Positions 1 to 36,475 of a DNA stretch of 36,475 nucleotides are shown one piece after another. This DNA comes from Anaerolineaceae bacterium (GTDB lineage Bacteria > Chloroflexota > Anaerolineae > Anaerolineales > Villigracilaceae). Both the position numbers and the translations under genes were made by a program. Where the stretch lies: NCBI GenBank assembly GCA_009885945.1, contig VFJR01000117.1, positions 1 to 36,475 of the forward strand, read 5' to 3'. The stretch's first letter is position 1. Every line of letters begins with the position of its first letter. Below the pieces are notes generated by a model that worked only from the letters and a program-made list of their open reading frames with translations, was not told where the DNA came from and made no database searches.

Positions 1-471
1 GGTATAGCTGGCTTTTTGGGCGCGCTAGAATATTTCGAGTGGATTGGAAATCAATTCGGGCAGGATCAAGCTGAGGCGTGGAGAGAGGCGGGTTTCTCCG
101 GTCGCAGGTTAATATTCAAACAAGCCATGTCTGCTTTAAAAGCATACGAATTCGAGTTATCCCGCGCTTTAATTGAAACGATTCAATCCGTTAAAGGTAC
201 GCATATTTATGGCTTAACAGATATGAAGCGGTTGGATGAGCGTGTGTCAACAGTTTCATTTACTTTGGCAGGGAAACACCCAAATGATGTTGCCAAGCAA
301 CTCGGTGATGCTGGCTTTTATGTTTGGGATGGACATTATTACGCATTAGCAGTTGTTGAAAGACTGGGCTTACTGGATACTGGCGGGATGGTACGTGTGG
401 GCGCGGCTCATTACAATACCTTGGATGAAATTAAAAGATTTGGAGAAGCGTTAGAAAAAATCGCGAAGTAA
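1..471 (+). CDS. Cysteine desulfurase-like protein, class V aminotransferase fold (C-terminal part)
   Basis: The reading frame is open from base 1, so only the last 156 or so residues are present and the PLP lysine lies outside the window. The visible part resembles the C-terminal small domain of the VC1184-type cysteine desulfurase-like family (PLP enzymes of fold type I): a segment with GLTDMKRLDERVSTVSF, then VWDGHYYALAVVERLGL, then MVRVGAAHYNTLDEIKRF near the end. In this group the WDGHYY stretch lies where SufS-type enzymes carry the catalytic cysteine loop, so it may not act as a classical persulfide-forming desulfurase. The gene ends at a TAA and is followed by a clear hairpin terminator. 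Family assignment is fairly sure; substrate is not known. A selenocysteine-lyase-type activity is possible but nothing seen here supports it specifically. Confidence 0.75.
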   Translation, partial: GIAGFLGALEYFEWIGNQFGQDQAEAWREAGFSGRRLIFKQAMSALKAYEFELSRALIETIQSVKGTHIYGLTDMKRLDERVSTVSFTLAGKHPNDVAKQLGDAGFYVWDGHYYALAVVERLGLLDTGGMVRVGAAHYNTLDEIKRFGEALEKIAK

Positions 472-507
472 TTTATTACGCAATCAGTATTGTGTAGTTT
501 CTTAAAC

Positions 508-543
508 AAAAAAACAGACCTCGTTTTGATGGTCTGTTTTTTT
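508..543 (+). terminator. Rho-independent terminator after the cysteine desulfurase-like gene
   Basis: The stem AAACAGACC / GGTCTGTTT encloses a 10-nt loop and is followed by a run of T. It lies 37 bases after the stop codon at 471. Confidence 0.85.
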
Positions 544-573
544 ACATTAAACCTGTATTTTCTATAAGTGCTT

Positions 574-620
574 AAATGATAACCGCCAGGGTGAGGGGGG
601 CACCCTAGCGGTTATCATTT
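574..620. repeat. Long hairpin with G-rich loop, function unknown
   Basis: Arms 574-586 and 608-620 (AAATGATAACCGC and its complement) pair perfectly. After one C/A mismatch a second 6-bp stem AGGGTG / CACCCT follows, closing on a 7-nt loop of one A and six G. That is 19 base pairs in total. It lies between the convergent cysteine desulfurase-like gene, which already has its own terminator, and the tRNA. A weak T stretch follows only on the plus strand. It could be a second terminator or a palindromic repeat copy. Confidence 0.7.
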
Positions 621-684
621 TCAATAATACTAGCATCATCAAAAAAAAACAAGGGGTAAAAAATTAGAGCTTTTTAATAATCAG

Positions 685-756
685 TGCCCTGAGTAGGAAT
701 CGGACCTACATCTAAGCCTTAGGAGTGCTTTGTTCTGTCCATTGAACTATCAGGGC
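685..756 (-). tRNA. tRNA-Arg (anticodon CCT)
   Basis: On the minus strand, a 7-bp acceptor stem GCCCTGA / TCAGGGC is followed by a D-arm GTTC / GAAC with GG in its loop. The anticodon arm has loop CTCCTAA, so the anticodon is CCT, which reads AGG (arginine). The T-stem GTAGG / CCTAC encloses loop TCCGATT. A15 and T48 can form the usual Levitt pair in the 4-nt variable region. The discriminator is A and the CCA end is not encoded. Two oddities are visible: the T-loop has C where nearly all tRNAs have U55 (pseudouridine), and the anticodon stem has an A31/G39 mismatch. The gene lies 31 bases downstream of ftsK on the same strand. Confidence 0.9.
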
Positions 757-787
757 GCAGACGAAATTATACAATATGATTTCATTT

Positions 788-3208
788 TTATGCGCCATCA
801 TCTTTGGGGGGTGCGGTGGGACCATAATCTAAAATTTTTCTTAGTTGGGTTGCGCCTTCGGGAGGACCCACAATCCCTTTGTCTTCCATATTATCCACAA
901 TGCGCGCAGCGCGTGTGTACCCAATGCGCATTCTTCTTTGCAACATAGATACAGAAGCGCGCCCCTCTTTACGCACAAGCTCAACAGCATCGGGGAATAA
1001 TGGATCACTATCAGATTTCCCTGCTGCTTCCCATAAGGGTTGTTGTTTTAACGGAACGCCTTGAGGAACTGAATCTGCGGGACTTGAATCAGAATTCGGA
1101 ATTGCTTTACCGCCGCCTGCTTGAGTACGCCAGTAATCTGTTAACTTATGAATTTCTTGATCTGAAACGAACACGCCTTGCAAACGAGCCGCAGAGGCGG
1201 CGTCTGGCGCCTGAAATAACATATCGCCGCGTCCGAGTAAACGCTCTGCGCCGGGTTGATCGAGAATAACGCGACTATCTGTATTGGAAGCAACAGCAAA
1301 GGCGATGCGTGCTGGGAAGTTGGCTTTGATCAAACCTGTAACAACATCTACTGATGGGCGTTGTGTAGCCAAGATCATATGGATGCCGGTGGCGCGCGCA
1401 AGCTGGGCAAGGCGCGTAATGGTTTTTTCGGTTTCTTCGGCGGCGATCATCATCAGGTCGGCAAGTTCGTCAATCACGATCACAAGGTATGGTAACTTCT
1501 TTTGGCCTTTCGCAATTTCCTTCGTGTTGTAATCAATAATGTTACGCGAACCATTTTGCGCAAACATGTGATAACGCTTATCCATTTCGCGCGTCATCCA
1601 TTGCAATGCGCCAATTACACGATCCATTTCTACAACCACAGGACCTAGTAAATGAGGAATACCGTTATATCCGGTTAACTCTACGCGTTTAGGATCAATC
1701 AACACTAGGCGCAAATCATCGGGCGTATTATCTAATAAGAAACAGGTCAAGATCGAGTTGACACAAACGGATTTTCCAGAACCTGTAGTGCCTGCAATTA
1801 AAATATGCGGCATAGATTCAAGGTTAGCAATGATGGGATGTCCTGCTACATCACGTCCTAAACCAAATGTAAGAGCTTTTTGGTTGCGCACATAACTATC
1901 GCTTTCAACGATCTCACGCAACGCTACCAGCGCCATTTCTTCATTTGGCACTTCAATGCCTACATAACTATGCCCCGGCACTGGGGCTTGAATGCGGATA
2001 CGCGGTGCGGCGAGCGCAAGAGCAAGATCATCTGATAAAGATGCGATTTTGCTAACACGCACTCTCGTACGCACGCCACCACGAGTCTCGACGAAGAGAG
2101 GCTCCACACCAAATTGCGTGATCGAGGGTCCACGGCTGATTGCCACTACTTGCGCTGGTGCGCCAAAAGATGCAAGAGTTTCTTCAATGAGGCGCGCACG
2201 TTGTTGAATAAATTCTTCGTTTACAGAGGGCGCATTGCCTGTATCTAAAATATCACTTACTTTGGGAAGTTCCCAATGAATGACAGCGGGAGTTGTGGTG
2301 ACAGGCTGGGAAATAGCTACAAGAGCATCGGATGGTTCTGAATCAGAATCGGCTAAAACGGGGATTCCGCTTGGGATTGCATCAGCAGGTTGAGGCTGGA
2401 GTTGAGGCGTGGGTTTCTTCCATATAGATTGAATCAACAGAAGTAATGGAATCACCCATTTGAAAAGATTTTGTACGGAGGTATCCAGCGTCAGGCTAAG
2501 AGCAACGATTGCCCACGCCACAAAAGAAACGATAGCGCCGCCTGTACCGAGACTGAAAAATAATATGCGTTCTATCAATCCGCCGAAATATCCGCCGCCA
2601 ACGCCATCCAACGCGGCAACCTCTGCCATTTCTGGCGCGGCGATAATAGAGTGCATGACACCCAAAAGCCAAAAGAAAAATAAAATAATGCCTGTTACGC
2701 GCTCAATAGAAATGGGCGGTATTTTTTCGATTTTACGAAAGACCAACCATAAGCCAACGATGATCAACCCAACGGGTAAAACATAAATACCCCAGCCAAA
2801 AAATTGTGCAAGCACTTTGATAAAGCCGCCAAGCAACGCGCTGCGATTGGCAGAAGCTAACCCTAAAATAAGCACCACACCAACAAATGCGAGAATAATG
2901 CCAACGACATCTAGTTTTCGCTCAGCAGAAAGTTGATCCCACCAGCTTAGTTGCTTGCTGGGAGGAGGCGTTGGAGAATATGAAACGGGGGAAGGTGTAA
3001 AACTTTGCGAACTAGGTTGAGATGAGATAGGCGGTGGTGAATACTGTCCAGATTGTTTTGCGAAAGGTTTTGAGAACGGTTTCGCAGGCTGTTTTGAAAA
3101 TGGGGACATACCCTTTGCAGGCACACCTTTGCCTCCCTTGGAAACCGTTTTTCCTTTGGGTTTGTTTCTATTAAATGGATTTAAGTTAGGAAGTTTAATA
3201 AGAGGCAT
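788..3208 (-). CDS. ftsK: DNA translocase FtsK/SpoIIIE
   Basis: This is a hexameric ATP-driven DNA pump that clears chromosome termini from the division septum. The 806-residue protein begins with a Lys/Pro/Ser-rich cytosolic tail (1-95). Four membrane segments follow (about 101-119, 136-157, 171-190 and 214-240), then a short linker and the motor domain. Walker A is GTTGSGKS at 473-480 and Walker B is LVIVIDE at 575-581. The C-terminal winged-helix gamma domain (about 735-790) recognises KOPS-like polar sequences; RRMRIGYTRAARIVDNMEDK is typical. The linker is short compared with E. coli FtsK and closer to SpoIIIE length. No strong Shine-Dalgarno is seen before the ATG. It is transcribed divergently from rnz. 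Confidence 0.96.
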   Translation of the reverse strand: MPLIKLPNLNPFNRNKPKGKTVSKGGKGVPAKGMSPFSKQPAKPFSKPFAKQSGQYSPPPISSQPSSQSFTPSPVSYSPTPPPSKQLSWWDQLSAERKLDVVGIILAFVGVVLILGLASANRSALLGGFIKVLAQFFGWGIYVLPVGLIIVGLWLVFRKIEKIPPISIERVTGIILFFFWLLGVMHSIIAAPEMAEVAALDGVGGGYFGGLIERILFFSLGTGGAIVSFVAWAIVALSLTLDTSVQNLFKWVIPLLLLIQSIWKKPTPQLQPQPADAIPSGIPVLADSDSEPSDALVAISQPVTTTPAVIHWELPKVSDILDTGNAPSVNEEFIQQRARLIEETLASFGAPAQVVAISRGPSITQFGVEPLFVETRGGVRTRVRVSKIASLSDDLALALAAPRIRIQAPVPGHSYVGIEVPNEEMALVALREIVESDSYVRNQKALTFGLGRDVAGHPIIANLESMPHILIAGTTGSGKSVCVNSILTCFLLDNTPDDLRLVLIDPKRVELTGYNGIPHLLGPVVVEMDRVIGALQWMTREMDKRYHMFAQNGSRNIIDYNTKEIAKGQKKLPYLVIVIDELADLMMIAAEETEKTITRLAQLARATGIHMILATQRPSVDVVTGLIKANFPARIAFAVASNTDSRVILDQPGAERLLGRGDMLFQAPDAASAARLQGVFVSDQEIHKLTDYWRTQAGGGKAIPNSDSSPADSVPQGVPLKQQPLWEAAGKSDSDPLFPDAVELVRKEGRASVSMLQRRMRIGYTRAARIVDNMEDKGIVGPPEGATQLRKILDYGPTAPPKDDGA

Positions 3209-3325
3209 AGGATGTTAGTCTAATTGTCGCTGTGCTCATTGCAAATACATTTTATAACTATTAAAACAAAGATAAAAAGATTATAGCACAAATGGTCTGT
3301 ATAACTTTTGGCGTGGTTATTAGGG

Positions 3326-3331
3326 TAAAAT
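3326..3331 (+). promoter_or_regulatory. Candidate -10 element (TAAAAT) for rnz
   Basis: GGGTAAAAT lies 27 bases before the GTG start of rnz. The same GGTA(A/C)AAT context recurs ahead of the chromate transporter and desaturase genes. No good -35 box is visible. Confidence 0.3.
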
Positions 3332-3358
3332 AGTTTATTACTATTGTAAGGATAAATT

Positions 3359-4279
3359 GTGTTTGATATTTTGTTTCTTGGTACTTCTGCTTCTGCACCC
3401 TCTTCTAAGCGCGGGCTGGCAGGGCAGATCGTTTCTCACAATGAATATAGGTTTTTAATTGACTGCGGCGAGGGGACTCAAAGACAGATCATGCAGTCGG
3501 GCATCGGCTTTAAGCGATTAACGCGCATCTTGTTAACCCACGGGCATTTAGATCATATTTTAGGGCTTGGCGGCTTGCTTTCCACATTTTTACGCTGGGA
3601 GGCAATTGACGAGTTGGACCTTTACGCTGGTCATGCGACCATGGAGCGTGTACGCACCCTTCTTTATGATGTTGTCTTGCGCGGCAACCAACCGCCTATG
3701 CCATTAACATTACATGAGATCAAACCTGGGGTTATAGTAGATGCTGATGATTTTACTGTGACAGCCTTCCCTGTCACCCACCGTGGGCCTGATTGTTTGG
3801 GCTATGTCTTTGAAGGCAAATCGAGGCGGCCCTTTTTAGCAAATAAAGCGGATGAACTTGGAGTGCCGTTCGGTCCCGAACGACGCGACTTGGTTGCTGG
3901 AAAAGAAGTCACACTAGCTGACGGCAAACGCGTTATACCGGAGCAGGTACTGGGTCCACTGGAACGCGGCGCAAAACTTGTCGTAGTAGGGGATGCCGGT
4001 CGGACAGATGACCTACTTGATGTATGTAAAGACGCGGATGCTTTGGTCATTGAATCCACTTATTTGGACGAAGAAGCCGATATGGCGAAACAGTTTTCAC
4101 ATCTAACCGCCCGCCAAAGCGCAGAACTGGCAGTGAAAGCCAACGTTAAAAAATTAATCCTTACTCATATTTCGAGGCGTTATCGCGAGAAAGATGTTAT
4201 AGCAGAGGCACAGGCAGTTTTCCCTAGCGCAATTGTTGCCCGTGATTTTGATACCTTTCAAGTGAAACGAGAGCAATAA
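3359..4279 (+). CDS. rnz: Ribonuclease Z (tRNA 3'-processing endonuclease)
   Basis: This is a metallo-beta-lactamase-fold nuclease that trims the 3' trailer of tRNA precursors. The tRNA in this window lacks an encoded CCA and would need this enzyme before CCA addition. The 306-residue length is usual for bacterial tRNase Z. The zinc motif HGHLDH is at 61-66, with further ligands expected at H141 (FPVTHRGP), D212 (VGDAGRT) and H270 (LILTHISRRY). H248 in FSHLT is also typical. The start is GTG, supported by AAGGA at 3348-3352 six bases upstream. pfkA follows 60 bases downstream on the same strand. Confidence 0.95.
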   Translation: MFDILFLGTSASAPSSKRGLAGQIVSHNEYRFLIDCGEGTQRQIMQSGIGFKRLTRILLTHGHLDHILGLGGLLSTFLRWEAIDELDLYAGHATMERVRTLLYDVVLRGNQPPMPLTLHEIKPGVIVDADDFTVTAFPVTHRGPDCLGYVFEGKSRRPFLANKADELGVPFGPERRDLVAGKEVTLADGKRVIPEQVLGPLERGAKLVVVGDAGRTDDLLDVCKDADALVIESTYLDEEADMAKQFSHLTARQSAELAVKANVKKLILTHISRRYREKDVIAEAQAVFPSAIVARDFDTFQVKREQ

Positions 4280-4339
4280 AAAAATAACACCCAACGGGTT
4301 AATTAATCTTTTCTGTTAAATAAAAAGCGAGATCTAATC

Positions 4340-5320
4340 ATGAGTGAAGCCAAAAAGCATAAAATAGGAATTCTTACCTCTGGCGGAGATGCGCCTGGCA
4401 TGAATGCCGCCATCCGCGCAGTGGTACGTACTGCGCTGGCAAATAATTTTGAGGCAGTTGGTGTGATTAGCGGATTTGAAGGATTGATCAATGGCGATTT
4501 TCGTCCATTAAGCGCGCGTGACGTCGGCGGCATATTACAGCGTGGGGGCACATTCTTACAAACCAGCCGCAGTAAACGATTTGAAGAAAGCAACGGTCAA
4601 CGCGAGGCGATCCGCAAAATGAATGAAGAAGGCTTGGATAGCTTGATCGTAATCGGCGGCGAAGGCTCGCTCAAAGGCGCTTATGCGCTTTCACAAAAGG
4701 GCATCAAGGTAATTGGTATTCCAGGCAGTATTGATAACGACGTCTGGGGCACAAATATTTCCATTGGCACAGATACTGCGATGAACACAATTATGGACTC
4801 AGTGGACAAATTGCGCGATACGGCATCATCTCATCACCGCGCATTTTTGGTCGAAACTATGGGGCGCAACAGCGGCTATCTTGCAGTCATGGCAGGCATT
4901 GTGTGCGGCGCAGAAAAGGTATTAATTCCAGAAGTGCCTGCTACCATTCAAGAAGTTGCAGATGCTGTCGCCGATGCATATGAACGCGGCAAAACTCATG
5001 CCATTATCATTAATGCAGAGGGATCAAACATCACTACTACAGATCTTGCCCAAGGTATTGACGCGATGGATGTCGGCTTCAAAACACGCATGACCATTCT
5101 CGGTCACATTCAACGCGGAGGCGGACCCACAGCCTATGACCGTTTACTCGCCTCACGCATGGGCGTCAAAGCTGTTGAAGCCTTGCTTGAGGGCACTCAT
5201 GGCGTTATGACCGGCATCCGTGGGAGCGGCGTGAAATATATTCCATTGGCAGATGTAGCAGCCAACAAACGCACTGTGAACATGGAGTATTACAGTATGG
5301 CAAAGGTGCTGTCAAGATAA
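4340..5320 (+). CDS. pfkA: 6-phosphofructokinase, ATP-type signature
   Basis: It phosphorylates fructose 6-phosphate to fructose 1,6-bisphosphate in glycolysis. The 326-residue protein has the N-terminal ILTSGGDAPGMNAAIRAVVR and the catalytic PGSIDND at 128-134, with D132 as base. The substrate-binding METMGR-like segment reads VETMGRNSGYLA. The nucleotide motif is GGEG at 106-109 instead of the common GGDG. The glycine after the acidic residue and the glycine in PGSIDND are the residues that distinguish ATP-using from PPi-using enzymes, which carry Asp and Lys there. ATP is therefore the likely phosphoryl donor. GGEG-type ATP enzymes are known in actinobacteria. Two hairpins follow the gene. 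Confidence 0.95.
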   Translation: MSEAKKHKIGILTSGGDAPGMNAAIRAVVRTALANNFEAVGVISGFEGLINGDFRPLSARDVGGILQRGGTFLQTSRSKRFEESNGQREAIRKMNEEGLDSLIVIGGEGSLKGAYALSQKGIKVIGIPGSIDNDVWGTNISIGTDTAMNTIMDSVDKLRDTASSHHRAFLVETMGRNSGYLAVMAGIVCGAEKVLIPEVPATIQEVADAVADAYERGKTHAIIINAEGSNITTTDLAQGIDAMDVGFKTRMTILGHIQRGGGPTAYDRLLASRMGVKAVEALLEGTHGVMTGIRGSGVKYIPLADVAANKRTVNMEYYSMAKVLSR

Positions 5321-5329
5321 AGCCCCCCA

Positions 5330-5368
5330 TTTTGACAGCAGACCGCGGTCTGCTGTCGGTGGTCAAAA
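5330..5368. repeat. Palindromic repeat after pfkA, related to the one at 22739-22782
   Basis: A perfect 24-nt palindrome (5334-5357, centred on CCGCGG) lies between TTTTGAC and GGTCAAAA. Its right half, TCTGCTGTCGGTGGTCAAA, matches the right arm of the hairpin at 22739-22782 with one difference. The following A/T stretch means it may also terminate pfkA transcription. Confidence 0.7.
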
Positions 5369-5402
5369 AATAACATGCTGTGTGTCAGCACTAATAAAAT
5401 CA

Positions 5403-5442
5403 AAAAAGCGACCCGAGATTTTGGAATCTCAGGTCGCTTTTT
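5403..5442. terminator. Rho-independent terminator (GAGATT core)
   Basis: AAAAAGCGACC and GAGATT pair with AATCTC and GGTCGCTTTTT, with one C/A mismatch and the loop TTGG. The A-run on the left and T-run on the right allow it to work in both directions. The core resembles the terminators at 7046-7076 and 11236-11278. Confidence 0.85.
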
Positions 5443-5556
5443 GTATACCAATTTAGCCAAATAAGGGCTTTTTTAAGAGCAACTCTACCTAAAATATAGT
5501 GTTTCAAATATAGAAGTGAAAGATAAAAACGTTTCATCAAAAAAGGAGATTTTTAA

Positions 5557-7029
5557 ATGAACGATATTCTTACACAGCTTCAAACACTTGGCATGCAATT
5601 CATCGTTCCATTGGTGGTCATTTTGATTGGCTTACTACTGGCATGGGTTGTGGCTCGCATCGGGGCTTTTCTGATGCGGCGCGCACTAAGTGCACTCAAA
5701 CTTGACGACCGCGTATCAAGCTCCCTCGGCACAAAAACAGAAGTTGCCAAATGGGTTAGTAGTTTAACCTTCTGGATACTTTTCGTTGTTGTGATCTGGC
5801 AATTAGCCATTGGTGCGCAAAGATTTGCCGGCATAGACGCCACAGCAGCCGTAAGCACTCCGCTCGGCAACTTACTGAGCGTATGGTTAGGCAGACTCGT
5901 CAATGTTGGTGTATTCCTGCTAGTAGCATGGCTGGTCGCTGCACTGCTTAAATTCCTAGTAGTACGCGTGCTCAACATGACACAACTTGATCAATGGTTA
6001 GGCGAAAAAGTTGTAAAAGGCAAAACAGCCAATACAAATGATGCGATTGGCAGATCCGTTTTCTGGCTAACCTTCCTTGTATTCATGCCTTCAGTTTTAG
6101 GCGCTCTTGGGCTTGGCGAAACCGCAGACTCCGTGGAAGTGCTAGTCAATCAATTAATCAGCTACATCCCCGGCGTCATCGGCGCAATTATCATTCTCGT
6201 GCTGGGAGCCTTACTCGCCCGCATCTTGCGCCAGATCGTAACGGGCTTCCTTGAAAGTGTTGGCGCAGACGGCGTTGGCGAACGAGTCGGCTTGAGCAAA
6301 TCTAAAAACACACAGTCTCTTTCAGTGTTATTAGGAACGGTCACTTACGTGCTCGTATTGGTACCTGTAGTAGTACAAGCATTGAACACCCTTGGTCTAC
6401 CTGTCATTTCTCAAGTTGGTACACAAGTACTTGGCAGTGTAACCGGAATTATCCTCAGCGCCTTGGGCGCGGGTGTAATCCTTAGTATTGCTTATTATGT
6501 TGCCAAATTCGTCGCAGACATTGCCTCGAGCTTACTCGCTGGAATTGGCATTAATCGCCTGCCTGCAGCGCTTGGCTTCAAAGCTGCCAAGGGACCTGCC
6601 CTCTCAGACATGCTTGGCTATGTTGTTCTTGTAGCTGTAATGCTCATCGCCATTCAAGGTACCGCGCAATCCATTGGCTTGACTACCATCTCAGTATTGG
6701 TGGGAAGTTTAATGAGCTTTGCCGGCAACGTGCTTTTGGGCGTCGCTATCTTCCTGGCAGGTATTTACTTCGCCAACATTGCCTCTGACGTGATTCTCTC
6801 CACTGGCGGCGATGATGCTTCATTCTTGGCAAATATTGCCCGTTGGGCGATCCTGATCTTTGTAGCAGGCATTGCTCTTAGCCAAGCAGGAGTAACTCTC
6901 GCTGGCAGTGTAATTCAGATCATCTTTGCAGCAATCGGTGTAGCAGCTGCCTTGGCGTTCGGCTTGGGTGGACGTGAAGCCGCCGCAAAACAAATTGAGA
7001 AGTGGTTCAACCGAAAATCAACACGCTAA
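5557..7029 (+). CDS. Mechanosensitive channel-related protein with conserved TM-helix repeats
   Basis: A very hydrophobic 490-residue membrane protein with about a dozen predicted membrane segments. Amphipathic segments recur in the form LGxLLARILRQIVTGFLESVGADGVGERVGLS, as in the conserved TM-helix repeat family (Pfam TM_helix) found in some MscS-related small-conductance channels. Three related blocks are visible, at roughly residues 15-60, 110-150 and 200-250, each a long membrane helix followed by a short LDxxxG-type segment. The typical MscS beta domain is not apparent, so gating by tension is inferred only from family membership. The start is supported by AAGGAG eight bases upstream. 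A bidirectional terminator follows. Confidence 0.75.
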   Translation: MNDILTQLQTLGMQFIVPLVVILIGLLLAWVVARIGAFLMRRALSALKLDDRVSSSLGTKTEVAKWVSSLTFWILFVVVIWQLAIGAQRFAGIDATAAVSTPLGNLLSVWLGRLVNVGVFLLVAWLVAALLKFLVVRVLNMTQLDQWLGEKVVKGKTANTNDAIGRSVFWLTFLVFMPSVLGALGLGETADSVEVLVNQLISYIPGVIGAIIILVLGALLARILRQIVTGFLESVGADGVGERVGLSKSKNTQSLSVLLGTVTYVLVLVPVVVQALNTLGLPVISQVGTQVLGSVTGIILSALGAGVILSIAYYVAKFVADIASSLLAGIGINRLPAALGFKAAKGPALSDMLGYVVLVAVMLIAIQGTAQSIGLTTISVLVGSLMSFAGNVLLGVAIFLAGIYFANIASDVILSTGGDDASFLANIARWAILIFVAGIALSQAGVTLAGSVIQIIFAAIGVAAALAFGLGGREAAAKQIEKWFNRKSTR

Positions 7030-7045
7030 ATATTTAAAACAAAAA

Positions 7046-7076
7046 AGACTCCGAGATTTTTAAAATCTCGGAGTCT
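7046..7076. terminator. Bidirectional terminator between convergent genes
   Basis: AGACTCCGAGATTTT pairs with AAAATCTCGGAGTCT around a single central T. A-rich and T-rich flanks suit both directions. It separates the channel gene (plus) from the mutase gene (minus). Confidence 0.88.
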
Positions 7077-7095
7077 TCGCTTTAACTGCCAACTG

Positions 7096-8775
7096 CTAAA
7101 TCATGGTCGGCTCTTCATAAATCCCAAATGTTTCCTTCATCACCTGAATGATCTCCCCCAGCGTAGCATACCCATGCACACATTCCATTAAATGCGGCAT
7201 GGTATTCTCAGTGCCTTGCATCGCGATACGTAACTTATCCATAGCCTGACCCACATGCCCGTTATCGCGGGTCTTGCGGATTTCCGCCAGCCGGCTGATT
7301 TGTTTTTGATACCCGGCTGGATCCATTTCCAAAATTGGAATCGAAAGCGGCTTCTTCTCAGCATATGCATTCACACCCACGATTTTGCGCACACCCTTAT
7401 CAATTTCACGCTGATAACGGTATGCCGCGTCAGAAATTTCGCTTTGGAAGAATCCTTTTTCAATTGCCGGGATCACCCCTCCAAGTTCTTCTACACGGCG
7501 GAAATAATCATACGCTTCTTTCTCCATTCGGTCTGTCAGCGCTTCGACGAAGAAACTACCCCCCAGCGGATCGACAGTATTGGTCACACCTGATTCTTCG
7601 GCAATGATCTGTTGCGTACGTAACGCAATTGTGACCGCATGTTCAGAGGGCAAAGCCAAAGCCTCATCTAATGAATTAGTATGCAAAGACTGGGTACCGC
7701 CAATCACAGCCGCCAACGCCTGAATTGCTACGCGCACTACGTTATTCTCGGGTTGTTGCGCAGTTAAGCTCACCCCTGCTGTTTGTGTATGAAAACGTAA
7801 TAACCACGAGCGCGGATTCTTTGCTTTAAATGTCTCTCGCATCTCACGCGCCCAAATGCGCCGCGCGGCGCGGTACTTGGCGATCTCTTCAAAGAAATCA
7901 TTGTGCGCATTGAAGAAGAATGAAAGCCGAGGCGCAAAATCATCTACGTCCATGCCACGCGCAATTCCCCAGCGCACATATTCAAGTCCATCTCCTAATG
8001 TAAATGCCAATTCCTGTGCCGCCGTAGAGCCTGCCTCACGAATGTGATAGCCGCTAATCGAAATCGTATTCCATTGCGGAACTTTTTGCGCGCCAAATTC
8101 CATCGTATCCACCACCAGCCTCATCGAAGGCTCAGGCGGGAAGATAAATTCTTTTTGGGCAATAAATTCTTTGAGGATATCATTTTGAAGCGTGCCGCGC
8201 AATTGATCCAATCGCACGCCTTTATTTTCTGCGGCGGCTAAATACATTGCCCAGGTAATTGCCGCAGGTGAATTGATCGTCATACTGGTAGAAACTTTAT
8301 CCATCGGAATACCATCGAATAAAATCTCCATATCTTTCAAAGATGAAACCGCTACACCGCATTTACCAAACTCACCAAGCGCTTCTGGTTGATCTGTGTC
8401 ATAGCCCATCAGCGTCGCAAGGTCAAATGCAACCGATAAGCCTGTTTGCCCCTGATCCAGCAAATACTTAAAGCGTGCGTTCGTTTCCTCCGCAGTGCCA
8501 AAGCCTGCAAACATACGCATTGTCCACAATTTGGAGCGATGAAGTGTCGGGTGGACTCCGCGCGTAAAGGGATACTCACCCGGCAGTCCAAGAGAAGAAG
8601 CGTAATCGTTATCAGCAACATCCAGCGGCGTATACAATCTATTAATTGGCTCTGATGATGTGGTGATAAATTCATCTGCGCGTTCTGGCAAAGAGGACAA
8701 TGCTTTACTTAAACTCGTCTCTTCCCATTTTTCCACAGAGGCTGCGAGTTCTTTTAATTTCTTCTTATCATACAT
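7096..8775 (-). CDS. Adenosylcobalamin-dependent acyl-CoA mutase, large (catalytic) subunit
   Basis: A carbon-skeleton mutase of the methylmalonyl-CoA mutase family. The 559 residues cover the substrate-binding TIM barrel only and lack the C-terminal cobalamin-binding DxHxxG domain, so a separate small subunit, not in this window, is needed. Family signatures are visible: [20 protein letters not shown] (68-87), [21 protein letters not shown], and the [12 protein letters not shown] segment. By direct comparison, position 89 is Phe and position 207 is Gln. In methylmalonyl-CoA mutase these are Tyr89 and Arg207, which bind the substrate carboxylate; isobutyryl-CoA mutase has Phe and Gln. The substrate may therefore be isobutyryl/butyryl-CoA-like rather than methylmalonyl-CoA. 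The start is supported by AAGGAG five bases upstream. Confidence 0.93.
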
Positions 8776-8837
8776 TTGCTTCTCCTTTGGCTTGACAGCC
8801 GAATACAGAAATTATACTTTCCACTTTCCACTTCTGG

Positions 8838-8843
8838 TATACT
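8838..8843 (+). promoter_or_regulatory. Candidate -10 element (TATACT) for the DUF3090 gene
   Basis: TGGTATACT lies 19 bases before the chosen ATG at 8863, inside the region divergent from the mutase gene. No convincing -35 box is seen. Confidence 0.35.
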
Positions 8844-8862
8844 CGATTTAAGAAAGGTTCTT

Positions 8863-9390
8863 ATGTCTCGATTAGAAATTGATGTTGACCCCTGTGAACA
8901 TATCACTGCCGATGCCATTGGGCAGCCCGGAAAACGTGTGTTTTATCTGCAAGCCTACGAACCGCAACGCACGATCACTGTGATTATTGAGAAAGCACAA
9001 TTACTCTCTCTTGCGATTGGCGTAGAACAATTTATTTCACAAATCAATACCGAGAACCCAGATATTCCAGAAGCATCCGGCGACTATCTGGAAGAGTCTA
9101 TGCGCATCCACCCGCCCGTAGACCCGCTCTTTCGCGTCGGTGAAATTGGGCTTGGCTACGACAAAGACCGTGACCGCGTTGTGGTCTTTGCAAAAGAATT
9201 ACTGACCGAAGATGCAGACCCCGAAACTGCCGGATCGATTCGCTTTTGGTGCACACGCGATCAAATCCGCAAGCTGGCACGCTGGGGCACAGAAGTTGCT
9301 GCACGCGGACGAACGATTTGCCCGCAATGCAGCCAACCGATGGAACCCGAAGGTCACTTCTGCCCAAAGAAAAACGGGCACTTGAGTTAA
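8863..9390 (+). CDS. DUF3090 family protein
   Basis: A 175-residue protein of the DUF3090 family, whose biochemical function is not established. The start at 8863 is preferred over the upstream ATG at 8776 because GAAAGG lies five bases before it. It also places MSRLEIDVDPCEHITADAIG at the N-terminus, the usual beginning for the family, and leaves the candidate promoter outside the gene. The C-terminus has CPQC followed by FCPKKNGH, a probable zinc ribbon with three cysteines and a histidine. In actinobacteria DUF3090 genes sit beside SCO1664-type genes, and the same pairing is seen here, suggesting joint function. Confidence 0.85.
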   Translation: MSRLEIDVDPCEHITADAIGQPGKRVFYLQAYEPQRTITVIIEKAQLLSLAIGVEQFISQINTENPDIPEASGDYLEESMRIHPPVDPLFRVGEIGLGYDKDRDRVVVFAKELLTEDADPETAGSIRFWCTRDQIRKLARWGTEVAARGRTICPQCSQPMEPEGHFCPKKNGHLS

Positions 9391-9423
9391 AACGTTCACA
9401 CGTTGGAACGTTTCAACGTGCAA
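9391..9423. repeat. 33-nt direct repeat, copy 1
   Basis: It begins immediately after the DUF3090 stop codon. Blocks AACGTTC, CACGTT, AACGTTT, ACG and GCAA are shared in the same order and spacing with copy 2 at 10136-10168, giving 27 of 33 matches. Confidence 0.75.
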
Positions 9424-9435
9424 ACCTTTAAACGC

Positions 9436-10137
9436 ATGGATATCCATTCCCTTCATCAAACATTTCAACTTGGCACCATAAGCCTCAAGGGTCAATTTAC
9501 ACTTGGCTCTAATTACACTTTCCTAGTTGATGTTCAACACGAAGACCAAATAATTCAAGCTGTATACAAACCCTGTAAAGGCGAACAGCCTCTTTGGGAT
9601 TTTGAGGAGAATACACTTGCACTGCGCGAAATCGCCGCGTACCTTGTCAGTGAATCACTTGGCTTGCATATCGTTCCATTGACCATTTTTCGTGATGATG
9701 GTCCGCATGGTGCAGGCTCGCTTCAACAATATATTCATTACGATCCTCAATATCATTATTTCAACTTTAGCATTGAAGATAAAAAACTTCTGCAATCAGT
9801 CGTCCTATTCGATTTAATTATTAACAATGCAGATCGCAAAGGCAGTCACGTTTTTTTTGAAGATGAGACTCACAAGCTGCATGCCATTGATCACGGAGTT
9901 TGCTTTCACACAGAAGACAAGCTTCGCACCGTAATTTGGGATTTCGCCGAGCAGCCCATTGCTGAAGGCTTGCTTGCGCCTCTCTCCCTAAGCCCAAGCC
10001 TGCTCACTGACCTTGAGCCTTATCTCAGCCGGCGCGAGATCAAAGCCCTGCAGCGCCGCGTCGAAAAATTATTAGCAACAAAAATATTCCCACCTCAACC
10101 CAAAGATCGCCGCGCGTTTCCATATCCACCGTTATAA
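9436..10137 (+). CDS. SCO1664 family protein, PI3/PI4-kinase-like fold
   Basis: A 233-residue protein of the SCO1664 family, distantly related to the phosphatidylinositol 3/4-kinase and HipA-like kinase fold. Visible motifs are AVYKPCKGEQPLWDF (a glycine-poor ATP-binding region with lysine), then LIINNADRKGSHVFF and HAIDHGVCFH. The latter two resemble the catalytic NxDR and metal-binding D(H)G segments of that kinase superfamily. Its true substrate is unknown. I chose the ATG at 9436 because the upstream start at 9403 would translate the direct repeat at 9391-9423. The gene follows DUF3090 closely and precedes homoserine dehydrogenase. Confidence 0.82.
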   Translation: MDIHSLHQTFQLGTISLKGQFTLGSNYTFLVDVQHEDQIIQAVYKPCKGEQPLWDFEENTLALREIAAYLVSESLGLHIVPLTIFRDDGPHGAGSLQQYIHYDPQYHYFNFSIEDKKLLQSVVLFDLIINNADRKGSHVFFEDETHKLHAIDHGVCFHTEDKLRTVIWDFAEQPIAEGLLAPLSLSPSLLTDLEPYLSRREIKALQRRVEKLLATKIFPPQPKDRRAFPYPPL

Positions 10138-10168
10138 CGTTCCCACGTTCAAACGTTTATACGCGCAA
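10136..10168. repeat. 33-nt direct repeat, copy 2
   Basis: It matches the copy at 9391-9423 at 27 of 33 positions and begins within the stop codon of the SCO1664-like gene. Both copies thus follow directly on a stop codon. Confidence 0.75.
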
Positions 10169-10195
10169 GCCATCAACCTTTCCATCGGAGACCCC

Positions 10196-11230
10196 ATGCA
10201 CAACAAACTCGCCCTGATTGGCTTTGGCAATGTTGCCCGTCATTTAGCACGTTTACTGGTTCGCAAACAAGAAGCGCTCAAATCACAATATGACATCACT
10301 TTTTCATTTACAGGCATTGCCACCGGCAGGCACGGCTTTGCAGTAAACCCAAATGGACTGGATATTCAAAAGGCTCTTGAGTTGGTAGAAAGCGGACAAT
10401 CAATTTCGTCACTTTCTACTTTCCAAGTTGACAATTCACTGGCAGTCATTCAAAACTCACAAGCCGATTTTATGTTTGAGAATTCTCCTGTCAACTATGA
10501 AACAGGTCAACCCGCAATTGACCATGTACGCACAGCACTAAACAAAGGTATGCACGTCAGCACAGCCAACAAAGGAACAGTTGTACATGCGTTTCAAGAA
10601 TTGAGCGCACTGGCGAAATCGAAGAACAAAAGATATATGTACGAATCAACAGTGTTAGGCGGCACGCCGATCTTTTCAACTTTCCGTGAGGCAATGCCTG
10701 CGGCAGAGTTGATTTCTTTTAAAGGCATTATCAACGCGACTACAAACATCATCCTCTCACGCATGGAAGACGGCGAATCATTTGATGCGGCGGTGAAGTA
10801 TTGTCAAAGTGTAGGGGTGGCAGAAACGGATCCGTCTGGTGATGTAGATGGCTGGGATGCATCTATTAAAGTTGCGGCATTGGCGACGGTATTAATGAAT
10901 GCACCCCTCAAACCTCATGATGTGGAGCGCAAAGGCATCAGAGAGATAACGGCTGAGATGGTGAATCAAGCCAAGGCGGAAAAGAAGCGTTGGAAGTTGG
11001 TGGCGTCTGCTGAACGGGTTGGGAATCAGATCAAAGGCAGAGTGGCGCCGGAGTTGGTGGAATCAACATCGCCTTTATTTGGCATGATGGGCTCATCTAC
11101 TGGATTAACATTTAGGACAGATGTATTACCCGATTATTCTGTGACGGTTTCGGAACGCGAAGGCATGCAGGGCGGTCCCGAAGAAACAGCGTATGGTTTG
11201 TTTGCAGATTTTGTGAATGCAGTGAAATAA
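10196..11230 (+). CDS. hom: Homoserine dehydrogenase
   Basis: It reduces aspartate semialdehyde to homoserine with NAD(P)H, on the route to threonine and methionine. The 344-residue protein starts with the dinucleotide-binding fold LIGFGNVARHLARLL. It carries STANKGTVV and the catalytic-domain signature GVAETDPSGDVDGWDASIK, which contains the substrate-binding acidic residues and the catalytic lysine. The C-terminal ACT regulatory domain of longer enzymes is absent, so feedback inhibition by threonine through that domain is not expected. GGAG lies five bases before the ATG. A 21-bp terminator follows the stop. Confidence 0.94.
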   Translation: MHNKLALIGFGNVARHLARLLVRKQEALKSQYDITFSFTGIATGRHGFAVNPNGLDIQKALELVESGQSISSLSTFQVDNSLAVIQNSQADFMFENSPVNYETGQPAIDHVRTALNKGMHVSTANKGTVVHAFQELSALAKSKNKRYMYESTVLGGTPIFSTFREAMPAAELISFKGIINATTNIILSRMEDGESFDAAVKYCQSVGVAETDPSGDVDGWDASIKVAALATVLMNAPLKPHDVERKGIREITAEMVNQAKAEKKRWKLVASAERVGNQIKGRVAPELVESTSPLFGMMGSSTGLTFRTDVLPDYSVTVSEREGMQGGPEETAYGLFADFVNAVK

Positions 11231-11235
11231 AATAA

Positions 11236-11278
11236 AAAGCAGAACTCCGAGTTTTTGAAAAACTCGGAGTTCTGCTTT
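11236..11278. terminator. Bidirectional terminator between hom and plsC
   Basis: Two 21-nt arms, 11236-11256 and 11258-11278, are perfect complements around one G. The core ACTCCGAG / CTCGGAGT resembles the terminator at 7046-7076. The right arm overlaps the stop codon of plsC. Confidence 0.9.
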
Positions 11279-11966
11279 AAGACGGAAGAATGACCGTGTT
11301 TGTGTACGCGCCTCTATATTCAGGCGGTAATAAGCCTGCAATATGATTCATAACCGTATCAGAATATCTTTGGCGAGCTTCACGACGCTCGGCGCCTTTT
11401 TCTGTCATGGGCGGGAAGTGAATTGGTTTGCCCACGCGCATTTCAATGGTCGGGCGTTCGCCTTGCATAGAACGTTTCCAATAATCATCGGTTGTGCCAG
11501 CAATGCCTACCGGCACGACAGCAGCGCCAGAATGTTCAATGATATAGCCAACGCCGGGCATGGCGGGCAATAAACCCGGCACGTGCGAACGGCTGCCCTC
11601 CGGAGCAATGATTAACGGGAGGTCTGCCTGTAATATGCTTAACATTGTATCCATCACCACACGGTCATACTCACCACGATGAACGGGGATGACACCATAT
11701 GTTTTCAACACAAATCCTTGTCCTCTTTTATGAAAAACCTCTGACGAGCCGATAATTTCTGGGGTGTGGGGCCAGAATGAAACCACAAAGGGCGGGTCAA
11801 AAATGGAAATGTGATTCATTGCAACCACATACCCTTGCTTCGCTGGAAGATTTTCCAAACCAGATATTTTTACGCGCCCTAAAAGGCGAAAGAGAAAACG
11901 AAACACTGCCTTGGTTAATGGGCGTCTAAGTTTTACTTTGAGGGGGACGGAATAGGATTGGGGCAT
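11277..11966 (-). CDS. plsC: 1-acyl-sn-glycerol-3-phosphate acyltransferase
   Basis: It acylates lysophosphatidic acid to phosphatidic acid in membrane phospholipid synthesis. The 229-residue length is usual. The catalytic NHxxxxD motif is NHISIFD at 51-57, and the substrate-binding EGSRS is at 123-127. An N-terminal amphipathic stretch (about 17-31) probably anchors it to the membrane. It follows cmk on the same strand with a 46-base gap that holds degenerate AATTAGG-like repeats, a pairing common in bacteria. Confidence 0.9.
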   Translation of the reverse strand: MPQSYSVPLKVKLRRPLTKAVFRFLFRLLGRVKISGLENLPAKQGYVVAMNHISIFDPPFVVSFWPHTPEIIGSSEVFHKRGQGFVLKTYGVIPVHRGEYDRVVMDTMLSILQADLPLIIAPEGSRSHVPGLLPAMPGVGYIIEHSGAAVVPVGIAGTTDDYWKRSMQGERPTIEMRVGKPIHFPPMTEKGAERREARQRYSDTVMNHIAGLLPPEYRGAYTNTVILPS

Positions 11967-12012
11967 AGGGAATTAGGGAGTAGGTAATTAAGTGATTAGG
12001 GGGTGCAGTGAA

Positions 12013-12693
12013 TTATTTGCATAATTCTAAAACATGGGCGAGCACTTCTTCAACAGACATTTTATCCGAATCGAGAATCACGGCATCCTCTGCTGGTTTT
12101 AGTGGCGCAACGGCGCGGGTGGAATCGATATGATCTCTTTCTATTATTTTTTCAAGTATCTTTTCATAATCAGCCGTCTCGCCTCTGGCAATCACTTCAT
12201 TGTATCGCCGTTTGGCTCGTTCTTCAGCCGAGGCATCCAAGTACACTTTAATATCTGCTTCCGGTAATACGACTGTGCCTATATCTCTGCCTACCATCAC
12301 GATCTTGCCGCGCAAACCGATCTTGCGTTGTTGCGCAGATAGTGCAGTACGCACGCCGGCATGTGCCGCAACAATAGAAACATTCGCATCCACATTGCCT
12401 TGGCGCAATTCCCAGGTAATATCTTTATCACCTGCCATAATATCATTTGCACGCCCATCCTCTTTTGTAGCAGGGCGAACATCTAATTTTGAATCTTGTG
12501 CTAGTTTTGTGATCACAGCTTCGTCACGTAAATCCATGTCAAATTGCAAGGCAAGGTATGTGACAGCGCGATACATGACGCCTGTATCAAAAAAAATATA
12601 TCCAAGCGTTTGGGCGAGCGAACGCCCCAGGGTAGATTTACCTGATGCGGCAGGACCATCTATGGCAATAATGTTTGGGGAAGACGATGTCAT
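12013..12693 (-). CDS. cmk: Cytidylate kinase
   Basis: It phosphorylates CMP and dCMP to the diphosphates with ATP. The 226-residue protein has the P-loop IDGPAASGKST near the N-terminus and the FDTGVMYRAVTYLAL segment. The NMP-binding insert carries GRDIGTVVLPEADIKVYLDA, and the C-terminal lid has KRRYNE. It is probably co-transcribed with plsC. Confidence 0.95.
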   Translation of the reverse strand: MTSSSPNIIAIDGPAASGKSTLGRSLAQTLGYIFFDTGVMYRAVTYLALQFDMDLRDEAVITKLAQDSKLDVRPATKEDGRANDIMAGDKDITWELRQGNVDANVSIVAAHAGVRTALSAQQRKIGLRGKIVMVGRDIGTVVLPEADIKVYLDASAEERAKRRYNEVIARGETADYEKILEKIIERDHIDSTRAVAPLKPAEDAVILDSDKMSVEEVLAHVLELCK

Positions 12694-12843
12694 TGAGTGA
12701 GAATCCAGTCTAAGTAAGAGAGTATTTCTTAAGTCTAATTAACCATGATACCTTGAAGGGCACAATGTAAACGGAGATAAACAGAGATTTTTTGAGCTTT
12801 CTTTCAAAAAGGCTATTTAGTTCCCAGTGCTTTTAAAGGTTTT

Positions 12844-12870
12844 CCTTCGTGTTCTTTGTGTCCTTTGTGT
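12844..12870. repeat. Three 9-nt tandem units in the intergenic region
   Basis: CCTTCGTGT, TCTTTGTGT and CCTTTGTGT follow each other between cmk and the glycosyltransferase-like gene. The remainder of the 201-base gap holds AT-rich sequence without a clear gene. Confidence 0.6.
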
Positions 12871-12894
12871 TAAAAAATCTTTAAGAAACAGTCT

Positions 12895-14625
12895 CTAGGG
12901 GTTGGAAAGAGCGTGAGAACCATCTATAAAAACATCGGCGCGCACCCATAAGATGATAGCGGTATCTGTATCAGTCATTTTTCGTAAAACAAGCCAGCGC
13001 ATCCAATCATTGACCAAAGAAATATTCCAATTGGGATATTGATTCCAAATAAAATCCTGCCCGCGATACGAAGCGGCAAGGGCGGGATCAACTTGTTGAT
13101 ATGTAATCACAAGCTCAGGAGAAGTGGTTATATCCAAAGTATCTACAAGATTAACTTCACGTTCGCGCAGCAACCATACCAGTGCAGGCGACTTTACGCC
13201 CACAATGGTGACAGGCAATGAATGGTCATCACCTCTGCCCCATTCAGAAAGGTCATTGACTGTTTTCAAAAGTAATTCTGCTTGCGCAGGGCGAGCATCA
13301 GAAGTCCATAATTCGTGAGAAATATTTGCACGCAAGCCAGCTACAGCCATCACTGCTGAAAAATTATAAATTCCAAATGCAATGACCAGCGCATATAAAG
13401 AACCGAGTTTCGCAACTCTTATCGACCAACCCGCAGCGATCAACACCACACTAAACAACATCAAAACTAACGCGCCGCCCAAAAGCCAAAGCATAGAATT
13501 ACCCTGCTCTGATGGAATGGGAATGCCGGTCAGTGACGCAAATGCAAGCCAAGAATAAGCAAGCATAAAAAGCACCAACGCCATCACACCGCTAATTTCC
13601 CTGCGCTCCTCATCAAAAAATTTCGCGTGACGTGAAAGTTCCATGCCCGCCAGCACAAGCATGGGAATCACCATCCACGCAAGATCTGTCACCTGCCGCC
13701 CTGGATTAAAAATTACCAATAACAATGAAACAAATAACCAAATGCTTAAGCACATCACACGCCGCTGACCAAGCCACCATCCGCGGGTTAGTGCAATGAG
13801 CGCAAGTACGAGGGTCAATGGTTGATAGGCAATCAAAGTAAATAACAAGCGAGCAGGCGTCAGATCTGAAATCGCGAACCAACTATTAATATATACAGAA
13901 AGAGATTTAAAAACAGAACTCAATCCATACGGAACAAAAAGAAGTAAAGTACCTACTGCAAACAATGTGATTAGAAAAGATGGAAACGCATCTTTAAGAT
14001 TGCGCAACTTTTTCGCTTCTTGATTAGATTCAACCCCTCGGTCAGACTCAGGGTGAGCCTGCTCTGCCCCATCAGGCTTTGGACTCACGAATTGCATTAG
14101 TGCCGCTGAAATGCCAAAAGCCAATAACCCCGCCCAAATAAATGGACCAGAAAGCATAGCCAAAGCCGCGAATATACCTGCCTGTTTTAATTGGGTGCGA
14201 TCCCAGTATGCCCATGCAAAAAGAAAAAAAGTAATGGCAAGAATATTCCCAGCCGCCTGACGTGAAATAGCAACCAAGCCGGGGTCAAGCGCTAAAAAGA
14301 ACGCCACAAAAATCGCGGCGCGTTTGAGGCGGTGTTCAAACAAAAGAGGAAGCAACACCAGCAGACTGCCCGCCAAGGCTGGAATCAAACGCGCCATAAA
14401 ATTGGTACTGCCAAAAATATAGAGCAAGGGCGTGGTTAATAATACGTAACCCGGCTGGGCACCAAGCACTGGTTTAAGACCGCGCGTGATGTTCATTGCC
14501 TGCAAGGCAAACTCAGCTTCATAATCCGATAACGGCAATGCGCCGAGTTGAAAAAGACGCACAAGGATTGCAACTAGAAAAGCCAGCCCAAACAGCCAGC
14601 CTGGTGATTTGGTGGGTGAATTCAT
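12895..14625 (-). CDS. Polytopic membrane protein, glycosyltransferase family 39-like
   Basis: A 576-residue membrane protein with roughly 12 predicted membrane helices. The first luminal loop has LPLSDYEAEFALQAMNITRG, with the acidic pair typical of GT-C enzymes (ArnT/PMT type) that transfer sugars from polyprenyl phosphates. The extracytoplasmic C-terminal domain starts near residue 430. A hydrophilic loop of about 30 residues near position 190 is rich in Glu, Ser and Lys and may be an added segment. Donor and acceptor cannot be told from sequence. It lies upstream of cmk on the same strand but is separated from it by about 200 bases. Confidence 0.65.
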   Translation of the reverse strand: MNSPTKSPGWLFGLAFLVAILVRLFQLGALPLSDYEAEFALQAMNITRGLKPVLGAQPGYVLLTTPLLYIFGSTNFMARLIPALAGSLLVLLPLLFEHRLKRAAIFVAFFLALDPGLVAISRQAAGNILAITFFLFAWAYWDRTQLKQAGIFAALAMLSGPFIWAGLLAFGISAALMQFVSPKPDGAEQAHPESDRGVESNQEAKKLRNLKDAFPSFLITLFAVGTLLLFVPYGLSSVFKSLSVYINSWFAISDLTPARLLFTLIAYQPLTLVLALIALTRGWWLGQRRVMCLSIWLFVSLLLVIFNPGRQVTDLAWMVIPMLVLAGMELSRHAKFFDEERREISGVMALVLFMLAYSWLAFASLTGIPIPSEQGNSMLWLLGGALVLMLFSVVLIAAGWSIRVAKLGSLYALVIAFGIYNFSAVMAVAGLRANISHELWTSDARPAQAELLLKTVNDLSEWGRGDDHSLPVTIVGVKSPALVWLLREREVNLVDTLDITTSPELVITYQQVDPALAASYRGQDFIWNQYPNWNISLVNDWMRWLVLRKMTDTDTAIILWVRADVFIDGSHALSNP

Positions 14626-14839
14626 AGGAAGTATTTTACTCTATGTAAATAAATTTTCCATAAGATACAGCGCTGGGAATGGCTAATCTTGTGGGCTTAG
14701 CCACAGCATTTTTTCTCAGCGACTCTGTAACTCCGTGGCAATAAATTGGAATAGCCCATTCTTTATAAACGCTCCTCAGCGCAAAGACAAAAAAAATAAC
14801 TCACGCGGCAAGAAACATATTTGCCATTAAAATGTCTTT

Positions 14840-15619
14840 ATGATTACATCTCCGCACAACCCAAAAGTAAAACTTATCCGCGCACTGCAAGGACGCGCAA
14901 AAGAACGCCGTGAGGCGGGCATATTTGTCATTGACGGGGTTCGTTTGGTTGAAGAGGCAGTCAATAGCAACTGGGAAATTCAATCTGTGCTGTATGATCA
15001 ATCGATCAGTGCAAGGGGTATGCTGCAGGTAGAAAGCCTAATGATACGAGGATTGGATGTAGAGGAAGTTTCCACAATCATCATGAAAACCATCAGCGAG
15101 ACAGAAAACCCTCAAGGCATACTTGCAATCGTTACGCATTCCCCCCTGCCAATTCCCGCCTCTCCCTCTTTTATCCTGATCCCAGACCAAATCCGTGACC
15201 CAGGCAACCTCGGCACGCTGATTCGTTCTGCCGCTGCCACGAACGTAGATGCGGTTCTGCTTCCGCCAGAAACAACAGATGCCTTTGCGCCAAAAGTATT
15301 ACGCGCAGGCATGGGCGCACATTTTAAGTTACCGATCCTTTCAATGACTTGGGATGAAATTAATCAAGTTACAAAGTCTGCTGGATTAAAAGTTTTTGTC
15401 GCAGATATGGGCGCGCAATCGTGCTGGGAAGCAGATCTATCTCAGCCTTTGGCATTAATTATGGGAAGTGAAGCAGATGGAGCCAGCAAAGAAGCAAGGA
15501 AACTGGCGACTCAACAAATCAGCATTCCCATGTCAGCCTCAGTTGAGTCTTTGAATGCAGGCGCGGCAGGGTCGGTATTAATGTTTGAAGTAGTTAGACA
15601 GAGGAAAAGTAAAGCTTAA
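14840..15619 (+). CDS. TrmH/SpoU-family RNA 2'-O-methyltransferase
   Basis: An S-adenosylmethionine-dependent SPOUT methyltransferase acting on tRNA or rRNA ribose. The 259-residue protein has an N-terminal substrate-binding domain (ITSPHNPKVKLIRAL, GIFVIDGVRLVEEA). The knotted catalytic domain carries the three SpoU motifs: DQIRDPGNLGTLIRSA, ALIMGSEADG and SIPMSASVESLNAGAAGSVL. The layout resembles RlmB/TsnR-like enzymes; the target nucleotide is not predictable. The 214-base gap upstream contains no gene that I can support. Confidence 0.9.
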   Translation: MITSPHNPKVKLIRALQGRAKERREAGIFVIDGVRLVEEAVNSNWEIQSVLYDQSISARGMLQVESLMIRGLDVEEVSTIIMKTISETENPQGILAIVTHSPLPIPASPSFILIPDQIRDPGNLGTLIRSAAATNVDAVLLPPETTDAFAPKVLRAGMGAHFKLPILSMTWDEINQVTKSAGLKVFVADMGAQSCWEADLSQPLALIMGSEADGASKEARKLATQQISIPMSASVESLNAGAAGSVLMFEVVRQRKSKA

Positions 15620-15734
15620 TAAATAATTAATTGCAGGCTAAGTACTACTATATGAATCACGTCTGAAATGCTAATTCTTATATGGTATTTTCCACTTGTT
15701 GGGGTTATGATTTGCACTGATATTTGGAGGCACT

Positions 15735-16607
15735 ATGAAAGATTTAACCAACGAAATCCTTGAATTAATTCGGCGCACATCCAGCTCACTGCCGCCGGAT
15801 GTAGAAAAACGTTTGCGCGAATCGATCGAAAAAGAAGCGCCGGGCTCTACAGCACGCGGCGCTTTGGAAACGATTGTTAAGAACATCGAATTATCACGCG
15901 CAAAATCCACACCCATATGTCAAGATACTGGCACGCCAATCTTTTATGTTCACTACCCGCTGGGCTGGTCAACGATAAAGCTCAAGGCGCAGATTCGCGC
16001 CGCAATGGAAGATGCGACCAAAAAAAATTATATGCGGCCAAACGCTGTAGATGCAGTCTACGACAACAACACGGGCAACAATCTCGGCGGCGACGATTTC
16101 CCCTACATCCATTTTGAAGAAATAGAAAGCGATGATTTGGTAATCGAATTAATGCTTAAAGGCGGCGGCTGTGAAAATGTTAGCCGTCAATATTCATTGC
16201 CAGATAATAACGTTGGCGCAGGGCGTGATCTTGCAGGCGTGAGGAAGGTTGTTTTGGATGCAGTGCAAAAAGCACAAGGTCAGGGATGTGCGCCGGGGAT
16301 TTTAGGCGTAGCGATTGGCGGGGATCGCGGCTCGTCCTATATCAAATCCAAAGAAGTCATGTTCAGCGAAATGGGCACACGCAACGATGATCCTAAACTC
16401 GCGGAGTTGGAAGAGCAATTAACAAAAGAATCAAATGAAATGGGCATTGGTCCGATGGGCTTTGGCGGTAAAACAACTGTATTAGATACAAAAATCACAG
16501 GCTTGTCGCGTTTGCCTGCTTCCTATTTTGTTTCGGTATCTTATACGTGCTGGGCATATCGCCGCCGCAAGCTAACTATCAAAGGCGAAGAAGTTATTTA
16601 CGATTAG
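15735..16607 (+). CDS. Fumarate hydratase class I, alpha subunit (or related Fe-S hydro-lyase)
   Basis: This is the iron-sulfur half of a two-subunit class I hydro-lyase that interconverts fumarate and malate; tartrate dehydratase is closely related. In the 290 residues, cysteines at 62 (PICQDTG), 185 (GQGCAPGILGVAIGGDRG) and 272 (SYTCWAYRR) are placed as the expected [4Fe-4S] ligands. C146 in GGGCENVSRQYSLP takes the place of the serine common in GSEN-type fumarases. That gives the protein a tartrate-dehydratase-like look, so the substrate is uncertain. TTTGGAGG precedes the ATG. The beta subunit follows after seven bases. Confidence 0.85.
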   Translation: MKDLTNEILELIRRTSSSLPPDVEKRLRESIEKEAPGSTARGALETIVKNIELSRAKSTPICQDTGTPIFYVHYPLGWSTIKLKAQIRAAMEDATKKNYMRPNAVDAVYDNNTGNNLGGDDFPYIHFEEIESDDLVIELMLKGGGCENVSRQYSLPDNNVGAGRDLAGVRKVVLDAVQKAQGQGCAPGILGVAIGGDRGSSYIKSKEVMFSEMGTRNDDPKLAELEEQLTKESNEMGIGPMGFGGKTTVLDTKITGLSRLPASYFVSVSYTCWAYRRRKLTIKGEEVIYD

Positions 16608-16614
16608 GAATATT

Positions 16615-17235
16615 ATGAAAAAAATAACAACACCGATAAGCGACGAAGTGATCAAAGATTTGAAAGTTGGCGATGGCGTTGAACTTTCTGGCGTGATGGT
16701 GACAGCGCGCGACGCCGCGCACAAATGGATGATCGAAACCTTTATCAAAAAAACTCGCGCGCCGCAAGGTGACGATCTTGAAGTGTATGAAAAACTTAAA
16801 ACTTTATTGAACGGCTCCGTCATTTATCATTGCGGACCCGTAGTCTCGGGCTTAGACACAAAGGACTATAAATTTCTGGCGGCGGGTCCCACTACATCCA
16901 TTCGCGAGGAACCCTATCAAGCAGATGTGATGAAGCACTTCAATGTAAAAGGCGTGATCGGCAAAGGCGGGATGGGCGCTAAAACGCTTAAGGGCTGTGA
17001 AGAAACGCCCGCGGTGTACTTCCACGCGATCGGCGGCGCGGCATCTTTCCTTGCGCAAACTGTAATCAATGTCAGCGATGTATTTAAACTTGATTTTGGT
17101 ACCCCCGAAGCCATGTGGGTCATTGAAGTAAAAGACTTCCCCGTGGTAGTGACCATGGATTCACATGGCGGCAGTCAGCATGCGGTCATAGATGAGTCGT
17201 CCAAGAAAGTGCTTGACGAACTTCTTGCAAAATAA
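16615..17235 (+). CDS. Fumarate hydratase class I, beta subunit
   Basis: The 206-residue C-terminal swivelling domain partner of the preceding subunit. Visible family features are DLKVGDGVELSGVMVTARDAAHKWM, HCGPVVSG, and AAGPTTSIRE followed by GVIGKGGMG, where the catalytic Thr/Ser and the substrate carboxylate contacts are expected. The pair is clearly translated together. In an anaerobic or syntrophic metabolism it would serve the open TCA or succinate pathway, in the same physiology as the acyl-CoA mutase, but that link is inference. Confidence 0.87.
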   Translation: MKKITTPISDEVIKDLKVGDGVELSGVMVTARDAAHKWMIETFIKKTRAPQGDDLEVYEKLKTLLNGSVIYHCGPVVSGLDTKDYKFLAAGPTTSIREEPYQADVMKHFNVKGVIGKGGMGAKTLKGCEETPAVYFHAIGGAASFLAQTVINVSDVFKLDFGTPEAMWVIEVKDFPVVVTMDSHGGSQHAVIDESSKKVLDELLAK

Positions 17236-17326
17236 TTTAACAATTCTGTAATAAATACCCTGTAACATTTACTCCTGTTGGGGAGTCTATTTTGCGTATC
17301 AGCATTTATTTTAAGAGGAGCTTATT

Positions 17327-17968
17327 ATGTTTATGTTTGAAGGATCAGATCGCAGAAAAGACGAAGAACGAATCAAAAAAGAAGGCAGGCTTCCACCTGG
17401 GCAATCGCTGACAGTTAAATTTCCAGTTTTACATTATGGACCTGTGCCCCACTTTAACGCATCCACCTGGAATTTGCGCGTATGGGGCGAAGTGGAAGAA
17501 GAAAAAGAATGGACTTGGGATGAGTTCAACAAATTGCCGCGCGCCAAAATAGAAATGGACATTCACTGCGTCACCCGCTGGAGCAAGTTCGATACAGTCT
17601 GGGAAGGCGTTTCAGTGAAGGCGCTTGTAGATAACGGCTTGATCAAGATCAAGAAAAGCGCGACTCATGTGATGCAGCACGCTGAATACGGATTCACTGT
17701 CAATCTTCCGCTGGAGGTTGTTCTGCAAGATAATTTTTTACTCGCCACTCACTTAAACGGCGAACCGATCACGGCAGATCATGGCTATCCTTTGCGCGGC
17801 ATGGTCGGTTTTATCCCCGGGCGCGAAGACTTAGAAACACCCTATTTGTGGAAGGGTGCAAAGTGGCTGCGCTCGATTGAATTCATGGCAGGTGACAAAC
17901 GCGGCTTCTGGGAACAAGCTGGTTACCACAACCGCGCCGATGTTTGGAAAGAAGAACGGTTTGGGTAA
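17327..17968 (+). CDS. Molybdopterin-dependent oxidoreductase, sulfite oxidase/MsrP-like fold
   Basis: A 213-residue stand-alone sulfite-oxidase-fold protein. The molybdenum-ligating cysteine is C81 in MDIHCVTRWSK, followed by WEGVSVKALVDNG, GYTVNLPLE-like and HGYPLRGMVGFIPGREDLE, all characteristic. There is no twin-arginine or Sec signal peptide, so it appears cytoplasmic, unlike MsrP/YedY which is exported. The usual dimerisation domain of sulfite oxidase is absent. An AAGAGGAG ribosome site precedes the ATG. It has its own terminator. The substrate is unknown. Confidence 0.88.
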   Translation: MFMFEGSDRRKDEERIKKEGRLPPGQSLTVKFPVLHYGPVPHFNASTWNLRVWGEVEEEKEWTWDEFNKLPRAKIEMDIHCVTRWSKFDTVWEGVSVKALVDNGLIKIKKSATHVMQHAEYGFTVNLPLEVVLQDNFLLATHLNGEPITADHGYPLRGMVGFIPGREDLETPYLWKGAKWLRSIEFMAGDKRGFWEQAGYHNRADVWKEERFG

Positions 17969-18070
17969 ATTAGAACTTATGCAAAAATCCATTTTAACCA
18001 GAGATAAACGGAGATGAACAAGATAAAACCAGTTTTGATCAAGTGCCTTGCGTAAGTCCTATAAATAATT

Positions 18071-18104
18071 AAACATGTCCTGCAAATTTGCAGGACATGT
18101 TTTT
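18071..18104. terminator. Palindromic terminator after the molybdopterin oxidoreductase
   Basis: AAACATGTCCTGCAAA (18071-18086) is followed directly by its perfect complement (18087-18102) and a T-run. It ends the gene that stops at 17968. Confidence 0.88.
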
Positions 18105-18105
18105 G

Positions 18106-18279
18106 TAACTGCTCAGCCATATCTTTGCGAGCAGGGCACTTGTTCTTCCCGACGACATCGTACTCGCAGAGTAAGCAATCCCCGTCATGACGAGACTGCT
18201 TCGGCACATTTGCCCTGTGGGAAACCAAGCGCGCCTCGCAGCGACATGATTGCGGGTTTAACTTATCGCTGAGCAGTTA
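18106..18279. repeat. 174-bp element bounded by a 12-bp inverted repeat
   Basis: TAACTGCTCAGC (18106-18117) and GCTGAGCAGTTA (18268-18279) are perfect complements at the ends. Inside, AAGCAATC (18173-18180) and GACTGCTT (18194-18201) form a near-palindrome that resembles the core of the element inside the M20 hydrolase gene (19326-19360). TTGCGAG followed by a GGGC/CCCG pair is also shared. There is no coding capacity. It fills most of the 319-base gap between the convergent genes. Confidence 0.65.
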
Positions 18280-18287
18280 TAGTTTTC

Positions 18288-19589
18288 TTAATTTGCTGCC
18301 AGCTTCATCACCGTTTGCAATAAAACATTGGCGCCATTTACACAATCTTCCCATTCCGTAAATTCGCGCGGCGCGTGGCTGGCGCCATCAACGGATGGAA
18401 CGAAGATCATGCCAATCGGACATACATCCACAAGTGATTGCGCGTCGTGAATTGCACCCGAAGCGAGTGTCGTATTGGACAATCCCAAGATATCGCACGA
18501 GTCTTGAAATGCTTTTTGAATTTCTGCGCTCATTAAGTTTGGCGTATGTTTCCCAAGCGGCTCTGAGATTAACTTCAAACCAAATTGCGTTGCTTTTTCA
18601 TTAGCTAATTTTATTAATGCATCATCCAATTTCGAAAGTTGGTTTGCATCGGGCGAACGAAACTCAAGCATAAGATCGGCGCGGGCAGGTACGATATTGG
18701 AAGCGCCAGGGGCAAATTCTATTTTGCCGACATTTGCAACACAATTTGGAAAATCACGCATCACCAGTTCACGCGCCGCCAAAATAAACGCGCTTGCGCC
18801 TTGCCCCGCATCCAAGCGGTCCTCCATTGATGCTGAACCTGCGTGATCTGCGCGCCCGATAAAACTTAAATGATATGAACCATATCCGACGATGGCAGAG
18901 ACAACGCCAATATTAATTCCTGCGCGCTCCAAGCGCTTTCCTTGCTCAATATGCAACTCCAAATATCCAGCAACAGATTCTTTTGGACGTTTTGCAGTTA
19001 ACAAACTTTTTTCAGATAGCCCCGCGCGCGCCAAACCTGCTAAAAAGTTTTCACGTCCGCTATATGGCTTTTGCATATCATCTGGATTAATATGACCAGA
19101 CAGCGCACTGCTCCCAAGCAGACTCATGTGCGTGCCTTCTTCATCTGAAAAGTCAATCGCTTCAAGATTTAACTTGAGCTTGATCTCGTTTTCTTTGACA
19201 GTTTTCAACACCTCAAACGCCGCCATCACGCCCAGCGCGCCATCAAACCTACCGCCTTTGGGAACAGAGTCAAGATGTGAGCCGAATAGTAACGTCTTTG
19301 TCATTGCGAGGGGCGCTCTTTGCCCCGAAGCAATCTCCGACTCAGTATGAGATTGCTTCGCCGATTCAGCGCTATCACTGGCAGGCAAAAACGCAGAATG
19401 ATTGCCCGCGCCATCTGTGCGAAATTCAAAGCCTGATTTTTTTATTTCTTCTTGAAACCAGTTGCGCGCGGCAAGATGTGCTTCGCTGAAGGATGGACGG
19501 TTCACACCGCCGTCGCTTGAGGCGCCGAAAGAGGCTAACTGGTTAAACGAATCAAGCATACGCGTAGGGTTGATGCGCAGTTTATTCAT
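18288..19589 (-). CDS. M20-family Zn-dependent amidohydrolase (allantoate amidohydrolase / N-carbamoyl amino acid hydrolase type)
   Basis: A dinuclear zinc hydrolase of the M20/ArgE group acting on carbamoyl or ureido compounds. In the 433 residues, FGSHLDSVPKGGRFDGALGV (102-121) carries the first metal ligands, EAIDFSDEEG (143-152) the catalytic and bridging glutamates, and LELHIEQG a further ligand. GYGSYHLSFIGRADHAG marks the lid domain. Residues about 70-97 (ASDSAESAKQ through LAMTK) are an extra low-complexity segment. It coincides with a palindromic repeat in the DNA (19299-19382) and is absent from family members as I know them. The exact substrate cannot be read from sequence. Confidence 0.88.
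   Translation of the reverse strand: MNKLRINPTRMLDSFNQLASFGASSDGGVNRPSFSEAHLAARNWFQEEIKKSGFEFRTDGAGNHSAFLPASDSAESAKQSHTESEIASGQRAPLAMTKTLLFGSHLDSVPKGGRFDGALGVMAAFEVLKTVKENEIKLKLNLEAIDFSDEEGTHMSLLGSSALSGHINPDDMQKPYSGRENFLAGLARAGLSEKSLLTAKRPKESVAGYLELHIEQGKRLERAGINIGVVSAIVGYGSYHLSFIGRADHAGSASMEDRLDAGQGASAFILAARELVMRDFPNCVANVGKIEFAPGASNIVPARADLMLEFRSPDANQLSKLDDALIKLANEKATQFGLKLISEPLGKHTPNLMSAEIQKAFQDSCDILGLSNTTLASGAIHDAQSLVDVCPIGMIFVPSVDGASHAPREFTEWEDCVNGANVLLQTVMKLAAN
19299..19382. repeat. Palindromic repeat inserted in frame within the M20 hydrolase gene
   Basis: CGAAGCAATCTC (19326-19337) and GAGATTGCTTCG (19349-19360) form a perfect 12-bp stem with an 11-nt loop. To the left, GTCATTGCGAG followed by GGGGCG / TGCCCC extends the pattern. 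This is the GTCATTGCGAG...GAAGCAATCTC type of small interspersed palindrome common in environmental bacterial genomes. It is a multiple of three long and has no stop in the hydrolase frame. Confidence 0.75.
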
Positions 19590-19656
19590 GAGATAAAACT
19601 CCTTTAGTAAGAAATGTTCGAGAGTGGGTATCTATCAAGCGTAGTTTCAAATTAAC

Positions 19657-19709
19657 CGTCCCGCAGGTTTAAGTGAATCATTGAGAACTTGCCATAAACC
19701 TGCGGGACG
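19657..19709. repeat. Inverted repeat upstream of the UGA-containing oxidoreductase
   Basis: CGTCCCGCAGGTTT (19657-19670) and AAACCTGCGGGACG (19696-19709) are perfect 14-nt complements around a 25-nt loop. The right arm occurs unchanged at 28054-28067. It ends 17 bases before the ATG at 19727 and lies between divergent genes, so it may affect translation or transcription of either. Confidence 0.75.
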
Positions 19710-19726
19710 ATGTAAAAAGGAAAAAC

Positions 19727-20338
19727 ATGGATATCAAGCTGACGATATTTTCTGATTATATATGACCATGGTGCTATGTCGGCCAGGGTGTGGTTGACTT
19801 ACTGAAAAAGGAACATAACGTGGAGGTAGAGTGGCGTCCATTTTATTTGCGCCCCGATACTCCGCCGGAAGGAATGGAACTGCCTGAGTATATTACACGC
19901 GGGCGGGCAAGCGGTTCTGAAGAACGTTTGCGCCAAATGGCGAATTCGTTTGGATTGGAATTTGTTTCTGTAAATCGGATTTTAAATACGCGCCTTGCAC
20001 ATGAAGCCACTGAATATGCGCGCGTGCACGGCAAGGGCAATGAATTTCATCGAGTTGTATTTTTGAAAGTGTATGCGCAAGGACAAGACATCAGTAAATG
20101 GGATGTATTGCGCGCCGCAGCAATTGAAGTTGGTTTAGATGCAGATGAAATGCAAAACGACGTTGAAGCTGGAAAATATACAGCCTATGTTGCACAGCAA
20201 GTACAGGAAGCGTACCAAATTGGTGTTTCGGGCGTACCAACGTATGTGATCAATGATAAGTATGCGCTGGTGGGCGCGCAGCCTTATGAAGTGTTTAAGA
20301 ATGCGCTGGTACAAATCAAGCTGAAGGAACAGGGATAA
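19727..20338 (+). CDS. FrnE/DsbA-like thiol:disulfide oxidoreductase, candidate selenoprotein (in-frame UGA at codon 13)
   Basis: A 203-residue thioredoxin-fold protein of the FrnE branch of the DsbA family. Starting at the ATG at 19727, supported by AAGGA five bases upstream, the first 12 codons read MDIKLTIFSDYI. Codon 13 is TGA and codons 14-16 are P-W-C, so the active site is U-P-W-C where relatives have CPWCYVG. The rest is intact, with a helical domain (about 60-150) and the cis-proline loop GVSGVPTYVIN (P171). The only in-frame start after the TGA is a GTG at 19790, which would give a protein without the redox motif. A SECIS-like stem-loop follows the TGA. It probably carries out dithiol/disulfide exchange in the cytoplasm, since no signal peptide is seen. 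A single-base sequencing error or recent pseudogene is the alternative. Confidence refers to this extended gene model. Confidence 0.8.
19763..19765 (+). other. Candidate selenocysteine codon (UGA)
   Basis: TGA in frame at codon 13, at the N-terminal nucleophilic position of the UPWC motif. Other genes in the window, such as the one ending at 21321 and the one ending at 32677, use TGA as a true stop, so UGA is not generally reassigned. Confidence 0.8.
19778..19798 (+). promoter_or_regulatory. Candidate bacterial SECIS element
   Basis: GUCGGCCA (19778-19785) and UGGUUGAC (19791-19798) form an 8-bp stem with two central G-U pairs, closing on loop GGGUG (19786-19790). The loop begins 20 bases after the UGA and starts with G. 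This fits the bacterial SECIS model: apical loop roughly 16-37 nt after UGA and a G in the first two loop positions. The spacing is close to that of the E. coli fdhF element. Confidence 0.72.
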
Positions 20339-20339
20339 T

Positions 20340-20376
20340 AAAAAGGGCAATCACTTTTATCGTGGTTGCCCTTTTT
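20340..20376. terminator. Bidirectional terminator
   Basis: AAAAAGGGCAA and the following CAC pair with GTG and TTGCCCTTTTT, with one mismatch zone near the loop. It lies between the convergent oxidoreductase and DUF1304 genes. Confidence 0.87.
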
Positions 20377-20379
20377 ATT

Positions 20380-20727
20380 TTAAAATATAAACATGAGTGC
20401 TAAAGCAATGGTTGCGGGCAAGGCTTGGATATAAAAAATTCGTTTGCTTACAGTGAATGCACCAAAAATCCCAGCAATTACTACACAAATCAAAAAGAAT
20501 ACTTTTACAGCGTCACCGGCAAAGAATCCCCAAATAAGACCCGCCGCGAGAAAGCCATTATACAGACCTTGATTCATGGCAAGAGTTCTAGATTGTTTGG
20601 CAAACTCCGCGGTTGTGTGAAAGGCACGGCGCCCGGCTGGTTTTTCCCATAGAAACATTTCAAGGGTGAGAAATCCAATGTGCAAAAGCGCTACCAATGC
20701 AACCAAAATATTAATGAATGTCAACAT
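20380..20727 (-). CDS. DUF1304 family membrane protein
   Basis: A 115-residue membrane protein with four predicted helices, starting MLTFINILVALVALLHIGFLTLEM. LWEKPAGRRAFHTT and LAMNQGLYNGFLAAGLIWG are typical of the DUF1304 (YwnJ/membrane) family. No biochemical role is established. AAGGAGAAA sits just upstream of the ATG. It is transcribed divergently from the chromate transporter pair. Confidence 0.85.
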   Translation of the reverse strand: MLTFINILVALVALLHIGFLTLEMFLWEKPAGRRAFHTTAEFAKQSRTLAMNQGLYNGFLAAGLIWGFFAGDAVKVFFLICVVIAGIFGAFTVSKRIFYIQALPATIALALMFIF

Positions 20728-20755
20728 GCTTTCTCCTTAAACATTGATGAAGCGG

Positions 20756-20761
20756 GTAAAA
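20756..20761 (+). promoter_or_regulatory. Candidate -10 element (TAAAAT) for the chromate transporter pair
   Basis: GGGTAAAAT lies 44 bases before the ATG at 20806. The context matches that upstream of rnz. Confidence 0.3.
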
Positions 20762-20805
20762 TAGATACAGTTAGTATAGCATGACATCTTTTATCACCGG
20801 AACCT

Positions 20806-21321
20806 ATGGACCCTCTTAGTATTCTCTTTTGGACATTCATTAAAGTTAATTTATTAAGTACATCAGGTCCTGCTTCTGTGGGCTTATTACACAGCTTGGC
20901 AGTGCCCAACCTTGTCAACGAGAGTCAATTTGTGCAAGCAGTGGCATTATCTTCGGTATTGCCAGGCAGTGATGCATTACAGCTTGCTATGTATATTGGC
21001 TATGCGGTAGCGGGTATTCCGGGCGGGTTAGTTTCTCTAATGGCATCTATTTTGCCGCCCACAGTAATCATCTTGGGCGTGACAATGATCCTGCACCGTA
21101 TCCGTCGTGAAGCATGGGTGAAAAATTTTGTAGAGGGTTTAACGCCCGCAATTTCTGTGCTAATGTTTTTTACGGCTTGGAAAATTTTTGAAAGAGGCGG
21201 CAACACTGGCTGGCAAGGCTGGACAATTGGCATTGTTAGCCTGATCGCTATGTTTTTGGATGCACCTGCCCGTTTTGTTGTGTTAATCGCGGGGATTGTT
21301 GGGGTATTATTTCTCTCATGA
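20806..21321 (+). CDS. Chromate transporter family protein, first half-size subunit
   Basis: A 171-residue membrane protein carrying one chromate-transporter (CHR) domain. Features are FIKVNLLSTSGPASVGLLH near the start, then ESQFVQAVALSSVLPGSDALQLAMYIGY and the ILPPTVIILG segment. Five or six membrane helices are likely. Short-chain CHR proteins work as pairs of unlike halves, and the second half follows with a four-base ATGA overlap. Chromate efflux is the family's known role, but anion specificity is not certain here. The stop is TGA. Confidence 0.88.
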   Translation: MDPLSILFWTFIKVNLLSTSGPASVGLLHSLAVPNLVNESQFVQAVALSSVLPGSDALQLAMYIGYAVAGIPGGLVSLMASILPPTVIILGVTMILHRIRREAWVKNFVEGLTPAISVLMFFTAWKIFERGGNTGWQGWTIGIVSLIAMFLDAPARFVVLIAGIVGVLFLS

Positions 21322-21854
21322 CGCCAACAAAGTTTCAGGTATGGCTTAAATTATTGTGGATGTTTCTCAAGGTAAACTTGCTATCGCCTTCTGGACCTGC
21401 CTCGATCGGCTTGTTATATGATGAAGCCGTTGGCAAGGTAATGACCGAGGAACAATTTGTAGAGGCGGTTGGTCTTTCAAATGTGTTGCCCGGCAGTGAA
21501 GCGCTCAAACTTGCGATGTTTGTTGGCTTCGCCGCAGGAGGGATAGCGGGTGTTTTCACTGCATTACTCGGCGCAACCCTTCCCCCTACAGTGATGATGT
21601 TAGTAGTCGCCGTAATTTTGCAGCAATTTCAAAACGAAGATTGGCTGCAACGATTTGTAATGGGCATGAGTCCTGCCGTTGCAGCGCTCATTTTTGTTGT
21701 AGGCTGGGAACTCCTGCGGGTTAGCGGCGCAAAAAAATTAAATCGCCGCGCGCTGATCATTGGCATCCTTAGCGCGTGCGCATTATGGTTTGATATTCCA
21801 TCCCCGTATGTATTATTAGGTGCGGGCATTTTAGGCGTGATTCTGTATAGATAG
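21318..21854 (+). CDS. Chromate transporter family protein, second half-size subunit
   Basis: A 178-residue CHR-domain protein similar in plan to its upstream partner: FLKVNLLSPSGPASIGLLY, EEQFVEAVGLSNVLPGSEALKLAMFVG and ATLPPTVMMLV. Its start overlaps the partner's stop (ATGA), which suggests translational coupling. The two halves align well with each other, so the pair probably arose by duplication and inserts in antiparallel topology, as proposed for other short-chain pairs. A universal stress protein follows six bases after its stop. Confidence 0.88.
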   Translation: MTPTKFQVWLKLLWMFLKVNLLSPSGPASIGLLYDEAVGKVMTEEQFVEAVGLSNVLPGSEALKLAMFVGFAAGGIAGVFTALLGATLPPTVMMLVVAVILQQFQNEDWLQRFVMGMSPAVAALIFVVGWELLRVSGAKKLNRRALIIGILSACALWFDIPSPYVLLGAGILGVILYR

Positions 21855-21860
21855 GCAAAT

Positions 21861-22703
21861 ATGACTGAATTATTAATTACCACAAATGGATTTACTACAA
21901 CATGGCCCGCCATTGAATATGGCTCCTGGCTGGCAAGTCATCTGAATTTAAAAGTAACGCTTCTTGGAATTAACGAGAAGCTGTATCCTGTTCAAATAGA
22001 CGATCACAACCCTTTAGAGCAGGTGTTCGAGCGTGCTATCAGCTTGTTTAATGAACATGGTGTTAAGTACAGCCTGCAAGTCCAAAATGGAAACGCTGAA
22101 GAAATTATTCCGCAAAAGGCATTGGAAGCAGATTACATTACGCTGATAGGACCGCTGGGGCGTGCGCGTCTGCGTCATTTGGTGAGCGGACGCTCCATTC
22201 GTCAGATCATGGAGGATATATCTTCCCCCATTTTATATGTTCCACAAGTGCGTGTGCCAATAAATAAAATTTTGATCTGTATCGGCGGGCTGGGTTATGA
22301 ATTAACTGCAGAATATCTTGCTTTACAAATCGCAAAAATTTCAAGCGCCGAAATAGCTTTAATGCATGTTGTCCCGCCCGTTGAGTTAAATTACCCAACG
22401 GCGCGCATTGTCAGTCAAAATTTGGATCATCTTGTAGATACAGACACGCCGCAAGGCAGGAGTTTGCGGCAAGCGATGAATGCAATTCAAGAAACAGGAT
22501 TAAGCGCAGAAATTAAAGTTCGACAAGGGAATATTGTTGAAGAGTTGTTAAATGAAATCAAAACAGGCGGCTATGATTTATTGTGCATGGGCTCGTCATA
22601 CAGTGGAAATTCCCTGCGTCAGTTATACGCTCCCAATGTCACTGCCGAAATCGCAGAGTCAGTTAATGTACCAGTACTGACTGCAAGGTTAAAGAAAGTA
22701 TAA
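21861..22703 (+). CDS. Universal stress protein with two UspA domains
   Basis: A 280-residue protein with two tandem UspA-like alpha/beta domains (about 1-130 and 135-280). The second domain ends with LLCMGSSYSGNSLRQLYAPNVTAEIAESVNVPVL, close to the G-2x-G-9x-G(S/T) ATP-binding signature. The first has ITLIGPLGRARLRHLVSGRSIRQI. It lies six bases after the transporter pair and is probably in the same operon. Its role in stress survival is inferred from the family. Confidence 0.85.
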   Translation: MTELLITTNGFTTTWPAIEYGSWLASHLNLKVTLLGINEKLYPVQIDDHNPLEQVFERAISLFNEHGVKYSLQVQNGNAEEIIPQKALEADYITLIGPLGRARLRHLVSGRSIRQIMEDISSPILYVPQVRVPINKILICIGGLGYELTAEYLALQIAKISSAEIALMHVVPPVELNYPTARIVSQNLDHLVDTDTPQGRSLRQAMNAIQETGLSAEIKVRQGNIVEELLNEIKTGGYDLLCMGSSYSGNSLRQLYAPNVTAEIAESVNVPVLTARLKKV

Positions 22704-22738
22704 ATACAAGACTTACGTAAGACACATAATTGCTTAAT

Positions 22739-22782
22739 TTTGACCGCCGACGGCAGGCTGTAATCTGCTGTCGGCGGTCAAA
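22739..22782. terminator. 18-bp hairpin, bidirectional terminator and repeat copy
   Basis: The left arm (22739-22756, TTTGACCGCCGACGGCAG) and right arm (22765-22782) pair over 18 positions with a single G-U. Five T follow. The right arm is shared with the repeat at 5330-5368. It sits between the convergent universal stress protein and endonuclease IV-like genes. Confidence 0.85.
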
Positions 22783-22809
22783 TTTTTATATAAACCCCAC
22801 CCGCGGATA

Positions 22810-23661
22810 CTACTTCTCTGCGCTCGCCTTCATCCAAGCCTTCTTCATATTCAAAGCGTCTTCTTCCATAATAGGGCTTTCGCATAAGATGCGCCCGCCG
22901 CATTTAAATTTCTCTAACGCCTTGAATAAATCTTTATATTTCAAATCCGCATCTGCCAACGAAAGGTGCTTCTTTTCTCCTTTGGGTCCATACTCAATGC
23001 CGGAGAGATGAATGTGCAATTCCTTGAGCGCTTTTTCGCCAAGGTTTTTGCCGTATCTATCCAGCAGGCGCGACCATTCATCATAACTATTCATAGTTCC
23101 ATCACCAGGGCGGGCGTGCAAATGCGCAAAGTCAAGGCATGGCTGAACCATTTCCATAGACTTGCTCATGGCAAGCGTATCTTCAAACGAACCCAGCATG
23201 GCAGACTTGCCCATAATTTCAGGACGCAAGATAACTTTGTCACCCTTCTTTTGTAATTCTTTTATACAAGCTTCAAGGCGCGGCAGTGCAACTCGCAAAA
23301 CCTCGGCGGGATCATTTCCAAAATATGAGCCCGGATGAAAAATAATATCTGTTGCACCAGCAAGGTAGCCATAATGCGCCGCATCCATCAATCGTTTGCG
23401 CGATTTAGGCCATTCTGTACTATCAGCGTTCAAGTTAATAAAGTATGGTGCATGCACACTTAATAAAACGCCGTGTTTTTCTCCCGCGGCTTTGATCAAT
23501 GCACAAGTCGCCTCGGTCACACGCACCGATTGTACCCAGCCAAGTTCCAATGTTTCCAAGCCGATCGATTTGCTAAATTCAATCGCGCCTACTGAGCCGC
23601 CTGGTTTTTTGGGCGTGCCGGAGGGCGAACCCACTGTGCCAAAACGAAATGATAATGTCAT
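22810..23661 (-). CDS. Endonuclease IV-like AP endonuclease / TIM-barrel enzyme
   Basis: A 283-residue xylose-isomerase-like TIM-barrel protein. The metal ligands of endonuclease IV can be placed: SVHAPYFINLN, TDIIFHPGSYFG, RPEIMGKSAMLGSFED, PCLDFAHLHARPGDG, LHIHLSGIEYG and ILCESPIMEEDA. These fit an enzyme that cuts DNA at abasic sites in base excision repair. It is close to the shorter archaeal and anaerobe branch rather than E. coli Nfo. Its ATG overlaps the dgkA stop (ATGA), so it is the last gene of the operon that begins with yqeY. Confidence 0.82.
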   Translation of the reverse strand: MTLSFRFGTVGSPSGTPKKPGGSVGAIEFSKSIGLETLELGWVQSVRVTEATCALIKAAGEKHGVLLSVHAPYFINLNADSTEWPKSRKRLMDAAHYGYLAGATDIIFHPGSYFGNDPAEVLRVALPRLEACIKELQKKGDKVILRPEIMGKSAMLGSFEDTLAMSKSMEMVQPCLDFAHLHARPGDGTMNSYDEWSRLLDRYGKNLGEKALKELHIHLSGIEYGPKGEKKHLSLADADLKYKDLFKALEKFKCGGRILCESPIMEEDALNMKKAWMKASAEK

Positions 23662-24026
23662 ACAAACTCCTTTAATTTCTGTAAAAGCGGCGGACCGATA
23701 ATTAACAAGCCGATCAAAACTGCGGCGAACACAGCAACCAGCACAGCAGCAGCACCAACATCCTTACCCACTTTTGCAAGAGGATGTTCCTGCGGGCTGG
23801 CTAAATCCACTACTGCTTCGATGGCTGTATTAATAAACTCAGCAGTAAAGACCAATGCAGATACTAGAATGATAACCGCCCAATCACGCGCAGGCAGTTT
23901 TAGCCATAAACATACAATGAAGACCATACCTGCAATCACACTATGAATCCAAGCATTGCGCTGTGTTTGGAATACATAATACCATCCATCAAAAGCATAG
24001 AGGAGAGATTGGATGAATATTTTCAT
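23658..24026 (-). CDS. dgkA: Diacylglycerol/undecaprenol kinase
   Basis: A 122-residue membrane enzyme with three helices that phosphorylates diacylglycerol or undecaprenol. The family signature EFINTAIEAVVDL is present with its catalytic glutamates, followed by DVGAAAVLVAV. RNAWIHSVIAGM near the N-terminus matches the RNxxIH segment of Gram-positive DgkA/UndK. It follows ybeY, as in many Firmicutes and Chloroflexota, and overlaps the endonuclease IV-like gene by four bases. Confidence 0.93.
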   Translation of the reverse strand: MKIFIQSLLYAFDGWYYVFQTQRNAWIHSVIAGMVFIVCLWLKLPARDWAVIILVSALVFTAEFINTAIEAVVDLASPQEHPLAKVGKDVGAAAVLVAVFAAVLIGLLIIGPPLLQKLKEFV

Positions 24027-24052
24027 ATTTTTATGATGTCTGTGTATTCACA

Positions 24053-24496
24053 CTATTCACTGATCTTGATATGACCCAGCCCGAGTCTTTCCAAGACTTC
24101 GGCTTGAGCATTCCACATTTTGGCTTTTTCTTCCGCCTCAGCGTGGTCGTGCCCCACCAAATGCAGAGAGCCATGGACGACGAGCAATTGCACTTCATCA
24201 ATCAGTTCATGCCCTGCCGCATGCGCTTGTTGCGCGGCACGAGGGATCGAGATGAGGATATCGCCTAAGTACGCTGAACCAGTTTCAGGGTCCGATTCTG
24301 AAGCGGGGAAAGAAAGTACGTCGGTAGGCGCATCGATTCCTAGAAAATCGCGATTCAGTTCATGTAATTGATCATCATCAGTCAGTACGATGGTGATGTC
24401 ACCTGTGGCAAATTCATGCTTAAGTGTTTCGTTCGCGGCGCGCTCCAGCAAATCTTCATCAACAGACTGTTCGGGGAAAGGTTGAATATAAATCAC
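24053..24496 (-). CDS. ybeY: Endoribonuclease YbeY
   Basis: A zinc-dependent single-strand endoribonuclease needed for 16S rRNA maturation and ribosome quality control. The 147-residue protein has the metal site HGSLHLVGHDHAEAEEKAKMW with three histidines. The family more often reads GYDH, so a Tyr-to-His change is present. The start is GTG and overlaps the upstream gene's stop in GTGA. Confidence 0.94.
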   Translation of the reverse strand: MIYIQPFPEQSVDEDLLERAANETLKHEFATGDITIVLTDDDQLHELNRDFLGIDAPTDVLSFPASESDPETGSAYLGDILISIPRAAQQAHAAGHELIDEVQLLVVHGSLHLVGHDHAEAEEKAKMWNAQAEVLERLGLGHIKISE

Positions 24497-26616
24497 GAGT
24501 CTTTTCTCCTCACCAAGGTTGTGTCTTGATCTGGAAGTTTAATATTTGGATATTGAATACGCGGGTGATAGGTACCACGCATAGTGGTTACAAATGATTC
24601 GGTAATAAGATGCAAATCACGCAAAGTTAATAAGGTGTCATCCAATTGCCCATTCTTTTGCACGATGTCTATTACATTACGAACGAGCGCGCGCAAATCA
24701 TCATCAGTAGGCGGACGCTCAGCACGAGCACGCGCTTCAGTCGCATCAGCGAGCATAAGCAGGGCAGTTTCACGAGAAGCCGGACGTGGACCGGGATAAC
24801 GGAATTTTTCAATATCTACTTTTTTTACATCGCCTTTTGCGGCTTCCATGGCTTGATTGTATTGATAGCGAGTAATCAGCGTGCCATGATGCTCGAGCAT
24901 AAAATCTTCCAAACGGCTCGGCAAGCGATATTTACGCGCCATTTGTACACCATCAGTGACATGCCTAATAATTAATTGTGCAGTATTCTCTGCATCCATA
25001 TCATCATGCTTATCCAAGTTAGTAGGGTCTTGATTCTCAATAAAAAAATTGGGATTATTGGCTTTGCCCACATCATGAAAAAGCGCGCCCACGCGGGTTA
25101 ACAAAGGATCTGCGCCAATTTTTTCTGCGGCTTGTTCGGCAAGATTGGCAACCTGTAAGCTATGTTGATATGTGCCCGGTGCGCTATTGAGAAAGAATTT
25201 TAACAACGGAGAATCTGGTCTGGATATTTCTAACAATTGAAGCGCTGTGGCAATGCCCAGTGTTTGCGCCAAGAAATATTGCCCAAGCAATGCCATGCCC
25301 GCTGAAAGAAATCCATTGCCAGCGGCGGCGCCCAGCAGTTGTGTAACTCCAAGCAGATCAATATCTGCAAAAGAAATGCGGTATGCAAACAATAAGCCCA
25401 TGCCAGAAAGAGCGATTGCGGCACCTGCTGTTACAAAAGACCAGAATCGGCGGGCAGGTCCTAATGCTAACAAGCCAAAAATTGAGGAAAAAAGATAATA
25501 AGGAAAAAGGTCAAGCGCATTCGGTAATCCATATGTAATTAACACACATAACGAAATAGAAATAACCAACGCAACTTCTGTGCCAAATAAAGTGGCGAGC
25601 AGTAACCCGGCAGCGGGCAGTGGAAATAGATATGGGATCACGGTGCGATTGGGGATGGCAAGCCGCGCCGCAAGTAGAAAAAAAATAAAGACAAAGGTGA
25701 TCACGAATAGACTACGTACGTCTCGTAAAACACGCATTCTCTTTCGGCGAAAGAAATAGGTATATATAAACGCGGAGGAAAGAATCGAAAGTATGGCGGC
25801 ACCGAGAGTATCCTGCCATTGTTGGCCAGGCTGAATCATGCCAAGCTGTTGTAATGCTTCTAGGTCTGATGGGGTGATAATCTCACCTTCGGGCACGACC
25901 ATTTCATCTTCTTTGTAGGTTTTTACAACAGGCTGAATTGCATCACGAGCACGCTGACGGGCAGCCTGAGTAAGTTCTTCACTATAAAAACTATTAGGCA
26001 CAACAAAAGCTGCCACCAGCGCAGTGACCAGATTGGTTTGCGGTTCATTTAAAGTGAGGCTGATTAAAGACGGGATATTTTTTTGCGCGGATTCCAAATC
26101 ATCTTCATGAATAGAACGGCGTACTACCTGTTCCAAGACCCTCAAGGTTTCTGCTTGTATCGTCTCCCAACGTGCGCTTGAAATTGCGAGCACATAATCA
26201 ATTGACTTTGGATCAAGGCGCGCATCACTTAACTGAGCAAGCATTTCCTTTTTTTGATCAACAGCCAAGAGTGCATCATCACGAACAGATGTAATATTTT
26301 GTAAAGCTGTTTGCAGGCTTTCAATTTGCTGACGGCCGATGGTTGAATCTGGAGATGTATATATAGAAGAGACCGCACTTTCTGCGGCTTGTCTTGCTTC
26401 TTCAGTACGAACTTCACTTACATATTCGCTATCGGTAGGGGCAAAGAGATTATAAGGAGCAACATCTCCTATTGCGAGTGGCGGCGCATTGGGTCTTAAT
26501 CCAATAGGCTGGGTCAGCGCAATGAACGCCACCACGCTAACCAATAACAGCAGGAGAATCTGTAATGCACGGACGCGCTTTGGAAGTAATTTTGTGCGCG
26601 ATAATCCAATGGTCAT
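24493..26616 (-). CDS. pgpH: 7TM-HD (PgpH-like) membrane phosphodiesterase
   Basis: A 707-residue protein of the 7TMR-HDED plus HDIG family, whose Listeria member PgpH degrades cyclic di-AMP. It has one N-terminal membrane helix (residues about 15-35), a large extracytoplasmic region with APYNLFAPTDSEYVSE, about seven membrane helices, and a cytoplasmic HD domain. The HD domain contains PGTYQHSLQVANLAEQAA and LFHDVGKANNP, then HHGT. I chose the ATG at 26616, just after the yqeY stop. A longer frame is open to 26673 but would overlap yqeY by about 50 bases. It stands directly before ybeY, as in Firmicutes. Confidence 0.9.
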   Translation of the reverse strand: MTIGLSRTKLLPKRVRALQILLLLLVSVVAFIALTQPIGLRPNAPPLAIGDVAPYNLFAPTDSEYVSEVRTEEARQAAESAVSSIYTSPDSTIGRQQIESLQTALQNITSVRDDALLAVDQKKEMLAQLSDARLDPKSIDYVLAISSARWETIQAETLRVLEQVVRRSIHEDDLESAQKNIPSLISLTLNEPQTNLVTALVAAFVVPNSFYSEELTQAARQRARDAIQPVVKTYKEDEMVVPEGEIITPSDLEALQQLGMIQPGQQWQDTLGAAILSILSSAFIYTYFFRRKRMRVLRDVRSLFVITFVFIFFLLAARLAIPNRTVIPYLFPLPAAGLLLATLFGTEVALVISISLCVLITYGLPNALDLFPYYLFSSIFGLLALGPARRFWSFVTAGAAIALSGMGLLFAYRISFADIDLLGVTQLLGAAAGNGFLSAGMALLGQYFLAQTLGIATALQLLEISRPDSPLLKFFLNSAPGTYQHSLQVANLAEQAAEKIGADPLLTRVGALFHDVGKANNPNFFIENQDPTNLDKHDDMDAENTAQLIIRHVTDGVQMARKYRLPSRLEDFMLEHHGTLITRYQYNQAMEAAKGDVKKVDIEKFRYPGPRPASRETALLMLADATEARARAERPPTDDDLRALVRNVIDIVQKNGQLDDTLLTLRDLHLITESFVTTMRGTYHPRIQYPNIKLPDQDTTLVRRKDS

Positions 26617-26620
26617 GAGG

Positions 26621-27067
26621 TTATTTTTGCAGTAACTCACGCACTGTAGCGCTGACCACGTCATTAGGCGCACGTCCCGCCACTTTACCCATGACGATCT
26701 TCATTACCTTCCCCATGTCTGCCGCAGAAGCGGCACCTGTTTCAGTGATGGCTGCTTGAACGAGAGCACGCAATTCTTCTACGGGCATAGCTTGAGGCAG
26801 AAATACTTCAAGGATTTTAATTTCGACCTCGTTCTCTGCGGCTAAATCTGCGCGGTTGGCTTTTTTTGCTTCTTCCAAAGCCTCACGGCGATTCTTCACT
26901 TCTTTTTGGATGAGTCCAATAACTGCTAGGTCATCCAAGCTGATGCGTTTGTCTACTTCCACTTGTTTGACAGCCGCCAAAACCATACGGATAGTACGCT
27001 TGCGTACTTCATCGCCACTTTTCATGGCTTCTTTAATAGAGTCGTTGAGTTGAGTTTTAATGTCCAT
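26621..27067 (-). CDS. yqeY: GatB/YqeY domain protein
   Basis: A 148-residue helical protein resembling the C-terminal tail domain of GatB, the tRNA-dependent amidotransferase subunit. Features are LNDSIKEAMKSGDEVRKRTIRMVLAA, EIKILEVFLPQAMPVEEL, and GKVMKIVMGKVAGRAPNDVVS near the end. Its cellular role is unproven; a tRNA-binding role is assumed from similarity. It is the first gene of the yqeY-pgpH-ybeY-dgkA-endonuclease operon, with its stop four bases before the pgpH start. Confidence 0.93.
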   Translation of the reverse strand: MDIKTQLNDSIKEAMKSGDEVRKRTIRMVLAAVKQVEVDKRISLDDLAVIGLIQKEVKNRREALEEAKKANRADLAAENEVEIKILEVFLPQAMPVEELRALVQAAITETGAASAADMGKVMKIVMGKVAGRAPNDVVSATVRELLQK

Positions 27068-27100
27068 AATATGATTATACCTTTTTAATGAAATACACTT

Positions 27101-27955
27101 TTACCCAAACACTGCAATCACCATCACCCCGGCAAACACAATTGCAGAGCCTACTACCCTAATGCCGCCCATTTCTTCATTTAGAAACTTCCACCCTAAG
27201 AATGCGCCGATGACTGCGCTAACCTCACGAATTGCACCTGAATAACTTAAAGGGGCAATCGTATATGCAAAAAGCGCCAGCATATAAGCCACCATCCCTA
27301 AGAAGCCGCCCAGCAATAAATAACCACTGTGACTCTTCCACATGTCCATAAAGTGACTCCAACCGTAGCGCCGCGCAAGGTAAGGCGTGGTGATGAATGG
27401 AACCATCACGAACATAGAAATTCCATAAGGCATGGCGGGACCATTTTTTACCGCAGTGCCATCTATAAATGTATACATTGAAATAACGAGGGCAACAGCC
27501 AAAGCAATTAGAATACCGCGCATATGTGGTTTTTGCTCCTGGCTTTGAATTAACGTTGTCGCGCCAATGACGATCATACCGCCTGTAATCATCGCCAAGC
27601 CAATGTATCCGCCTGCGGTTAATTTTTCGTGCAGAAAAATAGCAGACCATAATACGAGCAAGGCGGGCGCAGCTCCGCGCGCAATGGGATACACCAGCGA
27701 AAAATCATGGTCACTATAAGCATTGCACAATAAGATGAAATAAATAGCTTCCAAGGTCATACTGATGAGGGCAAACAACCACATCGAACGCGGCGGCAAA
27801 CCAGTAAAAAATATAAAGCCTAGAGAAAAAATGCCACTGAGAATGACCTGCCAGCCCATTGCAATAAATTTCTCTTCAGAATTTTTTAAGAGAAAATTCC
27901 AAACAGCGTGCATAGAAGCGGACAGAAAGAGTAATATAAGCGCAAGAATTGGCAT
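27101..27955 (-). CDS. EamA/DMT-family transporter
   Basis: A 284-residue inner membrane protein with ten predicted helices formed by two EamA repeats (about 1-135 and 145-284). The first repeat ends with FLHEKLTAGGYIGLAMITGGMIVIG and the second with FLNEEMGGIRVVGSAIVFAGVMVI, the usual ends of this drug/metabolite transporter fold. The substrate is not predictable. It is preceded by two hairpins and lies 33 bases before yqeY. Confidence 0.88.
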   Translation of the reverse strand: MPILALILLFLSASMHAVWNFLLKNSEEKFIAMGWQVILSGIFSLGFIFFTGLPPRSMWLFALISMTLEAIYFILLCNAYSDHDFSLVYPIARGAAPALLVLWSAIFLHEKLTAGGYIGLAMITGGMIVIGATTLIQSQEQKPHMRGILIALAVALVISMYTFIDGTAVKNGPAMPYGISMFVMVPFITTPYLARRYGWSHFMDMWKSHSGYLLLGGFLGMVAYMLALFAYTIAPLSYSGAIREVSAVIGAFLGWKFLNEEMGGIRVVGSAIVFAGVMVIAVFG

Positions 27956-27977
27956 TGATCATTACCTCATAGATAGC

Positions 27978-28026
27978 AAAAAGAATGACCGCCGTCTCAC
28001 CTTCAAGAACATCGGTCATTCTTTTT
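27978..28026. terminator. Bidirectional terminator between the SDR and EamA genes
   Basis: AAAAAGAATGACCG (27978-27991) and CGGTCATTCTTTTT (28013-28026) are perfect 14-nt complements. It lies after the stop of the SDR gene on the minus strand. Confidence 0.85.
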
Positions 28027-28029
28027 ATG

Positions 28030-28086
28030 TAACTGACCTTACGCAATCTAAGGAAACCTGCGGGACGTTCTGCGTAAGGTCAGTTA
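28030..28086. repeat. Inverted repeat with 16-nt arms
   Basis: TAACTGACCTTACGCA (28030-28045) and TGCGTAAGGTCAGTTA (28071-28086) are perfect complements. The loop holds AAACCTGCGGGACG (28054-28067), identical to the right arm of the inverted repeat at 19657-19709. It sits between the SDR stop and the terminator at 27978-28026. Confidence 0.75.
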
Positions 28087-28109
28087 TGTAAATCAGGTCT
28101 GCATTCGGT

Positions 28110-28778
28110 CTAGTATAACGGAATTCTTGCACCTGTAATCTTCGCCGCCTCGTCTGAAAATAAATATTTCATTGTAGAAACGATCTCGGCAGGGGTTGTG
28201 CCTGTGCCTTTATTCTCAGTATCAATGGCTTTTACTTGGATAATATTTGCAGTAACATTTACAGATTTAAGTTCCGCGGCGAGGCTGAGTACAAAATTTT
28301 CCTGCGCGGCTTTGGTCGCGGTGTATACGGCAGATTTACCGGGCGGGCTTGTCACAGTAGATGCCGAGATGGCGATTACTCGTCCCCACTGACTGGCTGC
28401 TAAATAGGGAGAAAATGTTTGGAACAAATTAAAGGTTGTACGCACATGTTGATTAAGCATGAACTCCAAATCATCTTGAGTGGACTCGGCGAAGGTCTTG
28501 CCGCCCACCCACCCGCCGACCAGATGAAATACAGCGTGGATTCCGCCTAATGCGGCAGAGGCAGCTTCCGCCGAGGCGCGAAGCGTTTTTACATCGAGCA
28601 AATTAAGGGTTTGGGCGTAGAGTCTTTCGCTGGGCAGGTTAAGCTCACTCGTTAAGGAATCTAATTTATTTTGATCTATATCCAGCAATGCAAGCTTGTG
28701 CCCAAGCGCGGCAAATGTTTTTGCAGTGAGATTGCCTAGTACCCCAGTGGCGCCGGTAATAACAATATTTTTTGTCAT
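28110..28778 (-). CDS. Short-chain dehydrogenase/reductase
   Basis: A 222-residue NAD(P)-dependent Rossmann-fold enzyme. The cofactor motif is TGATGVLGNLTAKTF near the N-terminus and an aspartate at the end of beta-2 (LLDID) suggests preference for NAD(H). The active site is ISASTVTSPPGKSAVYTATKAA with Ser, Tyr and Lys. It is the last gene of the riboflavin-related minus-strand group, 14 bases after ribA. The link to riboflavin is only positional. Confidence 0.88.
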   Translation of the reverse strand: MTKNIVITGATGVLGNLTAKTFAALGHKLALLDIDQNKLDSLTSELNLPSERLYAQTLNLLDVKTLRASAEAASAALGGIHAVFHLVGGWVGGKTFAESTQDDLEFMLNQHVRTTFNLFQTFSPYLAASQWGRVIAISASTVTSPPGKSAVYTATKAAQENFVLSLAAELKSVNVTANIIQVKAIDTENKGTGTTPAEIVSTMKYLFSDEAAKITGARIPLY

Positions 28779-28792
28779 GTTGTCATCTAATT

Positions 28793-29497
28793 TTATAAAA
28801 CCTTAAAGTTACTTTTCGTCTCGCGGAAATCGATCATATGACCCGATTTTGCGGCTTTTGTTTGAAGATAAAAACGATTATGCTCATTAGAGGGCAAGAC
28901 ATGCGCAATGCGTCCATTTACTTTAATACCGTATTGAGTAAGTTGATTAATTTTTTTAGGATTATTGGTCATCAACTGAATAGAGCGCACTTTAAGTAAT
29001 TGCAACATTTGCGCAGCAATTTCATAATCCCGCTCATCATCATGGAAGCCTAACGCAAGATTTGCCTCCACAGTATCCAAACCTTGATCTTGTAAGTGAT
29101 AGGCACGAATTTTATTAATCAGACCAATGCCGCGTCCTTCCTGACGCAAATATAAAACAATGCCTTTATCCATTTTGCCAATTTTTTTCAACGCGGCTTC
29201 CAATTGGTCGCGGCAATCACAGCGTAATGAGCCGATCACATCACCCGTTAAACATTCGGAATGTAAACGCACAGGCACATCTTCTGCGTCAAATATTTCA
29301 CCTTTGATAATAGCAACATGTTCTTTGTTATCACGGTTATTTGAGAAAGCCACGATATGGAAATCGCCAAAACGCGATGGCAATTCTGCGATGGCTTCAA
29401 TACGCGCATAAATTTTTCCGTCTTCATATTCAGTTTGGTCTTGATGCATGTTTTCATTCAAAACAAGTTGAATTTGTTCATGTGTGGTTGAAGTCAT
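28793..29497 (-). CDS. ribA: GTP cyclohydrolase II
   Basis: It opens GTP in the first step of riboflavin synthesis. The 234-residue protein has the zinc-binding HSECLTGDVIGSLRCDC with three cysteines and the catalytic LYLRQEGRGIGLINKIRAY. Further signatures are DTVEANLALGFHDDERDY and LMTNNPKKI. The DHBP synthase domain of fused RibBA is absent, so ribB must be elsewhere. GAGGAAAT precedes the ATG. It starts seven bases after the reductase gene. Confidence 0.95.
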   Translation of the reverse strand: MTSTTHEQIQLVLNENMHQDQTEYEDGKIYARIEAIAELPSRFGDFHIVAFSNNRDNKEHVAIIKGEIFDAEDVPVRLHSECLTGDVIGSLRCDCRDQLEAALKKIGKMDKGIVLYLRQEGRGIGLINKIRAYHLQDQGLDTVEANLALGFHDDERDYEIAAQMLQLLKVRSIQLMTNNPKKINQLTQYGIKVNGRIAHVLPSNEHNRFYLQTKAAKSGHMIDFRETKSNFKVL

Positions 29498-29504
29498 ATT
29501 TCCT

Positions 29505-30182
29505 CTATAGTTTATATCTTAAGAAGACCCCGCCATCTTCCCATTTTTGAACATCGATTAATTGAAGCTGCAGCGCAGCTTCACGCGTTAACCCAAGCCC
29601 ATCTGCTACTGTAGGCGCATTCAAACCGCCAAACATTAAGGGTGCAAGATAGATCGTAATTTCGTCCACCAAGCCTAAACGCATCAATTCAAAATTAAGC
29701 GTACCGCCGCCCTCCACCATCAAATGATCGACGCCAATTTCCTTAAGCGTTTCTACCATTAACTTTAAATTAACACGCGCTTCACTATGAACAAAAACCT
29801 GCACATCCCTTGCCCTTAAAAACTTGAGTTGCTCATTAGATGTCTGCTCTGTTGTAAATATTACGAGTTTGGCAGGACCTGTATTTAAAAAATTGGAGTC
29901 TGCTTTGATATCCGCAACTGTAGCCACTCCCACCTTAATAGGATTAGGCGAAAGCCCGCGCTGAATCCTACTCTCACGCAGCGCTTCGCTCTTCACTGTC
30001 AGCTTGGGATTTTCTTCCAGCAGCGTTTTCCCCCCGACGATGATTCCATCCGCGAGCGCGCGCAATTCATCCACACGTTCTTTATCGCGCTTTGATGAGA
30101 TCAACGAGCCTTTACGCTCAAAGGTATCAATCTTTCCATCAGCTGTCATGGCAACATTGATAAATGTATAAGGGCGGTTCAT
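29505..30182 (-). CDS. RibD C-terminal-type pyrimidine reductase
   Basis: A 225-residue protein of the dihydrofolate-reductase-like RibD_C fold. In riboflavin synthesis this fold reduces the ribosylamino pyrimidine intermediate with NADPH. It begins RPYTFINVAMTADGKID, followed by ALADGIIVGGKTLLEENPKLT and VEGGGTLNFELMRLGLVDEI. The N-terminal deaminase domain of bacterial RibD is missing, so it resembles stand-alone archaeal or fungal Rib7. With ribA next to it a riboflavin role is likely. I saw no FMN riboswitch in the 154 bases upstream. Confidence 0.87.
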   Translation of the reverse strand: MNRPYTFINVAMTADGKIDTFERKGSLISSKRDKERVDELRALADGIIVGGKTLLEENPKLTVKSEALRESRIQRGLSPNPIKVGVATVADIKADSNFLNTGPAKLVIFTTEQTSNEQLKFLRARDVQVFVHSEARVNLKLMVETLKEIGVDHLMVEGGGTLNFELMRLGLVDEITIYLAPLMFGGLNAPTVADGLGLTREAALQLQLIDVQKWEDGGVFLRYKL

Positions 30183-30190
30183 AAGGCTAA

Positions 30191-30225
30191 GTGTCAGGTA
30201 TCAGGTGTCAGATGTCAAGTGTTAG
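30191..30225. repeat. Five 7-nt tandem units
   Basis: GTGTCAG, GTATCAG, GTGTCAG, ATGTCAA and GTGTTAG follow each other just upstream of the pyrimidine reductase gene. They are flanked by GGCTAA (30185-30190) and TTAGCC (30222-30227). Confidence 0.65.
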
Positions 30226-30336
30226 CCTGCAATGTTTCAACAATGAATTTAGCACGAAGCAACAATGTCCACTGTATGAAAAAGACATATGCTTGTTGAA
30301 CAAATCACATTTTAGAATAAAGGCAACCAAATTCTC

Positions 30337-30654
30337 ATGAGCAAACAAGTCGAATTCAATGGCATAGAGATCAACGCAAGTGAAGACAATATCTCAACCA
30401 AAAATCTATTTGATTTCGCCGAAGATTTAATGGGAAAACTCGGCTCAGAGATGGATGATCAAGATCAGAATTTCAGCATGCAAATTCACACAGATTTTTA
30501 CTCGAACAGGCCGCCCAAACACCGCGTCTTCGTCAATGGGCTCTCCAGTGAACGAACCAGAATTAAACTAATCCGAATTCTAAAGCGCACAACCACAATA
30601 TTCACAGATGAGTCAACGATGAGCTTAAACATTAACCTTGCAATACATGACTAA
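30337..30654 (+). CDS. Small conserved-looking protein of unknown function
   Basis: A 105-residue soluble protein that I do not recognise. It is acidic in the first half (FAEDLMGKLGSEMDDQDQ) and more basic in the second (RTRIKLIRILKRTT), with no membrane segment, signal or cysteine. The reading frame runs unbroken and is followed by a strong terminator seven bases after the stop. Its codon use looks like that of its neighbours. These points support a real gene; no strong ribosome site is seen. Confidence 0.6.
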   Translation: MSKQVEFNGIEINASEDNISTKNLFDFAEDLMGKLGSEMDDQDQNFSMQIHTDFYSNRPPKHRVFVNGLSSERTRIKLIRILKRTTTIFTDESTMSLNINLAIHD

Positions 30655-30660
30655 AAATAG

Positions 30661-30711
30661 CAGTAAATAAAAAAAACGATGTCTTAAGACATCGTTTTTT
30701 TTTATTTACTG
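30661..30711 (+). terminator. Very long near-perfect palindromic terminator
   Basis: The sequence from CAGTAAATAA to TTATTTACTG is a 51-nt palindrome with one extra T. The inner stem AACGATGTCTT / AAGACATCGTT is followed by nine T. Confidence 0.88.
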
Positions 30712-30720
30712 AAACAAGTG

Positions 30721-30726
30721 TAAAAT
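30721..30726 (+). promoter_or_regulatory. Candidate -10 element (TAAAAT) for the class V aminotransferase gene
   Basis: GTGTAAAAT lies 30 bases before the ATG at 30757, directly after the terminator at 30661-30711. Confidence 0.3.
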
Positions 30727-30756
30727 TGCCTTGTCAGTTAAAACTAGGAGAATTTT

Positions 30757-32160
30757 ATGCCAAACGAATCCCCCGAATTAAAAAAATTTATCGGCGCTTA
30801 CCCCGCCTACTTAAATACAAAATCAATTGACGAACTGCGCGTAAAAGAATATTCACGGCTTGATCGTGGTGAACATATCTATCTTGATTACACAGGCGGC
30901 GGCATTTACGCCGAATCACAGATCAAAAAACACCAGCAAATGTTAGCTGAAAATGTGTTCGGCAACCCTCATTCATCCAACCCAACATCACTGGCGGCAA
31001 CAAAACTGGTAGAAGGTGCGCGTGAATATATTTTGCACTTCTTCAATGCTGACCCCAATGAATATGTTGCCATCTTTACAGCCAACGCCAGCGGCGCGCT
31101 AAAACTCATCGGCGAATCCTATCCATTTTCAAATGGACGCTATCTGCTCACATTTGACAATCACAACTCAGTCAATGGAATTCGAGAGTTTGCCCACGCA
31201 CGAGGCGCAGATGTAACTTACATTCCCATCTCACTCCCCGATATGCAAGTAGACGCATCACAACTAGAACGAGAATTGGCTCAGCCTTCGAAAAATGGAA
31301 ACAACCTTTTTGCCTACCCCGCGCAATCTAACTTCTCCTCGGTCAAACATCCGCTGGAGTGGATCGAAAAAGCCCACGCCCACGGCTGGGATGTTCTGCT
31401 GGATGCGGCGGCATATGTGCCCACTAATAAACTTGATCTCAGCAAAATAAAACCAGATTTTGTACCTGTATCATTTTATAAAATGTTTGGCTACCCAACA
31501 GGTCTTGGCACATTAATTGCGCGCAAATCTGCTTTAGCAAAATTACACCGCCCCTGGTTTGCAGGCGGCACGATCACAGTCGCATCTGTGCAAGGCGACA
31601 GGCACTATCTCGCCGAAGGAGCAACCGCCTTCGAAGACGGAACATTAGATTATCTCAACATCCCCGCCATTAAGATCGGATTAAAGCATATCGAATCAAT
31701 TGGTTATGAGGTTATCAATCAACGCGTGTATACACTAACAGGTTGGCTGCTGGACAACTTAACGCAAATGAAACACAGTACTGGGATTCCGCTTGTGCGC
31801 GTCTTTGGTCCCACTACAGCAGAAGGACGCGGCGGTGCAGTAACCGTCAACTTTTACGACAAGAATGATAAAGCCTTCGATCACCGTTTTATTGAAGCAG
31901 AAGCAAACAAAGTTAATATCTCGCTGCGGACAGGCTGTTTCTGTAACCCCGGCGCGGGCGAAATTGCACTCGGCATTTCACGTGTGGAATTGGATGTATG
32001 TTTTACATCTCCACAGCACCACGACAGAATGACCATTGACGACTTCCGCTTATGCATTGACGGTAAATCAAGCGGCGCGGTGAGGATATCGGTGGGGATG
32101 GTCACGAACTTTAATGATGTACAGGCTTTGCTCTCTTTTGCAAGAGGGTTGTTGAGTTAA
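30757..32160 (+). CDS. Molybdenum cofactor sulfurase-like class V aminotransferase
   Basis: A 467-residue PLP enzyme of the cysteine-desulfurase fold. YLDYTGGGIYAESQIKKHQ and GNPHSSNPTS mark the N-terminal region. The PLP lysine is K242 in SFYKMFGYPTG. The C394-F-C396 pair in LRTGCFCNPGAGE corresponds to the persulfide-forming cysteine loop of molybdenum cofactor sulfurases such as human MOCOS. The MOSC domain that follows in MOCOS is missing, so it is an aminotransferase-only form. Likely activity is sulfur transfer from cysteine; the acceptor is not shown. A selenocysteine-lyase-like role cannot be excluded. AGGAG lies six bases before the ATG. It heads an operon with DinB, YwbE and a membrane protein. 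Confidence 0.82.
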   Translation: MPNESPELKKFIGAYPAYLNTKSIDELRVKEYSRLDRGEHIYLDYTGGGIYAESQIKKHQQMLAENVFGNPHSSNPTSLAATKLVEGAREYILHFFNADPNEYVAIFTANASGALKLIGESYPFSNGRYLLTFDNHNSVNGIREFAHARGADVTYIPISLPDMQVDASQLERELAQPSKNGNNLFAYPAQSNFSSVKHPLEWIEKAHAHGWDVLLDAAAYVPTNKLDLSKIKPDFVPVSFYKMFGYPTGLGTLIARKSALAKLHRPWFAGGTITVASVQGDRHYLAEGATAFEDGTLDYLNIPAIKIGLKHIESIGYEVINQRVYTLTGWLLDNLTQMKHSTGIPLVRVFGPTTAEGRGGAVTVNFYDKNDKAFDHRFIEAEANKVNISLRTGCFCNPGAGEIALGISRVELDVCFTSPQHHDRMTIDDFRLCIDGKSSGAVRISVGMVTNFNDVQALLSFARGLLS

Positions 32161-32179
32161 AAATATCCAAAGGAAAACA

Positions 32180-32677
32180 ATGAACATTCAAGACATTCAA
32201 TTAATGTATCACTATAACTACTGGGCAAATGCAAAAATCCTTACAGCAAGCGCACAGGTAAGTCAAGAACATTATGAAGCGCCTGCAACTTTTCCATTTG
32301 GGGGCTTGCGCGGTACCTTGCTTCACATCCTTGAATCGGAGTGGGTTTGGCGTACCTTGTTCCAAAAAATAGAATCTAATTTTGAATTACCTGAAGCAGA
32401 TTTTCCAACTCTAGCTGTCTTGCAAACTCGTTGGATAGAAGAAGAAAAAGCCATACGCGCTTATATATCTACTTTAAAAGATGCGGATATGGAAAATCAC
32501 CTTCGCTATACAACTGATACTGGTCTCGTTCGTGACCGCATCTTATGGCATTGCTTGTACCACGTGGTGAATCACAGCACACAGCATCGCAGTGAAGCCG
32601 CCGCACTATTAACCAATCTTGGATCTTCACCAGGCGACCTTGATTTCACTGTCTTTTTAAACGAAAATAAGCCATGA
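32180..32677 (+). CDS. DinB family protein
   Basis: A 165-residue four-helix-bundle protein of the DinB/YfiT superfamily. The expected metal-binding histidines lie in LLHILESEWVW and in HCLYHVVNHSTQHRSEAAALL. Members bind a divalent metal, and some act as thiol-dependent S-transferases (bacillithiol or mycothiol); the partner here is unknown. The stop TGA overlaps the ATG of the next gene. Confidence 0.88.
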   Translation: MNIQDIQLMYHYNYWANAKILTASAQVSQEHYEAPATFPFGGLRGTLLHILESEWVWRTLFQKIESNFELPEADFPTLAVLQTRWIEEEKAIRAYISTLKDADMENHLRYTTDTGLVRDRILWHCLYHVVNHSTQHRSEAAALLTNLGSSPGDLDFTVFLNENKP

Positions 32678-32877
32678 TCACAAACGGGCAAACACGCGCC
32701 AATATCAAAGCTGGAATTACAGTGCTGATTGTTTTAAAACAGAATCAACGCACAGGCATGTTAACCAAGGGAATTGTCAAAGACATTCTAACAAACTCCC
32801 CCACCCATCCCCACGGCATCAAAGTCCGCTTAGTAGATGGGCAGGTAGGGCGAGTTAAAGAGATTGTGGTGGAATAA
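32674..32877 (+). CDS. YwbE family protein (DUF2196)
   Basis: A 67-residue protein of the YwbE family: IKAGITVLIVLKQNQRTGMLTKGIVKDILTNS followed by HPHGIKVRLVDGQVGRVKEI. It resembles a small SH3-like or KOW-like beta barrel, which would fit nucleic-acid binding, but the function is unproven. The ATGA overlap with the DinB gene indicates coupled translation. Confidence 0.88.
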   Translation: MITNGQTRANIKAGITVLIVLKQNQRTGMLTKGIVKDILTNSPTHPHGIKVRLVDGQVGRVKEIVVE

Positions 32878-32891
32878 AAGTAAAAGAGAAC

Positions 32892-34502
32892 ATGAAAAAA
32901 ATAAGATTGAGAAATTTGCTGTTTTTAATTCCAGTCCTACCCATTTTTATATGGTGGGCATATTACTCAATTATCTTACCAACTCCCTTTTACGATAACC
33001 AAGATCCTGAAACACAATATTTTATAGAATCTTTATCCGTTTTTAACGGAGAGCAATATAAATATATAGACCACCCCGGCATACCCGTTTCTATTATTGG
33101 CTCTATCCTGCTTGCATTCACATACCCATTGACCATCGGGCAGGATTTTACGATCTACCACCTCAATCACCCTCAAATATTCTTTCAACTTGTACAAGTA
33201 TTTATGATGCTCGCTTTTTCATTCTCGGCAATTTATTTTTACAAAACAGCATCCGCAATGCTAAGCAAAGAATTATTGCCAATAGCAATCATTCTGCCTA
33301 TGTTATTTTTCGTCTTACACCCTAAATCCTTCATGACCATCACGCTATGGTCGCACAATTCGTTTAATTACCCATTCGGCATGTTGCTTTCTGTAATATT
33401 AATCAACCTGACAGTGCAAAAAAGTAACATTACACCAAAATCTATTTTCCTCTTTGGATTTTTAAATGGAATTCTAGCCGCCGTGCAATTATATTTTTCC
33501 GCTTGGGTTATCAGTGCGGCAATTGCAATGTTCCTCTTTTTTATTTGGAACCAATATTCGTTCTGGAATGCTGCCAAAAAAGCATTTTTATCTTTATCTG
33601 CCAGCGCAATCGGCTTTTTTATCTCAATCGTTCCTGCGTATAAAAACTGGGGATACTTTTTCGAGTTTATAAAAGGAATCGCTTCTCATCAAGGTCATTA
33701 TGGGGTTGGCGAAGACGGGTTTATATCGTACGACACGGCGATTCGTAATTTCCAATCCCTACTTTATTACCATGGGGCAATAATTATCATCTCTATTGCC
33801 TCAATTATTATATTTCTATGTTTAATAGTAGCTAAAAAGTTCAAAGCAGATGCGGGGTTATTGACATCAGGCATAACGCTATCGCTACAGATTATATTAT
33901 TAATCTTCATGTTTATTAAACACTCTGGGGGGTTGTACCCTCTGGCTATTGCTTCGACAGCCCCAGTTCTATTATTAATAAACCTTAGGCTCTTGAATTT
34001 CACCTATTCCAAACAATGGATTAAGCGCATTTACTTGATAGCTATAATTATGATTACAATCTATGTCGGTATTCAAACCATAACGAATTTCAATATCAAT
34101 GCAAACATTCAACGCAGTCAAAAATTATCGCTACAACGAGAAAAAGAAGTCATTCAGCAATTCATTGCAGAATATGCAAATCTTATTAAGAAAACACCTG
34201 CCGAATTGGTAGTTTTATATACTTACGAAGTAAAAAATGAATGTTCTGCGCTTCTCTACGGTCAAAGCTATGCCCAGCCAACTCTTTATAAAAAAATGTC
34301 AATAGTTTGTCCCAATCAATATGAATTGTTCATTTGGAATGGGCAGGCTCTTGTAAATGGTCAATTGAAGGAACTTCAAAGTACAAAGTGGGATATTATC
34401 TTCTTTAAACCAGAAGTTATCCCTAAACAATTCTCTTATTTACTTGAACTGGGAGTTTCCCATAACCTTAGGTCAAAATTAACTGCTGTTACACCTCGGT
34501 AA
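32892..34502 (+). CDS. Polytopic membrane protein, GT-C glycosyltransferase-like
   Basis: A 536-residue membrane protein with about ten to twelve predicted helices and a soluble C-terminal part (about 420-536). The first outer loop has FYDNQDPETQYFIESLSVF and KYIDHPGIPVS, an acidic motif plus HPG block seen in a group of uncharacterised GT39-like membrane proteins. That suggests lipid-linked sugar transfer, but no donor or acceptor is known. The DNA is visibly more AT-rich than the neighbouring genes, which may point to recent acquisition. It begins 14 bases after ywbE and may share its transcript. Confidence 0.6.
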   Translation: MKKIRLRNLLFLIPVLPIFIWWAYYSIILPTPFYDNQDPETQYFIESLSVFNGEQYKYIDHPGIPVSIIGSILLAFTYPLTIGQDFTIYHLNHPQIFFQLVQVFMMLAFSFSAIYFYKTASAMLSKELLPIAIILPMLFFVLHPKSFMTITLWSHNSFNYPFGMLLSVILINLTVQKSNITPKSIFLFGFLNGILAAVQLYFSAWVISAAIAMFLFFIWNQYSFWNAAKKAFLSLSASAIGFFISIVPAYKNWGYFFEFIKGIASHQGHYGVGEDGFISYDTAIRNFQSLLYYHGAIIIISIASIIIFLCLIVAKKFKADAGLLTSGITLSLQIILLIFMFIKHSGGLYPLAIASTAPVLLLINLRLLNFTYSKQWIKRIYLIAIIMITIYVGIQTITNFNINANIQRSQKLSLQREKEVIQQFIAEYANLIKKTPAELVVLYTYEVKNECSALLYGQSYAQPTLYKKMSIVCPNQYELFIWNGQALVNGQLKELQSTKWDIIFFKPEVIPKQFSYLLELGVSHNLRSKLTAVTPR

Positions 34503-34592
34503 ACATTACCAAAACAACTATTTTCTGACATATAAGACAGAAATTGTAAAGAAAAAAACAATATTGTTAGATATTTCTGGATTTAAAGAGGG

Positions 34593-34598
34593 TACAAT
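34593..34598 (+). promoter_or_regulatory. Candidate -10 element (TACAAT) for the desaturase
   Basis: GAGGGTACAAT lies 25 bases before the ATG at 34624. A ribosome site AAAGGA is at about 34607-34612. No clear -35 box is seen. Confidence 0.35.
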
Positions 34599-34623
34599 AA
34601 AAAAATAAAGGAACAGACTAAAC

Positions 34624-35649
34624 ATGACAAACAACGAATTAGAAGAAGCAGAAGAAATCCGCTGGCAACCGGTTGTTGCTAAATACGCCAAGCCAGATCT
34701 AAAACGCAGTCTTTGGCAAGTAGCAAATACATTAATACCTTATTTCATCTTATGGGCATTGATGATCTGGAGCATCAACGTTTCCTATTGGATTACGCTT
34801 GGGCTGTCGGTATTCGCTTCGGGTTTTCTGACGCGTACCTTTATCATCTTTCACGATTGCGGGCACGGCTCATTTTTTAAATCACAAAAAGCCAATGACT
34901 TTTTGGGTAGAATCACCGCCTTTTTAAATTTTACGCCATATTATCGCTGGAAACACGACCACGCCATTCATCACGCTACCGCCAGCGACTTAGATCGCCG
35001 CGGGACTGGCGACGTGTACACCATGACAGTAAAAGAATATCTTGCTTCACCTTGGTGGAAGAAAACAGCGTATCGCATCATGCGCAATCCATTTGCTTTG
35101 TTAGGCGTTGGACCATTATTAATCTTTGTAATTACTCAACGTATCCCCTTGCCATCACAAGGCAAGCGCGAAAAATCAAGTATATGGTGGACTAATTTTG
35201 CCTTGGTAGCGGCGATCGCTTGTATGTGCTGGCTAATTGGCTGGAAAAATTATCTATTAATACAACTGCCCGTGATCATGATCAGCTCAACTGTTGGGGT
35301 TTGGCTTTTTTATGTACAACATAATTTTGACCCAACTTATTGGGACAGCCATGATAAATGGGATTTTGTAAAAGCAGGATTGCAAGGCAGTTCATTTTAC
35401 AAATTACCGCTCATCCTGCAATGGTTTAGCGGAAACATCGGCTTTCATCATATCCACCATCTGAGCGCAAAAATCCCCAACTATAATCTGCCAAAATGCT
35501 ATGCTGAAAACTCCATCTTTCATGTGCGTCCCTTAACTTTGACGGCAAGCCTTAAATCTTTATCGCTGCGGCTTTATGATGAGGAACAAAAGATGCTGAT
35601 CGGCTGGGCTGGGTTGAAACGATATCGAACACAAAAAGTAAATGCATAA
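34624..35649 (+). CDS. Membrane fatty acid desaturase
   Basis: An integral-membrane di-iron desaturase of 341 residues that introduces a double bond into lipid acyl chains. The three histidine boxes are HDCGH (77-81), HDHAIHH (111-117) and HHIHH (275-279), matching the Delta12/omega-3-type DesA family. Membrane segments lie near 34-72, 96-108, 155-172 and 190-232. The enzyme needs oxygen and an electron donor, so its presence argues against a strictly anaerobic life. A strong terminator overlaps its stop. Confidence 0.92.
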   Translation: MTNNELEEAEEIRWQPVVAKYAKPDLKRSLWQVANTLIPYFILWALMIWSINVSYWITLGLSVFASGFLTRTFIIFHDCGHGSFFKSQKANDFLGRITAFLNFTPYYRWKHDHAIHHATASDLDRRGTGDVYTMTVKEYLASPWWKKTAYRIMRNPFALLGVGPLLIFVITQRIPLPSQGKREKSSIWWTNFALVAAIACMCWLIGWKNYLLIQLPVIMISSTVGVWLFYVQHNFDPTYWDSHDKWDFVKAGLQGSSFYKLPLILQWFSGNIGFHHIHHLSAKIPNYNLPKCYAENSIFHVRPLTLTASLKSLSLRLYDEEQKMLIGWAGLKRYRTQKVNA

Positions 35650-35683
35650 AAAACAGAGACTGCAAAAGCAGTCTCTGTTTTTT
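35648..35683. terminator. Bidirectional terminator after the desaturase
   Basis: AAAAAACAGAGACTGC (35648-35663) pairs perfectly with GCAGTCTCTGTTTTTT (35668-35683) around AAAA. It separates the convergent desaturase and phosphatase genes. Confidence 0.92.
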
Positions 35684-35704
35684 ATGCCCTATAGTTTATT
35701 CTCA

Positions 35705-36265
35705 TCACCCTTCACAAAAATTCTGTTGACTCTGATGCCCGTCATCAGGAATCTCGCGCCAATTGCGGATAAATTCTACTTGCATATCTGTTTCAGGTGC
35801 GCGAGGAAAATAAATCCGCTTGGGCATGAACTTCCACCATTCTGCAATTTGTGCCAAAGCTTGCTCCCCGCTCATGCCATGCCGAATCAGATAACAGCCT
35901 ACTGTTGTACCCGTGCGCCCAATCCCACCCCAGCAATGAACATACACTTTTCGCCCTGCATTGATAGCATTATCCAACACATCAAGGATATTTTTCATTG
36001 TCTGAAAAGATGGAACGCTACGATCTTGAATTGAGATACGCGTATAGGATAAATCCAAGCCATACAGGCGCGCCTGCTCCTCTAAAATAGGTTCATAAGG
36101 TACAAGTTCATGCGAATAAGTTAGGTCAATAAATGTATTAATCCCTGCTTTAAGAAAAGACTCGATACGTTGTTCTGTATTTTTTTGATCAGAGCTACCA
36201 GGATATTCACCCGCTAAAAACTGATCGGGCAGAACCCAATAAGATTCAGAAATTGGAGTTTGCAT
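35705..36265 (-). CDS. Dual-specificity protein phosphatase-like protein
   Basis: A 186-residue cysteine phosphatase of the DSP/tyrosine phosphatase superfamily. The P-loop is VHCWGGIGRTG, following the HCx5R pattern, and a general-acid aspartate could lie in the ISIQDRSVP loop. The N-terminal WVLPDQFLAGEYPGS is typical of bacterial DSP-like proteins. The ATG at 36265 is preferred over the one at 36289. It lies two bases after the stop of the preceding gene, whereas the longer form would overlap it. Confidence 0.88.
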   Translation of the reverse strand: MQTPISESYWVLPDQFLAGEYPGSSDQKNTEQRIESFLKAGINTFIDLTYSHELVPYEPILEEQARLYGLDLSYTRISIQDRSVPSFQTMKNILDVLDNAINAGRKVYVHCWGGIGRTGTTVGCYLIRHGMSGEQALAQIAEWWKFMPKRIYFPRAPETDMQVEFIRNWREIPDDGHQSQQNFCEG

Positions 36266-36267
36266 AA

Positions 36268-36475
36268 TTACTCTGGGAAAGAAGCGCACAAGTTATTTAA
36301 TATCTGCGCGCGTAACTCTATAAGCTCGGGATAATCATAAAAAAACAAGATTTTCTCTTCAGCTACAGAATCACCATTGGGCTTGGGACCCAGCACAAAG
36401 AACGACCACGATTCAGCAATATCTTCTTCTGGCGTAGTAGATGCATAATCAATCACAAAGCGATCTTCATATTTA
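36268..36475 (-). CDS. C-terminal fragment of an unidentified protein
   Basis: The frame is open to the window edge, so only the last 68 or so residues are seen. It includes FVIDYASTTPEEDIAESWSF and ILFFYDYPELIELRAQIL. The DYAxTxPxEDIAES pattern reminds me of the C-terminal region of putative zinc metallopeptidases found in Chloroflexota, but no metal motif is inside the window. It precedes the phosphatase by two bases and is probably in the same operon. Confidence 0.55.
   Translation of the reverse strand, partial: KYEDRFVIDYASTTPEEDIAESWSFFVLGPKPNGDSVAEEKILFFYDYPELIELRAQILNNLCASFPE

Follow-up and report, generated by a model that had tools for sequence, protein, structure and literature searches.

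A frnE-like gene with an in-frame UGA, very probably decoded as selenocysteine, in an Anaerolineaceae genome of the Chloroflexota

The window, i.e., the whole stretch of 36,475 nucleotides analysed here, harbors a frnE-like gene whose reading frame opens with an ATG at 19727 and closes with a TAA at 20336-20338 (Table 1). A TGA at codon 13, the single in-frame TGA of this frame, occupies the site of the first cysteine of a CPWC motif. With this codon read as selenocysteine (Sec), the protein has 203 residues and starts with MDIKLTIFSDYI-U-PWCYVG, Cys16 being its sole cysteine apart from the Sec position, as none follows residue 16. A first-pass annotation of the sequence had given this frame, from the ATG through the TGA to the stop, and the coordinates proved exact; it had also placed the TGA at the first cysteine of CPWC, which both the frame and codon 13 of the homologues confirm. 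Pro171 of the SGVPTY stretch is presumably the cis-proline expected in thioredoxin folds. Without readthrough, the listed open reading frame (ORF) of the same frame encodes 182 amino acids from a GTG start at 19790, in agreement with the earlier remark that termination would leave only a GTG-started protein. Mechanical ORF calling hence truncates the gene, and both the start and the active site are lost when recoding is ignored. Among 36 hand-picked main ORFs of the window, 23 stop at TAA, 8 at TAG and 5 at TGA, and past these five TGA the frames stay open for merely 0-36 codons. As the first-pass annotation had noticed, TGA is therefore an ordinary stop elsewhere in the window.

Table 1. Features at and around the frnE-like gene (positions in the window).
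Feature	Position	Strand	Remark
Dispersed palindrome of about 55 bp, arms perfect over 15 nt	19657..19709	.	Just upstream of the gene
AAAAGGAA, ribosome-binding-like stretch upstream of the ATG	19715..19722	+	By eye
frnE-like gene, UPWC active site, DsbA-fold oxidoreductase	19727..20338	+	203 codons, TGA read as Sec (very probable)
In-frame TGA, codon 13	19763..19765	+	Sec (near certain), N-terminal residue of CXXC
Codon 16, TGC, second Cys of UPWC	19772..19774	+	Invariant in 8-row alignment
SECIS-like hairpin, 8 bp, GTCGGCCA/TGGTTGAC	19778..19798	+	Fold, conservation
SGVPTY including Pro171 (Pro codon 20237-20239)	20228..20245	+	Sequence, alignment, model

A scan for sigma-70 promoters and terminators retrieved one promoter-like site, on the minus strand, and no terminator. 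The palindrome that precedes the gene belongs to the surroundings and not to recoding: a half copy lies at 28054-28067 of the window, and ten further imperfect copies of the genome were retrieved, most of them lying between genes that are unrelated by eye. One copy is located just upstream of the selD fragment described below (contig C122), and a role of the palindrome as selenium regulator was considered and rejected, since it is a dispersed repeat with most copies close to unrelated genes (by eye). Further downstream, two adjoining ORFs of 171 and 178 amino acids (20806-21854) resemble by eye a split chromate-transporter pair. The gene neighbourhood gave no clue to the role of the protein in the eight loci viewed; some upstream genes are common to three or four of them (L131, L132, L135 and partly L134), the window not being among these.

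FrnE corresponds, as we take it, to COG2761. The window protein matches the Pfam domain DSBA (PF01323) over residues 5-194 (E 2.4e-40) and has only below-cut-off matches in NCBIfam; Chloroflexota copies may thus be mis-annotated, as Pfam reports no more than DSBA and NCBIfam remains below its cut-offs. The nearest solved structures by sequence are FrnE of Deinococcus radiodurans (E 2.4e-29), followed by SCO1869 of Streptomyces. An AlphaFold model built from an 8-row alignment reached a mean pLDDT of 91.6 (five models, 65.8-91.6), and FrnE structures fill the first five places of a Foldseek search with this model (TM 0.83-0.86). In the model, the first helix (14-30) begins right after residue 13, and a strand follows closely on Pro171. 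The chain begins directly at the first strand and no signal peptide is apparent, which suggests a cytosolic location. The protein shares with D. radiodurans FrnE (DR_0659; 5cnw, 5co3, 5coh, 5cp1, 5xwh) both the fold and a similarity over its whole length, whereas the active site is CPWC, with Cys, in D. radiodurans and UPWC, with Sec, in the window protein. According to the accessible part of the report on the D. radiodurans protein, this is a cytosolic disulfide reductase whose active site is presumably regenerated by a CXXXXC in its C-terminal tail (239-244), and its mutant is sensitive to cadmium and diamide (PMC8945050). The window protein lacks this tail, ending five residues past the position aligned with residue 219 of D. 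radiodurans FrnE, so that a different reductant would have to recycle it.

The state of codon 13 was read in homologues at several scales. A search of 301 genomes of the order, among them the source genome, gave 66 matches at E<=1e-20, spread over 63 genomes; the codon was read in 58 of these matches (TGA 48, TGC 10), the eight others being a second copy in G011, with one TGA, and seven matches listed as stop-free. Every TGA match of this search holds exactly one TGA and no further internal stop. Two other matches, recorded with two TGA (G573 and G387), were considered as double-Sec proteins and discarded, the second TGA being the terminal stop. A scan of named genomes yielded, for the best 80 of 555 loci, TGA in 27, TGC in 30 and TGT in 23, counts that are no frequencies given that one of the peptide patterns required Cys codons; among these 80 loci, the nearest named FrnE records are metagenome-assembled genomes of Anaerolineales and other Chloroflexi. 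Another 22 loci of the phylum all present TGA at codon 13, 20 of them having been fetched because a TGA was listed and the two others, from the same search, being TGA-listed as well. In the resulting pool of 160 loci, in which the sets overlap (some assemblies are shared with the named records) and these 22 were picked for their TGA, codon 13 is TGA in 97 and TGC or TGT in 63, with no other codon and neither TAA nor TAG (0/160); these totals, too, are no frequencies. The Cys/Sec pairing at this codon that the first-pass annotation had proposed to look for is thus present in all 160 loci, and the frames of the relatives stay open past codon 13, without the downstream decay that it had considered. 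A TGA arising by chance is excluded, as homologues carry it at the same codon.

Some individual loci deserve mention. L077 (G155:C70), a Cys-form match of 79-83 residues with an internal TAA, is probably a decaying copy. The genome G160 holds, besides a close FrnE form, a second and distant FrnE-like gene (L064, G160:C68:88946-90357; 32% identity) with an active-site TGA followed, 34 nt downstream, by a hairpin with an 8-bp stem and a GGTC loop. A record titled Acidobacteria (L145) encodes a FrnE 69% identical to that of the window, with the hairpin string of Chloroflexota; an error in the label of the bin or in the contig is possible.

Downstream of the UGA, the window presents a SECIS-like hairpin that was absent from the first-pass annotation. 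Its stem (19778-19785/19791-19798) encloses an apical loop GGGTG of 5 nt, G first (19786-19790), with a spacing of 20 nt past the TGA and a minimum free energy (MFE) of -11 kcal/mol. Bacterial SECIS elements, as delimited in the accessible text of PMC13188914, have a loop of 3-9 nt, a stem of 4-16 bp, a G in the first two loop positions, a distance of 16-37 nt from the UGA and an MFE <= -7.5 kcal/mol; the hairpin of the window, located inside the coding region, lies within all these limits. Compared with shuffled sequences, the hairpin taken alone exhibits no extra stability (z 0.28), and the support for a SECIS element rests on comparison because a single-sequence fold is uninformative in this respect.

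Synonymous sites were compared in 42 distinct coding sequences after removal of one duplicate; 15 loci that were distant or fragmentary had been set aside beforehand. For the 37 distinct Sec forms, which belong to the close clade, synonymous identity in same-residue comparisons amounts to 4009/4251 (94%) in codons 18-24 and to 36731/75367 (49%) from codon 25 onward, and codons 18-24 rank at the top of 163 overlapping seven-codon segments. In the five Cys forms, the corresponding values are 23/51 and 348/893. With the loop placed at nt 21-25 after the TGA, at least five of six pairs form in 68 of 85 distinct Sec stretches vs. 8 of 60 Cys stretches. For another ten Sec stretches the best register places the loop at 25-29, and five of these form all six pairs around GGTCT. 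When only the 18 Sec stretches less than 80% alike are retained, 78 of 108 cells are paired in the main register, a value reached by none of 2000 shuffles, and slid registers give 24-50 paired cells; in 42 Cys stretches, 128 of 252 cells are paired, which is equalled by 224 of 2000 shuffles, with 67-130 in slid registers. The pairing thus persists through sequence change between clades. The association has exceptions, as under a loose rule the hairpin is absent in 9 of 86 Sec rows and present in 11 of 60 Cys rows, and four Sec stretches (L062, L065, L241, L244) have no clear hairpin by the rules applied. A tree-corrected test of hairpin vs. Sec gave a median p of 0.25 for the main register and 0.125 for the loose rule, falling short of significance because its 8 supported pairs are too few. 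L146, a Cys form (TGC) of Leptolinea sp., still shows a large part of the hairpin string, which would fit a late loss of Sec.

The first-pass annotation had also suggested a search for the genes of the Sec machinery, which were recovered in part as complete genes and in part as pieces. The source genome (G000), a fragmented draft of 209 contigs, encodes a whole selA (G000:C55, 548 bits, above cut-off) and a whole selB (G000:C164, 332 bits, cut-off 242), and only contig-end-cut pieces of selC and selD. For selC, no match exceeded the cut-off of RF01852 (best 43.3 bits vs. 47), and the ten tRNA-Sec matches of this model in the genome were dismissed, being assigned to Ser, Leu, Arg, Gly or Met by ARAGORN. 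A 3' half of selC was located at G000:C148:1-62, where 62 bases cut by the contig end are 81% identical to the tRNA-Sec of a relative. The tRNA-Pro(GGG) that lies upstream of selC in the genome G103 has a counterpart at the extreme edge of contig C76, pointing outward. The 5' part of selD, at C122:16668-16914, covers residues 1-83 of a 342-residue query before the contig end; it bears an in-frame TGA of its own and one frame change close to this end, and is preceded by a gene resembling, by eye, the one found before selD in relatives. Contig C7, whose synteny with G103 was anchored around tRNA-Ser(CGA), was rejected as selD site, being collinear to within one gene of selD and then carrying other genes.

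selA, selC and selD were searched in 14 genomes, G000 included. The three genes score above their cut-offs in 11 of 11 other genomes of the same family and in G019. In G002, selD is present and the match barely over the selC cut-off is a tRNA-Ser by ARAGORN. In these last two genomes, both drafts of 600-640 contigs with TGA forms, selB was not found at E<=1e-65, nor was selA in G002. The selD gene itself has an in-frame TGA in 13 of 13 genomes with an above-cut-off selD match (L108 and the other selD loci). At the same threshold, 235 of the 301 order genomes have selB, its absence elsewhere being weak evidence as at most four candidates were scored per genome. It was found in 44 of 46 order genomes with a Sec FrnE vs. 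7 of the 17 that have no form other than Cys (p 8e-6, ignoring kinship; for 10 of the 17 the Cys state comes from the codon itself and for the other 7 from a 'no stop' entry).

Three other explanations of the TGA or of the protein were weighed. That it is a true stop, due to a sequencing error or to a decaying pseudogene and leaving at most a shortened protein from the internal GTG, is extremely improbable in our view. The 182-residue ORF does exist and the draft genome is broken into 209 contigs, but the same TGA is present in 97 of 160 loci from many assemblies, TAA and TAG never occur at codon 13, the active site is retained, and TGA matches have one TGA and no other internal stop, the one internal TAA belonging to a Cys match (G155). 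Hardly more credible is the insertion of another amino acid, be it Trp or Gly after a general change of the code or Cys from a special UGA-reading tRNA-Cys. An in-frame TGA alone does not identify the inserted residue, and homologues that lack the TGA have Cys at this site; however, TGA terminates 5 of the 36 main ORFs of the window, the genome contains selA and selB and its relatives a selD with Sec, the SECIS-like hairpin is conserved in the TGA forms, unlike in the Cys forms, and the ten tRNA-like loci examined in the genome all correspond to the ordinary amino acids mentioned above. Code change, pseudogene and error were consequently rejected on the basis of codon 13 in homologues and of the TGA stops in the window.

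Sec could also be inserted in a more specialised enzyme of DsbA fold, of the glutathione transferase kappa or 2-hydroxychromene-2-carboxylate isomerase type. Foldseek matches these groups too (TM about 0.74-0.81, 15-16% identity) and the gene neighbours are uninformative, but FrnE is the best match by both sequence and fold and the UPWC redox motif is retained with its second Cys, while members of these two groups carry Ser at the redox motif. We regard such a specialised function as unlikely.

Altogether, the product of the gene is very probably a cytosolic DsbA-family enzyme of the FrnE type, with a UPWC redox site whose Sec comes from UGA codon 13 under the direction of the hairpin. The suggestion of a likely selenoprotein made by the first-pass annotation is thus supported by the homologues, the conserved hairpin and the sel genes, of which selC and selD are fragmentary here. 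Taken separately, insertion of Sec at codon 13 appears near certain from sequence comparison, and thiol-disulfide exchange by Sec13 and Cys16 is likely, given the motif and the fold. Conservation and the presence of the machinery suggest that SelA, SelB, SelC and SelD would decode the UGA, guided by the hairpin that lies 20 nt after it. In thioredoxin-fold enzymes, the reactive residue attacks a disulfide, a Cys resolves the intermediate and a Pro holds the substrate. By the same chemistry, Sec13 would, as a selenolate, either attack or accept a disulfide, the selenenyl-sulfide would be resolved by Cys16, and the substrate would be held by Pro171. Fold and motif are established by comparison; regarding the substrate and the physiological role, we infer by analogy with the Cys form of D. 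radiodurans that the protein is most likely a cytosolic thiol-disulfide reductase or isomerase acting in oxidative or metal stress.

The family is already known to contain selenoproteins. According to the available excerpts, a Sec 'DsbA-like' protein of COG2761 with a UXXC motif was described in 2005 from nine marine sequences of the Sargasso Sea (PMC1088965), the family was catalogued again (PMC9312934; PMC13188914), and a table has the DsbA-like entries 41 and 45, in columns that are probably organisms and sequences (PMC5029168). Compared by these descriptions, the Sargasso Sea family and the window protein have in common a DsbA-family domain, UXXC, Cys homologues and a bacterial SECIS after the UGA; the former is marine, whereas the latter belongs to an Anaerolineales genome, with relatives in the order and the phylum. 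Partial texts also mention FrnE/DsbA selenoproteins in green algae (PMC6627142) and in animals, including marine ones (PMC3965025; PMC3473315), as well as two Asgard sequences (PMC11227280). By name and description, the algal and marine animal proteins contain Sec like that of the window, but eukaryotic members rely on another kind of SECIS, located in the 3' UTR (PMC13188914, accessible part). For Chloroflexi, the available portion of one survey gives 3 selenoproteins of 3 families (PMC1794560). No report of a Sec FrnE in Chloroflexota was found in the parts of the open-access literature that were searched, and we make no claim of priority; the present analysis adds the spread in Chloroflexota and the Sec/Cys switches.

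A search of 400 genomes of the phylum gave matches at E<=1e-15 in 124; by hand count, about 69 of these have a match with an internal TGA, its position having been read solely in the fetched loci. At least 17 Sec/Cys changes are implied by a quick tree of 146 proteins in which codon 13 was masked, and supported branches force 8 of them (53 of the 143 inner branches of this tree are unsupported). On an even balance, Sec may be the prevailing and perhaps ancestral state of the Chloroflexota branch of FrnE, with repeated Sec/Cys switches accompanied by gain and loss of the hairpin, the distance of which would be near-constant (loop mostly 21-25 nt after the UGA) and the sequence clade-specific. 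If true, these genes would form a natural series for the rise and decay of SECIS elements within coding sequence. Close Sec/Cys pairs, e.g., the Cys form L007 amid Sec neighbours in the tree, would make the benefit of Sec in FrnE testable and also allow the study of SECIS decay following a Sec-to-Cys change.
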